From: Jiella endophytica
GTDB taxonomy: Bacteria > Pseudomonadota > Alphaproteobacteria > Rhizobiales > Rhizobiaceae
Length of the DNA: 64,000 nt
Assembly (NCBI RefSeq): GCF_004519335.1
Contig: NZ_SOZD01000012.1
Location: 1 to 64,000 of the forward strand
Direction: 5' to 3'
Shown here in pieces: positions 1 through 64,000 of this stretch; position 1 is the stretch's first letter, and each line of letters starts with the position of its first letter. The notes under the pieces were generated by a model that had not been told where the DNA came from, did not search any database, and saw only the letters and a list, made by a program, of their open reading frames with translations. A program made the position numbers and the translations under genes.

Positions 1-66
1 TGTGGAAGCGTGGCAACACGTGAAGCTTACCGGTACTAATCGCTCGATCGGCTTGATCGTTCTCAT
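1..66 (+). rRNA. 23S rRNA, 3' end only
   Basis: The first bases carry the conserved end of bacterial large-subunit rRNA, including the segment ending in ACCGGTACTAATCGCTCGA and a GCTTGATC stretch that pairs with the 5' end of mature 23S. The gene begins outside the window. The 5S gene follows on the same strand 0.4 kb downstream, as in a standard rrn operon. The exact mature 3' end is estimated from the family pattern. Confidence 0.9.
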
Positions 67-458
67 TCGTCAATGATCATCCCGCCGGGATGATCATTGT
101 CTTCATTCTTGGCTTCAATCGCCAGCGCGGGCATCCGCCCGCTTGGCTCCGTTCCTTCGGAACGCCGCTTCGTTCGAAGCGGGGCTGTCCTCGCCATGTG
201 CCGCTTCGCGGCGGGCTCGGACGGTGGAAGGGTTGGACATGGTTGTCCGGCGACGATTGAAGAGATCTTCTGCAAAACCAGCTCAAGCAAGCGCGCGTCT
301 GTGCCGCCGGCCCGCAAGGGCTGATATCGGCGAGGACAGCCCCAGGCCTCGAGGCCGTCGCCGCAAAGCGCCGCGCCCGCGCAGGCGATCCCGAAGGGAT
401 CTGCCGTGAGCGAAAGCAACTCTTCCCAGCTTCTCGAATGCAAATTTTGCGATTGGCC
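67..458 (+). other. 23S-5S internal transcribed spacer
   Basis: A 392-base spacer between the rRNA genes. It holds a 13-bp perfect hairpin at 71-99 directly after the 23S end and several weaker GC-rich hairpins, for example around 165-185. No tRNA fold and no convincing coding region were found. The spacer is long for this position and presumably transcribed and removed by RNase processing. Confidence 0.7.
71..99 (+). other. Hairpin after 23S rRNA
   Basis: CAATGATCATCCC at 71-83 is the exact reverse complement of 87-99, with a 3-base loop. It is not followed by a T-run, so it fits a processing stem or 3'-end protection better than termination. Confidence 0.6.
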
Positions 459-577
459 GACCTGGTGGTTACAGCGGGGCGGCCGCACCCGATCCCATTC
501 CGAACTCGGCCGTGAAACGCCCCAGCGCCTATGATACTTCGTCTCAAGACGCGGGAAAGTCGGTCGCTGCCAGGTCT
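459..577 (+). rRNA. rrf: 5S ribosomal RNA
   Basis: Matches rhizobial 5S rRNA through conserved blocks such as GACCTGGTGG at the start, CCCGATCCCATTCCGAACTC in the middle and GCTGCCAGGTC at the end. Length is about 119 bases, normal for the family. The gene is embedded in a perfect 13-bp outer stem (445-457 with 578-590) that would bring precursor ends together for cleavage. A strong intrinsic terminator follows at 623-657. Confidence 0.95.
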
Positions 578-622
578 GCCAATCGCAAAATCCAGCTTCT
601 TCACACCATCACCCCAACAATA

Positions 623-657
623 CGCCCCGCTCGGTCCCAACCGGCGGGGCGTTTTTT
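623..657 (+). terminator. rRNA operon terminator
   Basis: CGCCCCGC at 623-630 pairs with GCGGGGCG at 644-651, followed by six T residues at 652-657. It is a textbook Rho-independent terminator placed 45 bases after the mature 5S end. Confidence 0.9.
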
Positions 658-1328
658 GCGTCCGATGGAATGAACGGGGGACCGCGCGGGGCCTGTGGGC
701 GACGGAAGGGCAAATCGCACCGGAGTGGATCGGGCGCGGGCGAGACGCAACGCGAACGGCTTGGCGGAGTGGGGCCGGCTTCGCCGGACGGTCGGTGGGG
801 TAGATGGCGCACATGTGGCGCTGCCCTTGGTGCGACAATCGCCCACTGGCCTTTCCCGCCCTCGTCTGGTTCCTGCACCGGCCGAATACATGGTCGCCGA
901 TCGTAATGGGATGGAGCCGCGACGGGGGCTCGTCACCGATCATCACGAACGTCGATCCGGCACTTGATGCCGCCGGCGAAGCGGGTTATATGAGCCCCAT
1001 ATTCTCTGCGGTGATGTCGTGAGAGTGGGTCCAACCGGTCCCGCTCTTTTTTGTTACCCGCAACAGCCCAAGCCGGCTCGCGAGAACGGCGCGGTGGCGA
1101 AATGCCCTGACGGCGTTCAAGGCCTTTCGGTTCATCGCGGATTGCAGGCTTGGTCGCCAGGGCCGGAATGTCCGGCTTGGCCGGGCCGTGGCACACTGCC
1201 GGAGCTGGAGCGCCGCGCGTCCGACTGGACGGGTTAGGGACGCTCCGGGTGATGGAATCTGCGCATCGTCCTTTCCGGAAATCGATTTTCGGGCCGGTGC
1301 CGTAGCCAGGAGCAACAGTCGAAAGCGC
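658..1328. other. Intergenic region between rrn operon and rimP
   Basis: About 670 bases without a gene I can support. Short open frames are present but lack ribosome binding sites and recognisable proteins. The 3' part contains a palindromic repeat (1209-1300) also found near 57.5 kb. The promoter of the rimP-nusA-infB operon should lie here, but I cannot fix its position. Confidence 0.5.
1209..1300 (+). repeat. Intergenic palindromic repeat, copy A
   Basis: Shares with 57504-57603, in the same orientation, an ordered series of blocks: AGCGCCGCGCGTCCGAC, then GGGCGCTC/GGGACGCTC, then GCATCGT-CCTTT, then ATCGAT and CGGGCC with a GATGC/GGTGC end. The 3' half starts with GCATCG and ends in its near complement. 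It resembles the widespread rhizobial intergenic palindromes of the GCATCGTC...CGGGCCGATGC type. Confidence 0.7.
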
Positions 1329-1904
1329 ATGCGCATCGTCAAGGAACAGGGACTGGAAGCCAAGGTGGCCAGCGTCGTCGAGGCGGCGATCGAGCAGGCC
1401 GGCTACCGCCTCGTGCGCGTCAGGACCTCGGGCCTCAACGGCATGACCGTGCAGATCATGGCCGAGCGGCCGGACGGCACCATGACGGTGGAGGACTGCG
1501 AGGCGGTGTCGCGGGCGATCTCGCCGGTGCTCGACGTCGCCGATCCGGTCGACAGGGCCTATCACCTGGAGGTCTCCTCGCCGGGCATCGACCGGCCGCT
1601 GGTCAGAAAGAGCGACTTCGAGACCTGGGCCGGCTATCTGATGAAGCTCGAGACCAACCGTCTCATCGGCGAGCGCAAGCGCTTTCGGGGGAAGATCGTC
1701 GCGGTCGCTGACGACGGGATCCGCATCGAGCGTGATCAGCCGGCTTACGGCGAGCCGGCTTCGGTAGAGATCCCCTTCGACGCCATCGGCGAGGCGCGGC
1801 TGGTGCTGACGGACGATCTGATCGCCGCCTCGCTGAAGGCCGACAAGGCGGCCCGCAAGCGCCGTGGCGAGACGGTCGAGGAGGACGGTGCCGACCCGCA
1901 CTGA
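1329..1904 (+). CDS. rimP: Ribosome maturation factor RimP
   Basis: RimP binds the 30S subunit during assembly and is needed for efficient 16S maturation. The 191-residue protein has the two-domain layout of the family: an N-terminal domain with the [16 protein letters not shown] region and a conserved core containing [14 protein letters not shown] near residues 78-91, followed by the Sm-like C-terminal domain. The ATG at 1329 begins the conserved region; a longer in-frame extension upstream has no family similarity and overlaps the repeat. It is the first gene of the rimP-nusA-ylxR-infB operon, the order known from most proteobacteria. Confidence 0.95.
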
Positions 1905-2111
1905 GGCCTGTCCGGGATGGGCAGGCGGTTGGGCCCCTTCAGGGGCGGGACGGCCGCAGATGCCGACGGCCGAAGCTGGCGGAACGAATGCCGGTAACAA
2001 GCCCGGCGAGACACATTGAAGCGCGCCGCCGGCGAAGCCGGCAGGGCGCCAGAAGATGGGACGGGTGGCAGCGCGAGACGCGCTGCTGCCGCCCGATCAG
2101 GAGAACGACAA

Positions 2112-3725
2112 ATGGCAGTCAGTGCGAACAGGCTGGAGCTTCTGCAGATCGCGGACGCCGTGGCGCGGGAAAAGTCGATCGACCGCGACATCGTTATCGG
2201 CGCCATGGCCGACGCCATCCAGAAGGCCGCCCGCTCGAGATACGGGCAGGAAACCAACATCCGCGTCGATATCAACACCAAGACCGGCGAGATGAAGCTG
2301 CAGCGGCTTCTCGAGGTGGTCGAGGATGTCGAGAACCCGGCGACCCAGATCTATCTGGAGCTCGCCCGCGACAAGAACCCCGATGCCGAGCCCGGCGACT
2401 TCATCGCCGAGCAGCTGCCGCCGATGGATTTCGGCCGCATCGCCGCCCAGTCGGCCAAGCAGGTGATCGTCCAGAAGGTCCGCGAGGCCGAGCGCGACCG
2501 CCAGTATGACGAGTTCAAGGACCGCATCGGCGAGATCGTCAACGGTTCGGTCAAGCGCGTCGAATACGGCAACGTCATCGTCGATCTCGGCCGCGGCGAG
2601 GGCATCATCCGCCGCGACGAGCAGATCCCGCGCGAGGTCTTCCGCTATGGCGATCGGGTCCGCGCCTATGTCTACGACGTGCGCCGCGAGCAGCGCGGCC
2701 CGCAGATCTTCCTGTCGCGCACCCATCCGCAGTTCATGGCGAAGCTCTTCACCATGGAAGTGCCGGAGATCTACGACGGCATCATCACCATCAAGGCGGT
2801 CGCGCGCGACCCGGGCTCGCGGGCGAAGATCGCCGTGATCTCGTCGGACTCCTCGGTCGATCCAGTCGGCGCCTGCGTCGGCATGCGCGGCTCGCGCGTC
2901 CAGGCCGTGGTCGGCGAACTGCAGGGCGAGAAGATCGACATCATTCCCTGGTCGCCGGACGCCGCCGCCTTCCTCGTCAATGCGCTGCAGCCGGCGGAAG
3001 TCGCAAAGGTGGTGCTCGACGAGGATGCCGAGCGGATCGAGGTCGTCGTCCCCGACGACCAGCTGTCGCTGGCGATCGGCCGCCGCGGCCAGAATGTCCG
3101 CCTCGCCTCGCAGCTGACCGGCTGGGACATCGACATTCTGACCGAGGAAGAGGAATCCCAGCGCCGCCAGAAGGAATTCCAGGAGCGTTCGGAGGCCTTC
3201 ATGGAGGCCCTCAATGTCGACGAGATGGTCGGCCAGCTGCTCGCCTCGGAAGGTTTTGCCTCGGTCGAGGAGGTGGCCTATGTCGATCTCGAGGAGGTCG
3301 CCGCGATCGAGGGCTTCGACGAGGAGACTGCCGGCGAGATCCAGACCCGCGCCCGGGAATATCTCGAACAGCGCGAGGCCGAGTTCGACGCCCGCCGCAA
3401 GGAACTCGGTGTCGAGGACGTGCTGAAGGAAATCGACGGCCTGACCACCGAGATGCTGGTCGCCCTCGGCGAGGACGACGTGAAGTCGCTCGAGGACTTT
3501 GCCGGCTGCGCCGTCGACGACCTCACCGGCTGGGGCGAGCGCAAGGATGGCGAGACCAAGCGCTATCCAGGCACGCTCAGCCCCTTCGAGGTTTCGCGCG
3601 CCGATGCCGAGCAGATGATCCTTTCGGCCCGTCTGAAGGCCGGCTGGATCACCGAGGCGGATCTGGCCGGGCCCGATGACGAGGGTGAAGAGAACGAGGA
3701 CGCGGTCGAGGAGAGCGCCGCCTGA
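2112..3725 (+). CDS. nusA: Transcription termination/antitermination factor NusA
   Basis: NusA binds RNA polymerase and nascent RNA and controls pausing, termination and rRNA antitermination. The 537-residue protein has the usual N-terminal polymerase-binding domain (about 1-130), an S1 domain ([20 protein letters not shown], about 137-200), two KH domains with [20 protein letters not shown] near 320-345, and C-terminal helical repeats with an acidic tail ([14 protein letters not shown]). The ATG at 2112 follows AGGAGAAC and starts at the family [11 protein letters not shown] start; an upstream in-frame ATG adds an unrelated leader. It lies 207 bases after rimP and 20 before the ylxR-like gene. 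Confidence 0.97.
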
Positions 3726-3745
3726 GCTGCGGCAAAGGACGAGGC

Positions 3746-4456
3746 GTGGCGGCAACGGGCAACGATGCCAGCCGGACCGGCGGTCCGGCAGCGGACGATC
3801 TTGACGGAGACGAGGCCCTGAACGGTCGCACCTGCATCGTGACCCGGCAGAGCCTCGAGGCCGCCGACCTCATCCGCTTCGTGCGCGATCCCGACAACCG
3901 GGTGGTTCCGGATCTGGCGCGGCGGCTTCCTGGCCGCGGCGCCCATGTCTCCTTCAGCCGCGAGGCGGTGGAGACGGCGGTCAAGCGCCGGCTGTTCGCA
4001 AGGGCGTTCCGCTCCGAGGTGGAAACGCCCGCCGATCTCGGCGCGATGGTCGACCGGCTGTTGGTTCGACAGGTGGCGGGGTCGCTCGGCCTCGCCCGCA
4101 AGGCCGGCCAGCTCGTCACCGGCGCCGCCAAGGTCGAGGCGGCGATGCGTTCGGGGCGGGCGCTCGGCCTCGTCCAGGCATGCGACGCGGCCGAGGACGG
4201 ATTGCGCAAGATCGACGCGGCACGCCGCGCCGGCGAGCGCGGAACCGGCCGCCCGATCCCGGGATTTCGCCTGCTCGGGGCAGACGAAATCAGCTTGGCG
4301 TTGGGCGGGTGGAATGTGATACATGCAGCCATTCTTGCCGGTGATGCAGGTTCGGCTGTGCTGAAGCGCTTGGAAGCGCTGGCGAAATATCGGGGCGAGA
4401 GCCCCATGGAGGCGATCGAAGGCGCCGCTGGCGGCGACTCGACGGCCGAAGAATGA
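3746..4456 (+). CDS. YlxR/L7Ae fusion RNA-binding protein
   Basis: A 236-residue protein combining an N-terminal YlxR (DUF448) domain, seen as RTCIVTR...LIRFVR...VVPDL...LPGRGAHV at about 28-70, with a C-terminal L7Ae/YlxQ-like domain (GLARKAGQLVTGAAKVEAAM, about 112-131). The family sits between nusA and infB in alphaproteobacteria and is thought to bind RNA; its exact role is not settled. Start is GTG at 3746 just downstream of AAAGGACGAGG. The fusion of two proteins that are separate in Firmicutes is normal for this order. Confidence 0.9.
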   Translation: MAATGNDASRTGGPAADDLDGDEALNGRTCIVTRQSLEAADLIRFVRDPDNRVVPDLARRLPGRGAHVSFSREAVETAVKRRLFARAFRSEVETPADLGAMVDRLLVRQVAGSLGLARKAGQLVTGAAKVEAAMRSGRALGLVQACDAAEDGLRKIDAARRAGERGTGRPIPGFRLLGADEISLALGGWNVIHAAILAGDAGSAVLKRLEALAKYRGESPMEAIEGAAGGDSTAEE

Positions 4457-4548
4457 GACTGCAAACCATCGGAAGCGCCTCATGCAGCGACGCTTCCTTG
4501 CGAGACGAACGGCGCGGGACCGACCCCGCGCAGGAAGTGGAAGCGTAG

Positions 4549-7500
4549 ATGAGCGATACCAAGTCCGGCGACGACAAGACGCTCCATGTGAGCACGAAGA
4601 AGACCCTGACCCTGAAGCGTGGCGGCGTCGAGCAGTCGACGGTGCGCCAGAACTTCAGCCATGGTCGGACCAAGAATGTCGTGGTCGAGACCAAGAAGCG
4701 TCGGATTCACAAGCCCGAGGAGACGCCGGCGCCGAAGCCGAACGTCGCCGCCGGGCTGAAGCCGCGGCCGACCGAGACAACCGAGCCGGTGCAGCCCGCC
4801 GCCGAGCGGGCGCCCGCGCCCGCTGCGGCACCGAAGATCACGCCGGCGCCGCAGCCGCTGAACACCGGTGGCCGCCCGAAGCAGATCGAATTCGGCCCGA
4901 AGCTGGGTCAGGCGCCTGCCGCCGAAGCGCAAGCGACCCCGGAAGTCGCCGAGGCTGCGCCTGCGGCCGAGACGGCAGCGCCGGCAGCCGAAGCGAAGAC
5001 GACCGAGGCGCCTGTCGCCGAGGCGGTGGCAGAGCCCGCCTCCGCTCCGGTGGCCGAAGCGCCGACGTCCGATAAGCCGGTCACCGCCGAGGCGTCCGAA
5101 CCGCCGCGCGCCGCCGCTTCCGCGGCTCCGGCGCCGCAGCGCAGCGCGCCGGCGGCGCCGAGCCAGCCGCGTGCTCCCGCGCCGTCGCAGGCGCCTCGGG
5201 GCAGGGATGGCCAGGGGCAGCGCGACGGTGGCCGCGATGGCGGACGTGGTCCGCGTGGCGACGGCCGTTCCGACAATCGGGGTGACCAGCGCGGCGACAG
5301 GGGCGGCAACCGCCCTGGTGGCCGCGACGATCGCCGCAATGCGCCGCAGACGGCTCCTGGCCAGCGCCAGCCGCGCGGCGCCGTTTTGTCCGATCTCTCC
5401 TCGCGTGAGATGGATGCGCGCCGCCGCGCGCTGGAGCTCGCCAAGCAGCGCGAGGTCGAGGCCCGCCGCCTGTTCCAGGAGGAAGAGGCCCGGCGCATCG
5501 CCGAAGACGAGCGCCGGCGCGCCGAGCGCGAGGAGTCCGAGCGCCGCCAGGCGGAGGAACAGGCCCGTCTCGAAGCCGAGACCGAGGCCCGCCGCAAGGC
5601 GGAGGCGGACGCCGCCACCCGCCGAGGCAACAAGCCGGTGGCAGCCGCCAAGGAGGCGGCCCCGATGTCCCAGGCGGACGCAGAGGCGGCGGCCGCGAGG
5701 GCCGAGCGCGGCGAGGGCCGACGCAGGGGCCTTGGCGACGACGAGGACAGCGCCCGGCGTGGCGCCAGCCCGCGTCGCAGCCCGCGGGGCGGAGCGCCCA
5801 GCGAGGCGCCGAAGCCGGCCCGTCCGGACCGCGACGACGGCCGTCGTCGCGGCAAGCTGACCCTCGACAAGGCCCTGACGGCCGACGAGGGCGGCAGGGG
5901 GCGGTCGCTGTCGTCGATCCGCCGCCGCCAGGAGAAATTCAAACGCTCGCAGCAGAATCAGCCGCGGGAGAAGATTGCGCGCGAAGTGGTACTGCCAGAG
6001 ACGATCACCATCCAGGAACTCGCCAACCGTATGTCGGAGCGTTCCGTGGACGTCATCAAGTTCCTCATGAAGGAGGGACAGATGATGAAGCCGGGCGACA
6101 TCATCGATGCCGATCTCGCCGAGCTGATCGCCACCGAATTCGGCCACACGGTGAACCGTGTCGCCGAGTCGGACGTCGAGTCCGGCATCTTCGGTGTCGA
6201 CGACAATCCGGAGCATCTGGTGTCGCGGCCGCCGGTCGTCACCATCATGGGCCATGTCGACCACGGCAAGACCTCGCTGCTCGACGCGATCCGCCACACC
6301 AAGGTGGTCTCCGGCGAGGCCGGCGGCATCACCCAGCATATCGGCGCCTATCAGGTCGAGCAGAACGGCCAGAAGATCTCGTTCATCGATACGCCCGGCC
6401 ACGCCGCCTTCACGGCGATGCGTGCACGCGGCGCTCAGGCGACCGACATCGCCGTTCTGGTGGTGGCGGCGGACGACAGCGTCATGCCGCAGACGATCGA
6501 GTCCATCAATCACGCCAAGGCGGCGGGTGTGCCGATCGTCGTCGCGATCAACAAGATCGACAAGCCGGGCGCCGATCCTGCGAAGGTCCGCAGCGGCCTT
6601 CTGCAGCACGAGGTGTTCGTCGAATCGATGGGCGGCGAAGTGCTCGACGTCGAAGTTTCGGCGGTCAAGGGCACCAATCTCGACAAGCTCCTGGAGGCGA
6701 TCCTCCTGCAGGCCGAACTGCTGGACCTCAAGGCCGATCCGGAGCGCACAGCCGAGGGCGTCGTCATCGAGGCGCAGCTCGACAAGGGCCGCGGCCCGGT
6801 CGCGACCGTGCTCGTCCAGACCGGTACGCTGAAGGTCGGCGACATCGTCGTCACCGGCGACGAATGGGGCCGGGTGCGCGCGCTGATCAACGACAAGGGC
6901 GAGCAGCTGAAGGAGGCCCCGCCCTCGATGCCGGTGGAGATCCTCGGCATGCAGGGCACGCCCCATGCCGGCGACCGGTTCGCCGTCGTCGAGAACGAGG
7001 GCAAGGCCCGCGAGATCTCCGAGTACCGCCAGCGGCTCGCCCGCGAGAAGCAGGTGGCCAAGTCCGCCGGCCAGCGGGGCTCGCTCGAGCAGATGATGTC
7101 GCAGTTGCAGGATACCGGGCTGAAGGACTTCCCGCTTTTGATCAAGGGCGACGTCCAGGGCTCGGTCGAGGCGATCATCGGCGCGCTCGACGCGATCTCC
7201 ACCGACGAGGTTCGGGCGAACGTCGTTCATTCGGGCGCCGGCGCAATCACCGAGTCCGACATCTCGCTGGCCGCCGCCTCCAACGCGGCGATCATCGGCT
7301 TCAACGTCAGGGCCAACAAGCAGGCCCGCGACGCGGCCGAGCGCGAGGGCATCGAGATCCGCTACTACAACATCATCTACGACCTGGTGGATGACGTGAA
7401 GGATGCGATGTCGGGCCTGCTCTCGCCGGAGCGTCGCGAGACCTTCCTCGGCAACGCCGAGATTCGCGAGGTGTTCAACATCACCAAGGTCGGCAAGGTC

Positions 7501-7734
7501 GCCGGCTGTCTCGTCACCGAGGGCGAGGTCGAGCGTGGTGCCGGCGTGCGCCTGATCCGCGACAGCGTCGTCATCCACGAGGGCACGCTGAAGACCCTGA
7601 AGCGCTTCAAGGACGAGGTGCAGAAGGTTCAGAGTGGCCAGGAATGCGGCATGGCCTTCGAGCGCTACGAGGACATCCGCCAGGGCGACGTCATCGAGTG
7701 CTTCCGCGTCGAGCACGTCGCGCGGACGCTGTAG
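4549..7734 (+). CDS. infB: Translation initiation factor IF-2
   Basis: IF-2 is the GTPase that brings initiator tRNA to the ribosome. The 1061-residue protein has a long low-complexity N-terminal region rich in Ala, Pro, Glu and Arg (about 50-440), an IF2_N module ([20 protein letters not shown], about 486-505), and the G domain with GHVDHGKT at 568-575, DTPGH at 614-618 and NKID at 668-671, followed by beta-barrel and C-terminal domains. The length, near 1000 residues, fits alphaproteobacterial IF-2 with its expanded N-terminus. ATG at 4549 follows GGAAGCGTAG. Confidence 0.97.
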
Positions 7735-7749
7735 GGCTCGAAAAGCTAT

Positions 7750-7801
7750 CCGGGTCTGCGGCGCATCACGTCCTTATCGGGCGTCAGCGCTGCAGACCCG
7801 G
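7750..7801 (+). other. Stem-loop after infB
   Basis: CCGGGTCTGC at 7750-7759 is the exact complement of 7792-7801, and the stem extends to 14 bp with one mismatch around a large loop. There is no T-run, so termination is uncertain. It may separate infB from the downstream small genes by processing or attenuation. Confidence 0.4.
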
Positions 7802-7906
7802 TCTCTTGCCAAGATCAGCCTCGCCGGGCAGATTTGCAATTGTAGCGTGATCGTCGTGCTCGCCAGCGCGACGGGCTCAAGGCTTTCGTATCGAAGGAGG
7901 GGCTGC

Positions 7907-8149
7907 ATGGTTGCGAATCTGCCGCTTCGCGGCTCGTCTTCGACCCTCGACGCGAGCGAGGTTTCGGGTACGAATGGGCAGGACTTCGAGGCCAGCCGCC
8001 TGGCCTCGATCGCCGAAGGTCTGGAGCGTGAAAGCGATCTCATGCGGATCTGGCTGGCGCGAACCGCGGCCGACCTCGACAGGATCGAGCGCGAGAACGA
8101 AGAGAACAAGCGGCTGACGTGGCGATTGATGGAGCACCATGGTCCGTGA
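7907..8149 (+). CDS. Small unknown protein, coiled-coil type
   Basis: An 80-residue protein I do not recognise. It starts at ATG 7907 with a strong AAGGAGGGG site 6 bases upstream, which supports real translation. The C-terminal two thirds (ASRLASIAEGLERESDLMRI onward) is rich in Glu, Arg and Leu and predicted helical, likely a coiled coil. The next gene begins inside its stop codon (GTGA overlap), so the two are probably translated as a unit. Neither gene belongs to the usual infB-rbfA neighbourhood. Confidence 0.6.
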   Translation: MVANLPLRGSSSTLDASEVSGTNGQDFEASRLASIAEGLERESDLMRIWLARTAADLDRIERENEENKRLTWRLMEHHGP

Positions 8150-8445
8150 GCGGCAAGCCGACCGGTGGCGAGGGCGGTCTGTCCTGGAAGCGCGCGGCCG
8201 AGTACCTCAAGTCGATCCTCACCCCTGAACGGGCGGTGCGGACGCTGCAGTCCGAAAACGTGGAACTACGACGACAAGTCGATCGCCTGAAGCAGGTTGT
8301 CGACGATCACAACGGCCAACTGAAAGTCATCCTGTCGCTGATGGGCTCCACGCTCGACAACCGCGTGGAGTCGACGGCCCAGAAGGCGGCTGTCGATGCA
8401 GTCGTGCGATTGCTTGGCAGTTCACCGACAGAAAAAGATATCTGA
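8146..8445 (+). CDS. Small unknown protein paired with the preceding gene
   Basis: A 99-residue protein without a family I can name. Residues [20 protein letters not shown] form a clear heptad-type coiled coil in the middle, followed by a Leu/Val-rich helix ([20 protein letters not shown]). GTG at 8146 overlaps the upstream stop as GTGA and is the preferred start; an in-frame GTG at 8119 would add nine residues. It ends 12 bases before rbfA, so it is in the same transcript. A partner of the 80-residue protein is a reasonable inference only. Confidence 0.6.
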
Positions 8446-8457
8446 AGCAAGTTTGCC

Positions 8458-8880
8458 ATGAAACAACCATCCACCCGCCAGCTTTCCGTCGGCGAGAAGG
8501 TTCGCCACGCGCTGACCGACATCTTCCAGCGCGGCGAGATCCTCGATCCGCTGCTCGAAAAGGCCGTCGTCTCGGTCTCCGAGGTGCGGATGTCGCCGGA
8601 CCTGAAGATTGCGACGGCCTATGTCACGGTGCTCGGCCAGGACAACACCGAGCCCTTCGTCGCGGCGCTGAACAGGAACGCGAAGTTCATTCGCGGCCGC
8701 CTGACGCCGGCACTGAAGCAGATGAAATACATGCCGGAGGTGCGGTTTCGCACCGACACCTCCTTCGACAATTTCGCCCGCATCGACGCGCTCTTGAAGT
8801 CGCCGGAGGTTCAGAGGGACCTCGACCATGGGGACGACGACGCATCGCAGCCGGGCGGCGCAGACGGAGACAAGAACTGA
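8458..8880 (+). CDS. rbfA: 30S ribosome-binding factor RbfA
   Basis: RbfA binds immature 30S subunits and helps 16S rRNA 5'-end processing. The 140-residue product has the single KH-like fold of the family: [16 protein letters not shown] at the N-terminus, [21 protein letters not shown] in the middle and [17 protein letters not shown] near residue 90-105. It overlaps the truB start by one base (TGATG), implying translational coupling. The acidic C-terminal tail after residue 120 is variable in the family. Confidence 0.95.
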
Positions 8881-9866
8881 TGGCGCGGCGCGGCAAGAAG
8901 CCGAAGGGACGGCCGGTGAATGGCTGGGTCGTCCTCGACAAGCCGAAGGGCATGGGCTCCACCGACGCGGTGGCCAAGCTGAAATGGCTGTATTTCGCCC
9001 AGAAGGCTGGCCATGCCGGCACGCTCGATCCGCTGGCCTCGGGCATGCTGCCGATCGCCCTCGGCGACGCCACCAAGACCGTCCCCTTCGTCATGGACGG
9101 CCGCAAGGTCTATCGCTTCTCCGTGCGCTGGGGCGCCGAGACGACCACCGACGACACCGAAGGGCCGGTGACCCGGAGCTCTGAGCTGCGGCCCTCCCGC
9201 GAGGCGATCGAGGCTCAGCTGCCGAATTATGTCGGCGAGATCAGCCAGGTGCCGCCGGCCTTTTCCGCCATCAAGATCGCCGGCGAACGGGCCTACGACT
9301 TGGCGCGTGAAGGCGAAACGGTGGAGATCGCGCCGCGCACCGTTGAGGTGCTGCGGCTCGAGATCGTCGAACAGCCGGACGACGACACCACGGTCTTAGA
9401 GGCCGAGTGCGGCAAGGGCACCTATGTGCGCGCCATTGCCCGCGATCTCGGTCGCGATCTTGGCTGTTTCGGCCATGTCGTCGAATTGCGCCGGGTCTCC
9501 GTCGGCGCCTTCGCCGAGGATGACATGGTGCCGCTCGACGATCTTCTCGAGGCGGCCGAGGAAGGTCGCGAGGAACTCGACGCGGAGGCGATCGAATCCG
9601 GCGCAAAGCCGCGCGTCGTCGATTTCGCCCCGCTCGACGAGTATCTCATCGCCCCGGAGGCGGCGCTCGCCGACATCTACGAGGTGCTGCTCAGCGACGA
9701 ACAGGCGAGCCGCGTCCTTTCCGGCAATCCGGTGATCCTCAGGGGCCGCGATGCGCCGGTGTTCTGCGACGAGGCTTTTGCCACCGGCCATGGCCGGCTG
9801 ATCGCCCTCGGCGCGATCGAGGAAGGCAGCTTCAAGCCGAAGCGCGTCTTCGGCGGCAGGGGATAG
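8880..9866 (+). CDS. truB: tRNA pseudouridine(55) synthase TruB
   Basis: TruB makes pseudouridine 55 in the T-loop of tRNAs. The 328-residue protein shows the catalytic motif [12 protein letters not shown] with the nucleophile Asp at residue 50, the [13 protein letters not shown] motif near 178-190, and a C-terminal extension. Start ATG at 8880 overlaps the rbfA stop. In many relatives rpsO follows truB; here the next 147 bases are non-coding and the next gene is on the opposite strand. Confidence 0.96.
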
Positions 9867-10013
9867 CGCACCGGATCTGCAAGGGCGTCCGCGCGGGTGC
9901 GACTTGCGAAGAGGGCTTGCCGCTCTGGCGGCGAGCCCTGCCATCCGGCGATGGCTGTCGGACGTTCCGCCGTGAAGCGGGACATACGTTTTTGACAACG
10001 ATCTGTTCGCCGA

Positions 10014-10415
10014 TCACGCGGCGTCTTCCTGCCGGGCGTCGAACGCCCGCTGGGCGGCCTCTATGCGTGCATGATTGTCGAAGGCCCAGTCGCCGATCCC
10101 GCGCACCGGCCCGCAGAGCGAATGGCCGAGTTCGGTCAGTTCGTAGTCGACCCGCGGCGGGATCGACGGCGTCACCGTGCGGGTGACCAGCCCGTCGCGC
10201 TCCAGCCCACGCAGTGTCAGCGTGAGCATGCGCTGGGAGACCGTGCCGATCGCCCGCTTCAGTTCGCTGAAGCGTTTCGGGCCGTCGGCCAGAAGCATCA
10301 CCACGAGAACCGACCACTTGTCGCCGATCCGCGAGAGCACCCCGCCGACTGCCTGGCAACTGCACGGAAACAGCTTGTCACCCTCGGTTACAGGCTTGTT
10401 CTCTGGTTTCATCAC
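10014..10415 (-). CDS. HxlR/DUF24-family transcriptional regulator
   Basis: A 133-residue winged-helix protein of the HxlR family, which often senses electrophiles or quinones through an N-terminal cysteine. Here the cysteines are in LFPCSCQAV (about residues 18 and 20), followed by the family core [22 protein letters not shown] and [18 protein letters not shown]. It is divergent from azoR with an 82-base gap containing a GGTAT-N7-ATACC palindrome. That layout suggests repression of azoR, as with YodB and YodC/AzoR systems. Confidence 0.92.
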
Positions 10416-10459
10416 TGTGCCTCCTTGCGGGAACCCATGGCAGTCATTTAATGATCCTC

Positions 10460-10476
10460 GGTATCAATTCCATACC
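10460..10476. promoter_or_regulatory. Candidate HxlR operator
   Basis: GGTAT at 10460-10464 and ATACC at 10472-10476 form an inverted repeat with a 7-base spacer, 22 bases ahead of azoR. DUF24/HxlR regulators such as YodB bind TACT-N7-AGTA-type sites, the same geometry. A second related block, GTTACC, follows at 10479-10484. Confidence 0.55.
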
Positions 10477-10497
10477 TAGTTACCAGGGGTTACAACG

Positions 10498-11109
10498 ATG
10501 AAACTGCTCCATCTCGATTCCAGCATCCTCGGGGACAACTCCGTCAGCCGTAAGCTCTCCAAGGCGACCGTCGAGCGCCTGACGTCGGAGATCCCGGGAC
10601 TCGACGTCACCTATCGCGATCTGGTTGCCGAGCCGATCACCCACCTCACCGGGCGCTATCTTGCCGGCCAGAGCGCCGAAGTCCAGCACGATCAGGCGCT
10701 GCAGGAAGACATCGCGCTCGGCGGCAAGGTGCTTGAGGAGTTCATGAGCGCCGATATCGTGGTGATCGGCGTCGGCTTCTACAACTTTTCCGTCCCGAGC
10801 CAGTTGAAGGCCTGGATCGACCGCATCGCGGTCGCCGGCAAGACCTTCCGCTACACGGAGACCGGCCCCGAGGGCCTCGCCGGCGACAAGCGGGTGATCC
10901 TGACCCTGTCGCGCGGCGGCTTCTACGGCGCCGAAACGCCGGTCGCCTCCTTCGAACATGCGGAAAGCTATCTGCGCTCGATCTTCACCTTCCTCGGCGT
11001 GAAGGATCTCGAGGTGATCGCCGCCGAGGGCGTGGCGGTCGGCCCCGAGCAGCGCCAGAAGGCGACCAACGATGCGCTTGGCGCCATCGCGGCGCTGAAG
11101 GCCGCCTGA
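10498..11109 (+). CDS. azoR: FMN-dependent NADH-azoreductase
   Basis: AzoR reduces azo bonds and quinones by a two-step mechanism using FMN and NADH, in the cytoplasm. The 203-residue length is typical. Visible motifs: LHLDSSILGDNSVSRKLS for FMN phosphate binding, PSQLKAWIDRIAVAGKTF, and LSRGGFYG, all family hallmarks. The divergent HxlR regulator and operator-like palindrome suggest induction by quinones or other electrophiles. Start ATG at 10498 follows a weak AGGGG motif. Confidence 0.94.
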   Translation: MKLLHLDSSILGDNSVSRKLSKATVERLTSEIPGLDVTYRDLVAEPITHLTGRYLAGQSAEVQHDQALQEDIALGGKVLEEFMSADIVVIGVGFYNFSVPSQLKAWIDRIAVAGKTFRYTETGPEGLAGDKRVILTLSRGGFYGAETPVASFEHAESYLRSIFTFLGVKDLEVIAAEGVAVGPEQRQKATNDALGAIAALKAA

Positions 11110-11129
11110 GATGCCTTTTCGCCAGATAG

Positions 11130-11156
11130 CGGCGCCGCCCGGGACGGGCGGCGCCG
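11130..11156. terminator. GC-rich hairpin between convergent genes
   Basis: CGGCGCCGCCCG at 11130-11141 pairs perfectly with 11145-11156 across a 3-base loop. It sits between the convergent azoR and ycaQ-like genes. No T-run on either strand, so it may act as a 3' stability element or weak bidirectional terminator. Confidence 0.5.
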
Positions 11157-11225
11157 GCAACCGGTCCTCCAGCAGAGACCGGCTGCCGAAACGCCCGGGC
11201 GTTGGGGAAAAGCCCCGTCAGGGCG

Positions 11226-12437
11226 TCATCCGGCGGCGGAGACAGCCGGGCCGATGCCGGTGATCGGCCCGCTGCCGAGATCCGGCAGTTCCAGCCAGTC
11301 CGCCATTCGGCGCAACTCGGCGACCAGGGCCGGGATCGTCTCGGGCGGCGCGTCCGGTTCGACCGTCGCCTGCTGGACCACCAACACCCCCGCCTTGCGG
11401 TCGGCCTTCAGGTCGACCCTCGCCACCAGTGCTCCGTCGAGGAGAAACGGCAGCACGTAGTAGCCGTGCTCCCGCTTGTGCTGGGGCGTGTAGATTTCCA
11501 GGCGATAGCGAAACCGGAACAGCCGCTCGGTGCGGTCGCGGTGCCAGACCAGCGGGTCGAAGGGGGAGACGAGCGCTGCCCCACTCGTCTTGCGCCCGGC
11601 CCTGGCGTTACTGTGGAGATAGGCCTGCTGCTTCCATCCGCGCACGCGGACGGGCGTCAGCGTACCTTCCTCGACCAGCTGGGCGATCGGCAGCGGCGCA
11701 TCCGAGGCGGGCAGCCGGTAATAGTCGCGCAGATCCCCCGCCGTCGCGATGCCGAGCGCCTGGCCGGCCCGTGCGAGGAGCTGGCGCTGGGCATCGGCCC
11801 GCGACGGCGTCGGTACATCGAGGACCGCGCGCGGCAGCACCCGCTCGGGCAGGTCGTAGACGCGCTCGAAACTGTTCCGTCGATGGGTCGCCGCGACCAG
11901 CCCTGCCCAGAACAGCCATTCCAGCGCGTGCTTGACGTCGCTCCAGGCCCACATGCCCTTTTCCGCCGTGGTGCTCTCCAGGTCGGAGGCGGCGATCGGC
12001 CCGTCCCTGGCGATGCGTTCGAGAAGCGCGTCGGCCTCGCCGCGCCGTTCCTTGGCGAATGGCTCCAGCCGGCCCCAGATATCCTTGCCGGCACGGGCGC
12101 GTTCCATCCGCCAGCGCATCAGCGGATGGCAGTCGATCGGCAGGATCGACGCTTCATGCCCCCAATATTCGAAGAAGCGCCTCGGCCGATCGACCACGAC
12201 ACGGTCGAGCAGGGCCCGGTCGTAGGCGCCAAGGCGCGAGAACAGCGGGAGATAGTGGGCGCGGGAAAGCACATTGACGCTGTCGACCTGCAGGAGGCCG
12301 AGCTGGGCGATCGTCCGGCGCAGCCGCGCAGCCGTGACCTCGCCGTCACGTTCCGGACCGTTGAAACCCTGCGCCGTCAGCGCGATCCGCCGTGCCTCGG
12401 CAGGAGAAATGTCCGCCGTCAAGCCGTCCCCCTTCAT
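11226..12437 (-). CDS. YcaQ-like winged-helix protein (DUF1006)
   Basis: A 403-residue member of the YcaQ/AlkX family (crosslink-repair DNA glycosylase fold built from winged-helix domains). Characteristic pieces are LGLLQVDSVNVLSRAHYLPLFSRLG, the EYWGHEASILP motif near residues 90-100, and VSPFDPLVWHRDRTERLF in the C-terminal half. E. coli YcaQ unhooks interstrand crosslinks; activity of this homologue is inferred. The ATG at 12437 is preferred because the in-frame sequence upstream is low-complexity Ser/Arg without homology. Confidence 0.9.
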   Translation of the reverse strand: MKGDGLTADISPAEARRIALTAQGFNGPERDGEVTAARLRRTIAQLGLLQVDSVNVLSRAHYLPLFSRLGAYDRALLDRVVVDRPRRFFEYWGHEASILPIDCHPLMRWRMERARAGKDIWGRLEPFAKERRGEADALLERIARDGPIAASDLESTTAEKGMWAWSDVKHALEWLFWAGLVAATHRRNSFERVYDLPERVLPRAVLDVPTPSRADAQRQLLARAGQALGIATAGDLRDYYRLPASDAPLPIAQLVEEGTLTPVRVRGWKQQAYLHSNARAGRKTSGAALVSPFDPLVWHRDRTERLFRFRYRLEIYTPQHKREHGYYVLPFLLDGALVARVDLKADRKAGVLVVQQATVEPDAPPETIPALVAELRRMADWLELPDLGSGPITGIGPAVSAAG

Positions 12438-12647
12438 GGCCGAGACCGCCAGGCCGGGACGGGAGCTGCTGATCGACGCCGCACTGCCTGCCGAGGATCG
12501 GTCCGATCTTCGGCTCGATGCTGTATCGCGCATGGAGAGGCATGGCCAGAGCGGTGGTCCCGCCGCCGGGCCGTTTGGTCTCCGCCCGCCACCGCCACCG
12601 TCCCCGCCGTAGCCCGGCCCTGCCCGGCGCTCCCGTCCGGGTTCCCC

Positions 12648-14096
12648 TCAATCCTCGAGCGCCTCGCGGCTTTCGATCCCGAGACGGCGGATCTTGTCGT
12701 AGAGACCTTTCCGCGAGATCTGCAGGGTTTCATAAGTCGGCTTAAGAGAGCCGCCGTTCCGGGAGAGCTCCGCCTCGATGACAGCCTTCTCATAGGCGGC
12801 GAGTCGGTCGGCAAGCGATCCAGCGCTCGTCGCAGTCCCCGCCAGCCCCTCATGCGCTCCCCCGGCAGACGCGCCGTTCGCAGCGGCAAGGCGGCCCCCA
12901 GCGTTGCCGGTCTGCGAGCCGGCGGCCTGCGCGCCATCGGCCTCGTCGAAGCCCGACCACATGCCAAGGACGAACCGATCGGCATAGTTCCGGAGCTCGC
13001 GGACATTGCCCGGCCAGTCGCGGCGCATCAGTTGCATCTCCAGCCCGTGATCGATCGCCGGAATCTCCCGGCGAAAGCGGGCGCGCGCCTCGCGGGCCAG
13101 ATGGAAGAACAGCAGCGGCACGTCTTCCCGCCGTTCCCGCAAAGGCGGGATCGTCAGCGTCACCACATTGAGGCGGTAATAGAGGTCCGAGCGGAACCGC
13201 CCATGGCGACCGGCCTCGGCAAGGTCGGTCTTGGTCGCGGCGACGAAGCGCACATCGAGCGGGATCGGCTTGTTTGAGCCGAGCCGTTCGATCGAACGGG
13301 TCTCGATCGCCCGCAAGAGCTTTGCCTGGAGATCGAGCGGCATCGATTCGATCTCGTCGAGGAAGATCGTGCCGCGATGGGCGTGTTCGAGCTTGCCGAT
13401 CCTGACCTTGGCGGCGCCGGTGAAGGCGCCCGGCTCGTGGCCGAAGAGCTCCGACTCGATGATGTCGGCGGGCAGAGCCGCGCAGTTGATGGCGACGAAG
13501 TTGCCCTTTGCCCGGCTGCCGCAATCATGCAGGCCGCGCGCCACCACCTCCTTGCCGGTGCCGGTCTCGCCGAGCACGAGGACATCGACGTCGGTGTCCG
13601 CGAGCGCATGGATCTGCTGGCGCAGCCGCTGGATGCCGGGGGTGCGGCCGACCAGCCGCAGGGCGAGTTCGTCGCCGTCGTCGAGCGTCGACCTCAGGAT
13701 GCGGTTTTCGAGGACCAGCCGGCGCTTTTCCAGAGCGCGCTCGACCACGGCGTGAAGCCGACTGACCGAAAAGGGCTTTTCGATGAAGTCGTAGGCGCCG
13801 GCGCGCATGGCGTCGACCGCCATCTGCACGTCGCCGTGGCCGGTGATCAGGATCACCGGCATGGTCGGGTCGACGGCCAGCGCCGACTTCAACAGCTCCA
13901 GCCCGTCGAGGCCGGGCATGCGGATGTCGCTGACCACCACGGCATAGCTCTCATGGCCGAGGCGGGAGAGAAGCGTCGAGCCGTCCTCATGCAGCTCGAC
14001 CGGCATGCCCTCGAGTTCGAGCCCCTGGCAGAGGGCGTCGCGAAGGTCGTCGTCGTCGTCGACGAGATGAACGGTCGGTTCGCCGAAACCGGGCAT
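12648..14096 (-). CDS. dctD: Sigma-54-dependent response regulator DctD
   Basis: A 482-residue NtrC-class activator. Receiver domain with VHLVDDDDDLRD and phospho-acceptor in VVVSDIRMPG (about residue 57), AAA+ domain with Walker A GETGTGKE, the sigma-54 contact loop GAFTGA, and a Fis-type helix-turn-helix at the C-terminus (YETLQISRKGLYDKIRRLGI). It lies 3 bases after dctB. The DctBD assignment rests on the pair layout and sequence style; the usual target gene dctA is not in the window. A glycine/alanine-rich insert precedes the HTH (about 400-430). Confidence 0.88.
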   Translation of the reverse strand: MPGFGEPTVHLVDDDDDLRDALCQGLELEGMPVELHEDGSTLLSRLGHESYAVVVSDIRMPGLDGLELLKSALAVDPTMPVILITGHGDVQMAVDAMRAGAYDFIEKPFSVSRLHAVVERALEKRRLVLENRILRSTLDDGDELALRLVGRTPGIQRLRQQIHALADTDVDVLVLGETGTGKEVVARGLHDCGSRAKGNFVAINCAALPADIIESELFGHEPGAFTGAAKVRIGKLEHAHRGTIFLDEIESMPLDLQAKLLRAIETRSIERLGSNKPIPLDVRFVAATKTDLAEAGRHGRFRSDLYYRLNVVTLTIPPLRERREDVPLLFFHLAREARARFRREIPAIDHGLEMQLMRRDWPGNVRELRNYADRFVLGMWSGFDEADGAQAAGSQTGNAGGRLAAANGASAGGAHEGLAGTATSAGSLADRLAAYEKAVIEAELSRNGGSLKPTYETLQISRKGLYDKIRRLGIESREALED

Positions 14097-14099
14097 CGG

Positions 14100-16016
14100 T
14101 CAGACTCCTTCGCGCGAGAGGGCCAAAGCGGACTGGCCCGTATCGGCGCTTGCAAGGACGATTGCAAATGTCGTCCCCTCGGGCCCGGTCTCGACCAGTC
14201 GGATCTCGCCGCCGAAATCGGCGAGGATGTTTCGGACGATCGACAGGCCGATGCCGATCCCCTCGCCGCTCGCCTTGGTGGTGACGAAGGGCTCGAAGAC
14301 GTCGGTGCCGATCGCCGCGGCAATGCCCGGCCCATCGTCACGGACGCGGATCTCGACGGTGCCCGGCGCGCCGCCAGGGTGAAGGGCGATGGCGATGCGC
14401 CCCTGCGGGCGCTGGCTCCCTCCGTCGGTGCCAGCGGCGCCCTTGCCGGTCCCGGCGATCGCATCGGCGGCGTTGTTGACGAGATTGACGAAGACCTGAG
14501 CGAGGCGGATCCGCCCGCCCATCACCTCCACCGGTCGCAGCGCCGGATCGACCTCGAAGGCGATGCCCGCCTTGCGCAGCCGCGGGCGCACCAGGATCAT
14601 CGCCTCGTCGAGGATCGGCCCGAGCGCCACCGGGCTCAGCGTCGTGCCCGGCTTGCGGGCGAAGGCGAGGAGGGTCTTCGACATTTCGGCCATGCGGTCG
14701 GTCATCGCCGAAATGCGCTTCAGATTGCCGCTCGCCATGTCGGCACGGCCGCGCGACAGGAAGCGGTCGGCATTGTCGGCATAGGTGCGGATCGCGGCGA
14801 GCGGCTGGTTGAACTCGTGGCCGAGCGCTGCCGCCATCTGGCCGAGGCTGGCGAGCTTTGCCGCCTGCACCAGCTCGCCCTGGGTCTGGCGAAGCCGCTC
14901 TTCGGCAAGGCGCCGCTCCTCGACCTCGCCCTTCAGGGAGAGATTGGCCCGGCTGAGGGCCCTTGTGCGATCCCGCACCACCCGCTCGAGCCGCAGTGCC
15001 AGCGCCCGGTCGCGCCGCTCGCGGATGATCGAGAGTTCGCGCCGGCGGAGCGCCACGGCGGCGATGCCGGCAAGGCCGAGCGCGAGCAGGCCGGCGATGG
15101 TCTGGCCGGCGAGGCGCGCGGCGCCGACATCCGACGTGTCGGCAAGGACATGGATCCGCCATTCGAGCAGCGGCAGGCTGCGGCTGAGATCGAGGGGCGC
15201 CGGCGCGCCGGTCCGAGCGACGAGGGCCTGCACCGTTTCCGGCCGTTCCATCCGCCAGTCCCGCCGGTTCGACAGGAAGATGCGGCCCGAGCGGTCGGTG
15301 ACCGTGATGGTGTTCTTCGACAGCGCCCAGGTGGCCTCGACATTTTCCAGCCCGACGACGATGGCGATGAAGCCTTCGAGGGCAAATTCCGGCCGGACTG
15401 CGGCGACGAAGACATAGGCCCGCTCTCCATCGGCCAGGACGAGGCTCTGGCGGCCGAGCCGCCCTTGCCGGGCGACGGCCAGCGCGTCCTCGAGCCGCCC
15501 TTCGCCATCGCGCAGCCGGCCGCGCACCGAGTGGAAGATCTCGCCCGCCGGGTCGAGGAGCAGAAGGTCGAGCGCGCCCGAAAGGCCGACGACGGATTCG
15601 GTGGCGAGCCGCAGCGCCGCGCGGTCGGGAATGTCGCTCGAAGCCTGAGCCGCGCCGCCCGAGCCCGCGAAGAACTGCCGGAACTCGGCCGTCTGGGCAA
15701 GCAATGGCGGCAGCACGCGATATTTGTCGAGGACGCCGTCGAGCGTCGCGATCTGCACGTTGAGGGTCTCGACGGCTCCGGCATGAACCTCTGCAAGGGC
15801 CTGGCGCTCGGCAAAGCGGCCGGCGAGGAAAACCGCGAGGACGGCAAAAAGCAAAAGGCCGGCGAGGGCGACGAGACGCGTCGCGGCGAAACGTCGGCGA
15901 ATGCGCCGGCCGGACAGGCGCGCCGGTCGCGGCAAGGCCGCGGCTGCCGGCCGGTCGGCCTGGTCTGCAGCCGGGTCCCGCTGCACGCCGGCGCGTCTAG
16001 CATGTGTATTGTTCAA
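14100..16016 (-). CDS. dctB: C4-dicarboxylate-type sensor histidine kinase DctB
   Basis: About 638 residues. Two membrane segments (LVALAGLLLFAVLAVFLAGR near the N-terminus and AGLLALGLAGIAAVAL near residue 310) flank a periplasmic double-PAS-type sensor. A coiled coil leads into the HisKA domain with the H-box GHEFNQPLAAIRTYADNADR, then N-box VNLVNNAADAI, G1 DDGPGIA and G2 GIGIGLSIV. It phosphorylates DctD next door. The start is uncertain: no ATG fits; a TTG at 16016 with AAGGG 9 bases upstream is used, with TTG 16055 and GTG 15986 as alternatives. Confidence 0.88.
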   Translation of the reverse strand: MNNTHARRAGVQRDPAADQADRPAAAALPRPARLSGRRIRRRFAATRLVALAGLLLFAVLAVFLAGRFAERQALAEVHAGAVETLNVQIATLDGVLDKYRVLPPLLAQTAEFRQFFAGSGGAAQASSDIPDRAALRLATESVVGLSGALDLLLLDPAGEIFHSVRGRLRDGEGRLEDALAVARQGRLGRQSLVLADGERAYVFVAAVRPEFALEGFIAIVVGLENVEATWALSKNTITVTDRSGRIFLSNRRDWRMERPETVQALVARTGAPAPLDLSRSLPLLEWRIHVLADTSDVGAARLAGQTIAGLLALGLAGIAAVALRRRELSIIRERRDRALALRLERVVRDRTRALSRANLSLKGEVEERRLAEERLRQTQGELVQAAKLASLGQMAAALGHEFNQPLAAIRTYADNADRFLSRGRADMASGNLKRISAMTDRMAEMSKTLLAFARKPGTTLSPVALGPILDEAMILVRPRLRKAGIAFEVDPALRPVEVMGGRIRLAQVFVNLVNNAADAIAGTGKGAAGTDGGSQRPQGRIAIALHPGGAPGTVEIRVRDDGPGIAAAIGTDVFEPFVTTKASGEGIGIGLSIVRNILADFGGEIRLVETGPEGTTFAIVLASADTGQSALALSREGV

Positions 16017-16146
16017 ACCTCGACCCTTCGATGTGCGCTCTGCGCATATCAGCAACGCCCGATTGTCGCTTCAACCGGCCCTGCCCGAGGGTTATGTCCT
16101 ATCCCGACAAGATCATCAAAACAGCTGCATTGCCAAGGAGTGTGTC

Positions 16147-16308
16147 ATGAGCCGCCGCAGGGGTTTCGTCGCGGGAGTTGCCGATTTCTTCGAGGATGTG
16201 AGGGCTGCGCGCCACTGCGCCGTCGCGCTCGAGGCCGGCCGCAAGCCGCCGGAGGCCGCGCTGCGCCAGCTCGGCCTGAAGCGCGATTTGTTCGACCGCT
16301 ACCGCTGA
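16147..16308 (+). CDS. Small conserved-type hypothetical protein
   Basis: A 53-residue basic protein starting at ATG 16147 with AAGGAG 7 bases upstream. It has an Arg-rich N-terminus (MSRRRGFVAG), a central helix (DFFEDVRAARHCAVALEAGR) and ends in LGLKRDLFDRYR. The length and the closing motif recall small DUF1127-like proteins of rhizobia, but the match is loose and I give no function. A perfect 11-bp hairpin follows, supporting a separate short transcript. It is divergent from dctB. Confidence 0.55.
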   Translation: MSRRRGFVAGVADFFEDVRAARHCAVALEAGRKPPEAALRQLGLKRDLFDRYR

Positions 16309-16332
16309 AGACTGGTACCGCGCCGTGATAGA

Positions 16333-16364
16333 AACACCCGGCCTGCGCGAGCGGGCCGGGTGTT
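16333..16364 (+). terminator. Hairpin terminator of the 53-residue gene
   Basis: AACACCCGGCC at 16333-16343 pairs exactly with GGCCGGGTGTT at 16354-16364. The tail is TCGCGTTTCC, only weakly T-rich, so termination is likely but not textbook. Confidence 0.6.
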
Positions 16365-16411
16365 CGCGTTTCCGGGGCAGGCACGCTGCGACGGCCGCAA
16401 GGCTGCGGGCG

Positions 16412-17239
16412 TCAGCGGGACATCAGCACAGGAGCGGTCATCTCCCGCAGGATCTGGCGGGTGACACCGCCGAACAGCATCTCGCGGATGCGCGAATGGC
16501 CGTAGCATCCCATCACGAGAAGATCGGCGCCGGCATCCGCGAGGTAGGACAACAGCGTGTCGCCGACGGAGATGTCGCCGCTATAGGTGACGGAAGCCTC
16601 GACCGGCAGGCCGTGGCGCGCCAGCGCGGTCGCCAGATCGTCGGCCGGCGCCAGGCCCTCGCTGCCGCTGCCGCGATGCGGATCGATGGCGAGCACGCAG
16701 ACCTTTTCGGCGCCTGAAATCAGCGGGATCGCGTCGAAGGCAGCGCGGGCGGATTCCCGCGTGCCGTTCCAGGCGACCACCGGCCGCTTGCCGATGGTGC
16801 TGAAACACCCCTCGCGCGGCACGAAGAGGATCGGCCTGCCGGTCTCGAACAGCACATCGGTGACGAGCCCGCCGCCATGCCATTCCGAAGCGTGGGACTG
16901 GGCGACGACGACGAGGTCGGCGCAGAGCGCGTGGCGGGTCACCGCCTTGGCGAAATCCGGGCTGGTCGGCTCCTCGACGCGCCATTCGGTCGAAACGTCG
17001 CTCACGGCGGCCCGTTTTTCGAAGGCCGAACGGACGGCTGCCGCCGTCTCCCGCAGCGACTTGCGCGTCGCCTCGAGATATTCGACGGAAATCTCCGTCG
17101 CGAGGTCGGCAAGGACGCTCGGCGTCACATGCAGGCCGACGAGGTGGGCGCCGTGGCTGGCGGCCAGAGGCAAGGCGACGCCCAGCAGGCGGTCGATGCG
17201 CTCTGGAGTGTCGAAGCAGACGAGGATCGTCCTGTACAT
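16412..17239 (-). CDS. Universal stress protein, tandem UspA domains
   Basis: A 275-residue protein with two Usp domains. The first begins YRTILVCFDTPERIDRLL; the second contains KRPVVAWNGTRESARAAFDAI and ends with the ATP-binding pattern G-x2-G-x9-G in GCYGHSRIREMLFGGVT. Such tandem proteins bind ATP and are induced in stress or respiration-limited states. It is a single gene with AGGGAGGAAGATC ahead of the start. It is adjacent to, but not in an operon with, the alcohol dehydrogenase, which is also on the minus strand. Confidence 0.92.
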   Translation of the reverse strand: MYRTILVCFDTPERIDRLLGVALPLAASHGAHLVGLHVTPSVLADLATEISVEYLEATRKSLRETAAAVRSAFEKRAAVSDVSTEWRVEEPTSPDFAKAVTRHALCADLVVVAQSHASEWHGGGLVTDVLFETGRPILFVPREGCFSTIGKRPVVAWNGTRESARAAFDAIPLISGAEKVCVLAIDPHRGSGSEGLAPADDLATALARHGLPVEASVTYSGDISVGDTLLSYLADAGADLLVMGCYGHSRIREMLFGGVTRQILREMTAPVLMSR

Positions 17240-17356
17240 GATCTTCCTCCCTCATTCAGGCCGCGCCCGAAGCCGGCGCGGACGGTCTCGATGGCTGTTG
17301 CTGCGATAGGCATGGCGGCCCGAAGAGCGAGTGCGGGTCTTCGCCGGATCGTTTCC

Positions 17357-18433
17357 TCAGGCAGGTTCCACCGCGGCGAGCTCTGCCGGCCGCCTGGCGC
17401 CGGCGAGATCGATGTCGAGCACGATGCGCCCCTCGATCCTGCCGGCCTTGAGGTCGGCGAAGATGTCGTTGATCTTGTCGAGCGGCGCGGTCTTCACCTC
17501 GCTCCTCACCTTGCCGGCGGCGGCAAAGGCGATCGCCTCGTCGAGGTCGCGCCGGGTGCCGACGATCGAGCCGCGAACGGTGATGCGCTTCAGGACGACG
17601 TCGAAGATCGGCGTCGGGAATTCGCCCGCCGGCAGGCCGACGAGGCTGACCGTGCCGCCCCGCCGCACCATGTGGAGCACCTGGTTGAAGGCCGGCACCG
17701 AGACCGCGGTGACAAGCACGCCATGGGCGCCACCGCCGGTCGCCTCAAGCACTTTCTCGACGGCGTCCGGCGCCGAGGCGTCGACGGCGATGTCGGCGCC
17801 GTCCTTCAGAGCGAGTTCCAGCTTGTCTTGCGCGATGTCGAGAGCGACGACGTTGAAGCCCATCGCCTTGGCATATTGCACGCCGACATGTCCGAGGCCG
17901 CCGATGCCGGAGATCGCCACCCATTCGCCGGGCCTCGCCTCGGTCTCCTTCAGGCCCTTGTAGGTGGTCACGCCGGCGCAGAGGATCGGCGCGATGGCGG
18001 CGAGATCGACGCCCTTCGGCAGCCGGGCGGCAAAGGGCGCTGCGGCGATGACATATTCGGCAAAGCCGCCATTCACGCTGTAGCCGGTGTTGTGCTGGTG
18101 TTCGCAGAGCGTCTCCCAGCCGCTCTCGCAATATTCGCAGTTGCGGCAGGCATCGTGCAGCCAGGGCACGCCGACGAGATCGCCGACCGCAACTTCATCG
18201 ACGCCGGCACCGAGCGCCGCGACCGTGCCGACCACCTCGTGGCCGGGAATGAACGGCAGCGAGGGCTTCACCGGCCAGTCGCCGTCGGCGGCATGCAGAT
18301 CGGTGTGGCAGACGCCGCAGCTCGCGACCTTGACCAGCACCTCGCCCGGGCCGGGCTGCGGGACGGGCACGTCTTCGATCGTCAGCGGCTCGCCAAAGGC
18401 GCGAACGACAGCGGCTTTCATCATTCGGGTCAT
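17357..18433 (-). CDS. Zinc-dependent alcohol dehydrogenase AdhP type
   Basis: A 358-residue medium-chain dehydrogenase/reductase that oxidises primary alcohols with NAD. Catalytic zinc ligands are in CGVCHTDLH and PGHEVVG; the structural zinc loop is CRNCEYCESGWETLC with four cysteines. The cofactor fold shows GIGGLGHVGVQYAKAMG. Start ATG at 18433 has GGAGG 10 bases upstream. It belongs to the AdhP/AdhA bacterial ethanol dehydrogenase group. It is transcribed away from nasT across a 183-base gap. Confidence 0.93.
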   Translation of the reverse strand: MTRMMKAAVVRAFGEPLTIEDVPVPQPGPGEVLVKVASCGVCHTDLHAADGDWPVKPSLPFIPGHEVVGTVAALGAGVDEVAVGDLVGVPWLHDACRNCEYCESGWETLCEHQHNTGYSVNGGFAEYVIAAAPFAARLPKGVDLAAIAPILCAGVTTYKGLKETEARPGEWVAISGIGGLGHVGVQYAKAMGFNVVALDIAQDKLELALKDGADIAVDASAPDAVEKVLEATGGGAHGVLVTAVSVPAFNQVLHMVRRGGTVSLVGLPAGEFPTPIFDVVLKRITVRGSIVGTRRDLDEAIAFAAAGKVRSEVKTAPLDKINDIFADLKAGRIEGRIVLDIDLAGARRPAELAAVEPA

Positions 18434-18616
18434 GTCCGGAAGACCTCCATTCAGGTGGCCTCCAGACTGGACCCGCGCCGCAGTGCAAACATTGATCGGG
18501 ATCAACCACAGGGATTTTCTCGCCGGCGGGCGGGCAAGGCAGCCGTCTCTGCCGGCTCCCGGCCCTCCTGTTTTTGCCGTTGCGAAAACTCTCTGAGCAG
18601 GTGCAATATCGACGGC

Positions 18617-19207
18617 ATGACGCAGCCGCTCAACATCCTCCTCGTCGACGACAACGGTCTGCGCGCCTCGATCATCGAGGAGGGCTTGCGCGATGCGGGC
18701 CATGCCAACGTCTCGATCGTCACGACGGTCGCGGGTCTGGTCAAGCGGATCGAGGCGCTGTCGCCGGACGTCATCGTCGTCGATCTCGAAAACCCAAACC
18801 GCGACCAGTTGGAGGATTTCTTCCAGGTGTCGCGCACGGTGAAGCGGCCGATGGCGATGTTCGTCGATCGCTCCGACACCGCCGAGATCGAGGCGGCGAT
18901 CGAGGCGGGCGTCTCGGCCTATGTGGTGGACGGGCTGAAGAAGGAGCGGATCAAGCCGATCCTCGAAATGGCGATCTCGCGCTTCAACGCCGTCAGCCGG
19001 CTGGCGCGCGAACTTGCCGACGCGAAGTCCGAGCTTGCCGAGCGCAAGTCCGTCGACCGCGCCAAGGGCATCCTGATGAAGGCGAAGAAGATCGACGAGG
19101 ACACCGCCTACAAGCTGCTGCGACGCGCGGCGATGAACGAGAACCGCCGGATTGGCGAAGTCGCCGCCAGCCTGGTGTCCGCCTACAACCTTCTCGGAGA
19201 CGCGTGA
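18617..19207 (+). CDS. nasT: ANTAR antitermination regulator NasT
   Basis: NasT is an RNA-binding antiterminator for nitrate assimilation genes. The 196-residue protein has an N-terminal receiver-like domain (NILLVDDNGL, Asp 56 in VVDLENPN) and a C-terminal ANTAR domain, KSVDRAKGILMKAKKIDEDT through LLRRAAMNENRRIGEVAASL (about 147-190). In related systems NasS holds NasT until nitrate or nitrite releases it. The stop overlaps the nasS start (TGATG). Its likely target, a leader with two hexaloop hairpins, lies 2 kb downstream before nrtA. Confidence 0.94.
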   Translation: MTQPLNILLVDDNGLRASIIEEGLRDAGHANVSIVTTVAGLVKRIEALSPDVIVVDLENPNRDQLEDFFQVSRTVKRPMAMFVDRSDTAEIEAAIEAGVSAYVVDGLKKERIKPILEMAISRFNAVSRLARELADAKSELAERKSVDRAKGILMKAKKIDEDTAYKLLRRAAMNENRRIGEVAASLVSAYNLLGDA

Positions 19208-20331
19208 TGGCCGAGTCGAGCTTCATCCGCGCCGGCTATGTGCCGCTTCTCGACAGCGCCGTCCTGATCGCCGCCGCCCATATGGGATTTGCCGAGGAGC
19301 GCGGCGTCGTCCTGTCGCTGCAGCGAGAAACTTCCTGGGCGACGATCCGCGATCGCATCGGCGTCGGCCAGTTCGACTGCGCCCACATGCTGGCGCCGAT
19401 GCCGATCGCTGCCAATCTCGGCCTCGGGCCGCTTCCGGTGCCGATGCTGGCGCCGATGGTGCTGGCGCTCGGCGGCAATGGCGTCACCGTGTCCAGCGCC
19501 GTCGCGGCAAAGATGCAGGCGGCGGGGCCCGAAGACTTCGACACGGCGCCGGGGAGCGCAGGGCGGGCCTTTGCCGCAGCCGTGCGGCAGCGGGCGGAAA
19601 AGGGCGAGCCGCCGCTGAAGCTGGCGGTCGTCCATCGCCATTCCAGCCACAATTACGATCTCCGATACTGGCTCGCCGCGTCCGGGGTCGTCCCCGAGCG
19701 CGACGTCGAGATCACCGTCGTGCCGCCGCCGCTGATGCCCGACGCGCTTGCCGGCGGCGGCATCGACGGCTTCTGCGCCGGCGAGCCCTGGGGCACCATC
19801 GCCGTTGCCCGCGGAGCAGGGCGCATCGTCACCAGTCGTGCCGAAATCTGGCGGCGGGGCCCGGAAAAGGTGCTCGGCGTCACCAAAACGATGGCGCGCG
19901 ACCATCCGGACGCCCTTGAGGGTCTCATTCTCGCGCTCTGCGAGGCCGCGCGCTGGTGCGCCGATCCGGCCAATTTCGAGACGCTGGCACGGCTCCTTGC
20001 GGCGCCGGACAGGCTGGACGTCGATGCCAGGACGCTGCTGCCGGGTCTCACCGGCCGGCTGGAGACGGCGCCCGGCCGACAGCGCGAGATCCCCGACTTC
20101 ATGGTGTTCTTTGGCGACGGCGCGGCGCGGCCTGATTCCGACCACGGCCGCTGGCTCTATCAGCAGATGACCCGCTGGGGCGATGCGCCGCTCTCCGAAG
20201 AGGGCGCCAGGATCGCCGGCGAAACGTTCTCGCCAGCGCTGTTCGACGCTGCGACGGGCGCTGCGGACGGTGGCGCGTCGGGCGAATCGCCGGGCGAGCG
20301 GCCGAGCGGCCTGTTCGATACGGCGCCATGA
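19207..20331 (+). CDS. nasS: Nitrate/nitrite-sensing protein NasS
   Basis: A 374-residue cytoplasmic relative of the NrtA solute-binding proteins, without a signal peptide. It begins FIRAGYVPLLDSAVLIAAAH and shares with NrtA the blocks FDCAHMLAPMPIA, HSSHNYDLRYWLAA and GFCAGEPWG, which form the anion site in the family. NasS binds nitrate/nitrite and controls NasT by partner exchange. Overlap with nasT (TGATG) supports stoichiometric expression. The C-terminal 40 residues are Gly/Ala/Ser-rich and not conserved. Confidence 0.93.
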   Translation: MAESSFIRAGYVPLLDSAVLIAAAHMGFAEERGVVLSLQRETSWATIRDRIGVGQFDCAHMLAPMPIAANLGLGPLPVPMLAPMVLALGGNGVTVSSAVAAKMQAAGPEDFDTAPGSAGRAFAAAVRQRAEKGEPPLKLAVVHRHSSHNYDLRYWLAASGVVPERDVEITVVPPPLMPDALAGGGIDGFCAGEPWGTIAVARGAGRIVTSRAEIWRRGPEKVLGVTKTMARDHPDALEGLILALCEAARWCADPANFETLARLLAAPDRLDVDARTLLPGLTGRLETAPGRQREIPDFMVFFGDGAARPDSDHGRWLYQQMTRWGDAPLSEEGARIAGETFSPALFDAATGAADGGASGESPGERPSGLFDTAP

Positions 20332-20494
20332 CGGGACGGCGCGGTGAGCCTTCGGTCCTTCCATATGAGGCAAGGCAGCCGGCGGCGAAAAATACCGCCA
20401 ACAACTGCGCCCTGTGCCATTCTTTCACAGGATTTGCATCTCTGACCGCGGGAACCGATGTAATATGCTCTACGCGAACGGGGATCGGACCCAG

Positions 20495-20734
20495 ATGAAA
20501 GACGGGATCGTGGTGCTGGCAGAATGGGACGAGGAGGCTGGCGTCTGGGTGGCCAGCAGCGAAGACGTCTGCGGCCTCTCCGTTGAGTCCGAGAGTCTGG
20601 ACCTTCTGCAAGCGAAGGTGCTCGGCGCATTGCAGGATCTCGTCGAACTCAACGGCCTGCGCTACGACGGGCCCAGCATTCCGGTTCATATCAGGACCGA
20701 GTTCTCGGCAAGCGTTTCCAATCCACGGCATTGA
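20495..20734 (+). CDS. HicB-like antitoxin, DUF1902 type
   Basis: A 79-residue protein with the DUF1902/HicB fold start: IVVLAEWDEEAGVWVASSED, then GLSVESESLDLLQAKVLGAL. These small alpha-beta proteins act as antitoxins for HicA mRNA interferases. A HicA-like gene follows 3 bases downstream, giving an antitoxin-first order. ATG 20495 is chosen; ATG 20465 would add ten residues. The pair lies between nasS and the nrtA leader, with its own short non-coding flank. Confidence 0.82.
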   Translation: MKDGIVVLAEWDEEAGVWVASSEDVCGLSVESESLDLLQAKVLGALQDLVELNGLRYDGPSIPVHIRTEFSASVSNPRH

Positions 20735-20737
20735 TCC

Positions 20738-20932
20738 GTGCCAGGGTTCACGCGCGAACTCAAAGAACTCCTCTCGGCCGCCGGATGCCGTTTCCACCGG
20801 CAGGGCAGAGGAGATCACGAGATTTGGTACAGCCCGATAACCGACCGATACTTTACGGTCGATTCGAACATCAAATCCCGGCACACCGCGAACCAATCAC
20901 TCAAGGACGCGGGCCTGCCGAAAAAGTTCTGA
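20738..20932 (+). CDS. HicA-like mRNA interferase toxin
   Basis: A 64-residue protein with the double-stranded-RNA-binding-like HicA fold: ELKELLSAAGCRFHRQGRGDHEIW, with conserved His 27 in the GDHEIW segment, the catalytic position in HicA, and the closing basic helix IKSRHTANQSLKDAGLPKKF. Starts at GTG 20738, 3 bases after the antitoxin stop. HicA cleaves mRNA in a translation-independent way; activity here is inferred from intact motifs. Confidence 0.85.
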   Translation: MPGFTRELKELLSAAGCRFHRQGRGDHEIWYSPITDRYFTVDSNIKSRHTANQSLKDAGLPKKF

Positions 20933-21237
20933 CGTATTCCATGCCGCGTCCGCACAGCCATGCGGAAAAGGCAGCCTGGAGTCTCCTGTGAGACGACAGG
21001 CCAGTCTGATGGGCCCGAGCGGCTGCGCAGCTTGCTCCTCGGATTATCGTCCACCCCACGGGCAGATGCTCACGCCGTCAGCAAAACGGTTGCATAGAAC
21101 ATCTTCAATCTGTCTATTGTTTGTGCAGAATTCCGCTTCGCTTAAAAATCCTGCGAAAACAACGTTTCTCGCATTGCACCATGCCACGAGCTGTTCTAAA
21201 GAAACACTCTAGGCGGTCGTGACCGCCTGAAAGTTTC

Positions 21238-21273
21238 GACGTCCAAAGGCGGGCGTCACTGGCAAGGCTGCCG
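21238..21273 (+). promoter_or_regulatory. Tandem hexaloop hairpins, predicted NasT-binding RNA
   Basis: P1 spans 21238-21257: a 7-bp stem closing the loop AAAGGC (21245-21250). P2 spans 21260-21273: a short stem closing the loop AAGGCT (21264-21269). Both six-base loops have A at position 1 and G at position 4, the signature of ANTAR-protein targets. P2 uses the same bases as the 5' arm of the following terminator, so the two folds exclude each other. Confidence 0.8.
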
Positions 21274-21334
21274 ACACTTCTTTGTAACGCCACAGCGTAA
21301 GACGCGTGGCGGGAAGCGTCGGGCAGCCTTTTTT
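21264..21334 (+). terminator. Leader terminator controlling nrtABC
   Basis: AAGGCTGCCGAC at 21264-21275 pairs with GTCGGGCAGCCTT at 21318-21330 (one bulge), followed by six T residues at 21329-21334. An inner stem CGCCAC/GTGGCG lies in the loop. It is 62 bases before the nrtA start, so it would stop transcription unless the overlapping P2 hairpin is stabilised. Confidence 0.85.
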
Positions 21335-21395
21335 GTTTCCAAAAACAGATCAGCCGGCGGTAACCCCGCTCCGGGCAACGGGAGAGCTTTTGTTC

Positions 21396-22775
21396 ATGCC
21401 CATGGTGACTTCGATAACCCGACGTTTCTTCCTGGGAGCAACGCTCGCCGGCGCCGCCTTTGCCTGGCAGCCGGCCGGCGCCGAGATGCTGATCCCGGAA
21501 AAGGACGAATTGAAATTCGGCTTCATCAAGCTGACCGACATGGCGCCGCTCGCCATCGCCAAGGAGAAGCACTTCTTCGAGGACGAGGGGCTCTATGTCA
21601 CGCTGGAGCCCCAGGCGAACTGGAAGGTGCTGCTCGACCGGGTGATCACCGGCGAGCTCGACGGCGCCCACATGCTGGCCGGCCAGCCACTTGCGGCGAC
21701 CATCGGCTTCGGCACCAAGGCCCACATCGTCACGCCCTTCTCGATGGACCTCAACGGCAACGGCATCACCGTGTCGAATGCCGTCTGGGAGGAGATGAAG
21801 AAGGCCATTCCGACAAATGCCGACGGCATGCCCCAGCACCCGATCCCGGCCTCGGCGCTGAAGCCGGTGGTGGAGCAGTATCGGGCGGCCGGCAAGCCGT
21901 TCAACATGGGTATGGTGTTCCCGGTCTCGACCCACAATTACGAGCTGCGCTACTGGCTCGCCGCCGGCGGGCTCAATCCCGGCTTCTACACGCCGACCGA
22001 CACGTCCGGTCAGGTCAAGGCCGACGTGCTTCTCTCGGTGACGCCGCCGCCGCAGATGCCGGCGACGCTCGAGGCCGGCACCATCCAGGGCTACTGCGTC
22101 GGCGAGCCTTGGAACCAGGCGGCGGTGTTCAAGGGCATCGGCGTTCCGGTGATCACCGACTACGAGATCTGGAAAGACAATCCCGAAAAGGTCTTCGGGA
22201 TGACGGCGAAGTTCGTCGAGGAGAATCCCGAGACGGCCGTCGCCGTCACCAAGGCGCTGATCCGCGCCGGCAAGTGGCTCGACGAGAGCCCGGAAAACCG
22301 CAAGGAAGCCGTCGAGATCCTGTCGCGGCCCGAATATGTCGGCGCCGACGCCGAGGTGATCGCCAATTCGATGACCGGCACCTTCGAATACGAGAAGGGC
22401 GACAAGCGCGAGGTCCCGGACTTCAACGTCTTCTTCCGCTACTTCGCCACCTATCCCTATTATTCCGACGCGGTCTGGTATCTCACCCAGATGCGCCGCT
22501 GGGGACAGATCTCCGAGGAAAAGCCGGACGAGTGGTATGCCGAGACGGCGAAGAGCGTCTACCGGCCGGACATCTACAGGACGGCCGCCGCTTCGCTGAT
22601 CGACGACGGCCTCCTCGAAGCGTCCGACATTCCCGAGACCGACGGCTACAAGCCGGCGACCGACGCCTTCATCGACCATGTCGAATACGACGGCCGCAAG
22701 CCCAACGCCTATCTCGAGAAGTTCTCGATCGGCCTGAAGGGCAAGGAAGACGTCGCCTCGCTCGCCTCGAACTGA
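21396..22775 (+). CDS. nrtA: Nitrate ABC transporter substrate-binding protein NrtA
   Basis: Periplasmic nitrate-binding protein of 459 residues. The N-terminus [19 protein letters not shown] is a twin-arginine signal peptide, so export is by Tat after folding. Family blocks include [47 protein letters not shown] and [13 protein letters not shown], matching those of NasS. Start ATG 21396 has GGGAGAG upstream; ATG 21402 is a close alternative. It is the first gene after the NasT-type leader and heads the nrtABC operon. Confidence 0.95.
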
Positions 22776-22853
22776 GCCCGGCGCCCACGGCATCCGGCGC
22801 AGCCCTGCGCCGGGTCTTCGGGGCGGTCACCGATCCAAGGACATGGCTTCACG

Positions 22854-23948
22854 ATGAGCACTGCTTCCGACTTCATGGGCCACGAACTGTCCGAGGCCGA
22901 GCGCCGGATCCTGAGGCGCGAAAAGCGCATGATGCGGATCACCAGGGCCACCGGCCCGTTGACCGCCATCGGGCTCGGTTGGTCGGTACCGATCGCCAGG
23001 ATCGCCGCCGGCGACGATCCGCGGGCCAATCTGAAAGGCCTCTGGCAGGGGCTCTGCGTGCCGCTGATCGGCATTCTCGCCTTCCTCGCGGTCTGGGCGG
23101 CGCTCGCCCCGACGGTCCAGACCTCGCTCGGTACCGTGCCGGGGCCCGCGGCCGTGTGGGGGCAGGTCGAGGCGCTCTATGCCGACTACGAACGCTCTTC
23201 GGCCGACAGGGCGGCGTTCTACGAGCGCCAGGACGAGCGGAATCAGAAGCTGGTCGCTGCCGGCCATGCCGACCGCGTCAAGGTCCGCGACTATACCGGC
23301 GCGCCGACCTATCCCGAGCAGATCCTCACCAGTCTTGAGACGGTGTTTCTCGGTTTCGTGCTGGCAACGCTGATTGCCGTGCCGGTGGGAATCGCCTGCG
23401 GTCTCTCGCCGACCGTCAACGGCGCGCTCAACCCGCTGATCCAGATCTTCAAGCCGGTCTCGCCGCTCGCCTGGCTGCCGATCGTCACGATGATCGTCTC
23501 GGCGCTCTATGTGAACGCCTCGGACGCGCTGCCGAAATCGATGGTCGTCTCGGCGATCACCGTCACGCTCTGCTCGCTCTGGCCGACGCTGATCAACACC
23601 GCGCTCGGTGTCGCCTCGATCGACAAGGACCTCGTCAATGTCGGCAAGGTGCTGCAGCTGTCGACGGCGAAGACCATCACCAAGCTGGTGCTTCCCTCGG
23701 CGATGCCGCTGATCTTCACGGGTCTGAGACTGTCGCTGGGCGTCGGCTGGATGGTGCTGATCGCCGCCGAGATGCTCGCCCAGAATCCCGGCCTCGGCAA
23801 GTTCGTCTGGGACGAGTTCCAGAACGGCTCCTCGGATTCGCTGGCCCGGATCATCGTCGCCGTCATCACCATCGGCATCGTCGGCTTCGTCCTCGACCGG
23901 ATCATGGCCGCACTGCAGGCCGCCTTCACCTTCTCCGGCACGCGGTGA
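22854..23948 (+). CDS. nrtB: Nitrate ABC transporter permease NrtB
   Basis: A 364-residue inner-membrane permease. A long hydrophilic N-terminal region (about 1-60) precedes the first membrane helix ([18 protein letters not shown]), then a soluble loop and the permease core. The coupling-helix motif is [20 protein letters not shown] near 260-280, typical for the TauC/NrtB group. It forms the channel with NrtC energising it. The stop overlaps the nrtC start as GTGA. Confidence 0.94.
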
Positions 23949-25780
23949 GCGCGATCATGAGCACTCCGAAACCGACGAAGACGCAGTCTCAAAACCCCGC
24001 CCGGGCTCCCATCATCGAACTGAAATCGGTTTCCAAGAGCTACGGCGAGGGCAAGGACCGCGCCGAGATCCTGAAGAACCTCGACCTCGCGGTCGCCGAG
24101 GGCGAGTTCGTGGCGATCGTCGGCTTCTCCGGCTCCGGCAAGACGACGCTGATCTCGCTTCTCGCCGGGTTGATCCTGCCGGACCAGGGCTCCGTCCTGA
24201 TGCGAGGCGAGACGGTGACCGGCCCCGGCCCCGAGCGCGGCCTCGTCTTCCAGTCCTATTCGCTGATGCCCTGGCTCACCGTGCGCGGCAACGTCGCGCT
24301 TGCCGTCGATACGGTCTTCGCCAAAGAGCCGAAGGCCGACCGCCAGGCGCGGATCGAGAAATACATCGCGATGGTCGGCCTCTCCCATGCGGCGGAACGC
24401 AAGTCGGCGGAGCTTTCCGGCGGCATGCGCCAGCGCGTCTCGGTTGCACGGGCGCTGGCGATGAGCCCGGAAATCCTGCTTCTCGACGAGCCGCTCTCGG
24501 CCCTCGACGCGCTGACGCGGGCAAAGCTCCAGGACGAGTTCGCGGCGATCAGCCAGATCGAGAAGAAGACGATCATCCTCATCACCAACGACGTCGACGA
24601 GGCGATCCTGCTCGCCGACCGGATCGTGCCGCTCGACCCCGGCCCCCGCGCGACGCTCGGCCCCTCCTTCGCCGTCGACCTGCCGCATCCGCGCGATCGC
24701 ACGGCGATGAACACCAGCGACGCCTTCAAGCGGCTGAGGCGCGAGGTGACGAACTATCTGATGGAAAAGGGCCGCGATGCGAGCGCCGAGGCGGGCGACC
24801 CGGTCAGCCTGCCGAATGTCACGCCGATCACCGTCGGGGCGAAGAAGCGCGCGCCGGCGCCGGACCTGCCCAAGGCCTGGCTCGACGCCGCCCGCTCGCC
24901 GATCGAACGCGGCTTCGTCGAGTTCTTCGAGGTCCGTAAGGTCTATCCGACGCCGAAGGGGCCGCTCACCGTCGTCGACGGCTTCGACCTGAAGATGGAA
25001 AAGGGCGAGTTCGTCACGCTGATCGGCCATTCCGGCTGCGGCAAGTCGACGGTCCTGTCGATGGCGGCGGGCCTTGCCGACATCTCCTCCGGCGGCATCG
25101 TCCTCGACGGTCGCGAGGTTTCAGGCGCCGGACCCGACCGCGCGGTGGTGTTTCAAGCGCCGTCGCTGATGCCCTGGCTGACGGCGCGCGAAAACGTCGC
25201 CCTCGGGGTCGATCGGGTCTATCCGAACGCCACCCCGGCCGAGCGCCGGGACGTCGTCGAGCATTATCTCCACCGCGTCGGCCTCGGGGACGCCATGCAC
25301 CGCAAGGCCGCCGACCTCTCCAACGGCATGAAGCAGCGCGTCGGTATCGCCCGCGCCTTCGCCCTGTCGCCGAAGCTACTCCTCCTCGACGAACCCTTCG
25401 GCATGCTGGATTCCCTGACGCGCTGGGAGCTTCAGGACGTTCTCATGGACGTCTGGAAGCGCACCCAGGTGACGGCTGTCTGCGTCACCCACGACGTCGA
25501 CGAGGCGATCCTCCTCGCCGACAAGGTGGTGATGATGACCAACGGGCCGAAGGCGAAGATCGGCAAGATCATGACCGTCGATCTGCCGCGGCCGCGCAGC
25601 CGCAAGGCGCTGATGGAGCACCCCGACTACTATCTCTATCGCGAGCAGCTCCTGAGCTTCCTCGAGGAATACGAAGGCGGCGCTCGGCCGAACGAGGCGG
25701 TGGAGGGTGCGGCCTCGGCAGGATCAAAGAACGATGAAGCCGCGATCTCGCCGAGCACCAAGGCGAGAGAGGCAGCCTGA
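23945..25780 (+). CDS. nrtC: Nitrate ABC transporter ATPase, two fused ATP-binding domains
   Basis: A 611-residue protein made of two complete ABC domains. Domain 1: Walker A at residues 60-68 (GFSGSGKTT), signature LSGGM at 157, [11 protein letters not shown], switch position TND with Asn 215. Domain 2: Walker A at 361-369 (GHSGCGKST), signature LSNGM at 458, [12 protein letters not shown], switch His 516. In cyanobacteria the two ATPases are separate (NrtC, NrtD); here both are in one chain and the NrtA-like extension of NrtC is absent. Start GTG 23945 overlaps nrtB; ATG 23957 is an alternative. Confidence 0.92.
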
Positions 25781-25835
25781 TGCACGCTCGTTCGCTCCCC
25801 AGACAGATAGCTTCTGTCGTTGGCGGCCCGTCCGG

Positions 25836-26141
25836 CTATTCGGCCGCCTGCTTGCGGGCAATGAACTCGCGCAAGGCATCGTTGAGATGGCGCTGCCAAT
25901 CGTCGCCGAATTCACGCTTGAAATGGTCGGCGACGTCGAATTCGATCTCCGCCATGAAAAACCGGCGGGGCGGCGCCGTGACCGGCTCGAAGAACGACGG
26001 CGGCATCACCTCGCGCGCCGGACGCATGCGGGCCCAGTCCTCGTCGGTCAGCGGCGGATTGTCGGGATCGGACAGGGCAGCCGCGGTAATGGCGGCGTCT
26101 TCGTCGTCACTGATCGGCTCTGTCAGCCATGGCTTTTTCAT
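25836..26141 (-). CDS. BrnA-type antitoxin, module 1
   Basis: A 101-residue antitoxin with an N-terminal flexible part (DDEDAAITAAALSDPDNPPL) and a C-terminal ribbon-helix-helix-like domain (AEIEFDVADHFKREFGDDWQ then LNDALREFIARKQ). BrnA neutralises BrnT and represses the operon. ATG 26141 has AGAGGC just upstream; it starts 35 bases inside the toxin gene, giving coupled translation. It is very similar to module 2, especially the EDAAITAAALSDPDNPPLTD block. Confidence 0.85.
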   Translation of the reverse strand: MKKPWLTEPISDDEDAAITAAALSDPDNPPLTDEDWARMRPAREVMPPSFFEPVTAPPRRFFMAEIEFDVADHFKREFGDDWQRHLNDALREFIARKQAAE

Positions 26142-26421
26142 AGACAAGCCTCTCGCGTTTGTTGGCCTTGCGCAAACTTATGACCCGAATGATCGTCGTT
26201 CCAGCCATCGCGCCGATACGGCGGGCGTAGACGAGAACATGGAGGCGTCCGCCGATCGGGCCCGTCGCGATAAACCTCTCTTCGCCATAGTTGAATCTCG
26301 TATCCGGCTGAATGATCGCGTTGTTTCGATCCAGCGATGGCGCGGTCGTGAAATCGATCCCATGCTTGGCGATGTTCATGAGACGCTTGGTTTCGTCCCA
26401 AGCGTAAACGTCGCCGCCCAT
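26107..26421 (-). CDS. BrnT-family ribonuclease toxin, module 1
   Basis: A 104-residue BrnT toxin. The family opening is AWDETKRLMNIAKHGIDFTTAPSL, followed by GEERFIATGPIGGRLHVLVYARR and the C-terminal VISLRKANKRERLVYE, which carries conserved Arg residues. BrnT cleaves RNA and halts growth unless bound by BrnA. The segment RRIGAMAGTTIIRV is longer than the matching part of module 2. It is upstream of its antitoxin, the standard brnTA order, and on the strand opposite to the nitrate genes. Confidence 0.87.
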   Translation of the reverse strand: MGGDVYAWDETKRLMNIAKHGIDFTTAPSLDRNNAIIQPDTRFNYGEERFIATGPIGGRLHVLVYARRIGAMAGTTIIRVISLRKANKRERLVYEKAMADRADQ

Positions 26422-26510
26422 TGCGCCAATCCCCCTAGCCGCCCGACTCCCCCGGAGAGAATTCTAGAAGTTTACAATTTAAAGGTCACGAATAACCAGA
26501 ACGACGTGTC

Positions 26511-26807
26511 CTACTCAGCGGCCTCGTCCTTGCGCTCCGTCGCAGCGCGCAGGACGTCGCGCATCTCCTCCTCCCAGTCGGGACCGAATTTTTCCTTGAA
26601 ATGCGCGACGACCTCGTCGGCGACGAAGACGGCCTTCGTCCCGGTGAGCTTTTCGAACAGCTCGCGGGGCATCACGTCGCGGGCCGGCCGCATCTGCTCC
26701 AATTCCTCGTCGGTGAGCGGCGGATTGTCGGGGTCGGAGAGCGCCGCCGCGGTGATGGCGGCGTCCTCCTCAGGGGTCGGATGGATTAGCGGACGTCTTC
26801 TTCTCAT
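26511..26807 (-). CDS. BrnA-type antitoxin, module 2
   Basis: A 98-residue antitoxin, paralogue of module 1: EEDAAITAAALSDPDNPPLT, then MRPARDVMPRELFEKLTG and the DNA-binding half VVAHFKEKFGPDWEEEMRDV. Start ATG 26807 has GAGGT 8 bases upstream and aligns with the module 1 start; a longer frame from 26828 exists. It overlaps the toxin gene by 38 bases. Confidence 0.85.
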   Translation of the reverse strand: MRRRRPLIHPTPEEDAAITAAALSDPDNPPLTDEELEQMRPARDVMPRELFEKLTGTKAVFVADEVVAHFKEKFGPDWEEEMRDVLRAATERKDEAAE

Positions 26808-27063
26808 AACGCAAGACCTCGCGTTCATTCGCCTTTCTGAGACTTATAACCCGGACCGCATCGCCCCGGTAGGTGAAGACCATGACGTAGAGCCGGTCGT
26901 CGATCGGTGCCTTGGCCTGAAAACGCTCTTCTCCATAGGCATGTCTGACATCGGCCTCGATGTCCGCCGTCTTGAGGTCGAAACGCCGTGCCAGCGCGAA
27001 GTCGACCCCATGCTTGGCGAGATTGCCGGCGCGCTTGTGATCGTCCCACTCGAACTCGGCCAT
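26770..27063 (-). CDS. BrnT-family ribonuclease toxin, module 2
   Basis: A 97-residue BrnT protein with the canonical start FEWDDHKRAGNLAKHGVDFA, central GEERFQAKAPIDDRLYVMVF and C-terminal RVISLRKANEREVLRYEKK. All segments seen in active BrnT proteins are intact. It lies 113 bases upstream of, and divergent from, the GAF-nirB operon, so its promoter region is shared with that operon. Confidence 0.87.
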   Translation of the reverse strand: MAEFEWDDHKRAGNLAKHGVDFALARRFDLKTADIEADVRHAYGEERFQAKAPIDDRLYVMVFTYRGDAVRVISLRKANEREVLRYEKKTSANPSDP

Positions 27064-27176
27064 CCCGCACTCGCCCGAACCACTGCCGCCACTTTAGGTC
27101 GCACCGTCGGGCGCTGCAAATTTTCGTCGTCGGCAGGATTGGTCGGCCCGCAACCATTCACGGAAGGGCGCGCCGC

Positions 27177-28118
27177 ATGAGCGCTATCATGGACCCTGCG
27201 ACCGCAACCACCCGCACCTTCGTCGAAGCGACCGAAGTGTGGGTGCCGAAGGATGGCCGGCTGGTCTGGTCGAGCGGCAATTACGGCGCCCTCGACGCCT
27301 TCGCCGCGGTCTCGGAAGAAAAGAGCTTCGGCAAAGGCGAGGGCCTGCCCGGCAAGGCCTGGGACGAGGCCCGCCCGGTCGTGCTGAAGGCCTTCGACGG
27401 GTCGTATTTCCAGCGCGCCGAAGCGGCACGGGCGGCCGGCCTCACCAGCGCCGTTGCGGTGCCGGTCTTTGCCGGCAGCGAGCTGAAGGCCGTCGTCGTG
27501 GTGCTCTGCGCCGACGACGACCAGCGCACCGGCGCCATCGAGGTCTGGTGCGAGGCGAACGGGCTTCTGATGCTCGACGACGGCTATTACGGCGCCGCCC
27601 GGCATTTCGAGTGGGTCTCCCAGCATACCCACTTCCCGCCCGGCCAGGGCCTGCCCGGCGGAGTCTGGGCGGCCAATGCGCCGATGCTGATGCGCGATCT
27701 CGGCTCCGGCTATCGCTTCATCCGCGCCGACAGCGCCGGCAAGGCGGGCCTCACCACCGGCCTCGGCCTGCCGATCGCCGTGCCGGGTCGGCAGACCTAC
27801 GTGCTGACGCTCTTGTCCGCGCGCGGCACGCCGATCGCCCGTCGCTTCGAGCTGTGGAACGCCCGCTCGTCGCGCAGCGGCGCGGCGAGCGAGGCAGCAC
27901 TCGCCGACGGCATCTGCCAGCGCGAGGGGCCGCTCTGGAACGACGAGCACGAGCGCCGCGTCGCCGCGTGGCAGGGGCCGATCGGCGAGGTCCTCGGCAC
28001 CGGCCTGCCGCTCGTCAAATACGACACCGCACTCCTGACGGCCGGCTACGCCTCGATGGTGGCCCTCCCGATCTACCGGGACGGAACGCTCGCCCACGTC
28101 GTCGCCTGGTACTACTGA
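27177..28118 (+). CDS. GAF-domain protein at head of nirB operon
   Basis: A 313-residue cytoplasmic protein with two GAF-like halves. Both contain a matching motif: KGEGLPGKAWDEARPVVL in the first and PGQGLPGGVWAANAPML in the second, each followed by AAGLTSAVAVPVF or KAGLTTGLGLPIA. There is no output domain, DNA-binding domain or signal peptide. It ends 11 bases before nirB, so it is cotranscribed. A sensory or cofactor-handling role in nitrite reduction is plausible but unproven. Start ATG 27177 follows GAAGGG. Confidence 0.75.
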   Translation: MSAIMDPATATTRTFVEATEVWVPKDGRLVWSSGNYGALDAFAAVSEEKSFGKGEGLPGKAWDEARPVVLKAFDGSYFQRAEAARAAGLTSAVAVPVFAGSELKAVVVVLCADDDQRTGAIEVWCEANGLLMLDDGYYGAARHFEWVSQHTHFPPGQGLPGGVWAANAPMLMRDLGSGYRFIRADSAGKAGLTTGLGLPIAVPGRQTYVLTLLSARGTPIARRFELWNARSSRSGAASEAALADGICQREGPLWNDEHERRVAAWQGPIGEVLGTGLPLVKYDTALLTAGYASMVALPIYRDGTLAHVVAWYY

Positions 28119-28129
28119 AAGGATCCTCC

Positions 28130-30577
28130 ATGCAGAGACTGGTCGTCATCGGCGCCGGCATGGCTTCGGGCCGAGTGCTCGAAACGCTCTTCGAAACCGA
28201 TCCCGACGCCTTCGCGGTCACGCTGTTCAACGCCGAACCGCGGGGCAACTACAACCGCATCATGCTCTCGCCGGTGCTCTCCGGCGAAAAGAGTTTTGAG
28301 GAAATCGTCACACACAGCGACGACTGGTATGGCGAGCACAAGGTCACCTGCCGCTTCGGCGAGAAGGTCGTCGCCATCGATCGCGCCCGCAAGGTGGTGG
28401 TGGGCGAAAAGGGCGAGGTGCCCTACGACAGGCTGATCGTCGCCACAGGATCGGTGCCCTTCATCGTCCCGGTCGAGGGACGCGACCTCGACGGCGTCAT
28501 CACCTATCGCGACCTCGACGATACCAATCGGATGATCGAGGCGTCGGGGAGGCCCGGCAGCCGCGCCGTGGTCATCGGCGGCGGCCTCCTCGGGCTCGAG
28601 GCTGCGGCGGGGTTGAGGCTGCGGGGCATGGAGGTGACCGTCCTGCATCTGTCGGGCCATCTGATGGACCGCCAGCTCGACGAGGCGGCCGGCTATCTCC
28701 TGCGCAAGGATCTCGAAAAGCGCGGCATCGCCGTGATGACCCGCGCCTCGACCGAGCGGATCCTCGGCGACACCCGGGTCGAGGCCGTGGAGCTTGCCGA
28801 CGGAACCCGGCTCGAGGCCGATCTCGTGGTGATGGCCGTCGGCATCCGCCCCTCCGTCGAGATCGCCAGGGCGGCGGGGCTGGCGGTCAACCGCGCCATC
28901 GTCGTCGATGCGCAGATGCGCACCTCCGACCCGGACATCTATGCCGTCGGCGAATGCGTCGAGTTCAACGGCACGCTCTTCGGCCTCGTCGCGCCGCTCT
29001 ACGAACAGGCCAAGGTTCTGGCCAACTGCCTCGTCGGCAAACCCGGCAGCTTCTCAGTCAGGGAGCTCTCGACCAAGCTGAAGGTCACCGGCTGCGACCT
29101 GTTTTCCGCCGGCGATTTCTCCGTCGGCGAGGGCCGCGAGGAGATCGTCCTGCGCGACCCGTCGCAGGGCGTCTACCGCCGCCTCGTCATCGAGAACGAC
29201 CGGCTGGTCGGCGCGGTGATGTATGGCGACACCGGCGACGCCAACTGGTTCTTCGACCTCATCCGCGACGGCGCTCCCGTCGCGGCGATGCGCGAGACCT
29301 TGATCTTCGGCCAGTCCTATCAGGGAGCCGCGCCGCTGGACCCTATGGCGGCCGTTGCAGCCTTGCCGGATGATGCGGAGATCTGCGGCTGCAACGGCGT
29401 CTGCAAGTCGAAGATCACCGGCGCCATTACCTCCAAGGGCCTGACGTCGCTCGACGCGGTGCGCGTCCACACCAAGGCCTCGTCCTCCTGCGGCACCTGC
29501 ACCGGCCTCGTCGAGCAGTTGATGGCGCTGACGCTGGGCAATGCCTTCAACCCCCAGGCGGTCAAGCCGATGTGCGGCTGCACCGATCTCGGCCATGCGG
29601 ACGTGCGCCGGCTGATCGTCGCCAAGCAGCTGAAGTCGATTCCCGAAGTGATGCAGGAGCTCGAATGGAAGACCTCCTGCGGCTGTGCCAAGTGCCGGCC
29701 GGCGCTGAACTACTATCTCATCGCCGACTGGCCGGGCGAATATGTCGATGACGACCAGTCCCGCTTCATCAACGAGCGCGTCCACGCCAACATCCAGAAG
29801 GACGGCACCTATTCCGTCGTGCCGCGCATGTGGGGCGGCATCACCTCGGCCAAGGAGCTGAGGGCGATCGCCGACGTCGCCGACAAGTTCCAGATCCCGA
29901 CGGTGAAATGCACCGGCGGCCAGCGGATCGACCTCCTCGGCGTCAAAAAGGAGGACCTGCCCGCCGTCTGGGCCGACCTCAACGCTGCCGGCATGGTCTC
30001 CGGCGCTGCCTATGGCAAGGCGCTGAGAACGGTGAAGACCTGCGTCGGCACCGACTGGTGCCGCTTCGGCACGCAGGATTCCACCGGCCTCGGCGTCAGG
30101 ATCGAGAAGTTCATGTGGGGCTCCTGGACCCCCGCCAAGGTGAAGATGGCGGTCTCCGGCTGCCCGCGCAACTGCGCCGAGGCGACCTGCAAGGATGTCG
30201 GCGTCATCTGCACCGACGCCGGCTACGAGATCCATTTCGCCGGCGCGGCCGGGCTCGACATCAAGGGCACCGAGGTTCTCACCCAGGTGAAGACCGAGGA
30301 CGAGGCCCTGGAGATGATCGTCGCCCTCGTCCAGCTCTATCGCGAGCAGGGCCACTATCTCGAGCGCATCTACAAATGGCTGAAGCGCGTCGGCATGGAG
30401 TCGGTCCGGGCGGCCGTCGTCGATGATGCCGAGAAGCGCCGGTTCTATTTCGAACGCTTCGTCAAGAGCCAGGAGACCGCCCAGCGCGATCCCTGGGCCG
30501 ATCGCGCCAGCGGCGGCGTCGCATCCCACGAATTCAGGCCGATGGCCGAGATCACCTTCAAGGAGGCGGCGGAATAA
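28130..30577 (+). CDS. nirB: NADH-dependent nitrite reductase large subunit NirB
   Basis: Reduces nitrite to ammonium in the cytoplasm with six electrons from NAD(P)H. The 815-residue protein has an N-terminal FAD/NAD domain (LVVIGAGMASGR; second nucleotide motif VVIGGGLLGLEAA), a BFD-type [2Fe-2S] site (Cys 419, 421/425, 454, 457), a second Cys-rich segment (CGCAKC), and the sirohaem/4Fe-4S domain with Cys 638, 644, 678 and 682 (TCVGTDWC and SGCPRNC). It overlaps nirD at TAATG. RBS AAAGGA precedes ATG 28130. Confidence 0.96.
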   Translation: MQRLVVIGAGMASGRVLETLFETDPDAFAVTLFNAEPRGNYNRIMLSPVLSGEKSFEEIVTHSDDWYGEHKVTCRFGEKVVAIDRARKVVVGEKGEVPYDRLIVATGSVPFIVPVEGRDLDGVITYRDLDDTNRMIEASGRPGSRAVVIGGGLLGLEAAAGLRLRGMEVTVLHLSGHLMDRQLDEAAGYLLRKDLEKRGIAVMTRASTERILGDTRVEAVELADGTRLEADLVVMAVGIRPSVEIARAAGLAVNRAIVVDAQMRTSDPDIYAVGECVEFNGTLFGLVAPLYEQAKVLANCLVGKPGSFSVRELSTKLKVTGCDLFSAGDFSVGEGREEIVLRDPSQGVYRRLVIENDRLVGAVMYGDTGDANWFFDLIRDGAPVAAMRETLIFGQSYQGAAPLDPMAAVAALPDDAEICGCNGVCKSKITGAITSKGLTSLDAVRVHTKASSSCGTCTGLVEQLMALTLGNAFNPQAVKPMCGCTDLGHADVRRLIVAKQLKSIPEVMQELEWKTSCGCAKCRPALNYYLIADWPGEYVDDDQSRFINERVHANIQKDGTYSVVPRMWGGITSAKELRAIADVADKFQIPTVKCTGGQRIDLLGVKKEDLPAVWADLNAAGMVSGAAYGKALRTVKTCVGTDWCRFGTQDSTGLGVRIEKFMWGSWTPAKVKMAVSGCPRNCAEATCKDVGVICTDAGYEIHFAGAAGLDIKGTEVLTQVKTEDEALEMIVALVQLYREQGHYLERIYKWLKRVGMESVRAAVVDDAEKRRFYFERFVKSQETAQRDPWADRASGGVASHEFRPMAEITFKEAAE

Positions 30578-30927
30578 TGAGCGCCTGGCATGAGATCGGC
30601 CTCGTCACCGACATTCCGCGCCGCGGCGCCCGCTGCGTCGCGACTCCCTTCGGACGGATCGCGGTGTTCCGCACCGCCGAGGACCACGTCTTTGCGACGG
30701 AGGATCGCTGCCCCCACAAGGGCGGCCCGCTCTCCCAGGGCATCGTCCACGATTCCTCGGTCACCTGCCCGCTGCACAACGCGGTGATCTCGCTCGAGAG
30801 CGGCGAGATGCGGGGGCCGGACGAGGGGCGCGTGCGGGTGTTCAAGACCCGTGTCGATCCGCTCACCAGGGTCATCGAACTGTCGCTCGCCGCCGAGGCG
30901 GCGGGCATCGTCGAAGCGGCCGAATAG
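30577..30927 (+). CDS. nirD: Nitrite reductase small subunit NirD
   Basis: A 116-residue Rieske-type partner of NirB. The fold is recognisable, and the ligand motifs CPHKGGPL and CPLHNAVI are both present, so it may hold a [2Fe-2S] cluster; many NirD proteins lack it. The start overlaps the nirB stop by one base. A 9-bp GC-rich hairpin follows at 30959-30983. Confidence 0.94.
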   Translation: MSAWHEIGLVTDIPRRGARCVATPFGRIAVFRTAEDHVFATEDRCPHKGGPLSQGIVHDSSVTCPLHNAVISLESGEMRGPDEGRVRVFKTRVDPLTRVIELSLAAEAAGIVEAAE

Positions 30928-30958
30928 GCCGAACGGCCGCCTCACGGGCGGCGTGACG

Positions 30959-30983
30959 GGCGCTCCCACCGGCAGGGAGCGCC
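30959..30983 (+). other. Hairpin between nirD and the nitrite channel gene
   Basis: GGCGCTCCC at 30959-30967 pairs with GGGAGCGCC at 30975-30983 over a 7-base loop. No T-run follows. It could mark an mRNA processing or 3'-stability point inside the operon. Confidence 0.45.
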
Positions 30984-31093
30984 GGCAATAACGACAGCCG
31001 GATGGGGAAGCGCCGATCAGGGCGTCGAGAGGGGCGAGGGATCGCTCGACGTGAAGCAACCAGCACCGAGACGTTCAATCAGGGGTTAAGGTA

Positions 31094-31939
31094 ATGTCAT
31101 ATCTCGCGCCGAAGGAATTCGTGACCAAGATGGTCGATGCCGGCGAGGCGAAGATCTTCATGAGCACCAAGGACACGCTGATCCGCGCCTATATGGCCGG
31201 CGCGATCCTGGCGCTGGCGGCGGCCTTCGCCGTGACGATCACCGTCAATACCGGCAACCCGCTGGTCGGAGCGCTGCTCTTCCCGGTCGGCTTCTGCATG
31301 CTCTATCTTCTCGGTTTCGACCTACTGACCGGGGTGTTCACCCTGGTGCCGCTGGCCCTCCTCGACAAGCGCCCGGGCTGCGACCTGAAGGGTCTCGCCC
31401 GCAACTGGGGCCTCGTCTTCCTCGGCAATTTCGCCGGCGCGCTGACCGTCGCGGTCTTCATGGCGATCATCTTCACCATGGGCTTCACCAAGGCGCCCGA
31501 CGCCGTCGGCGAGAAGATCGGCCACATCGGCGAGGCCCGCACGCTCGGCTACGCCGCGGCCGGCTTCGGCGGCATGCTGACGCTCTTCATCCGCGCCGTC
31601 ATGTGCAACTGGATGGTCTCGACCGGCGTCGTCGCGGCGATGATGTCGACCTCGGTGACCGGCAAGGTCGTCGCCATGTGGATGCCGATCCTGGTCTTCT
31701 TCTATCTCGGCTTCGAGCATTCCATCGTGAACATGTTCCTGTTCCCCTCCGGCATCATCCTCGGCGGCCAATTCACCTGGGGCGACTATTTCCTCTACAA
31801 CGAGATCCCGACGATCATCGGCAATGTCGTCGGCGGCCTCACCTTCGTCGGCGCGACCCTCTATTCGACCCATTACGGGACGCGGCAGGCCCGCAATGCC
31901 GCCGGCCCGGTCAGCCCGCTCGCCGAGCCGGCCGAGTAA
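31094..31939 (+). CDS. Formate/nitrite transporter family channel (NirC-like)
   Basis: A 281-residue inner-membrane pentameric FNT channel with six helices. Typical features: LIRAYMAGAILALAAAFAVT for helix 1, GFCMLYLLGFDLLTGVFTLV for helix 2, NWGLVFLGNFAGAL and the conserved FIRAVMCNWMVSTGVV, GFEHSIVNMFLFPSG. Family members move formate, nitrite or hydrosulfide. Context between nirD and nasA points to nitrite. Start ATG 31094. Confidence 0.92.
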   Translation: MSYLAPKEFVTKMVDAGEAKIFMSTKDTLIRAYMAGAILALAAAFAVTITVNTGNPLVGALLFPVGFCMLYLLGFDLLTGVFTLVPLALLDKRPGCDLKGLARNWGLVFLGNFAGALTVAVFMAIIFTMGFTKAPDAVGEKIGHIGEARTLGYAAAGFGGMLTLFIRAVMCNWMVSTGVVAAMMSTSVTGKVVAMWMPILVFFYLGFEHSIVNMFLFPSGIILGGQFTWGDYFLYNEIPTIIGNVVGGLTFVGATLYSTHYGTRQARNAAGPVSPLAEPAE

Positions 31940-31969
31940 GCCCGCATCGGCTGAAGACGGTCCGCCCCG

Positions 31970-33847
31970 ATGACCCAGCCCCTGCTCCGCTCCTCCAAGG
32001 AGATCTTCCCGCGGCCCGGAAGGGCCCCGGGCGAGACGGGCAGGCCCGGGCCAGGCAGGGCGGCCGGCGGCGACATCCGCGACAGGGACGCCGGCAACGA
32101 GACGGCGGGCGACCTCGCCGTATCGCTGGGCGGCTGCTCCGAGGCCGGCCGCAAGCCGGCCAATCAGGACTTCTTCGGCGCCATCGTCCCACGCCCCCCA
32201 GCCCTCGGGCTGAAGGGCATCGCCGTCGCCATCGCCGACGGCATCTCGTCCTCCGATGTCGGGCGCGTCGCCGCCGAAACGGCGGTGAAGAGCTTCCTCA
32301 CCGACTATTACTGCACCTCCGACGCCTGGAGCGTCCGTCACGCTGCCGGCCACGTCATCGCCGCGACCAACGCCTGGCTTCACGGCGAAAGCCGCCGCGC
32401 CGCCCGGACCGCCGCTTCCCATGAGGGCGCCGACCCCGACCAGGGCTTCGTCACCACCTTCAGCGCGCTGGTCCTCAAGGGACGCACGGCCCATTGCCTG
32501 CATGTCGGCGACACCCGCATCAGCCGGCTGACGCCTGACGGGATCGAGGCACTGACCGAAGATCATCGGCTGGTCCTCTCCTCCAGCGAGAACTATCTCG
32601 CCCGCGCCCTCGGCATGGAGCCCCATATCGAGATCGACTATCGCGCGCTGCCGGTTCGCGAGGGCGACGTCTTTCTTTTGACCAGCGACGGCGTCCACGA
32701 GCACCTTGCGCCAGCCGAGCTCCTGCGCATCGTCCGGCTCGGCGAAAACGACCTCGACAAGGCGGCGAAGGCGATCACGGCGGCGGCTCTGGAAAAGGGC
32801 AGCCCCGACAATCTCACGGTCCAGATCCTCCGCGTCGACCAGCTGCCCGCGACCGCCGACGAGTGGCTCGACGGCGCCGATCTCGAGCCGCCGGCTCGGA
32901 TGCCGGAGGAGGGGACGGTCTTCGACGGCTGGGTGCTGGAGCGCCGGCTGCATGTCGGCCCGCGCAGCCACGTCTTTGCCGCCCGCGATGCCGAAACCGG
33001 CGAGGCCGCGGCGCTGAAATTTCTCGCCTCCGACCTTTCCGGCGATGCCGGCGCCCGCCGCGCTTTCCTGATGGAGGAGTGGATCGCCGCGCGGCTGGCC
33101 AATCCGCACTGCCTGAAGGCTCTTCCGCGGCGGCGGCCGCGCGCCGCCCTCTACACCGCCATGCAGCTGGTCGAGGGCCGCACGCTGCGCGCGGTGCTGG
33201 GCGAGACGCCGCGGATGCATCTTGCCGAGGTGCAGCGGATCGTCCGCGAGGCGGCGGCGGGGCTGCAAGCGATGCATCGCAAGGACATGGTGCATCAGGA
33301 TCTTCGCCCGGAAAACCTGATGCTCGGCCGTGACGGCCACGTCACGCTGATCGATTTTGGCGCGGCAAGGGTTGCCGGCGTCGAGGAGGCCCGGCCCTTC
33401 GTCGCCGACACGCTGCCTGCCGGCGCCCTGCAGTTCGCGGCGCCGGAACAGCTTCGCAGCGAGGTCGGCCGGGTGCGCTCGGACGTCTTCTCCCTCGGGG
33501 TGCTGGCCTATCACCTCCTGACCGGCCGGCTGCCCTATGGCGCGGCGCTCGCCCGCAGCCGCACGACCCGTGAGCAGCGCGGCCTCGTCTACGAGACCGC
33601 GGCAAGCGAAGACGTCGCCGTCCCCGAATGGGTCGAGGGCGCGCTGAAGAAGGCCGTCGCCATCGATCCCGGCCGCCGCTACGCCGAGGTCGCAGAATTC
33701 GTTCACGACCTCACGCGGCCGAACCCCGATTTCGTCGGTCGCGAGCGCCAGCCGCTGGCCGTGAGGGATCCCGTCCGCTTCTGGCAGGCGGTCTCCGCCG
33801 TCCTCGCTTTCACCGTCGTCGCGCTGCTCGCCATGATCGCGACCTGA
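31970..33847 (+). CDS. Membrane-anchored PP2C phosphatase-Ser/Thr kinase fusion
   Basis: A 625-residue bifunctional signalling protein. The N-terminal half (about 50-290) is a PP2C phosphatase with metal-binding motifs ANQDFF, ADGISSS, SDGVHEH and SPDNLTV. The second half (about 310-580) is a Hanks-type kinase with the Lys in AALKFL, catalytic loop HQDLRPENLM and DFGAA. One C-terminal membrane helix (FWQAVSAVLAFTVVALLAMI) anchors it. Such fusions recur beside bacterial nitrate assimilation genes, but substrates are unknown. It follows the FNT gene by 30 bases. Confidence 0.9.
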   Translation: MTQPLLRSSKEIFPRPGRAPGETGRPGPGRAAGGDIRDRDAGNETAGDLAVSLGGCSEAGRKPANQDFFGAIVPRPPALGLKGIAVAIADGISSSDVGRVAAETAVKSFLTDYYCTSDAWSVRHAAGHVIAATNAWLHGESRRAARTAASHEGADPDQGFVTTFSALVLKGRTAHCLHVGDTRISRLTPDGIEALTEDHRLVLSSSENYLARALGMEPHIEIDYRALPVREGDVFLLTSDGVHEHLAPAELLRIVRLGENDLDKAAKAITAAALEKGSPDNLTVQILRVDQLPATADEWLDGADLEPPARMPEEGTVFDGWVLERRLHVGPRSHVFAARDAETGEAAALKFLASDLSGDAGARRAFLMEEWIAARLANPHCLKALPRRRPRAALYTAMQLVEGRTLRAVLGETPRMHLAEVQRIVREAAAGLQAMHRKDMVHQDLRPENLMLGRDGHVTLIDFGAARVAGVEEARPFVADTLPAGALQFAAPEQLRSEVGRVRSDVFSLGVLAYHLLTGRLPYGAALARSRTTREQRGLVYETAASEDVAVPEWVEGALKKAVAIDPGRRYAEVAEFVHDLTRPNPDFVGRERQPLAVRDPVRFWQAVSAVLAFTVVALLAMIAT

Positions 33848-33896
33848 CGCCATCGCCTCTCAACCGTCATCGCCTCTCAACCGAAGGAGCCCCACC

Positions 33897-34352
33897 ATGA
33901 CCGACGACATCATGACCCGCGACGACGTGACGGTGCTCGTCCTCGCCGCCCGCAAGCGCAAGAAGCTGTCCTGGGAGACGATCGCCGCCGAGATCGGCAT
34001 GTCGCCGATCTGGACTCACATGATGGCGACCGGCATGGGCGCCTGCCCGAAGGACAAGGCGGAGATCCTCGGCCGCCTCCTCGACCTGCCTCAGGCCGCC
34101 GTCGAGGAGTTGCAGGAATGTCCGAGCAAGGACTGGAACCGCGACATCCCGACCGACCCGTGCATCTACCGGCTCTACGAGATCGCCGGCGTGTTCGGCC
34201 CGTCCTTCAAGGCGATGGTCCACGAGATGTTCGGCGACGGCATCATGTCGGCGATCGATTTCGACATGGTGGTGTCAAAGGTCGAGGACCCGAAGGGCGA
34301 CCGGGTGAAGGTCGAAATGACGGGGAAATTCCTGCCCTACAAGAAGTGGTGA
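33897..34352 (+). CDS. cynS: Cyanate hydratase (cyanase)
   Basis: Converts cyanate and bicarbonate to ammonia and carbon dioxide. The 151-residue protein has the N-terminal HTH-like domain (LSWETIAAEIGMSPIW) and the C-terminal catalytic domain. The catalytic triad Arg 92, Glu 95 and Ser 118 (equivalent to E. coli 96, 99 and 122) lies in YRLYEIAGVFGPSFKAMVHE and GIMSAIDF. It is 49 bases after the PP2C-kinase gene with AAGGAG upstream. Its presence links cyanate use to nitrate assimilation. Confidence 0.96.
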   Translation: MTDDIMTRDDVTVLVLAARKRKKLSWETIAAEIGMSPIWTHMMATGMGACPKDKAEILGRLLDLPQAAVEELQECPSKDWNRDIPTDPCIYRLYEIAGVFGPSFKAMVHEMFGDGIMSAIDFDMVVSKVEDPKGDRVKVEMTGKFLPYKKW

Positions 34353-34464
34353 GGGCCGGGTCCCGGCCGGCTGGGGGGCCGGGGGTGAAGGACCGGCGAG
34401 GCTGTCGGTAGCGGTCTCCGGGTGGCTGTTGCTCTGATGCCCTGGTGCTTTGCAGTGCTTTGCA

Positions 34465-34637
34465 CCCCCCTCTGTCCTGCCGGACATCTCCCCCTCAAGG
34501 GGGGAGATCGGCAGCTTCCTGCCTTGCGGCACGTCTGCAATGCGCCGCTGGGACTGGCGGCAGTGGAGAGGCGATGCCGTCGAACCAGGTCCAATCTCCC
34601 CCCTTGAGGGGGAGATGGCTGGCAAGCCAGAGGGGGG
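34465..34637. repeat. Inverted-arm repeat element, copy 1
   Basis: About 173 bp in the 352-base gap between cynS and nasA. The left arm (34465-34508) and right arm (34593-34637) are reverse complements with a few differences. Each arm also contains its own palindrome, ATCTCCCCCTCAAGGGGGGAG. The same arms border a 175-bp element at 62507-62681. No open frame fits inside. It resembles a non-coding, MITE- or REP-like element known from rhizobial intergenic regions. Confidence 0.8.
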
Positions 34638-34704
34638 TATCCCGTCGCAACCTTCTCCGAACCGAGATCTGATCAGCGTCGAACGAGCATAAAAGGACAC
34701 ATCG

Positions 34705-37398
34705 ATGCATCCTGCGCCGCCGCAACGAACCGTCCGCACCACCTGCGCCTATTGCGGCGTCGGCTGCGGCGTGCTGGCGACGCCGAAACCGGACGGCAGC
34801 GTCGCGATCGCCGGCGATCCCGACCATCCGGCGAATTTCGGCCGGCTGTGCTCGAAGGGCTCGGCCCTCGGCGAGACGCTGCAGCTCGAAGGCCGGCGGC
34901 TCCATCCCACCCATCACGGCGTTCGCACAGACTGGGACACCGCCCTCGATCTCGTCGCCCGCCGCTTTTCCGAGACCATCGCCGAGCACGGGCCGGATGC
35001 GGTCGCCTTCTACGTCTCCGGCCAGCTCCTCACCGAGGACTACTATGTCGCCAACAAGCTGATGAAGGGCTTCGTCGGCTCGGCCAATATCGACACCAAT
35101 TCGCGGCTCTGCATGGCCTCCTCGGTCGCCGGCCACCGCCGCGCCTTCGGCGCCGACACCGTTCCCGGCACCTATGAGGATCTCGAGCAGGCCGATCTCG
35201 TCGTGCTGGTCGGCTCGAACCTCGCCTGGTGCCATCCGGTGGTCTATCAGCGGCTCGCCGCGGCGAAGGCCGCAAGGCCCGCGACGAAGGCGGTGCTGAT
35301 CGATCCGCGCCGGACGATGACGGCGGATATCGCCGATCTCCATCTGCCGATCGAGAGCGATGGCGACGTCGCCCTCTTCGCCGGCCTTCTCGCCTTCCTG
35401 AAATCCTCGGACGCGATCGACACCGACTATGTCGAAGCCCATACCCGCGGCTTCGGGGAAGCGCTCGATGCTGCCGGCAGCCTCGACATTGCCGCAGTGG
35501 CCGCGGCGACGGGCCTCGACGCGCGGGAGGTCCGCAGCTTCTACGAGCTCTTTGCCCGGACCGAGAAGGTCGTCACCGTCTACAGCCAGGGGGTCAACCA
35601 GTCGGTCCGCGGCACCGACAAGGTCAATGCGATCGTCAACTGCCATCTCGCCACCGGCCGCATCGGCCGGCCCGGCATGGGGCCCTTCTCGATCACCGGC
35701 CAGCCGAACGCCATGGGCGGGCGCGAGGTCGGCGGCATGGCCAACATGCTCGCCGCCCATATGGCGATCGAGGACGAAACCCACCGGGGGATCGTCCAGC
35801 GATTCTGGAATGCGCCGCAGATCGCCGACAGGCCGGGGCTGAAGGCGGTCGAGATGTTTCGGGCCGTCGCGGACGGCAGGATCAAGACGATCTGGATCAT
35901 GGGCACCAATCCGGTGGTCTCGATGCCAGAGGCCGACTTCGTTGCGGGAGCCCTCGCCGCCTGTCCCTTCGTCGTCGTCTCCGACGTCGTCGAGCGGACC
36001 GACACGCTGAAATACGCCGCCATCTCGCTTCCCGCCGCAGCCTGGGGCGAGAAGGACGGCACCGTGACCAATTCCGAGCGCCGGATCTCGCGCCAGCGCG
36101 CCTTCCTGCCCTTGCCGGGGGAGGCGCGACCCGACTGGTGGATCGTCTGCGAGGTGGCAAGGCGCATGGGCGCCGCCGGTGCCTTCTCTTATTCCGGCCC
36201 GGCGGCGATCTTCGACGAACATGCAAGGCTTTCGGCCGAGGCGAACGGCGGCAGCCGCGACTTCGACATCGGCGGGCTCGCCGGGCTCGATGCCGACGCG
36301 TATGACGCGATGGCCCCGACGCAATGGCCGCGCCCGGCGGGTGCTGCGACCGGGCCGGCAAATGGCGACACGCGCTTCTTTGCCTCAGGCGGCTTCTACC
36401 ATGCGGACGGCCGCGCCCGCTTCGTGCCGGTAGAGGTGGATGCGCCCGCCGAAAAGGCGGGGGCCAAAGCGGCGCCGGGCGGTCTGATCCTCAATACCGG
36501 CAGGGTGCGCGACCACTGGCACACCATGACCCGGACCGGCCTGTCGCCGCGTCTCTCGGCCCATATCGCCGAGCCCTATGCCGAGCTGCATCCGGCGGAC
36601 GCCGCAAGGCTCGGCCTCGGCGAGGCCGATCTGGCGGTGGTGGTCTCGCCGCGCGGCAGCGCCGTCGTCCGCGTCCTCGTCAGTGGCAGGCAGCGGCCGG
36701 GTTCGGTCTTCGTGCCGATGCACTGGAGCGGCCAGAACGCCTCCGGTGGGCGGATCGACGCGCTGGTGGGCTCGGCCACCGATCCGGTGTCCGGCCAGCC
36801 CGGACTGAAGGCCACCAGGGTCGATGTCAGGAGATTCGAGGCGGCCTGGTACGGCTTTGCCGTGACGGCGGAGCGGCCGGAGACGGCAGGCTTCGACTAT
36901 TTCGCTCTGGCACGGACGGGTGGCGGCTACCGGCTCGAGATCGCCGGCCTGGCTGCGCTCGAGGATCCCGCTTTGCTCGCCGAGGCGCTGTCCGGCATGC
37001 CGCGGTCGGCGATCCTCGCCTATCACGACCGCACCTCGGGGGCTCATCGCTTCGCCGCCTTCGATGGCGATCGGCTCGTCGCCGCGGTCTATCTTTCGAA
37101 AGAGCCCGTCGCGGTCTCCCGCGTCTGGGCGGCGTCGGCGCTCGAAGCCGCCCACGCCCCGCGCGAGCGCTATCTTCTCTTGGCCGGTCGCGGCGGCGCG
37201 GGGCGGCCGGATCCCGGCGCCATCGTCTGTTCCTGCTTTTCGGTGGGGGTGAACGAGATCACCGCGGCCGTCGCTTCGGGCAGGGCCGCCGGCGTCGCGG
37301 AGATCGGCCGGCTGCTCAAGGCCGGCACCAATTGCGGCTCCTGCCGCAGCGAGATCCAGGGGATCATCGACGGCGCCGGGCTCGAACGCACGGCGTGA
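34705..37398 (+). CDS. nasA: Assimilatory nitrate reductase catalytic subunit NasA
   Basis: Molybdopterin enzyme reducing nitrate to nitrite in the cytoplasm. The 897-residue protein has the N-terminal [4Fe-4S] ligands Cys 14, 17, 21 and 49, the long bis-MGD domain (PNAMGGREVGGMANML, NSERRISRQR), and a C-terminal BFD-type [2Fe-2S] domain with Cys 842, 844, 877 and 880. No twin-arginine signal, as expected for the assimilatory type. No separate electron-transfer subunit is adjacent, so the fused BFD domain probably accepts electrons. Start ATG 34705 follows AAAAGGA. Confidence 0.96.
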   Translation: MHPAPPQRTVRTTCAYCGVGCGVLATPKPDGSVAIAGDPDHPANFGRLCSKGSALGETLQLEGRRLHPTHHGVRTDWDTALDLVARRFSETIAEHGPDAVAFYVSGQLLTEDYYVANKLMKGFVGSANIDTNSRLCMASSVAGHRRAFGADTVPGTYEDLEQADLVVLVGSNLAWCHPVVYQRLAAAKAARPATKAVLIDPRRTMTADIADLHLPIESDGDVALFAGLLAFLKSSDAIDTDYVEAHTRGFGEALDAAGSLDIAAVAAATGLDAREVRSFYELFARTEKVVTVYSQGVNQSVRGTDKVNAIVNCHLATGRIGRPGMGPFSITGQPNAMGGREVGGMANMLAAHMAIEDETHRGIVQRFWNAPQIADRPGLKAVEMFRAVADGRIKTIWIMGTNPVVSMPEADFVAGALAACPFVVVSDVVERTDTLKYAAISLPAAAWGEKDGTVTNSERRISRQRAFLPLPGEARPDWWIVCEVARRMGAAGAFSYSGPAAIFDEHARLSAEANGGSRDFDIGGLAGLDADAYDAMAPTQWPRPAGAATGPANGDTRFFASGGFYHADGRARFVPVEVDAPAEKAGAKAAPGGLILNTGRVRDHWHTMTRTGLSPRLSAHIAEPYAELHPADAARLGLGEADLAVVVSPRGSAVVRVLVSGRQRPGSVFVPMHWSGQNASGGRIDALVGSATDPVSGQPGLKATRVDVRRFEAAWYGFAVTAERPETAGFDYFALARTGGGYRLEIAGLAALEDPALLAEALSGMPRSAILAYHDRTSGAHRFAAFDGDRLVAAVYLSKEPVAVSRVWAASALEAAHAPRERYLLLAGRGGAGRPDPGAIVCSCFSVGVNEITAAVASGRAAGVAEIGRLLKAGTNCGSCRSEIQGIIDGAGLERTA

Positions 37399-37411
37399 CT
37401 CATAAGACACG

Positions 37412-37444
37412 GGGACCATGCCGCCTGATGCGGCGCATGGTCCC
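37412..37444. terminator. Hairpin between convergent nasA and fliJ-like gene
   Basis: GGGACCATG followed by CCGC pairs with GCGG and CGCATGGTCCC at 37430-37444 with a 2-base bulge. It lies right after nasA and before the end of the opposing gene. No T-run, so efficiency is uncertain. Confidence 0.5.
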
Positions 37445-37474
37445 GAGAATGTGTGGTCCGGTTCGGGCGGCCGG

Positions 37475-37843
37475 TCAGCCGATCGCGCTGCGCCGCGGCT
37501 CGGCGTCGTCGCGAAGTCCGTCGCGCTGCTCGATCTTCTCGGCGTTTTCGAGTTCCGCCTCGGTCTCCTCGAGCGACAGCCGCGCGGCGTTGATCTGCAC
37601 CTTCAGGTCCTTGGCGGAATTCTGCAGATTGTCGCGCCTCAGCCGCGCCGCCTTGGCGAAGGTCGAATAGGCGAAATGATTGACGTCGGTAATCCCCGTC
37701 TTTTTTTCCTCGTTGAGGATCTGGGCGTCGAGCTCGCCGGCCATGCGGGAAAATTCTTCCAGCATCAGGTCGAGCTGCTCGACTTGGCGGCGCTTCTCCA
37801 GAACCCTGAAGCGCGTCAGCCGCACCATGTTGTCGCGTTTCAT
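37475..37843 (-). CDS. FliJ-like coiled-coil protein
   Basis: A 122-residue, highly charged helical protein: VRLTRFRVLEKRRQVEQLDL at the start and RLSLEETEAELENAEKIEQR near the end, the pattern of FliJ, the flagellar export chaperone and ATPase partner. The gene is divergent from ctrA with 360 bases between them, an arrangement seen in related alphaproteobacteria. No fliI is adjacent. Start ATG 37843 is the family start; the upstream in-frame extension is not conserved. Confidence 0.75.
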   Translation of the reverse strand: MKRDNMVRLTRFRVLEKRRQVEQLDLMLEEFSRMAGELDAQILNEEKKTGITDVNHFAYSTFAKAARLRRDNLQNSAKDLKVQINAARLSLEETEAELENAEKIEQRDGLRDDAEPRRSAIG

Positions 37844-38203
37844 ACACAAACCCTCAACTGACGGCCTTGCCGGGCAAAGCGCGTTGGAACTCAGCGCGTC
37901 GAACTGCTTCGGGCAAGGCTCGTGACCTATGCCCTTAACCGTCTGTTTACGCGCACGGTTAATCATAGGATCGAGGGTTTAAGGCAGGGTAAACCGAACG
38001 CGGCGAGCTCTCTTGCCCCGAAAGGAGAGACTTCGGCGCCTCTGCCGGATGCTCGCTGTCAGACCGCGATGTCGACGCGGCCTGAGTCCATGACGGGCCA
38101 GGAGGATTTGTTAACCATTCAGTGCCAGTTTGGGCCAAACGATGACAATAATCGCCATGCCGAATTTCCCGGGTTCGGCTCGGCTGGCTGAGAGGACTAT
38201 CTC
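37844..38203. promoter_or_regulatory. fliJ-ctrA intergenic control region with CtrA-like boxes
   Basis: TTAA-CCGTCTG-TTTA at 37935-37949 and TTAA-GGCAGGG-TAAA at 37979-37993 each match the CtrA consensus TTAA-N7-TTAA at seven of eight positions. A GAGTC site (CcrM-type GANTC) is at 38084-38088. These are consistent with CtrA autoregulation and methylation-timed expression of ctrA. Exact start sites cannot be read from sequence alone. Confidence 0.6.
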
Positions 38204-38893
38204 ATGCGCGTTCTTTTGATCGAAGACGACAGCGCGGTCGCCCAGAGCATCGAACTGATGCTGAAGTCCGAGAGCTTCAACGTCTACACCACCGACCTCG
38301 GCGAGGAAGGCGTGGATCTCGGCAAGCTCTATGACTACGACCTGATCCTCCTCGATCTCAACCTGCCCGACATGTCCGGATACGAGGTGCTGCGCACGCT
38401 GCGTCTGTCGAAGGTCAAGACGCCGATCCTGATTCTCTCCGGCATGGCCGGCATCGAGGACAAGGTTCGCGGCCTCGGCTTCGGCGCCGACGACTACATG
38501 ACCAAGCCGTTCCACAAGGACGAGCTGGTCGCCCGCATCCATGCCATCGTCCGCCGTTCCAAAGGCCATGCCCAGTCGGTCATCCACACCGGCGACCTGA
38601 CGGTCAATCTCGACGCCAAGACCGTCGAGGTCAGCGGCCAGCGGGTGCATCTGACCGGCAAGGAATATGCGATGCTGGAGCTCCTCTCGCTGCGCAAGGG
38701 CACGACGCTGACCAAGGAGATGTTCCTCAACCATCTTTACGGCGGCATGGACGAGCCGGAGCTGAAGATCATCGACGTCTTCATCTGCAAGCTGCGCAAG
38801 AAGCTGGCGACCGCCGCCGACGGCAAGAACTACATCGAGACCGTCTGGGGCCGCGGCTACGTGCTGCGCGAGCCGGAGGAAGTCGCCGCCTGA
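38204..38893 (+). CDS. ctrA: Cell cycle response regulator CtrA
   Basis: Essential OmpR-class master regulator of the alphaproteobacterial cell cycle. The 229-residue protein begins [20 protein letters not shown], has the phospho-acceptor Asp 51 in [15 protein letters not shown], and a winged-helix DNA-binding domain with [20 protein letters not shown] and [11 protein letters not shown]. It is phosphorylated via CckA and ChpT; chpT is in this window at 44.8 kb. The C-terminus ends in Ala-Ala (EEVAA), as needed for ClpXP-type turnover. A strong terminator follows. Confidence 0.97.
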
Positions 38894-38918
38894 GGCTGGC
38901 CCCTTCGTCAGACATTGC

Positions 38919-38952
38919 AACGCCGCGGTTCCAGCTGGATCCGCGGCGTTTT
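38919..38952 (+). terminator. ctrA terminator
   Basis: AACGCCGCGG at 38919-38928 pairs exactly with CCGCGGCGTT at 38941-38950, followed by TTCGCGTTTT. The structure is close to a classical intrinsic terminator 26 bases after ctrA. Confidence 0.75.
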
Positions 38953-39004
38953 CGCGTTTTGCGGAGATCAGGAGCGGGCCGTGGCACCGTAAAGCGGATG
39001 GGCG

Positions 39005-39355
39005 TCAGGCTGTTTCCTGCTTGCGCCGTCTGCCACCGCGGCCGACCGGAGCCTTGAGGGCGAGGTCGATCTCGATTGTTGCGTCGCCCGGCATTTCGGC
39101 CATCACGCGCAACCGGCCGCCGAGGGCTTCGATATAGTCGTTCAGGGTCGACAGTAGCATGTCGTCGCGATGTTCGAGACGCGAGACGTTGTGCTGAGAC
39201 ATGCCGGTGGCTTCGGCGACCTGGTGCTGGGTCTTCTTCAACCCCTTGCGAAGCTGTCGAAGCCCCTCCGCGCGCCCAAGCCTCTTTACTTTCTGGTCGA
39301 TGCGGGCGCGGCGTTCGTCTGACAGACCGGCCATGACCTCGTTGAGGCTACGCAT
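39005..39355 (-). CDS. XRE-family antitoxin-like regulator without toxin
   Basis: A 116-residue protein with an HTH_3 domain in the middle (KTQHQVAEATGMSQHNVSRL, about residues 41-60) and the LNDYIEALGGRLRVMAEMP segment that follows in HigA/RelB-type antitoxins. The C-terminus is basic. In such systems a RelE-like toxin gene normally lies upstream or directly next to it. Here the 130 bases upstream lead to mbfA and carry no toxin, so it appears solitary. Confidence 0.75.
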   Translation of the reverse strand: MRSLNEVMAGLSDERRARIDQKVKRLGRAEGLRQLRKGLKKTQHQVAEATGMSQHNVSRLEHRDDMLLSTLNDYIEALGGRLRVMAEMPGDATIEIDLALKAPVGRGGRRRKQETA

Positions 39356-39485
39356 GTCTCGTCTCCTTCAAGTACCGATCGAAGCGGGCACCGGCGACGG
39401 CAATCCAACCCGCTATGAGCCGAAAGCATTTCGAGGGATCAGCCTCCCACAACAACGGACAGAAGCAAGCGGACCCATCCTACCC

Positions 39486-40478
39486 TCATCCCCCGCCGAT
39501 CGCGGCACCGGCCGCCAGCACCAGCGCACCGCCGACCACCACCTGCACCGTCGCCCGAAGCACCGGCGTCTCCATGAAGCGGTTCTGGATCCAGACGATT
39601 GCCCAGAGCTCCAGGAACACGACGGCAAATGCGATGCTCGTCGCCGTCCAGAAATCCGGGATGAGATAGGGCAGCGCATGGCCGAGGCCGCCGACGGCGG
39701 TCATGATGCCGGAGGCAAGGCCCCGCTTGATCGGCGAGCCGCGTCCCGAAAGCTTGCCGTCGTCATGGGCCGCCTCGGTGAAGCCCATCGAAATGCCGGC
39801 GCCGACAGCGGCCGCAAGGCCGACGAGCAGCGTCGTGTGCGGGTCGCGGGTGGCAAAGGCGGTGGCGAAGATCGGCGCCAGCGTCGACACCGAGCCGTCC
39901 ATCAGGCCGGCAAGGCCCGGCTGGACGAGGGTGAGGATCATCTGGCGGCGGGCGGTCCTGTCCTCCTCCTGGCGGGCATCGCCGCCGAGATTTTCCGCCA
40001 CGAGTTCCTCGGCCTTGTGCTCGTGGGCCCGCTCTGCGGCGGCGAGATCGCCGAGCAGACGCCGCGTGCCGGCATCCTCGCTGCGCTGGGCCGCGACCTC
40101 GTAGAAGCGTGCCGCATCCTTCTCCATCCGCTCGGCTTCGGCGCGGATCCTTTCAATGCCGAGATTTTCGATCAGCCAGATCGGCTGGCGCGAGACATAG
40201 TCGGCGACATGCTCGCGGCGGATCAGCGGAATGGTCGGTCCGAAGCGGCGCTCGTGCTCGGCGATCAGCGCCCGTCGATGGCCGTCCTCCTCGCGCGCCA
40301 TCTCGCGAAAGATCGTCGCCGTCGCGGGATAGTCCTGCTCCAGCCGCTCGGCATAGCCGTCATAGATCCGCCCGTCGTCCTCCTCGGCCGAGATGGCGAG
40401 GGCGAGGATCTCCCGCTCGGAAAGATCGGCAAAGCGGCGGCGCCCGCGGGCAAAGGAGAGGGGTGCGAAGGAGAGCAT
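39486..40478 (-). CDS. mbfA: Membrane-bound ferritin-like iron exporter MbfA
   Basis: A 330-residue protein with an N-terminal ferritin-like domain and a C-terminal CCC1/VIT1-type membrane domain. Diiron-type Glu/His motifs are EILALAISAEEDD, REMAREEDGHRRAL, EKDAARFYEV and AERAHEHKAEEL. The membrane part starts near GLAGLMDGSVSTLAPIF and includes GISMGFTEAAHDDG. MbfA exports iron under peroxide or iron stress in Agrobacterium and Bradyrhizobium. An ICE-type Irr site lies just upstream. Confidence 0.93.
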   Translation of the reverse strand: MLSFAPLSFARGRRRFADLSEREILALAISAEEDDGRIYDGYAERLEQDYPATATIFREMAREEDGHRRALIAEHERRFGPTIPLIRREHVADYVSRQPIWLIENLGIERIRAEAERMEKDAARFYEVAAQRSEDAGTRRLLGDLAAAERAHEHKAEELVAENLGGDARQEEDRTARRQMILTLVQPGLAGLMDGSVSTLAPIFATAFATRDPHTTLLVGLAAAVGAGISMGFTEAAHDDGKLSGRGSPIKRGLASGIMTAVGGLGHALPYLIPDFWTATSIAFAVVFLELWAIVWIQNRFMETPVLRATVQVVVGGALVLAAGAAIGGG

Positions 40479-40518
40479 GGCGACCTCGGCGGCAGGCGGG
40501 AGAGGGACGGATATTCAG

Positions 40519-40535
40519 ATTGGAATCATTCCAAT
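40519..40535. promoter_or_regulatory. Iron control element (Irr box) before mbfA
   Basis: ATTGGAATCATTCCAAT is a palindrome around a single central base and fits the ICE core TTNGAA-N3-TTCNAA. It is 40 bases upstream of the mbfA start. Irr represses mbfA in rhizobia when iron is low, so this site predicts the same control here. Confidence 0.75.
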
Positions 40536-40572
40536 GTAATCCGTCCCGCCGCCAATGCCAGAGGCGTGTCGC

Positions 40573-41310
40573 TCAGCCTTGTCCGGCCAGCACCTTCAAC
40601 GCCTCGATGGCGTCGAGCCTGCCGTCATAGAGCGCCCGGCCGGAGATCGCCCCATCCAGCTTCGTCGCGTCGGGCATGGTCATGCGCACGACGTCGGCGA
40701 TCGAGGCGAGGCCGCCCGAGGCGATCACCGGAATGTCGACGGCCTCGGCGAGTTCGATGGTGGATTCCCAGTTGATGCCGGCCAGCACGCCGTCGCGGTC
40801 TATATCGGTGTAGATGATCGCCGCGACGCCGGCATCCTCGAAGCGCCGGGCGAGATCGATGGCGGAAAGCTCCGATGTTTCGGCCCAGCCCTCGACGGCG
40901 ACCTTGCCGCCCTTGGCGTCGATGCCGACCGCGATCTTTCCGGGGAAGCGCCGTGCCGCGGCCTTCACCAGCTCCGGATCGCGCACCGCGACGGTGCCGA
41001 GGATCACCCGCGACAGGCCCTTCTCCAGCCAGCGCTCGATATCGGCCATCGTCCGGATGCCGCCGCCGAGCTGCACCTTCATTTCGGAGCCGACGGCGGC
41101 AAGGATCGCCTCGACGGCGTCGTCGTTGACGGCCCGGCCGGCAAAGGCGCCGTTGAGGTCGACGACATGGAGATGGGTGAAGCCGGTATCGAGGAAGGCC
41201 TTGGCCTGGCCGGCCGGATCGGCGTTGTACACCGTCGCCTCGTCCATCAGGCCGAGTTTCAGGCGCACGCAGGCCCCATCCTTCAGATCGATCGCGGGAT
41301 AGAGGATCAT
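40573..41310 (-). CDS. hisA: Phosphoribosylformimino-5-aminoimidazole carboxamide ribotide isomerase HisA
   Basis: Fourth step of histidine synthesis, an Amadori rearrangement of ProFAR. The 245-residue TIM barrel begins [12 protein letters not shown] with catalytic Asp 8, has [24 protein letters not shown], and the second catalytic Asp region [12 protein letters not shown], then IASGGLAS for phosphate binding. Start ATG 41310 is the family start. No other his genes are in the window, so hisA is detached from the hisH-hisF group seen in relatives. Confidence 0.95.
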
Positions 41311-41464
41311 GGGCTCGCTCGTTCTGTGGCCTGGCGACCGGAGGAGTTGTCGGTGCTCCGGGTGAAGCCGATCCCCTCTCACAGGGGGCCGGGCCGTGCA
41401 AGCCGGGATCGAACGACCGACACGCGCCCCTTAAATCGGCGGTGACTTTGGCTTAGATGATCCC

Positions 41465-42322
41465 ATGACCACCCCGAGCATCCCACCGGCCATTGCCGCC
41501 CGCCTCATCGAGATCGACGACGCCGACGATCCGCGTGTCGCAGACTATGCCGACATCCGCGAGCGCGACCGCATCGGCGGCGGTGGCTTCATCGCCGAGG
41601 GAACCGTCGTCCTCGACCATCTTTTGACCTCGGAGCGCTTCCGGCCGACCAGCCTGTTCGTCCTGAAAGCCCGTGTCGCGGGTCTCGAGCCCCGCCTGGC
41701 GCGGGTGCCTGACGACGTGCCGATCTTCGTCACCGAGCGGCACGTGATGGACGACGTCGCCGGCTTTGCCATCCATCGCGGCGTGCTTGCCCACGGGATC
41801 GATCGCGGCCATCCGGACAGGGCGGACACCGCCGATCCTGGCCTTGCCGGCTTCCTGGATGCGACGGTGGCGTCTGCCGGGCCGCTGGTCGTCGCCATCG
41901 GCCTTGCCAATCACGACAATGTCGGCGCGATCTTCCGCAATGCCGCCGCCTTCGGTGCGGCCGGCGTCATCCTCGACGCGACATCCTGCCATCCGCTCTA
42001 TCGCAAGGCGATCCGCGTCTCCGTGGGCACGGCTCTGACGCTCCCCTGGCACCACGGCGCCGATCTCGCAACGATCATCGCGGCGCTGGAAGCGGCGGGC
42101 CGCCATCTCGCGGCGTTGTCGCCGCAGGGCGAGAGCGGGATCTCGGCGCTTCTGCAGCGCGGCAAGCTCGCGCTTCTCCTCGGCAGCGAGGGAACGGGCC
42201 TTCCGGAGGACGTGCTGTCCCGCTGCGAGACGGTACGGATTGCCATGGCGCCGGGGATCGACAGCCTCAACGTCGCGACCTCTGCCGCAATCGTCCTGTC
42301 GCGGCTCTATTCGGCGGCGTGA
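41465..42322 (+). CDS. TrmH/SpoU-family RNA 2'-O-methyltransferase
   Basis: A 285-residue SPOUT methyltransferase. Motif 1 region LANHDNVGAIFRNAAAFGAAGV, motif 2 LLLGSEGTGLPEDVLSRCE and motif 3 IAMAPGIDSLNVATSAAIVL form the knotted SAM-binding fold. An N-terminal substrate-binding part precedes it. Target (tRNA or 23S rRNA) cannot be told from sequence. It converges on and overlaps by 16 bases the end of the next gene on the opposite strand. Confidence 0.92.
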   Translation: MTTPSIPPAIAARLIEIDDADDPRVADYADIRERDRIGGGGFIAEGTVVLDHLLTSERFRPTSLFVLKARVAGLEPRLARVPDDVPIFVTERHVMDDVAGFAIHRGVLAHGIDRGHPDRADTADPGLAGFLDATVASAGPLVVAIGLANHDNVGAIFRNAAAFGAAGVILDATSCHPLYRKAIRVSVGTALTLPWHHGADLATIIAALEAAGRHLAALSPQGESGISALLQRGKLALLLGSEGTGLPEDVLSRCETVRIAMAPGIDSLNVATSAAIVLSRLYSAA

Positions 42323-43635
42323 TCGCGGGTTTCCTCGCGAAGGCGACGCACCCGGTCGGCGAGGGAGGGTTGCGATGCCTGCCCCGGGCCGGACGGAGCG
42401 ATCGTCGCGTCGGCGTCGAGAATGGCGTCGAGCGGCGAGCGCGGCCCTTCCTTCTCGGCGGTGAGGGCGATGACTCGGGCGGCGAGTTCGCCGACCTTCT
42501 GCCGCAGATCGTCGTCGCCGAGATCGTCGGGAAATTCCGGCCGTTCCGAAAGACCGAGGGTTTCGGCAAGAGACGGCCGCGCAACGGCGGCAACGGGCTC
42601 CTCGGCGGCAGCCTCCGTCTCGTTGGGGGTTTCGGTCTGCGCAGCGGGCTCGGCAGGCTTTGCGGTGGCGGCCACGACAGATGCAATGGAAGCAGCGGCC
42701 ACGGGATCGGCCGCCGGCAGAGGCGACACCTTGGGCTCTTCCGCGGCCTCTTCGCTGCGGCGGCCGAAAGCCGGGCGCACGGCGGGGCGAAGGCGCAAGC
42801 GGCGCTCGCCCCGGGCCTCGTCGTCGTCCTCGGTCGCCTCACCGGCCCCGCCGGCTTTCGGGCCGAAAGAGGATCCTGCCAGCGCAGCGCTGCTCGCCGC
42901 CTCGCCGAGCAGCCTTGCGACCTGATCGTCCCGGTCGGCGAGTTGCGAGGCCAGTCTGGCGCCCTTTTCGTCAAGCCGCTTCACGGCATTCTTTTCCTTG
43001 GCGAGGTGAGCCTGGAGGGCGCTCGTCTCGCCGCGCAGCCGCTCGATCTGGTGGACGCTCTCGCGCCGGTCGCGTTCGGCCTCGCGCAGCGCATCCGACA
43101 GATCCTCGACTCTGGTCTCGAGTTCGACGATCATCGCCTTGCGCTCGTCGGCGATGGCGCCGAGTTCGTCGAAGCGGTCGGAGAGTGCGTCGAGCTCGTC
43201 GGTCCGCGCCTCGAGATCGCTGCCGACCGCGCGCAGATCGCTCTCGATCGTCTCGATCTCGGCATCCCTCAAGGAGAGCTGCTCGCTGGCTTCCGAAAGC
43301 TCGTCGGTCAGTGCCGCGACGCTCTCGGCGAGAACCGTGTTGCGGGCCCGCAATTCGGCGTTCTCGCCGGCGATGCGGCCGGCCTCGGCCCTTGCCAGCG
43401 CCGCCTTGTCCATCTCGGCCTCGGCCTTCAGCTCCCGGCGCCGCGCCGAGACGGCCGCCTCGGCGCGCACGTGATCGAGGCTGGCGCGGATCTCCCGTGC
43501 CGATGCCGGAATGGTGGCGCGGTACTCGCGAAGCGCGAGGCGCCGCGACCGCGACCAGAACAGCGGCGATACGACCAGGGCGATCAGGGTCGCCGCCAGG
43601 AAGCCGAACGCAAAAGTGAGGGCGGTGGCGATCAT
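42307..43635 (-). CDS. Membrane-anchored coiled-coil protein, function unknown
   Basis: A 442-residue protein with one N-terminal membrane helix (ALTFAFGFLAATLIALVVSP) followed by a long coiled coil (about 45-250) rich in Glu, Arg, Ala and Leu, then a disordered Ala/Pro/Glu-rich stretch and a short conserved-looking C-terminus. Similar proteins occur next to hisA or methyltransferase genes in Hyphomicrobiales without known function. Start ATG 43635. Confidence 0.75.
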   Translation of the reverse strand: MIATALTFAFGFLAATLIALVVSPLFWSRSRRLALREYRATIPASAREIRASLDHVRAEAAVSARRRELKAEAEMDKAALARAEAGRIAGENAELRARNTVLAESVAALTDELSEASEQLSLRDAEIETIESDLRAVGSDLEARTDELDALSDRFDELGAIADERKAMIVELETRVEDLSDALREAERDRRESVHQIERLRGETSALQAHLAKEKNAVKRLDEKGARLASQLADRDDQVARLLGEAASSAALAGSSFGPKAGGAGEATEDDDEARGERRLRLRPAVRPAFGRRSEEAAEEPKVSPLPAADPVAAASIASVVAATAKPAEPAAQTETPNETEAAAEEPVAAVARPSLAETLGLSERPEFPDDLGDDDLRQKVGELAARVIALTAEKEGPRSPLDAILDADATIAPSGPGQASQPSLADRVRRLREETRDHAAE

Positions 43636-43918
43636 CGAAATTCCGAAGCGTCAAGTCCTTCGCGCAGACATATAGAGCATTTGCCGCTTCCATGCGCGCC
43701 CCGAGCGGCGAGATCGCCACAAAAGCAACGCCCTATGGTGAATGCGACACGGCCGGCGCCGGCTCCTCGCGGCCAAAGCGGGCCGCGGAAGTGGCCCAAG
43801 ATGCTGCATCGCGGGACGATATCACGGCACGCGCGAAGACGCCGGACCCTTATGGGATCCGGCGTCAGGAAAATCGATTGACGGCTGCCTTCTGGGGCAA
43901 CCGCCGGTCTTCGAAAGA

Positions 43919-44509
43919 TCAGAACGGGTTCCAGGTCGGCATCGGGGTGAGCTTGAGGTAGCCCACATTCAGGCCGAGCCGCGCGCCGACGCCGGTCTTG
44001 ACCGGAACGAGGAGCACGTTGTCCCGGGCCAGAACCGTCATGCCGAGGCCGCCGACGAGATAGGCGGTGCCGGAAACGCCGCCGAAGCGGCCGAAGACGG
44101 CGTCGACCGAAGGCAGATTGTAGACCAGCATCATGGTGCGGGCGCCGTCGCCGCCGACGTCGAAGCCGAGCGAGGGGCCCTGCCAGAAGACTTTCCGCTG
44201 GCCGGCATTCTTGGTGTAGAGCGAGCCCTCGCCGAAGCGCAGGCCGCCGAAGAAGGCGCCGGAGGCTTCCTGACCGAGGATGTAGCCGTTCGGCAGGCCG
44301 TAGTTCTGGAAGGCCCGCTCGATCAGCTGGGCGAGGCCACCCGAGGTCGAGCCGAAGAACTGCTGGCCGGTATTGACGACCTCGTCCATGGTGTAGCCGT
44401 TCTGCCCGACCGCCTGCGCGGTGGCGGGGCTGGCGAGCGAGCCGATTGCCGCAAGGCCGAGGCAGGCGGCGACGGCGAGACTGCGGAACGTGCCGACGAT
44501 CGAACGCAT
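43919..44509 (-). CDS. eipA: EipA-family periplasmic envelope protein (DUF1134)
   Basis: A 196-residue secreted protein. Signal peptide MRSIVGTFRSLAVAACLGLA with cleavage after ATA near residue 31. The mature part is DUF1134: GGLAQLIERAFQNYGLPNGY, GRSLGFDVGGDG-type segment (GPSLGFDVGGDGARTMMLVY) and TPMPTWNPF at the end. In Brucella EipA is needed for envelope integrity and is controlled by CtrA. AAAGGA lies upstream of ATG 44509. It is divergent from chpT. Confidence 0.9.
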   Translation of the reverse strand: MRSIVGTFRSLAVAACLGLAAIGSLASPATAQAVGQNGYTMDEVVNTGQQFFGSTSGGLAQLIERAFQNYGLPNGYILGQEASGAFFGGLRFGEGSLYTKNAGQRKVFWQGPSLGFDVGGDGARTMMLVYNLPSVDAVFGRFGGVSGTAYLVGGLGMTVLARDNVLLVPVKTGVGARLGLNVGYLKLTPMPTWNPF

Positions 44510-44785
44510 GATCCATTCCTTTCGCAAGGCGGGCCGTGACGGCCGGAAACGGGGCGCATCCGCCCCTTTCCGCGCAATTTGATCCGATCGTGGTTTCCGA
44601 AAGACTAATGCAGGCGAAGGAAAGCGCATCTTTTTCGCGAGGCACCTCTGGGTCGATGGTTTCCCGCGGCGCTCGGACCTTGCTCCAGCACTTGGTTGAC
44701 CTCCCGGCGGCGAGGAATCATGGTCGTTTCGCAAAACCGGCGATGATTCGCTTTTTAACGATCCTGACGGGGCCGAGGTGCGTCC

Positions 44786-45433
44786 ATGACCAGCCTGCCA
44801 TCCATCTCCGCGGCAGATCTCGCGGCGCTTCTGGCCAGCCGCCTGTGCCACGACATCATCTCGCCGGTCTTCGGCATCCAGAGCGGCCTGGAACTCCTCG
44901 ACGACATGCCGGGCGACAAGGAGTCGATGGATCTGGTGCGCTCGTCGCTGAAGGCGGCGGTGGCCAAGCTCCAGTTCGCGCGCATCGCCTTCGGCGCCGC
45001 CGGCTCCCAGACCGCGGCGATCGACCTCAACGACGCCAAGACCGTGGCGATCGGCTATATGGACCACGAGAAGCCGAGCCTCGTCTGGGAAGGTGAGCCG
45101 GGTTACGTTCCCAAGAACTACGCCAAGATCGTCCTCAATCTGGTGGTCATGGCGAGTGCCGCCATCAGCCGTGGCGGCGAGATCAAGGTCGTCATCGAAA
45201 GCATCGAGCCTTTCCGCGCGACGGTCTCCGCCGGTGGCGGGCGCATCCGCCTGCAGCCGCGGCTCGTCCAGATGCTCGACGGCACCGAGGTCGAGGAGGC
45301 TCTCGACGCCCAGGCGATCCAGCCCTTTTACACGCTGTTCCTGGCGGAGGAATCCGGCCTCGCCGTCACCTATGAGAAGACCGACGAGAAGGTGGAATTC
45401 CATCTGCAGCCGAAGCCGGCGAGTGCCGGCTGA
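44786..45433 (+). CDS. chpT: Histidine phosphotransferase ChpT
   Basis: ChpT passes phosphate from the kinase CckA to CtrA and CpdR. The 215-residue protein has a DHp-like domain with the phosphorylated His 22 in SRLCHDIISPVFGIQSGLEL and a degenerate CA-like C-terminal domain (KNYAKIVLNLVVMASAAIS). The family lacks ATP binding. It is in the same window as its target gene ctrA, 6 kb away. Start ATG 44786. Confidence 0.94.
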   Translation: MTSLPSISAADLAALLASRLCHDIISPVFGIQSGLELLDDMPGDKESMDLVRSSLKAAVAKLQFARIAFGAAGSQTAAIDLNDAKTVAIGYMDHEKPSLVWEGEPGYVPKNYAKIVLNLVVMASAAISRGGEIKVVIESIEPFRATVSAGGGRIRLQPRLVQMLDGTEVEEALDAQAIQPFYTLFLAEESGLAVTYEKTDEKVEFHLQPKPASAG

Positions 45434-45782
45434 GCCGGCCCCCCGCGCCGAAACGGCAGCTATCCGCCGCCGGGTGGCCACTTCGACCGGGGAGGGCTTC
45501 GACGAGATGCCGCAATGTCCGGCGGGGCGTCGAAATCTGGCGGACCGCGCTCACAATTACGCGATGCACGGCATTCTCGCGGTCCGTTTTACCCAGCGTT
45601 AGCCATTTTCCTGAACACTTCCGAAAAGCCGTAACGTTACCTTGCGACCGGCGAGCAGGAACGGCCTTTGGCGACCTCGACTTTGAAACGTCGAAGTAGA
45701 TCGTCGCGGGCCCGCCAAGTGTCCCGACACACTCGCCATCTGCTCGCAAACGACAGGGATGCGGCATCGGAAGGATGAGACA
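45434..45782. other. Intergenic region between chpT and receiver-like gene
   Basis: 349 bases without a supported gene. A TTTA-CCCAGCG-TTAG block near 45590 is a weak CtrA-like candidate with two mismatches. GGAAGGATGAG at 45768-45778 serves as the ribosome binding site of the next gene. Nothing else is clear. Confidence 0.45.
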
Positions 45783-46163
45783 ATGACGACCTGCCTGATC
45801 ATCGACGATGCGCCGGTCATCCGGAAGATCGCCTTTCGCCTCCTGAGCCGGGAAGGGCTCTCCGTCGACACGCTGGAGAAGCCGGCCGAGGCCGTCGAGT
45901 GGATCGAAAGCCACGGCGCGCCGAACATCCTGCTGATCGGCGCCAGCGCCCAGGACAAGACCGTCGTCGGCGACATCAAGCTGCTGCGCGAACAGGCCGG
46001 CAGCGGCATGCATGTCATCGCGATGATCGTCGAGGCCAATCTCGGCCTGATGACCCGGCTGAAGCGGGCGGGCGTCGACAGCTATCTCTACAAGCCCTTC
46101 GACCGCGACGCACTGGAAGCGAGCCTGCGCCCGCATCTCCAGCCCGAGCCCGCTGTCGCCTGA
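45783..46163 (+). CDS. Receiver-domain protein lacking the phospho-acceptor Asp
   Basis: A 126-residue stand-alone receiver fold: CLIIDDAPVIRKIAFRLLSREG with the acidic pair Asp 8-Asp 9 (IIDDA), and the conserved Lys 104 in YLYKPFDRD. The expected acceptor Asp at the end of beta-3 is replaced: the segment reads NILLIGASAQDK with Gly 53 at that site. The Thr/Ser switch region is VIAMIVEAN, also atypical. It is therefore likely a pseudo-receiver acting by protein contact. It follows chpT on the same strand, suggesting a role in the CckA-ChpT-CtrA pathway. Confidence 0.8.
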   Translation: MTTCLIIDDAPVIRKIAFRLLSREGLSVDTLEKPAEAVEWIESHGAPNILLIGASAQDKTVVGDIKLLREQAGSGMHVIAMIVEANLGLMTRLKRAGVDSYLYKPFDRDALEASLRPHLQPEPAVA

Positions 46164-46292
46164 GCTAGCCAGTCGCGGGACGCAGCTGTCGTCTGACGTT
46201 CAAGCCGCCGCACAGCGGTTGTGGACGCGAACTTCCGCTCGCGGCTCATCTCCTGTATCCCGTTGCTTCCAGCCCATCGTTCGGGAAGCCAT

Positions 46293-46778
46293 ATGGACCG
46301 GCTCGACAAGAAGATCCTGCGCCTGCTTCAGGAGGACGCGACCCTCGCGGTCGCCGACGTCGCCAAGCGCGTCGGCCTGTCGACGACGCCCTGCTGGCGG
46401 CGGATCCAGCGGCTGGAGGAAGAGGGCGTCATCAGGCGGCGCGTTGCCGTGCTCGACCCCGAGAAGATCAACGCCCGGGTGACCGTCTTCGTCGCCATCC
46501 GCACCAATTCCCATTCGACCGAATGGCTGAAGCGCTTCTCCGAGGTGGTCGGCGAGTTTCCCGAGGTGATCGAGTTCTACCGCATGAGCGGCGACGTCGA
46601 CTATCTGCTGCGCGTCGTGGTGCCGGACATCGCCGCCTATGACGCCTTCTACAAGCGGCTGATCGAGAAGATCGAGATCCGCGACGTCTCCTCGTCCTTC
46701 GCGATGGAGCAGATCAAGTACACCACCCAGCTGCCGCTCGACTACATGGTGCTCGACAAGGAACCGCGGGGCGAGTGA
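46293..46778 (+). CDS. Lrp/AsnC-family transcriptional regulator
   Basis: A 161-residue Lrp-type protein. HTH: LDKKILRLLQEDATLAVADV and KRVGLSTTPCWRRIQRLEEE; RAM/AsnC ligand-binding domain after residue 65 with TVFVAIRTNSHSTEWLKRFS and FYRMSGDVDYLLRVVVPDIA. Such regulators respond to amino acids. ATG 46293 is preferred over a longer frame from 46221. No obvious target gene is divergent from it. Confidence 0.93.
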   Translation: MDRLDKKILRLLQEDATLAVADVAKRVGLSTTPCWRRIQRLEEEGVIRRRVAVLDPEKINARVTVFVAIRTNSHSTEWLKRFSEVVGEFPEVIEFYRMSGDVDYLLRVVVPDIAAYDAFYKRLIEKIEIRDVSSSFAMEQIKYTTQLPLDYMVLDKEPRGE

Positions 46779-46849
46779 GCCGAACCGAGAAGGCCTGAAT
46801 GGTCCAGCGCGCCTCGGCTTCGCGGCAGCCGGTTCGAGCCGAACGTGGC

Positions 46850-47146
46850 TCAGGCCGCCTTACCCTCGATCCACCGTCGCAGAACGTCATTGACGCGGCT
46901 TTGCCAGCCAGGCCCTGTCGCACGCAGCTTTTCGACGAGATCCGCGTCGAGACGGATCGAGATCGGTCGCTTGTCTTGCGCCGCGGCACGTCGGCCAAGT
47001 GTTTCCACGATCGCGGCGTGTAACTGAGGCATGGCCTCAGAAAGCGGGCGGGCTTCGGCCAGCTCCGCGTCCGTCAATTCCGGAAATTCGACGGCATCCC
47101 AGTCTTCCGGGCTGAAGTCCTCGCTCTTTGGAAACTTTTTCTTCAA
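46850..47146 (-). CDS. BrnA-type antitoxin, module 3
   Basis: A 98-residue BrnA-family antitoxin. N-terminal acidic linker (SPEDWDAVEFPELTDAELAE) and a well-conserved ribbon-helix-helix half (PISIRLDADLVEKLRATGPG then WQSRVNDVLRRWI). It starts at ATG 47146 overlapping the toxin stop as ATGA. It is not closely similar to antitoxins 1 and 2 outside the family core. Its partner toxin gene is interrupted. Confidence 0.88.
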   Translation of the reverse strand: MKKKFPKSEDFSPEDWDAVEFPELTDAELAEARPLSEAMPQLHAAIVETLGRRAAAQDKRPISIRLDADLVEKLRATGPGWQSRVNDVLRRWIEGKAA

Positions 47147-47385
47147 AGGAGCCTCCGTTCATTTCTGGATGCCCGGCGCATGCTGATGATCGAGATGGCT
47201 TCACTTCCAAGTGGGGCGAAAATGACGGCCGTCACGCCCTTCAGGCGGCCAATGGCAATCTGACGACCATGCTTTCCAGGAACGACGATGGGGGAGAGGA
47301 AGAATTCCAGATCGACGTCCTCGAAATCCATTCCGTGTTTTCGCAAGTTTGCCCGCCGCTTCGCATCGTCTCAAACGATCCGCAT
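47143..47385 (-). pseudogene. BrnT-family toxin, module 3, interrupted by a nonsense codon
   Basis: Reading from ATG 47385, the frame encodes MRIV, then TGA (47371-47373), then DDAKRRANLRKHGMDFEDVD and the rest of a BrnT protein through ISMRRASRNERRLL. The intact paralogues read WDDHKRAGNLAKHG and WDETKRLMNIAKHG at this spot, so TGA replaces the Trp codon TGG. A shorter product from the in-frame TTG at 47346 (67 residues) is possible but would lack the first strand. The antitoxin is intact. Confidence 0.8.
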
Positions 47386-47484
47386 GAGCCCCCTGCAATT
47401 GATGTCCGGCTCAGAGAACGACCCTATGGGCCGCCTGTCAACGAGAGGCTGTTATGACAGAGTCTTGGAACACTGTATGCTTCG

Positions 47485-48354
47485 CTACCGATTGAGCAGC
47501 GCCAGCAAACTCGACGTATCCCAGCGTTTGCCGCCCATCGCCTCCACCTCGGCATAGAACTGATCGACCAGTGCGGTGACCGGCAGGCGGGCGCCCTTGC
47601 GCTTGGCCTCGGCAAGGCAGATGCCGAGGTCCTTGCGCATCCATTCGACCGCGAAGCCGTGGTCGTAGTGGCCGGCGCTCATCGTCTTGTGGCGGTTCTC
47701 CATCTGCCAGGAACCGGCGGCGCCCTTGGAGATCACCGAAACCACCTTCTCGATGTCGAGCCCGGCCTTCTGGCCGAAGGCGATGGACTCTGAAAGCCCC
47801 TGGACGAGCCCGGCAATGCAGATCTGGTTCATCATCTTGGTGAGTTGGCCGGAGCCGGCGGGGCCCATCAGCCCGACCATCTTGGCGTAGCATTCGATCA
47901 CCGGTTTCGCTGCGTCGAAATCCGCCTGTGAACCGCCGCACATGACGGTGAGGACGCCGTTCTCGGCGCCGGCCTGCCCGCCCGACACCGGCGCGTCGAG
48001 GAACTTGAAGCCCTGCTCGTATGCGGCCTCGCCAAGCTCGCGGGCGAGCTCCGCCGAGGCGGTGGTGTTGTCGATCAGCGTCGCGCCGGATTTCATGCCC
48101 GCGAAGATGCCGTCCTCGCCATAGACGACCGAGCGGACGTCGTCGTCATTGCCGACGCACATGAAGACGAAGTCGGCGTCCACCACGGCCTCGCGCGGGG
48201 TCGGGGAATGGCCGCCGCCATGCTCGCCGGCCCATTTCCTGGCCTTTTCGGCAGTGCGGTTGTAGACGGTGACGTCGTGGCCGCCCTTGTCCTTCAGATG
48301 CGCGGCCATGGGGTAGCCCATCACGCCGAGCCCGATGAATGCGACCTTGGCCAT
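47485..48354 (-). CDS. NAD(P)-dependent beta-hydroxyacid dehydrogenase
   Basis: A 289-residue member of the 3-hydroxyisobutyrate dehydrogenase family. N-terminal Rossmann motif FIGLGVMGYPMAAHL, substrate loop DAPVSGGQAGAENGVLTVM, and the catalytic Lys in GSGQLTKMMNQICIAGLVQG. Substrate could be 3-hydroxyisobutyrate, tartronate semialdehyde or a related acid. ATG 48354 follows GGAAGAGGAAG. It is a single gene. Confidence 0.92.
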   Translation of the reverse strand: MAKVAFIGLGVMGYPMAAHLKDKGGHDVTVYNRTAEKARKWAGEHGGGHSPTPREAVVDADFVFMCVGNDDDVRSVVYGEDGIFAGMKSGATLIDNTTASAELARELGEAAYEQGFKFLDAPVSGGQAGAENGVLTVMCGGSQADFDAAKPVIECYAKMVGLMGPAGSGQLTKMMNQICIAGLVQGLSESIAFGQKAGLDIEKVVSVISKGAAGSWQMENRHKTMSAGHYDHGFAVEWMRKDLGICLAEAKRKGARLPVTALVDQFYAEVEAMGGKRWDTSSLLALLNR

Positions 48355-48583
48355 CCGTCTTCCTCTTCCTTTAAAGAATGTCGGGGGCGAAACTATCGGC
48401 AGGGCGCGGCTTTTCAATCGAGCCGCTGGCGAAAAGGCGGTTGTCGTCCGGTCGTTGGCCTGCCTGGCCCGTGAAAATGTCAGTTCCGGCACAGGGTGCC
48501 AGAATGCCGGCATGAAAACGCGCGACACAAAGCCGGGTCTGGCCTGAAGACGCCGCGTTTGGCCGCGTGAAGCGGCCGGGCTC

Positions 48584-48907
48584 TCATGCCGCGGACTGGG
48601 ACCCGCGGGGCGCCGGCAGCGGCTTGATCTCGATGGTGATCGGGCGGCCGACGGCGGTGGCGTATTTCTGGATCGAGCCCGTCGACACCGATTGCCGGCC
48701 GCTCTCCATCCGGGCGATCGCCGACTGGGAGGTCTTCATCCGCTCGGCGACGTCCTTCTGCGAAAGTCTCGATGCGCTCCTGGCGGCGATCAGGGCCTTT
48801 GCCACGGCGAATTCGTTGGCCATCTCGTCATAGGCGGCTTTCACCTCCGGATCGGCGAGGTGCCTGGCCGCCAGTTCGTCGAGGGAGATGGTGTCGGCGC
48901 GGTTCAT
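48584..48907 (-). CDS. higA: HigA-type XRE antitoxin
   Basis: A 107-residue antitoxin with an HTH_3 domain (RLSQKDVAERMKTSQSAIAR, about residues 47-66) followed by ESGRQSVSTGSIQKYATAVG. The N-terminus contains AAYDEMANEFAVAKALIAAR. Its start ATG 48907 overlaps the toxin stop as ATGA. Toxin-first order and the overlap identify a HigBA-type module. Confidence 0.87.
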   Translation of the reverse strand: MNRADTISLDELAARHLADPEVKAAYDEMANEFAVAKALIAARSASRLSQKDVAERMKTSQSAIARMESGRQSVSTGSIQKYATAVGRPITIEIKPLPAPRGSQSAA

Positions 48908-49224
48908 GTCGCATCCTTCAGTCGCTTCAGTGCCAGATCGATTTCGGAACGCGGTGTCTTCTGGCTCTTCTTCGCAAAGATCCGGACGACGAGGATGCGT
49001 TGACCCGAGGCGAGAAAATAGACCGCCCGCGCAATACCATCCCTGCCTTGCAGACGCATTTCCCAAAGCTTGTTTCCGAGCGGTCGAACATGGGGCATGC
49101 CGACCTGCATCGGCGACTCACTCTCAAGACGCCGAGCAATGAAGATGAACTTACCGCGGAGGTCGCCCGGTAGCGCTTCAGATTTGGATGCAGCATCCTG
49201 CGTGAGTTCGACTTTCCAACGCAT
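48904..49224 (-). CDS. higB: HigB/RelE-type toxin (Gp49 family)
   Basis: A 106-residue RelE-superfamily toxin. Typical segments: RGKFIFIARRLESES, HVRPLGNKLWEMRLQGRDGI and the strand RAVYFLASGQRILVVRIFAK with KKSQKTPRSEIDLALKRLKD at the end, the HigB/phage Gp49 pattern. These toxins cut mRNA at the ribosome. Start ATG 49224. No RBS of note; the antitoxin start overlaps its end. Confidence 0.87.
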   Translation of the reverse strand: MRWKVELTQDAASKSEALPGDLRGKFIFIARRLESESPMQVGMPHVRPLGNKLWEMRLQGRDGIARAVYFLASGQRILVVRIFAKKSQKTPRSEIDLALKRLKDAT

Positions 49225-49256
49225 CCATATCTCAAAATTGAGATGGGTTCAAACGC

Positions 49257-50069
49257 TCACCGCTTCAAATGGCGTGTCAGCCGCCGCTCGGCCCAGTTGG
49301 TGGCGTGCCTCAGCGCCTCGACGATGGCGAGGTAAAGCAGCGCCGCCCAGACATAGGTCTGGAAGTCGTAGGTGCGCGAATAGGCCTGCCGGGTCTCGCC
49401 GAAGAGGTCGTAGACGGTGATGATCGCGACGATCGCCGAGGCCTTGATCATCAAAATGATCTCGTTGGCATAGGGGCGTAGCGCAACGATCAGCGCCTGC
49501 GGCAGCACGATCTTGAAGAAGATCACCAGGCGCGGGATGCCGAGCGAGCGCCCGCCCTCCCACTGGCCCTTCGGCACGCTCTCGATGGCGCCGCGCAGGA
49601 TCTCGGCCTGGTAGGCGGCGGTGTTGAGGGCGAGGGAGAGAAGGCCGCAATACCAGGCCTCGCGGAAGAACCACCACAGTCCGATCGTCTCGAAGAAGCC
49701 GTGAAACTGGCCGAAGCCATAGTAGATCAGGAAGATCTGAGCGATCAGCGGCGTGCCGCGGAAGAAGTAGACGAAGGCGAAGGACAGCGCCCGGGCGATC
49801 GGGTTCGTCGCCATCCGGCCGAGCGCGACCGGCAGCGAGACGATGGCGCCGCAGACGAAGGAGACGGCGACCAGAGAGACCGTGACCCAGAGGCCTGACA
49901 GATATTTCATTCCGAAACGCTCGATCAGCGTCACGTCGAAGGCCTGGACGAAATAGAAGACGAAGGCGATAGCGACGGCGATCCAGATGCCGATGGCGAT
50001 CAGGCCGGCGGGCTTCAGCTTCGGCCGCGGTGCGGCCGGAACGGCGAGCGTCGTCGTGTTGCCGCTCAT
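49257..50069 (-). CDS. Polar amino acid ABC permease, HisM type
   Basis: A 270-residue inner-membrane permease of the His/Glu/Gln/Arg/opine family. It has several membrane helices and the coupling motif EILRGAIESVPKGQWEGGRS-LGIP (EAA loop). The first 45 residues are a cytosolic lead and one helix. Its start overlaps the end of the other permease by 4 bases. It pairs with HisQ-type permease to form the channel. No ATPase gene lies in the cluster. Confidence 0.92.
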   Translation of the reverse strand: MSGNTTTLAVPAAPRPKLKPAGLIAIGIWIAVAIAFVFYFVQAFDVTLIERFGMKYLSGLWVTVSLVAVSFVCGAIVSLPVALGRMATNPIARALSFAFVYFFRGTPLIAQIFLIYYGFGQFHGFFETIGLWWFFREAWYCGLLSLALNTAAYQAEILRGAIESVPKGQWEGGRSLGIPRLVIFFKIVLPQALIVALRPYANEIILMIKASAIVAIITVYDLFGETRQAYSRTYDFQTYVWAALLYLAIVEALRHATNWAERRLTRHLKR

Positions 50070-50776
50070 TTCGCCACCTCGCCGCGCTTGGTCCAGCGGT
50101 CGATGCCGCCGATGGCGAAGGACGAGATGATGGTGAGGATTAGGTAGAGGACGATCGCCGTGCCGAAAAACAGGAAGGGCTCGCGCGAGACGCGGGCGGC
50201 GATTCCGGCCTGCCGCAGGATGTCGGCAAGGCCGATGACCGAGACGAGGGCGGTGTCCTTCAGAAGGTTCATCCAGAGATTGGCAAGGCCCGGCAAGGCG
50301 ATCTTGATCAGCTGCGGCAGGATGACGAGGAGCATCACCTTGGCCCTGCCGAGCCCCAGCGATAGCCCGCCCTCGCGCTGGCCGTGCGGGATCGCCCGGA
50401 AGGCGGAGAGGAACACCTCGCTGGCGAAGGCCGAGAAGACGACGCCGAGCGCCACCATGCCGGAGACGAAGCTCGACAGCGCGATGTCCGGCAGGCCGGT
50501 CGCTTGGCTTGCCGACTTCAGCGCGGCATTGATGCCGAAATAGACGAGGAACAGCGTCAGGAGTTCGGGCAGGCCGCGGAAGATCGTCGTGAAGATATCG
50601 GCGGAAAGCTTCAGCAGCGCGTCTTCGGACTGCTTGGCGAGCGACAGGAGGAAGCCGAGGACGAGACCGATCGGCAAGGTTGCGAGCGACAGGGAGACGG
50701 TGACGAGAACGCCCCGGGCGAGGTCGTCGCCCCAGCCGGTCGAGCCGAAGCCGAGAAGGGTGAGGGATTCGTTCAT
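50066..50776 (-). CDS. Polar amino acid ABC permease, HisQ type
   Basis: A 236-residue permease with five membrane helices and the coupling segment SEVFLSAFRAIPHGQREGGL-SLGLGRAKVM. It begins near MNESLTLLGFGSTGWGDDLA. It overlaps the HisM-type gene by ATGA. The binding-protein gene lies upstream, separated by an intrinsic terminator on this strand, which should lower permease expression relative to the binding protein. Confidence 0.92.
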   Translation of the reverse strand: MNESLTLLGFGSTGWGDDLARGVLVTVSLSLATLPIGLVLGFLLSLAKQSEDALLKLSADIFTTIFRGLPELLTLFLVYFGINAALKSASQATGLPDIALSSFVSGMVALGVVFSAFASEVFLSAFRAIPHGQREGGLSLGLGRAKVMLLVILPQLIKIALPGLANLWMNLLKDTALVSVIGLADILRQAGIAARVSREPFLFFGTAIVLYLILTIISSFAIGGIDRWTKRGEVAK

Positions 50777-50834
50777 CGGGTCAGATCGTCACCGCAGTCG
50801 ATTGAGTTGCCGGCATGCAATTCGCGCCGCGCCG

Positions 50835-50865
50835 AAAAAAGGCCGCCGGCAGGGTGCCGGCGGCC
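50835..50865 (-). terminator. Intercistronic terminator between binding-protein and permease genes
   Basis: On the minus strand GGCCGCCGGCA (50865-50855) pairs exactly with TGCCGGCGGCC (50851-50841) over a 3-base loop and is followed by six T residues (50840-50835). It lies 27 bases after the binding-protein stop and ahead of the permease genes. Confidence 0.85.
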
Positions 50866-50891
50866 TGTGTCCTCCTATCCGTAGGCGAGCG

Positions 50892-51698
50892 TCACTTGGT
50901 CTCGGCGCCGTAGACGTCGAAGTCGAAGTATTGGCCCTGGATCTTCTCGTAGGTGCCGTCTTCGCGGATCTCGGCGATCGCCTTGTTGAACATCTCCTTG
51001 AGCTTGTCGTTACCCTTGCGAAGGCCGATGCCGACGCCCTTGCCATAGATCTGCGGATCGGCCGGCAGCGTGCCGAGGATCTTGCAGCACTTGCCCTCGT
51101 CGCTCTTCACCCATTCGTCGAGCACGACGACATCGTCCATCACCGCGTCGAGGCGGCCGTTCTCGATGTCGAGCTTGTATTCCTCGGCGGTCGGATACTG
51201 GCGGATGTCGGCGTCCGGGAAGAGCGCCGCGGCGGCGCGGGCGTGGGTCGTCGAGACCTGCGCGCCGATCGCCTTGCCCGACAGCGCCTCGTCGGTTGCC
51301 TCGGTGACTTCGCTGTCCTTCGGCACGGCGATCGCCGGCGGCGTGTTGTAGTATTTGTTGGTGAAGGCGATCTGCTCCTCGCGCTCCGGCGTAATCGACA
51401 TCGAGGCGATGATCGCGTCGAAATTGCCGTTCTGCAGCGCCGGGATCATGCCGTCCCAGTCCTGGGTCACAAAGGTGCATTCCACCTTCATGTGCTCGCA
51501 GAGCGCCTTGGCGATGTCGACGTCGAAGCCCTTGAGTTCGCCCGATGCGTCGAGGAAGTTGAAGGGCGGATAGGCGCCCTCGGTGCCGATCCTGACCGTC
51601 GACCAGTCCTTGTCGGCGTCGCTCTCCTGAGCCACGGCCGCGCCGGCGAGCAGCGCCGACAGCGCGGCGGCGAGAGCGAATGATTGGGCAAGACGCAT
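50892..51698 (-). CDS. Periplasmic lysine/arginine/ornithine-type binding protein
   Basis: A 268-residue solute-binding protein, SBP_bac_3 family. Signal peptide MRLAQSFALAAALSALLAGA ending in AVAQ. Mature motifs: VRIGTEGAYPPFNFLDASGE, LKGFDVDIAKALCEHMKVEC, DWDGMIPALQNGNFDAIIAS and MSITPEREEQIAFTNKYYNT, all typical of HisJ/ArgT proteins. Ligand is likely a basic amino acid or histidine. It is the first gene of the transporter operon. Confidence 0.93.
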   Translation of the reverse strand: MRLAQSFALAAALSALLAGAAVAQESDADKDWSTVRIGTEGAYPPFNFLDASGELKGFDVDIAKALCEHMKVECTFVTQDWDGMIPALQNGNFDAIIASMSITPEREEQIAFTNKYYNTPPAIAVPKDSEVTEATDEALSGKAIGAQVSTTHARAAAALFPDADIRQYPTAEEYKLDIENGRLDAVMDDVVVLDEWVKSDEGKCCKILGTLPADPQIYGKGVGIGLRKGNDKLKEMFNKAIAEIREDGTYEKIQGQYFDFDVYGAETK

Positions 51699-51872
51699 GG
51701 AAACCCCTTATGTCGTCAGAAATTGGTTGCTCTGTTTTCCAAACCGGCGCGGCAGCTAAGCTGCCGACCGATTGGGCATGCTTGGTCGGAAGGCATGCTG
51801 CCATTTTTCGAAAGCCGAAAGCAACTCTCGTTTGCCGGCCGCCCCGTGGATTTCGCCCCGCATGTCTGCGCG

Positions 51873-52496
51873 TCACGCACCATGCTGCCGGCGGAGAAAG
51901 GCTTCAGCCAGCGAAAGATCGTCCGGCGTGTTGACGTTGAAGAACGGGTCGCCCGCCGGTGCGTCCGCGGTCGCGGGGATCTCCGCCACCACATGCCCGA
52001 TCGCCTCGAGAAAGGCACGGATTGCCAGCGGCCGGCCCTCGTCGAGCCAGCGTTCGAGATCCGGCAGCACCGTCAGCGGCCACATCGCCGTCGCCGGCTG
52101 GATGCGACCGGCATGGACGGCCGCCACCGGCTTGTCGAGATCTGTCGAGGCCAGCCGTTCGACGATGTCGACCGGCAGGAAGGGTGTATCCCCCGGCGTG
52201 ACGAAGAGCCGGTCTGGCCCGGCCGTTCCCATCACTGACAGCGCCTGAAGCCCGGCCTCGATGCCAGCGAGTGGGCCGGGGAGGCCAGGCCGGTGGTCGG
52301 GCGCGAGGGGGAGATTGAGATGATCGTATCCGGCGCCGGCGGGCGCGGCGAGGATCAGCGGCGCCGCCTGTCGCTCGAGCCTTGCGACGACATGAAGGAT
52401 CAGCGGCCGGCCGGCGAGGGGAACGAGCGGCTTCGGGACAGCGCCGCCCATGCGGCTGCCCCTGCCGCCTGCGAGGATCAGGCCGGCCGGCGTCAC
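51873..52496 (-). CDS. mobA: Molybdenum cofactor guanylyltransferase MobA
   Basis: Adds GMP to molybdopterin to make MGD, the cofactor of enzymes such as NasA. The 207-residue protein starts with the nucleotide-binding motif GLILAGGRGSRMGG, contains KPLVPLAGRPLI and the metal-binding Asp in VTPGDTPFLP. It starts at GTG 52496, overlapping the MFS stop as GTGA, so it is translationally coupled to the upstream exporter gene. Confidence 0.93.
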   Translation of the reverse strand: MTPAGLILAGGRGSRMGGAVPKPLVPLAGRPLILHVVARLERQAAPLILAAPAGAGYDHLNLPLAPDHRPGLPGPLAGIEAGLQALSVMGTAGPDRLFVTPGDTPFLPVDIVERLASTDLDKPVAAVHAGRIQPATAMWPLTVLPDLERWLDEGRPLAIRAFLEAIGHVVAEIPATADAPAGDPFFNVNTPDDLSLAEAFLRRQHGA

Positions 52497-53710
52497 GCCG
52501 TGTGCCGGACGCGCCGCACCAGCATGGCGGCGACGAGGGAGCCGAGACCGAACACCGACATCAGCGCCAACAGGCCGATCGGCCCGCCATGGCGAGTCGC
52601 GACCAGCGCGGCGGCAAACGAGGCGAGCGCACCGGTGCCGATCTGCAGCGCTCCCATCATGCCCGCCGCGGCGCCGGCGGCATGGGGAACCACGCTGACG
52701 CCGCCGGCGGTGGAGGTCGGCGTCGCCAGACCGTTGCCGATGCCGACGAGGAACATCGGGCCGAACAGCGTCAGCGGGCTCAGCCAGCCGGCCCCGACCA
52801 AAGCAAGGGAAAGCAGCGCCGCCCCCATGGAAATGGCGCTGCCGGCCACCATCAGCGTCTTGATGCCAAGCCGTTCGGAGAGCTGGGCGGTGATGAAATT
52901 GCCGATGATGTAGCCCGCGGCGCAGAGCGCGAACCACAGGCCGTATTCCGCCGGCGTCATGCCGAGGAGACTCGCCGCGACGAAGGGGGCACCGCCGAGA
53001 AAGGCGAAGAAAACCGCCGAAATCAGCGCTGAAACCATGGCATAGTTCCAGAACGAGCCGGCGGTGAGGAGGGCGGCGTAATTGGCCAACTGACCGCGCA
53101 TCGGCTTGCCGCGCTCGGGATTGGTCTCGTTGAGATCGACGAAGAGCAGGCCGATGGCGACGATGCCGATCGCCGCCAGGAGCCAGAACACCATCCGCCA
53201 GCCGAATGCCGTGTCGATCGTGCCGCCGATCAGCGGGCCGAGCAGCGGCGCAATGGCGAAACCCATAGTGACATAGCCGATCATCGCGGCAGCGCGTTCG
53301 CGCTCATAGACGTCGCGAACGATCGCCCGCGACAAGGCGATGCCCGTCGCGCTCGCCGCCTGCACCACCCGGCCGGCGAGAAACAAGACGACGTCGGCAG
53401 CGGCGAGGCACATGACCGTTCCGACGAGGTACAGCACCATGCCGCCGATGATCACTGGCCGGCGGCCGTAGCGATCCGACAGCGGACCGGCCAAGAGCTG
53501 GATCAGCGCCGTCGCGGCGAGATAGAGCGACAGGCCGAGGCCGACGATCGCCTCGTCGGCGACCAGATCCCTGGCGATCGAGGCCATGGACGGGATGAAG
53601 ATGTTGATCGCCAGCGGCGAGAGCGCCGAGGCGATCATCAAAGTGACCAGCATTGGCCGTCGCACGGTCCTGCCCGCATCCGGGAGATGCGCGTCGCGCG
53701 TGGCTGTCAT
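52493..53710 (-). CDS. Bcr/CflA-family multidrug efflux MFS transporter
   Basis: A 405-residue exporter with 12 membrane helices. Motif A GPLSDRYGRRPVIIGGMVLY after helix 2 and the helix 4-5 region ATGIALSRAIVRDVYERERA identify the Bcr/CflA subgroup. ATG 53710 is chosen; an upstream TTG would add 18 residues with no homology. Its operon partner is mobA, an unusual pairing. Confidence 0.92.
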   Translation of the reverse strand: MTATRDAHLPDAGRTVRRPMLVTLMIASALSPLAINIFIPSMASIARDLVADEAIVGLGLSLYLAATALIQLLAGPLSDRYGRRPVIIGGMVLYLVGTVMCLAAADVVLFLAGRVVQAASATGIALSRAIVRDVYERERAAAMIGYVTMGFAIAPLLGPLIGGTIDTAFGWRMVFWLLAAIGIVAIGLLFVDLNETNPERGKPMRGQLANYAALLTAGSFWNYAMVSALISAVFFAFLGGAPFVAASLLGMTPAEYGLWFALCAAGYIIGNFITAQLSERLGIKTLMVAGSAISMGAALLSLALVGAGWLSPLTLFGPMFLVGIGNGLATPTSTAGGVSVVPHAAGAAAGMMGALQIGTGALASFAAALVATRHGGPIGLLALMSVFGLGSLVAAMLVRRVRHTA

Positions 53711-54016
53711 GAGCGGTTCGTCGCTTTTGAGATGGGAGCGGGACCCCGTGAGGTCATCGCGCAATGAAGGCCGTAGATGTCCGCCGGCTGCTCAATGGCA
53801 AGGGCGGCAGAGGAAATCGGCGCTGCGACGGGGGCTCTTTCCGCAGCGCCCGCCTGGCGTTTGACGCACAGTTCTCGGCAATCCGGTCGCTGGGTAAGAT
53901 CACGTTTCTGCGAAAACGCTTGCGTATTGCCCGATCGATAAAATGCGCTCGTCAATCACAAGAAATCCGCAGGACAGTCATCCCCAAGATTTTTCTTCAG
54001 CGCCTGGAGAAGAACG
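53711..54016. other. Intergenic region between MFS gene and unknown gene
   Basis: 306 bases between divergent genes. It is less GC-rich near 53900-54000 than its flanks and should contain both promoters. No repeat, RNA or operator can be named. Confidence 0.4.
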
Positions 54017-54559
54017 ATGGGGTTCAACTTTTCTGCAGTGACCGCCCTTCTTGGCGGCTATCCGGACCGGCAGACCGCCGTCGACGAGCAGGATCGGCGT
54101 CGGCGCGGGCGTGATCGGAACCACTTTCAGGGTGTCGATGCTGGCGAAGCCTCATCACACGATACCCCGCGCCTTGCGGAACCCGTCGCCGAGAGATCCC
54201 CCGTCGCGCTCAACGGCATCGGTCGGGCGCTCGACGCACTGATCGCGGCGGAAGAAACCCGTCGTAGGAACCTCCCCTCGCTGAAGGATGGCGACCAGGC
54301 GGACGCGCGGCTCTCTTCTGCGCTGAAGGCATCCCTGCCGCGTGCTCAGCTTCAGCCGACCACCGAGGGAGCACCGCCGGCAGCCACGCCCGAGCCGCCG
54401 AAGCGGAATTGGGACGAGATCCGCAGCCTGATCGAGGCCCTGGCGACCGCCGAACGGCCGCACGAGCAGGCAAAGGCCGAGATCCCACTGGACGACATCC
54501 TGCCCGACGATGAGCCGGTGGAATTCCACCCCTGGCAGCCGAAGGTCCGCCAGGGCTGA
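54017..54559 (+). CDS. Hypothetical protein
   Basis: A 180-residue soluble protein I do not recognise. It starts at ATG 54017 with GGAGA 7 bases upstream. The N-terminal 45 residues are basic (DRRRRGRDRNHF), the middle is Ala/Leu-rich (NGIGRALDALIAAEETRRRN) and there is a Pro-rich linker before an acidic C-terminus (IPLDDILPDDEPVEFHPW). Coding status rests on the RBS and frame length only. Confidence 0.45.
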   Translation: MGFNFSAVTALLGGYPDRQTAVDEQDRRRRGRDRNHFQGVDAGEASSHDTPRLAEPVAERSPVALNGIGRALDALIAAEETRRRNLPSLKDGDQADARLSSALKASLPRAQLQPTTEGAPPAATPEPPKRNWDEIRSLIEALATAERPHEQAKAEIPLDDILPDDEPVEFHPWQPKVRQG

Positions 54560-54670
54560 GGGCGACGCGCCACCGTCGGCAGGGCTACGGAAGGCGCAAA
54601 CTCCACGGTCGCCGGCACCACCGACTGCCGGCCGCTCCGACGCTCCTATCGCGACCGGACCGGCGTCGGC

Positions 54671-55153
54671 TCAGCTGCCGGACGGACCCTTGAGGGTCAT
54701 CGTCACCGGGCCGACGAGCTTGTCATAGGTGCTGCGCTGGTCCTTCGGATAGCGGATCGCCACCGAGTGGATCAGGTCGCCGCGGAAGATGTAGCGCTCG
54801 TAGAAGATCCGGCCGTCGTGATAGCCCGACACCACCGCCCAGCTGTTGCCGGAGGCGTCGTAGGTGACGTCGTCCATCTGTCCGCGGTCGCGGATGATCG
54901 ATTTCGGCGTCTCGCCGCCACGGTTCTCCCGGGCATAGATGAAGATCTGCGCGCCGTCCGGCGAGGCCCAGGCGAGGCCGTCGCCCTCCACCGGGGCGGG
55001 CAGCCTTTCCGGGAAGGCCTCGGCCGGGAAGCTCGCCTTCGTCCCGAAGCGCTCGTTCTTGTAGGTCACCTGACCCGCAAATGCAGGCGCACAGGCAATG
55101 GTTGCGGCAAGGCCCATGGCCACTGCCGCCGCGAGATACCGCGATGTCGTCAT
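54671..55153 (-). CDS. Secreted hypothetical protein
   Basis: A 160-residue protein with a clear signal peptide (YLAAAVAMGLAATIACAPAFA, cleavage near residue 26). The mature part begins GQVTYKNERFGTKASFPAEA and has no family I can name. It starts 3 bases after the moaA stop codon, and its GGAGG ribosome binding site lies within the last moaA codons, so it is cotranscribed with moaA. Periplasmic function is unknown. Confidence 0.75.
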   Translation of the reverse strand: MTTSRYLAAAVAMGLAATIACAPAFAGQVTYKNERFGTKASFPAEAFPERLPAPVEGDGLAWASPDGAQIFIYARENRGGETPKSIIRDRGQMDDVTYDASGNSWAVVSGYHDGRIFYERYIFRGDLIHSVAIRYPKDQRSTYDKLVGPVTMTLKGPSGS

Positions 55154-55155
55154 GT

Positions 55156-56220
55156 CTATCCTCCGGTCACGCTCATATGTCGCGAGACGGCGGGTCTGCG
55201 CGTCTCCCGATCGATAATGAAGTCATGTCCCTTCGGTTTCCGGCCGATCGCCTCGTCGATGGCGTTCGACAGGAGTTCGTTGCCCTCGGAGGCTCTGAGC
55301 GGCCCCCTGAGATCGGCGGCGTCCTCCTGGCCAAGGCACATATAGAGGGTGCCGGTGCAGGTCAGGCGGACGCGGTTGCAGCTTTCGCAGAAATTGTGGG
55401 TGAGCGGCGTGATGAAGCCCAGCCGGCCGCCAGTCTCGGCAACCTCGACATAGCGGGCCGGGCCGCCGGTCTTGTAGGGAATGTCGGTCAGGGTGAAGCG
55501 CTCGGAGAGCCGCGCCCGGACGGCCGAGAGCGGCAAATACTGGTCGGTCCGGTCGCCGTCGATCTCGCCGAGCGGCATCGTTTCGATCAGCGTCAGGTCC
55601 ATGCCTTCGCCATGGGCCCATTCGAGCATTGCGGGGATCTCGTCGTCGTTGAAGCCCTTCAGCGCAACGGCGTTGAGCTTCACCCTGATGCCGGCGGCCT
55701 GGGCCGCCTTGATCCCGGCCATCACCTTGGCGAAGTCGCCCCAGCGGGTAATCGCCTTGAACTTGTCCGGGTCCAGCGTGTCGAGCGAGACGTTGATCCG
55801 CTTGACGCCGCAATCGGCGAGCTCCGACGCAAATCGTTCGAGCTGCGAGCCGTTGGTGGTGATCGTCAGTTCCTCCAGCGCACCGGTTTCCAGATGGCGC
55901 GAGAGCGAGCGGATGAGATGCATGATGTTGCGGCGGACAAGCGGCTCGCCGCCGGTCAGGCGAAGCTTCCTCACGCCCTTGTCGATGAAGGCGGTGGACA
56001 GCCGGTCGAGCTCTTCCAGCGTCAGGAGATCACGCTTCGGCAGGAAGGTCATGTCCTCGGCCATGCAATAGACGCAGCGGAAATCGCAGCGGTCCGTCAC
56101 CGAGATGCGCAGATAGGTGATCGCGCGGCCGAACGGGTCGATCATGTTCGCGCCGCCTGGCGCAGGCGTCGCCGCCACGCCGCCGCCGGCCCGCTCCACG
56201 ATGTCCTTGACGATTTCCAT
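55156..56220 (-). CDS. moaA: GTP 3',8-cyclase MoaA
   Basis: Radical SAM enzyme of the first step of molybdenum cofactor synthesis. The 354-residue protein has the N-terminal SAM cluster motif [24 protein letters not shown], and the C-terminal cluster cysteines in [11 protein letters not shown] with another Cys nearby. It ends in Gly-Gly (SVTGG), needed for activity. ATG 56220 is the start; the long frame beyond is antisense to another gene. With mobA it supports the nitrate reductase. Confidence 0.96.
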
Positions 56221-56406
56221 CTTCGGCCTTCGTCCTTTCGAGACGTTCGATCTTGCAATCGGAGTGTCGAATGTGGAAGTGCGGGGGCGAGGGGTCAAGC
56301 CGGCGCTTTCGATCAACCCATTGGCGAGACCCATGAACCGGGCCCGGCCGGGGCCTTGGATGGCTCGGCGGGAACGGCGCCGGCGAAAAAAAGGATGGTT
56401 GCATCG

Positions 56407-56772
56407 ATGGACGGCAAGCTGGAAGCGCCGAGCGAGCTGCGCGTCGCCAAGGACCGGCGGATGCTGACGGTCACCTGGAAGGACGGCGCGCGGGACGAGT
56501 TTTCCGCCGAGTTCCTGCGGGTGCTGTCGCCTTCGGCGGAGGTGCGCGGCCATTCCGAGGCCGACCGCAAGACGATGTCCGGCAAGAAGGACGTGACGAT
56601 CGCCGATCTGCAGCCGATCGGCCACTATGCGATCCGCATCGTGTTTTCCGACGGCCACGACAGCGGGCTGTTCTCCTGGACCTATCTTTCCGAACTCGGC
56701 CGCGACAGGGACGCCCGCTGGCAGGGCTATCTCGACGAACTCAAGGCCAAGGGGCTGAAGCGCGAGGCCTGA
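56407..56772 (+). CDS. DUF971 domain protein
   Basis: A 121-residue protein with the DUF971 domain: [22 protein letters not shown], the [16 protein letters not shown] segment and [25 protein letters not shown]-type core. It is the N-terminal-like domain of gamma-butyrobetaine hydroxylase and is often found near iron-sulfur or cofactor genes. ATG 56407 has AAGGA 8 bases upstream; ATG 56395 lacks spacing. Function is not established. Confidence 0.88.
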
Positions 56773-56802
56773 GGCGCGACGTCTGAAGCGTTCGGGACGC
56801 CC

Positions 56803-57417
56803 TCAATAGATCGTCTGCTTCAACCGCTCGGGATAGTCGGCGTCGTATTTCGCGCCGTCGAAATCCGCCATCCGCGCGGCGAGCATCTCGCCGGTGCTCG
56901 GCAGCGACCTGCGATCCACCTGGCTGGCGGGATCCCACAGGCGGGAGCGCACCAGCGCCTTCTGGCACTGGAAATAGACGCTGGCGATCCGCACCCGCAA
57001 CACGCTGCGCGGCAGCTTGCCGTTCATCGCGAAGCGCTCGAGAAGGTCCGCCGCGGTGTCGATCTCGCCGGTGCCGCTGACCCGCAGCGTCTCGCCGATG
57101 CCGGGGATCAGGAAGAGCAGGGAGATGCGCGGATCGCGGACGATGTTGGTCAGGGTGTCGACCCGGTTGTTGCCGAGCCGGTCCGGCAGGAGCAGCGTCC
57201 GCTCGTCCTCGATGGCGACGAAGCCGGCCGGATCGCCGCGCGGCGAACAGTCGAGACCCTCCGGCCCGACGCTGGCGATCAGCACGAAGGGCGCCGCCTC
57301 GACGAAGGCACGGTAATGCGCCGTCAGATGATCGGCTTCCTTGGCGAGCGAGGTGTCGGAGGGCGTGCCGTAGCGGGCGGCGAGCTCCTCGAGAGAACGG
57401 ATGATGGTGTCACTCAC
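56803..57417 (-). CDS. PPOX-class FMN-dependent flavoprotein, DR1199 type
   Basis: A 204-residue protein of the pyridoxamine-phosphate-oxidase fold. Signature segments: VLIASVGPEGLDCSPRGDPAGF, LLLPDRLGNNRVDTLTNIV and LLFLIPGIGETLRVSGTGEI. These proteins bind FMN; substrates are mostly unknown. The GTG at 57417 has GGGGGA 8 bases upstream and begins the homologous region; the longer frame starts with TTG and is not conserved. Confidence 0.87.
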   Translation of the reverse strand: MSDTIIRSLEELAARYGTPSDTSLAKEADHLTAHYRAFVEAAPFVLIASVGPEGLDCSPRGDPAGFVAIEDERTLLLPDRLGNNRVDTLTNIVRDPRISLLFLIPGIGETLRVSGTGEIDTAADLLERFAMNGKLPRSVLRVRIASVYFQCQKALVRSRLWDPASQVDRRSLPSTGEMLAARMADFDGAKYDADYPERLKQTIY

Positions 57418-57503
57418 TAGATGGTCCCCCGGCGCTGCCTGTAAGGCGACTTTCAAGATGCCGGCCGGGCCTGTCAACGCGGGATGCGTCCGGGTGGCAA
57501 TTG

Positions 57504-57603
57504 CAGCGCCGCGCGTCCGACAGGATGCGCCAAGGGCGCTCCCGCTCTCTCGATCGACGCATCGTGCCTTTTGGAAAATCGATACCGATTTCGGGCCGAT
57601 GCT
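57504..57603 (+). repeat. Intergenic palindromic repeat, copy B
   Basis: Second copy of the repeat seen at 1209-1300, same orientation. It starts CAGCGCCGCGCGTCCGAC, then GGGCGCTC, then GCATCGTGCCTTTTGG, and ends TTTCGGGCCGATGC. GCATCG near its 3' half and CGATGC at its end are exact complements, so it can form a hairpin. It lies between two minus-strand genes. Confidence 0.75.
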
Positions 57604-57637
57604 GCAGGCGGCGCCGCCACGTCCCCTTCGGTCTGCT

Positions 57638-58252
57638 TCAGCCGGTCGCCTGGGCCCGCTTGAAGGCGTCGCGATCGGTGATGCGCCCGACGAAGCCCAT
57701 GATTGCCTCGCTCTCCTTCACTCGCGGCGCGCCGAACATCGAGAACCACCACAGCGTCGCGCCGAGCGCCAGGTCGGCGGCGGTGAAGCTGTCGCCGGTG
57801 ACATAGGGGCGATCGGCGAGCCGGCCCTCGATCGTATCGATGACGTCGTCATAGCTGCCCCAGCCGAGAGCCATCCGGGGAAGCGGCGGGGCGTCCTTGC
57901 GCATCATCGCGTCGACGCCGGCCGGCTCGAGGCAGGAGGGTGCGAAGAACAGCCAGCGGTAATAGGTGGCCCGCTCCGGCGTCGCGGGTGCCGAGGCGAG
58001 ACCGGCTTGCGGAAAACAGTCGGCAAGATGGGCGAGTATCGCCGCCGTCTCGGTCATCACCGTGCCGTCCGGCAGGATCAGCGTCGGCAGTTTGCCCATC
58101 GGGTTGATGGCGAGGAAGTCCGGCTTGCGGTTGTCGCCCTTCTCGAAGTCGACGGGGACGAGCTCGTAGTCGGCACCGACTTCCTCCAGCATCCAGCGGG
58201 CCACCGAGGCGCGGCTCTGGGGGTTGTAGTAAAGCTTGAAACGGCCCTGCAT
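57638..58252 (-). CDS. Glutathione S-transferase family protein
   Basis: A 204-residue GST-fold protein. Thioredoxin-like N-terminus: FKLYYNPQSRASVARWMLEE, cis-Pro region GKLPTLILPDGTVMTETAAI. The all-helical C-terminal domain contains YVTGDSFTAADLALGATLWW, the N-capping-box motif. Substrate is not predictable. ATG 58252 follows GAGGCGATGTC. Confidence 0.92.
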   Translation of the reverse strand: MQGRFKLYYNPQSRASVARWMLEEVGADYELVPVDFEKGDNRKPDFLAINPMGKLPTLILPDGTVMTETAAILAHLADCFPQAGLASAPATPERATYYRWLFFAPSCLEPAGVDAMMRKDAPPLPRMALGWGSYDDVIDTIEGRLADRPYVTGDSFTAADLALGATLWWFSMFGAPRVKESEAIMGFVGRITDRDAFKRAQATG

Positions 58253-58363
58253 GACATCGCCTCGTTAGAACAAAGAGTGAATATCTGCAGAATGCACCGA
58301 CGATCGTGACGGGATTGCGACGGCCGGCCCAATTTGTCGAGGCAACAGCCGGTGCGACTAAAA

Positions 58364-59053
58364 TCAAAGCAGGCGCGGCTGATCCGGCAGTGGCGGTTCG
58401 GCCTCGCCGCCATCCTCCCGTGCGCCTTCGGCAACGATGGCGAGCGCGCCGTCGGGCAGGGGGCGCTGCAGCGCCGCGGCCTCGACCCAGGGTGCCGTCA
58501 TCCAGAGGTCGATCTCGGCCGGTTCGGTGAGGATCACCGGCATCGCCTTCGGGTGCACGCGGCCGACTTCGAGATTGGGTTCCGATGTGAGGAAGCCGAA
58601 GACATCGGCCGTCACCTCGCCTTCCTTGACCTTCCTGACACTCGTCCACTCCGTCCAGATGCCGGCGAAGACGGCGAGCGGACGGTCCTCAGAGAGTGCG
58701 AACCACACCGGAACCTTCTTGCCGGCCCGGTCCTCATATTCGGAAAAGCTGGTGAAGGGAACGACGCAGCGGTGTTCCGGCCCGAGCCAGCGGCGCCAGT
58801 GCGGGCTCTTGACGTTGCGGATGTTGGTGACGCCGCTGTCAGCCTTGCGGTTCTTCAGGACGAAGGCCGGCGAGGGCATGCCCCAGCGCATCATTGTCAG
58901 CTCGCGGACGCCTTCCCGGTTGCGCACCACCGGCGCGGCGTAGTCGGGAAAGATCCCCGGCAGTGGCGGCAGGTTGCCGGTCCGGTCGAGGGTCGCCCGG
59001 GTGAATTCGCGGATCGCCTGCTGGCCCTTCGTGACGGAATAGAGATTACACAT
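58364..59053 (-). CDS. SRAP-domain protein (YedK/HMCES family)
   Basis: A 229-residue SOS-response-associated peptidase domain protein that crosslinks to abasic sites in single-stranded DNA. The catalytic Cys 2 (MCNLYS) becomes N-terminal after Met removal. Other family sites are NIRNVKSPHW, the Glu in CVVPFTSFSEYED and the His in VHPKAMPVIL. The start is fixed by the Cys 2 requirement. No clear LexA box was seen upstream. Confidence 0.93.
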   Translation of the reverse strand: MCNLYSVTKGQQAIREFTRATLDRTGNLPPLPGIFPDYAAPVVRNREGVRELTMMRWGMPSPAFVLKNRKADSGVTNIRNVKSPHWRRWLGPEHRCVVPFTSFSEYEDRAGKKVPVWFALSEDRPLAVFAGIWTEWTSVRKVKEGEVTADVFGFLTSEPNLEVGRVHPKAMPVILTEPAEIDLWMTAPWVEAAALQRPLPDGALAIVAEGAREDGGEAEPPLPDQPRLL

Positions 59054-59092
59054 GGAAAGGCTCTCCGGCAGATCGATCGCCGAACTCGATCT

Positions 59093-59626
59093 TCAAGGTC
59101 GGTGTGGCGGGGCGGGTTCGCCCATTGCCGTCTTCGTACTCGTATCGACGATATCGGCCATCGGACGGAAGAGGACAAAAGGGTCGCGTCTGCTCGGCAC
59201 GAAGCCGCGGCGCCGCCAGAACGCAGCCGCTGGATCGTCCACAGCCCGGACCATCAGGGCGCGACCACCGATGAGCTGGGATGCGGATATAGCCCGCAAC
59301 AGCGTGTGCCTGAGAAGACCTGTTCCAATCCCTCGACCGGCAAAAGCTTCGTCAGTCGCGAGCTGTCCGAGGAGAAGACAGGGCACAGGGTCAGGTGGCT
59401 GACCGGTGCGGATCGCTCGTGGCAGGATGTCCGGCACCACGGCCGTGGGCGATAGCCCGTAGAAGCCGACGACGCGCTTTTCTTCATGGACGACGATGAC
59501 CGCTGTGAAGCCTCTCTTCATGTTGGATAGGGCGCGAAATTTCAGCCAGTGATCCAGCGCCGGCTTGCCGCAACTGAAGCTTGATATGTCGTGTCCTTCG
59601 TCGAGCGGTTCGGGCGATGATACCAT
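59093..59626 (-). CDS. GNAT acetyltransferase toxin, TacT-like
   Basis: A 177-residue GNAT protein of the type that acetylates aminoacyl-tRNA. N-terminal LDEGHDISSFSCGKPALDHW is the family entry motif, followed by acetyl-CoA site LGQLATDEAFAGRGIGTGLL (Q/RxxGxG/A as GRGIGTG) and AFWRRRGF. ATG 59626 lies 5 bases after the antitoxin stop. Pairing with a DUF1778 antitoxin marks a TacAT-type module. Confidence 0.88.
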   Translation of the reverse strand: MVSSPEPLDEGHDISSFSCGKPALDHWLKFRALSNMKRGFTAVIVVHEEKRVVGFYGLSPTAVVPDILPRAIRTGQPPDPVPCLLLGQLATDEAFAGRGIGTGLLRHTLLRAISASQLIGGRALMVRAVDDPAAAFWRRRGFVPSRRDPFVLFRPMADIVDTSTKTAMGEPAPPHRP

Positions 59627-59631
59627 GCTCG

Positions 59632-59931
59632 TCAGTTCTCTGGATCGTCGCTCGCTTGCCACGGGGCGGGTCTGGCGAGCACCTCGGCGATCTCGGGTAC
59701 GAACTGGGCAGGCGCAGACAATGCCGCCACGAAGTCCGCAAAGCTATCCTCGCTCATGCGGATCAGGCGAGCTTCCATGAGAATGTCTTCGGCTGCACGC
59801 ACCGCCGCCTCGCGAACGAAGTCCGTGCGCGAGCGACCCCGCAATGCCGCCGCGCGATCGATCAGATCGACGTCTCCGGCAGGGAACCGCATGGAAATGG
59901 GATGTTCGCGGCGGTCTTTCAGGCTGGCCAT
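59632..59931 (-). CDS. DUF1778 ribbon-helix-helix antitoxin, TacA-like
   Basis: A 99-residue antitoxin. RHH domain: HPISMRFPAGDVDLIDRAAA followed by LRGRSRTDFVREAAVRAAED. The C-terminal half (MSEDSFADFVAALSAPAQFV) is the toxin-wrapping tail. ATG 59931 starts the family region. It precedes its GNAT toxin, the standard order. Confidence 0.88.
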   Translation of the reverse strand: MASLKDRREHPISMRFPAGDVDLIDRAAALRGRSRTDFVREAAVRAAEDILMEARLIRMSEDSFADFVAALSAPAQFVPEIAEVLARPAPWQASDDPEN

Positions 59932-60003
59932 GGCGTGCTCCTTCCGAACGACACCTAGCAAGTCGTATTGCAAGCTACAATACAGACGCGTGAGGTCCGG
60001 ACG

Positions 60004-60528
60004 CTATAGGCTCGCTGCCGTGCGGGCCGCCTGGTCGTAGTGACCGGAGAGCAGGCGCAGGAGATGGGCGATCTCGCTCATCCGCTCGGCCGAGAGGCCG
60101 AGTTCGGAAATGCCGTCGACGAGCAGCTTCTCGCGCAGGTCGCGGTAGCGCTGGCAGGCCGTCTCGCCGGCCTCGGAGACCTGGATCAGCCGTTCCTTGC
60201 CGACCTTTTCCCGGGCAAGCAGCCCCTTCGCCTCGAGCTTCTTCAACGCATAGGTGACGAGATGGGTGTCCTCGATGCCGAGTACGAGGCAGATGTCGGC
60301 GAGGCGCTTGGGCTTGCCGCGGTGGCAGACCGTGTGGAGGACGAGGATCTCCGTCGCCGTCAGCCCCGGCTCGCCCGCCGCCGTCATGCAGCGGACCATC
60401 CAGCGCTCGAAGGCGTGGTGCGACAGGATCATCCCGAACTCGACCTCCGACAGCGCCGGTGCGCCGCCATCGGCGAGATGGGAGGAGGAGACGATCGGGC
60501 CGATCGCGGTGTCCTTCGGGTCGCTCAT
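60004..60528 (-). CDS. MarR-type winged-helix regulator
   Basis: A 174-residue protein with a MarR-like core: LTATEILVLHTVCHRGKPKR, LADICLVLGIEDTHLVTYAL and KKLEAKGLLAREKVGKERLI. It is 2 bases after dctM and last in the TRAP operon, suggesting control of the transporter and possibly the divergent hydantoinase gene. Effector unknown. Confidence 0.87.
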   Translation of the reverse strand: MSDPKDTAIGPIVSSSHLADGGAPALSEVEFGMILSHHAFERWMVRCMTAAGEPGLTATEILVLHTVCHRGKPKRLADICLVLGIEDTHLVTYALKKLEAKGLLAREKVGKERLIQVSEAGETACQRYRDLREKLLVDGISELGLSAERMSEIAHLLRLLSGHYDQAARTAASL

Positions 60529-60530
60529 CG

Positions 60531-61838
60531 TCAGCCCTTGGAGAACATCGTGCGCGGCAGGAACAGCGCCAGATCCGGGAGCAGGGCGAGCAGCACCACC
60601 ATCAAGGCGAGAAGGCCGAAGAACGGCGCCGTCGCCCTGGCGATGCGGAAGATGTCCTGGCCGGTGAGGCCCTGGATGACGAAGAGGTTGAAGCCGACGG
60701 GGGGCGTGATCTGCGCCATCTCGACGACGATGACGAGATAGATGCCGAACCAGACGAGGTCGAAGCCGGCCTGGTCGACCAGCGGCATGATCACCGAGGT
60801 GGTCAGCACCACCATCGAGATGCCGTCGAGGAAGCAGCCGAGGATCATGAAGAAGATCGTCAGGGCAAAGAGCAGCGCGTAAGGGGAAAGCCCGAGCGAG
60901 GCGATCCAGCCGGCGAGTTCCCGCGGCAGGCCGGTGAAGCCCATGGCCGTCGTGACGAGGGCGGCGCCGGCGAGGATGAAGGTGATCATCGCCGAGACGC
61001 GGGTCGCCGCCATCAGCCCGTCCTCGAACTCGGCAAATGAGAGGCCGCCCTGCGCCCTTGCAATCACCAGCGCGATGACGACGCCGATGACGGCGGCCTC
61101 GGTGGGCGAGGCGATGCCGCCATAGATCGAGCCGATGACGCCGAGGATCAGCAGCACGGCCGGGGCGATGCGCATCGCCGCCTTGAGCTTGCTCTCCTTG
61201 GCAAGGACGTCGGCGTTTTCCGGCATCAGCGTCGGGTTCAGCGTCGCCGCCAGACCGACATATCCCATGAACAGGAGCGCCAGGAGGATCCCCGGCAGGA
61301 CGCCGGCGATGAACAGCCGCGAGATCGACTGCTCGACCGCCGCGCCGTAGACGATGAGGATGATCGAGGGCGGGATCAGGAGGCCGAGCGTGCCGGAGCC
61401 GGCCAGCGAGCCGATGGCGATCCTGTCGTCATAGCCGCGCTTTTTCAGCTCCGGCAGCGAGATCTTGCCGATCGTCTGGGTGGTCGCCGCCGAGGAGCCG
61501 GAAATCGCCGCGAAGATCGCGCAGCCGACGATGTTGACATGGACGAGCCGTCCCGGCAGCCGCCGCATCAGCGGCGCGAGGCCGGCGAAGAGATCGTCGG
61601 AGAGCCTCGAGCGGAACAGGATCTCGCCCATCCAGATGAACATCGGCAGGGCGGTGAGGTCCCAGGAGGTCGAGGCCGACCAGAAGGAGGTGGCGAGGAT
61701 CTGCGCGTCGGGGAGGGACGGGCGCGACAGCAGCGCGACGAGGGCGGTCAGCGTCAGGGCGAGGCCGACCCAGAGGCCGAGGGCGAGGGCGCCGAACAGC
61801 GCGGCGACGACGAGAAGCGAGAGGGTGAAGATGTCCAT
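60531..61838 (-). CDS. dctM: TRAP transporter large permease DctM
   Basis: A 435-residue membrane protein with about 12 helices; the sodium-driven channel subunit of a TRAP transporter. Typical segments: AISGSSAATTQTIGKISLPE, IPPSIILIVYGAAVEQSISR and TPPVGFNLFVIQGLTGQDIF. Start overlaps the dctQ stop (TGATG). Confidence 0.94.
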   Translation of the reverse strand: MDIFTLSLLVVAALFGALALGLWVGLALTLTALVALLSRPSLPDAQILATSFWSASTSWDLTALPMFIWMGEILFRSRLSDDLFAGLAPLMRRLPGRLVHVNIVGCAIFAAISGSSAATTQTIGKISLPELKKRGYDDRIAIGSLAGSGTLGLLIPPSIILIVYGAAVEQSISRLFIAGVLPGILLALLFMGYVGLAATLNPTLMPENADVLAKESKLKAAMRIAPAVLLILGVIGSIYGGIASPTEAAVIGVVIALVIARAQGGLSFAEFEDGLMAATRVSAMITFILAGAALVTTAMGFTGLPRELAGWIASLGLSPYALLFALTIFFMILGCFLDGISMVVLTTSVIMPLVDQAGFDLVWFGIYLVIVVEMAQITPPVGFNLFVIQGLTGQDIFRIARATAPFFGLLALMVVLLALLPDLALFLPRTMFSKG

Positions 61839-62374
61839 CAGATGCTCTCCCCGCCGCCGCTGATCCGGTCGTCGCCGGAAAAGGCGAGCACCGCCTCGTC
61901 GATCAGCGCGATGGTGAAGACCAGGAGGCCGGCGGCGAGGCAGCCCTGCGGCAGGGCCAGCGGCACGGCGACGAGGCCGTAGGAGACGTCGCCATAGGTA
62001 AGGCTCTTCATCGCCAGCGCCGCCAGGGCATAAGTGGCGAAGGCCGCGAGGGCCGCGCCGATCAGCGCGACGACGCCGTCGAGGATCTGACGGGGCCTCT
62101 CAGGAAGACGCGTGGTCAGGAGGTCGACACGGATGTGGACGTTCTTTGCCAGCGTCTCGGCGAGGGCGAGAAAGGTCGAGGCGCCGAGCAGGAAGCCGCC
62201 GATCTCGGCGAGCCCCGGCACCGCGAAGCCGGTGGCCCCTGTGCCGAGCGACGTCAGCCCCCAGTCAAGAAGCCGCGCACCCACCTGCAGGGCGACGAGG
62301 ACGAGGATCGCGACGAGGCAGAACGCCGCCAGCCATCCTGCCATCCTGTAGAGCGTGTCGAGGGCGTGTCGCAT
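61838..62374 (-). CDS. dctQ: TRAP transporter small permease DctQ
   Basis: A 178-residue protein with four membrane helices. The conserved small-subunit segment is LAETLAKNVHIRVDLLTTRL. It couples DctM to the binding protein. A 432-base gap separates it from dctP upstream, and that gap holds an inverted-arm repeat. Confidence 0.9.
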   Translation of the reverse strand: MRHALDTLYRMAGWLAAFCLVAILVLVALQVGARLLDWGLTSLGTGATGFAVPGLAEIGGFLLGASTFLALAETLAKNVHIRVDLLTTRLPERPRQILDGVVALIGAALAAFATYALAALAMKSLTYGDVSYGLVAVPLALPQGCLAAGLLVFTIALIDEAVLAFSGDDRISGGGESI

Positions 62375-62506
62375 GGGACCTCGCTGTTGTCGGGTGGGAG
62401 GGGCGGCTTGAGGAGAGAGAAGGGCGCTGGCCTGGTCGGGGGAATGAGGCGGGACGGGCCGGCAGCGCTTGGGGTCTATCCACCTCCACCGACAGTGCCT
62501 GGGTTA

Positions 62507-62681
62507 CCCCCCTCTGTCCTGCCGGACATCTCCCCCTCAAGGGGGGAGATCAGCAGCTTTGCCACCGGCCTCTCGCCGTCAGCGCTTCTGCCAATTGAAG
62601 CGTCTACACCGACGGGCAGACTTTAAGGCAGGATCGATCTCCCCCCTTGAGGGGGAGATGCCCGGCAGGGCAGAGGGGGGG
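62507..62681. repeat. Inverted-arm repeat element, copy 2
   Basis: A 175-bp element with left arm 62507-62550 and right arm 62637-62681, reverse complements of each other and nearly identical to the arms at 34465 and 34593. The inner 85 bases differ from copy 1. It lies in the 432-base dctP-dctQ gap, which holds nothing else I can name. It would fold into a long hairpin in the operon mRNA. Confidence 0.8.
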
Positions 62682-62806
62682 CGCGAAGGGTGCCGACGTG
62701 AGCCGCACGTCACCTGCCATGCCTTCTTCGTCCAAACCCTCTCTCAGGTCGCCGCTTCCCGACATTGTCAAGGGCGGCCCCCCGCCGCCTCGAGCGATGG
62801 ACGTCC

Positions 62807-63781
62807 CTAGGATCCCTGATAGGCCTCGATGATCTTCGCGCCGGCCTCGCCCGCCTCGGTCTTCCACGCCTCGGTCAGCGTCTCGCCGATCTTCTGGAAG
62901 CCGGACTTCAGGTCGTCGGAGGGCTCCTCGACCTTGATGCCGTTCTCCTTCAGGAGATCCGTGGTGCGCTTGGTCTCTTCCTCGGAGGCCTGCCAGCCCC
63001 GGGTCTCGGCCTCGCCCGCCGCCTTCATGATGGCGTCCTGGGCTTCCTGCGGCAGAGCCTCGAAGGCGCTTTCGTTGACGATCACCATGTTGCGCGGCAG
63101 CCAGGCGTTCATCGTGTAGTAGTTCGACAGGAAATCCCAGGCCTTGGAATCGACGCCGGTCGACGGCGAGGTCATCATCGCCTCGACCCGGCCGGTCGAA
63201 AAGGCGGTCGGGATGTCGGAGGCCTCGATCTGGGTCGGGGTCATGCCGGCGGCCTTGGCGAGTTCCTCGGTCGACTTGTTGTAGGCGCGGAAGGTCTTGC
63301 CCTGGAGATCGCCCATCTTGGCGACGCCCTCCTTGGTGTAGAGGCCCTGCGGCGGCCACGGCACCGAGAACAGGAGCTTCAGCCCCTCCTTGCCGAGCGC
63401 CTCTTCCATCGCCGGCTTCTGCGCGTCGTAGAGCTTCTTGGCTTCCTCGTAGCTCGTCGCCAGGAACGGCACGGAATCGACGCCGAAGATCGGATCCTCG
63501 TTGGAGAGCCGCGAGACCAGCAACTCGCCGATCGGAACGATGCCGTCGCGCACCGAATTCTTGATGTCGGGATGCTTGATCAGCGACTGGTTGTTGTGGA
63601 CCGTGATCTCGACGGCGTCGCCCGCAGCCTCGTTCACCTCGTCGACGAACTGGGCGATGTTCTTCTCGTGGAAGTTTCCTTCCGGATAGGGGGTCGGCAT
63701 GTCCCAGGCGGTCTGGGCCGCGGCAAGGCCCGGCCAGGCGATCGCGCCGGCGGCCAGGATCAGGGTGGGCAGATGCTTCAT
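62807..63781 (-). CDS. dctP: TRAP transporter substrate-binding protein DctP
   Basis: A 324-residue periplasmic binding protein. Signal peptide HLPTLILAAGAIAWPGLAAA ending before QTAWDMPTPYPEG. The conserved Arg is in GKTFRAYNKSTEELAKAAG (about residue 158), which binds substrate carboxylates. Start ATG 63781 has GGGAG 6 bases upstream. It is the first gene of the operon. The divergent hydantoinase/oxoprolinase gene hints at a cyclic amide or amino-acid derivative as substrate. Confidence 0.93.
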   Translation of the reverse strand: MKHLPTLILAAGAIAWPGLAAAQTAWDMPTPYPEGNFHEKNIAQFVDEVNEAAGDAVEITVHNNQSLIKHPDIKNSVRDGIVPIGELLVSRLSNEDPIFGVDSVPFLATSYEEAKKLYDAQKPAMEEALGKEGLKLLFSVPWPPQGLYTKEGVAKMGDLQGKTFRAYNKSTEELAKAAGMTPTQIEASDIPTAFSTGRVEAMMTSPSTGVDSKAWDFLSNYYTMNAWLPRNMVIVNESAFEALPQEAQDAIMKAAGEAETRGWQASEEETKRTTDLLKENGIKVEEPSDDLKSGFQKIGETLTEAWKTEAGEAGAKIIEAYQGS

Positions 63782-63843
63782 GTCAGGCTCCCTTGTCGTT
63801 CGGTGAGAAGAGACTTCCATGGAATTTGCCTCCCGTCAAATAC

Positions 63844-63885
63844 ATTGATAATCTACCGATAAATCGCCGACAAATGATCAATCAT
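63844..63885. promoter_or_regulatory. Inverted repeats in dctP-hydantoinase divergent region
   Basis: In an AT-rich stretch, ATTGAT (63844-63849) and ATCAAT (63877-63882) are complements, and ATGATCAATCAT (63874-63885) is a near-perfect palindrome. They are candidate operators for the MarR-type regulator of the TRAP operon. Confidence 0.4.
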
Positions 63886-63902
63886 ACAGCAGGATGCCCA
63901 TC

Positions 63903-64000
63903 ATGCAGGCAGGCACTCAGGCGGATCCGCAGGCAACCCTAGCCGGCAAATGGGACTTCTTCGTCGATCGCGGCGGCACCTTCACCGACATCATCGGCAA
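63903..64000 (+). CDS. Hydantoinase/5-oxoprolinase family protein, N-terminus only
   Basis: The frame runs off the window end after 32 residues. It reads WDFFVDRGGTFTDIIG, the conserved start of hydantoinase A/oxoprolinase proteins (RGGTFTD). These enzymes open cyclic amides such as 5-oxoproline or hydantoins with ATP. It is divergent from the TRAP operon. ATG 63903 is the only nearby start; its RBS is weak (CAGGA). Confidence 0.8.
   Translation, partial: MQAGTQADPQATLAGKWDFFVDRGGTFTDIIG

Follow-up and report, generated by a model that had tools for sequence, protein, structure and literature searches.

We asked whether the DNA ahead of the transporter genes nrtABC in a 64,000-nucleotide stretch of the Jiella endophytica genome (hereafter the window) encodes an RNA that couples their transcription to nitrate. 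A first-pass annotation had read positions 21238-21334 as a complete NasT-type antitermination leader, in which two adjacent hairpins with A1/G4 six-base loops, P1 and P2, precede an intrinsic terminator that reuses part of P2. Direct reading of the sequence found both hairpins where they had been placed (Table 1). P1 (GACGTCC-AAAGGC-GGGCGTC) has seven pairs and P2 (TGGC-AAGGCT-GCCG) has four, one of them U-G in each case; both loops carry A1 and G4, and 2 nt separate the hairpins. The terminator stem pairs AAGGCUGCC (21264-21272) with GGCAGCCUU (21322-21330), plus inner pairs. Its 5' arm begins at base 1 of the P2 loop and shares the P2 loop and 3' arm, and two of its six T residues lie inside the stem, so that the proposed overlap of P2 and terminator was borne out. 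The word "complete" held for P1, P2 and the terminator; the interval as annotated leaves out a probable promoter and a genus-level hairpin, P0, both described below.

Table 1. Coordinates of the leader elements and of the genes around them in the window.
Feature	Start	End	Strand	Evidence or remark
nasT, receiver + ANTAR RNA-binding domain, 196 aa	18617	19207	+	Pfam ANTAR 67.5 bits, Response_reg 36.7 bits
nasS, NrtA-like, expected nitrate/nitrite sensor, 374 aa	19207	20331	+	Pfam NMT1_2 231 bits
Probable promoter TTGCAC-17-TAAAGA	21174	21202	+	Clade pattern TTGC[AG][AC]-17-TANNNN
P0, extra 5' hairpin, conserved in genus as far as tested	21211	21228	+	AGGCGGTC-GT-GACCGCCT
P1 hairpin, loop AAAGGC	21238	21257	+	Sequence read, motif scan, covariation
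P2 hairpin, loop AAGGCT (antiterminator, exclusive with terminator)	21260	21273	+	Sequence, scan, covariation, folding
Intrinsic terminator, T run 21329-21334	21264	21334	+	Folding and motif scan
nrtA, nitrate ABC transporter substrate-binding protein	21396	22775	+	Pfam NMT1_2 327.5 bits
nrtB, permease	22854	23948	+	Pfam BPD_transp_1; NCBIfam TIGR01183 161.5 bits, below cut-off 209.05
nrtC, ATPase, two ABC domains in one chain	23945	25780	+	TIGR01184 591.6 bits, cut-off 291.8

The genes on both sides of the leader were then assigned from their domains. nasT and nasS lie upstream, as annotated, and the distance of 2 kb given for them can be refined: nasS ends ~0.9 kb and nasT starts 2.6 kb before the leader, the nasS start overlapping the nasT stop (TGATG). 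NasS shares 36% identity with the NrtA of the window (residues 31-398) and has no N-terminal export signal visible by eye; the N-terminus of NrtA carries what we take, from the motif seen by eye, to be a Tat signal. TIGR01183 (nitrate permease) is the best NCBIfam match of nrtB, and both ABC domains of nrtC match TIGR01184 (nitrate ABC transporter ATP-binding protein) in two stretches, making nrtC the only one of the three genes that passes an NCBIfam nitrate-transport cut-off. Because no NCBIfam model exceeds its cut-off for nrtA, the label "nitrate" for this gene is taken from nrtB, nrtC and the surrounding cluster. The closest named matches of nrtA come from Aurantimonas sp. 22II-16-19i (88%) and Aurantimonas sp. 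VKM B-3413 (87%), in a list that may omit the window's own genome; this suggests the label Aurantimonas-like for the window's clade.

Folding agrees with mutually exclusive structures. The 131 nt from 21220 to 21350 fold at -59 kcal/mol (z -4.8), and none of 200 shuffles folded as low. When the transcript was lengthened in 4-base steps, P2, in a form with a 4-base loop, was part of the minimum-energy fold for ends from 21274 to 21322, and from 21326 onward the terminator displaced it. Forcing P1-P2 in the leader gave -54.7 versus -66.6 kcal/mol; this cost of ~12 kcal/mol implies that P1-P2 would have to be held in place by a protein. The 4-base loop arises in RNAfold from an extra A1-U6 pair (-5.2 kcal/mol, versus -3.7 as a hexaloop). 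This pair is not general, since loop position 6 varies among 41 relatives (T in 23, C in 15, another base in 3). A generic terminator scan limited to loops of 3-8 listed only P2 at the leader and not the terminator. Rfam at gathering threshold returned only 5S rRNA across the whole window and nothing in the leader; at E up to 10, the region 21000-21500 gave four sub-threshold, chance-level matches, such as c-di-GMP-I-GGC with 17 versus 59 bits.

To judge chance, we fixed a strict motif from the ANTAR literature, namely P1 and P2 with A1/G4 hexaloops, at most 12 nt apart, and an overlapping terminator. In each of 56 genomes, including the window's own, the scanned region ran from at most 420 bases ahead of the nrtA match start to 30 bases past it; these leader counts leave out L029-L031 (NasS/NrtA-like matches, ~39-40% identity) and L002 (nasS). 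The strict motif was present in 35 of 56 nrtA upstream regions and in 1 of 2240 dinucleotide shuffles, and a dual hexaloop with or without terminator in 5 of the 2240 shuffled leaders. P1 and P2 were 0-10 nt apart in the 35 leaders that passed. Over the 64 kb of the window the scan found two dual-hexaloop pairs on the plus strand, only one of them, the nrtA leader, with a terminator, and none on the minus strand. Loci from named genomes, a set that partly overlaps the 56, carried the strict motif in 29 of 80 cases. Another search, which required P1 A1 and both G4 and merely favoured A1 in P2, had P2 A1 in 38 of its 41 picks; these picks include L010, with a degenerate P2 and no terminator found, and L037. 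Chance is therefore a poor explanation for the leader motif.

The first-pass annotation had proposed a covariance check in relatives, and this came out in its favour. In an alignment of 40 leaders (L010 excluded, P1 of L037 re-parsed by hand), 44 paired cells were changed on both sides compared with 11.1 in shuffled alignments, and the covariation score was 0.385 compared with 0.161; none of 500 shuffles was as high in either measure. Paired cells made up 94.5% versus 82.8% (again 0 of 500 as high), a fraction that is biased upward because the sequences were chosen for pairing. Counted by position, 5 of the 10 base pairs had changes in both partners, which is not above the level of shuffles (a mean of 4.0, with 111 of 500 shuffles reaching 5 or more). 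Together with the two adjacent A1/G4 hexaloops, the P2-terminator overlap and the short spacing, these paired changes make up the dual-hexaloop architecture that had been ascribed to ANTAR proteins. The U-G wobble at the fifth position of P1 (21242/21253), adjoining the closing C-G pairs, is retained by 29 of the 40 leaders and is perhaps part of NasT recognition.

We next compared the motif with the presence of nasT in the 69 genomes whose nrtA match scored more than 640 bits. Twelve had no nasT match better than E 1e-10 and were taken as nasT-free; the remaining 57, taken as nasT-bearing, include one with a distant match (G270, 34% identity) and two with a match split over contigs (G097, G251). 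Of the 57 genomes with nasT, 35 carried the strict motif, as against none of the 12 without (Fisher p 6e-5, kinship ignored); the 12 are not independent, five belonging to one genus, and three (G110, G197, G282) are less than 85% complete. The 22 nasT-bearing genomes that fail the strict motif count against a universal rule. Six of the misses (L033, L034, L035, L040, L049, L057) are near misses by eye. In four other leaders with nasT present (L044, L046, L048, L051; family f18, genus g167), a P2-like hairpin and the terminator are kept and the A1/G4 loop of P1 is seemingly lost, judged by eye; these may represent a single-hexaloop variant.

These counts bear on the idea that the leader is an ordinary constitutive attenuator or terminator whose A1/G4 loops arose by chance and that no protein controls. 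The terminator is indeed far more stable than P1-P2, and the 22 misses would fit such an element. However, such an element would not account for a motif that is so rare in shuffles, for covariation in a hairpin, P1, that is not part of the terminator, or for the absence of the motif from all 12 nasT-free genomes examined, and we think it can hardly be right.

Two covariance models were then used to look for the P1-P2 element on a larger scale: R1, a model of P1-P2, and R2, built from 17 leaders of other families only. In the window's own 5.25-Mb genome, R1 scored the nrtA leader at 45.7 bits and the next site at 19.1 (150 of 4294 first-look candidates scored), and R2 scored it at 38.6 bits (E 1.2e-5) and the next at 19.9 (150 of 4074). 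Both models thus recover the leader as one strong site, and further NasT targets in this genome appeared as nothing stronger than these next-best matches among the scored candidates; a weaker second site could be missed because 150 of ~4000 candidates were scored per model. Over the 64-kb window, R1 gave no match above 16 bits besides the leader. With stricter filters, R1 matched 21 of 61 family genomes at E ≤0.01, with one site in each, and 10 of the 21 were absent from its training sequences. All 21 matches adjoin a NasS/NrtA-like gene on the same strand, compared by eye.

Which protein reads the hairpins is a separate question, since the genome encodes four ANTAR domains above cut-off. The three outside NasT (32.7-40.6 bits) are encoded elsewhere in the genome, and the hairpins could in principle be bound by one of them instead. 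NasT, however, is encoded nearby and has the top score (70.1 bits), the motif tracks nasT across genomes, and the R1 matches in the family genomes all stand beside NasS/NrtA-like genes; recognition by another ANTAR protein is therefore very unlikely. NasT also aligns with EutV (6wsh), NasR (4akk) and other PDB entries. Excerpts of the EutV structure paper name RNA-contact residues that include Tyr164, Arg168, Met172, Asn173, Arg175 and Arg177 (PMC8934654). Five of these six are kept in NasT, as Y165, R169, M173, N174 and R178, and Arg175 is replaced by Asn176.

Taken together, the architecture, its conservation with paired changes, the neighbourhood, the co-occurrence with nasT and the largely preserved contact residues support a fit with the published ANTAR/NasT mechanism, and 21238-21334 very probably encodes an RNA switch of the NasS-NasT/ANTAR type that acts in cis on nrtABC. 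NasT binding, its release by nitrate and read-through would proceed here by analogy with work on Paracoccus denitrificans, Bradyrhizobium diazoefficiens and EutV. Without nitrate, NasS would hold NasT, and the nascent leader would pass through P1 and P2, after which the P2 loop and 3' arm would pair with 21322-21330, the terminator would form and transcription would stop ahead of nrtA. With nitrate or nitrite, NasS would let NasT go, and the ANTAR domain of free NasT would bind the P1 and P2 loops and keep P2 folded, so that the terminator would be blocked and nrtABC transcribed.

How NasT engages the two loops may differ from this scheme. In a variant of it, NasT would remodel the terminator via one hairpin, or would bind the two hexaloops successively rather than both at once. 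Excerpts of the EutV structure paper, in which a dimer is in contact with a single hexaloop at any one time (PMC8934654), and of the H1/H2/H3 model for nosR of B. diazoefficiens (PMC6712156) speak for it. The exclusivity of P1-P2 and terminator, on the other hand, directly matches the EutV scheme, and the sequence reads the same under either; we rate the variant as unlikely, with appreciable weight nonetheless, and otherwise keep to binding of both loops.

The switch proposed here resembles several known systems, as far as excerpts of the cited papers describe them. As at P. denitrificans nasA, nasT-nasS lie upstream of a nitrate operon, the leader hairpins lie between nasS and the first structural gene, and NasS is NrtA-like (PMC3795266, PMC5424462). 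Unlike that system, which controls nasABGHC, the first gene here is nrtA of an ABC nitrate transporter. In P. denitrificans, NasT binds the nasA leader (PMC3795266) and a chromosomal mutation of hairpin HI abolishes growth on nitrate; on glutamate, a full nas transcript is nevertheless made in the absence of nitrate, and an additional level of control, at translation, has been proposed (PMC5424462). B. diazoefficiens nosR and, by prediction, nirA provide NasT antitermination at a leader hairpin in another alphaproteobacterium (PMC6759348, PMC6712156). The NasT regulon there is described as dispersed, whereas our genome search gave one strong element. Two B. diazoefficiens genes with predicted NasT hairpins, narK and bjgb, go up in a nasT mutant (PMC6759348), and predicted hairpins are therefore no guarantee of positive control. 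The Enterococcus faecalis EutV RNA shares the A1/G4 hexaloops of P1 and P2 and a P2 exclusive with the terminator, but EutV is activated by phosphorylation and NasT by release from NasS (PMC3369931, PMC8934654); the window's P2, unlike that of the EutV RNA, can also close to a 4-base loop. In the Klebsiella nasF leader, NasR likewise provides nitrate-responsive ANTAR antitermination at an A1/G4 loop, as a one-protein sensor (NIT-ANTAR) in place of NasS plus NasT (PMC3369931). Mechanism and family are thus already known, and the nrtABC leader is a well-supported, ordinary family member. Among the papers listed in full-text searches, with few subscription journals covered, no title or abstract opening concerned the nrtA leader in the Aurantimonas group. 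The leader offers a clean, testable case in which NasT antitermination would act on an ABC nitrate transporter; it is accompanied by the 40-leader alignment and by a covariance model that gave a single site in each of the 21 family genomes it matched.

We also examined the region upstream of P1 for promoters. Sigma-54-like sites were defined as GG/GC-anchored matches of at least 9 of 12 lying between 90 and 360 bases ahead of the point where the nrtA match begins. They occurred in 32 of 50 other nasT-bearing genomes (3.1 expected by shuffle) and in 2 of 12 nasT-free genomes (0.4 expected), and in none of seven members of the window's clade (0.3 expected; p 0.002 versus the other nasT-bearing genomes). 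The 50 include L042, whose contig has 157 bases upstream, too few to show a site; the counts given below for the sigma-70-like pattern and for P0 exclude it, together with L010 and L037. For the window itself we rejected a sigma-54 promoter, the best GG/GC-anchored site upstream of nrtA reaching 7 of 12. NtrC acts at nasT in P. denitrificans, according to excerpts of the work on that organism; in the window, neither nasT nor nrtA has an upstream sigma-54-like site above 7 of 12.

A sigma-70-like pattern, TTGC[AG][AC]-17-TANNNN, is present in all eight clade members, 64-106 bases before P1 (0.04 expected by shuffle), and occurs once among 31 further leaders with the motif (0.35 expected); the eight are the seven of the sigma-54 count plus L108. 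Because the pattern was drawn from these same, related sequences before it was counted, the count has the weight of a strong lead and not of an independent test. The window's own candidate scores below the threshold of a generic promoter scan. From its position, transcription would start at ~21209-21211.

P0 sits at this expected start. Close relatives differ in its letters and keep its pairing, and alignment by eye shows paired changes in L003 and L108; this makes a DNA operator at the palindrome less likely. A P0 general to all leaders was unsupported by a count of contiguous pairs: 14 of 38 leaders had at least six pairs versus 10.2 expected, and control zones gave 12 versus 9.8 and 9 versus 10.5. 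The mean folding z was -0.98 in the P0 zone versus -0.16 in a control zone.

A tentative reading, which we hold with somewhat less than even confidence, is that in the window's clade (Aurantimonas-like Hyphomicrobiales) the sigma-54/NtrC-type promoter found ahead of the NasT leader in most of the nasT-bearing relatives compared was swapped for a sigma-70-like one, that antitermination became the main gate of nrtABC, that nitrogen-starvation control at this promoter was lost or moved, and that P0 is a hairpin added within the genus. The difference in promoter sites between the clade and the other nasT-bearing genomes is a side result that may be newer than the leader. It suggests that an RNA switch was kept while the promoter type changed, which would uncouple nitrate sensing from nitrogen-status sensing in evolution.

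Several other genes lie in or next to the nitrate cluster. Between nasS and the nrtA leader are a DUF1902 gene (20495-20734) and a HicA-toxin-family gene (20738-20932; 31.6 bits). The DUF1902 protein had no match in either of two same-genus genomes tested, and the two genes may therefore have been inserted recently; the leader 3' of them is intact. Downstream of nrtC, two BrnT-type toxin-antitoxin pairs occupy 25836-27063 on the minus strand (BrnT 76.1 and 78.8 bits, with a recognisable BrnA in one of the two pairs). They separate nrtC from both a GAF-domain gene and nirB, and because they intervene, nirB and nasA may form a separate transcription unit. Also in the nitrate cluster, a 625-aa frame at 31970-33847 resembles, by eye, a fusion of a PP2C phosphatase with a Ser/Thr kinase.
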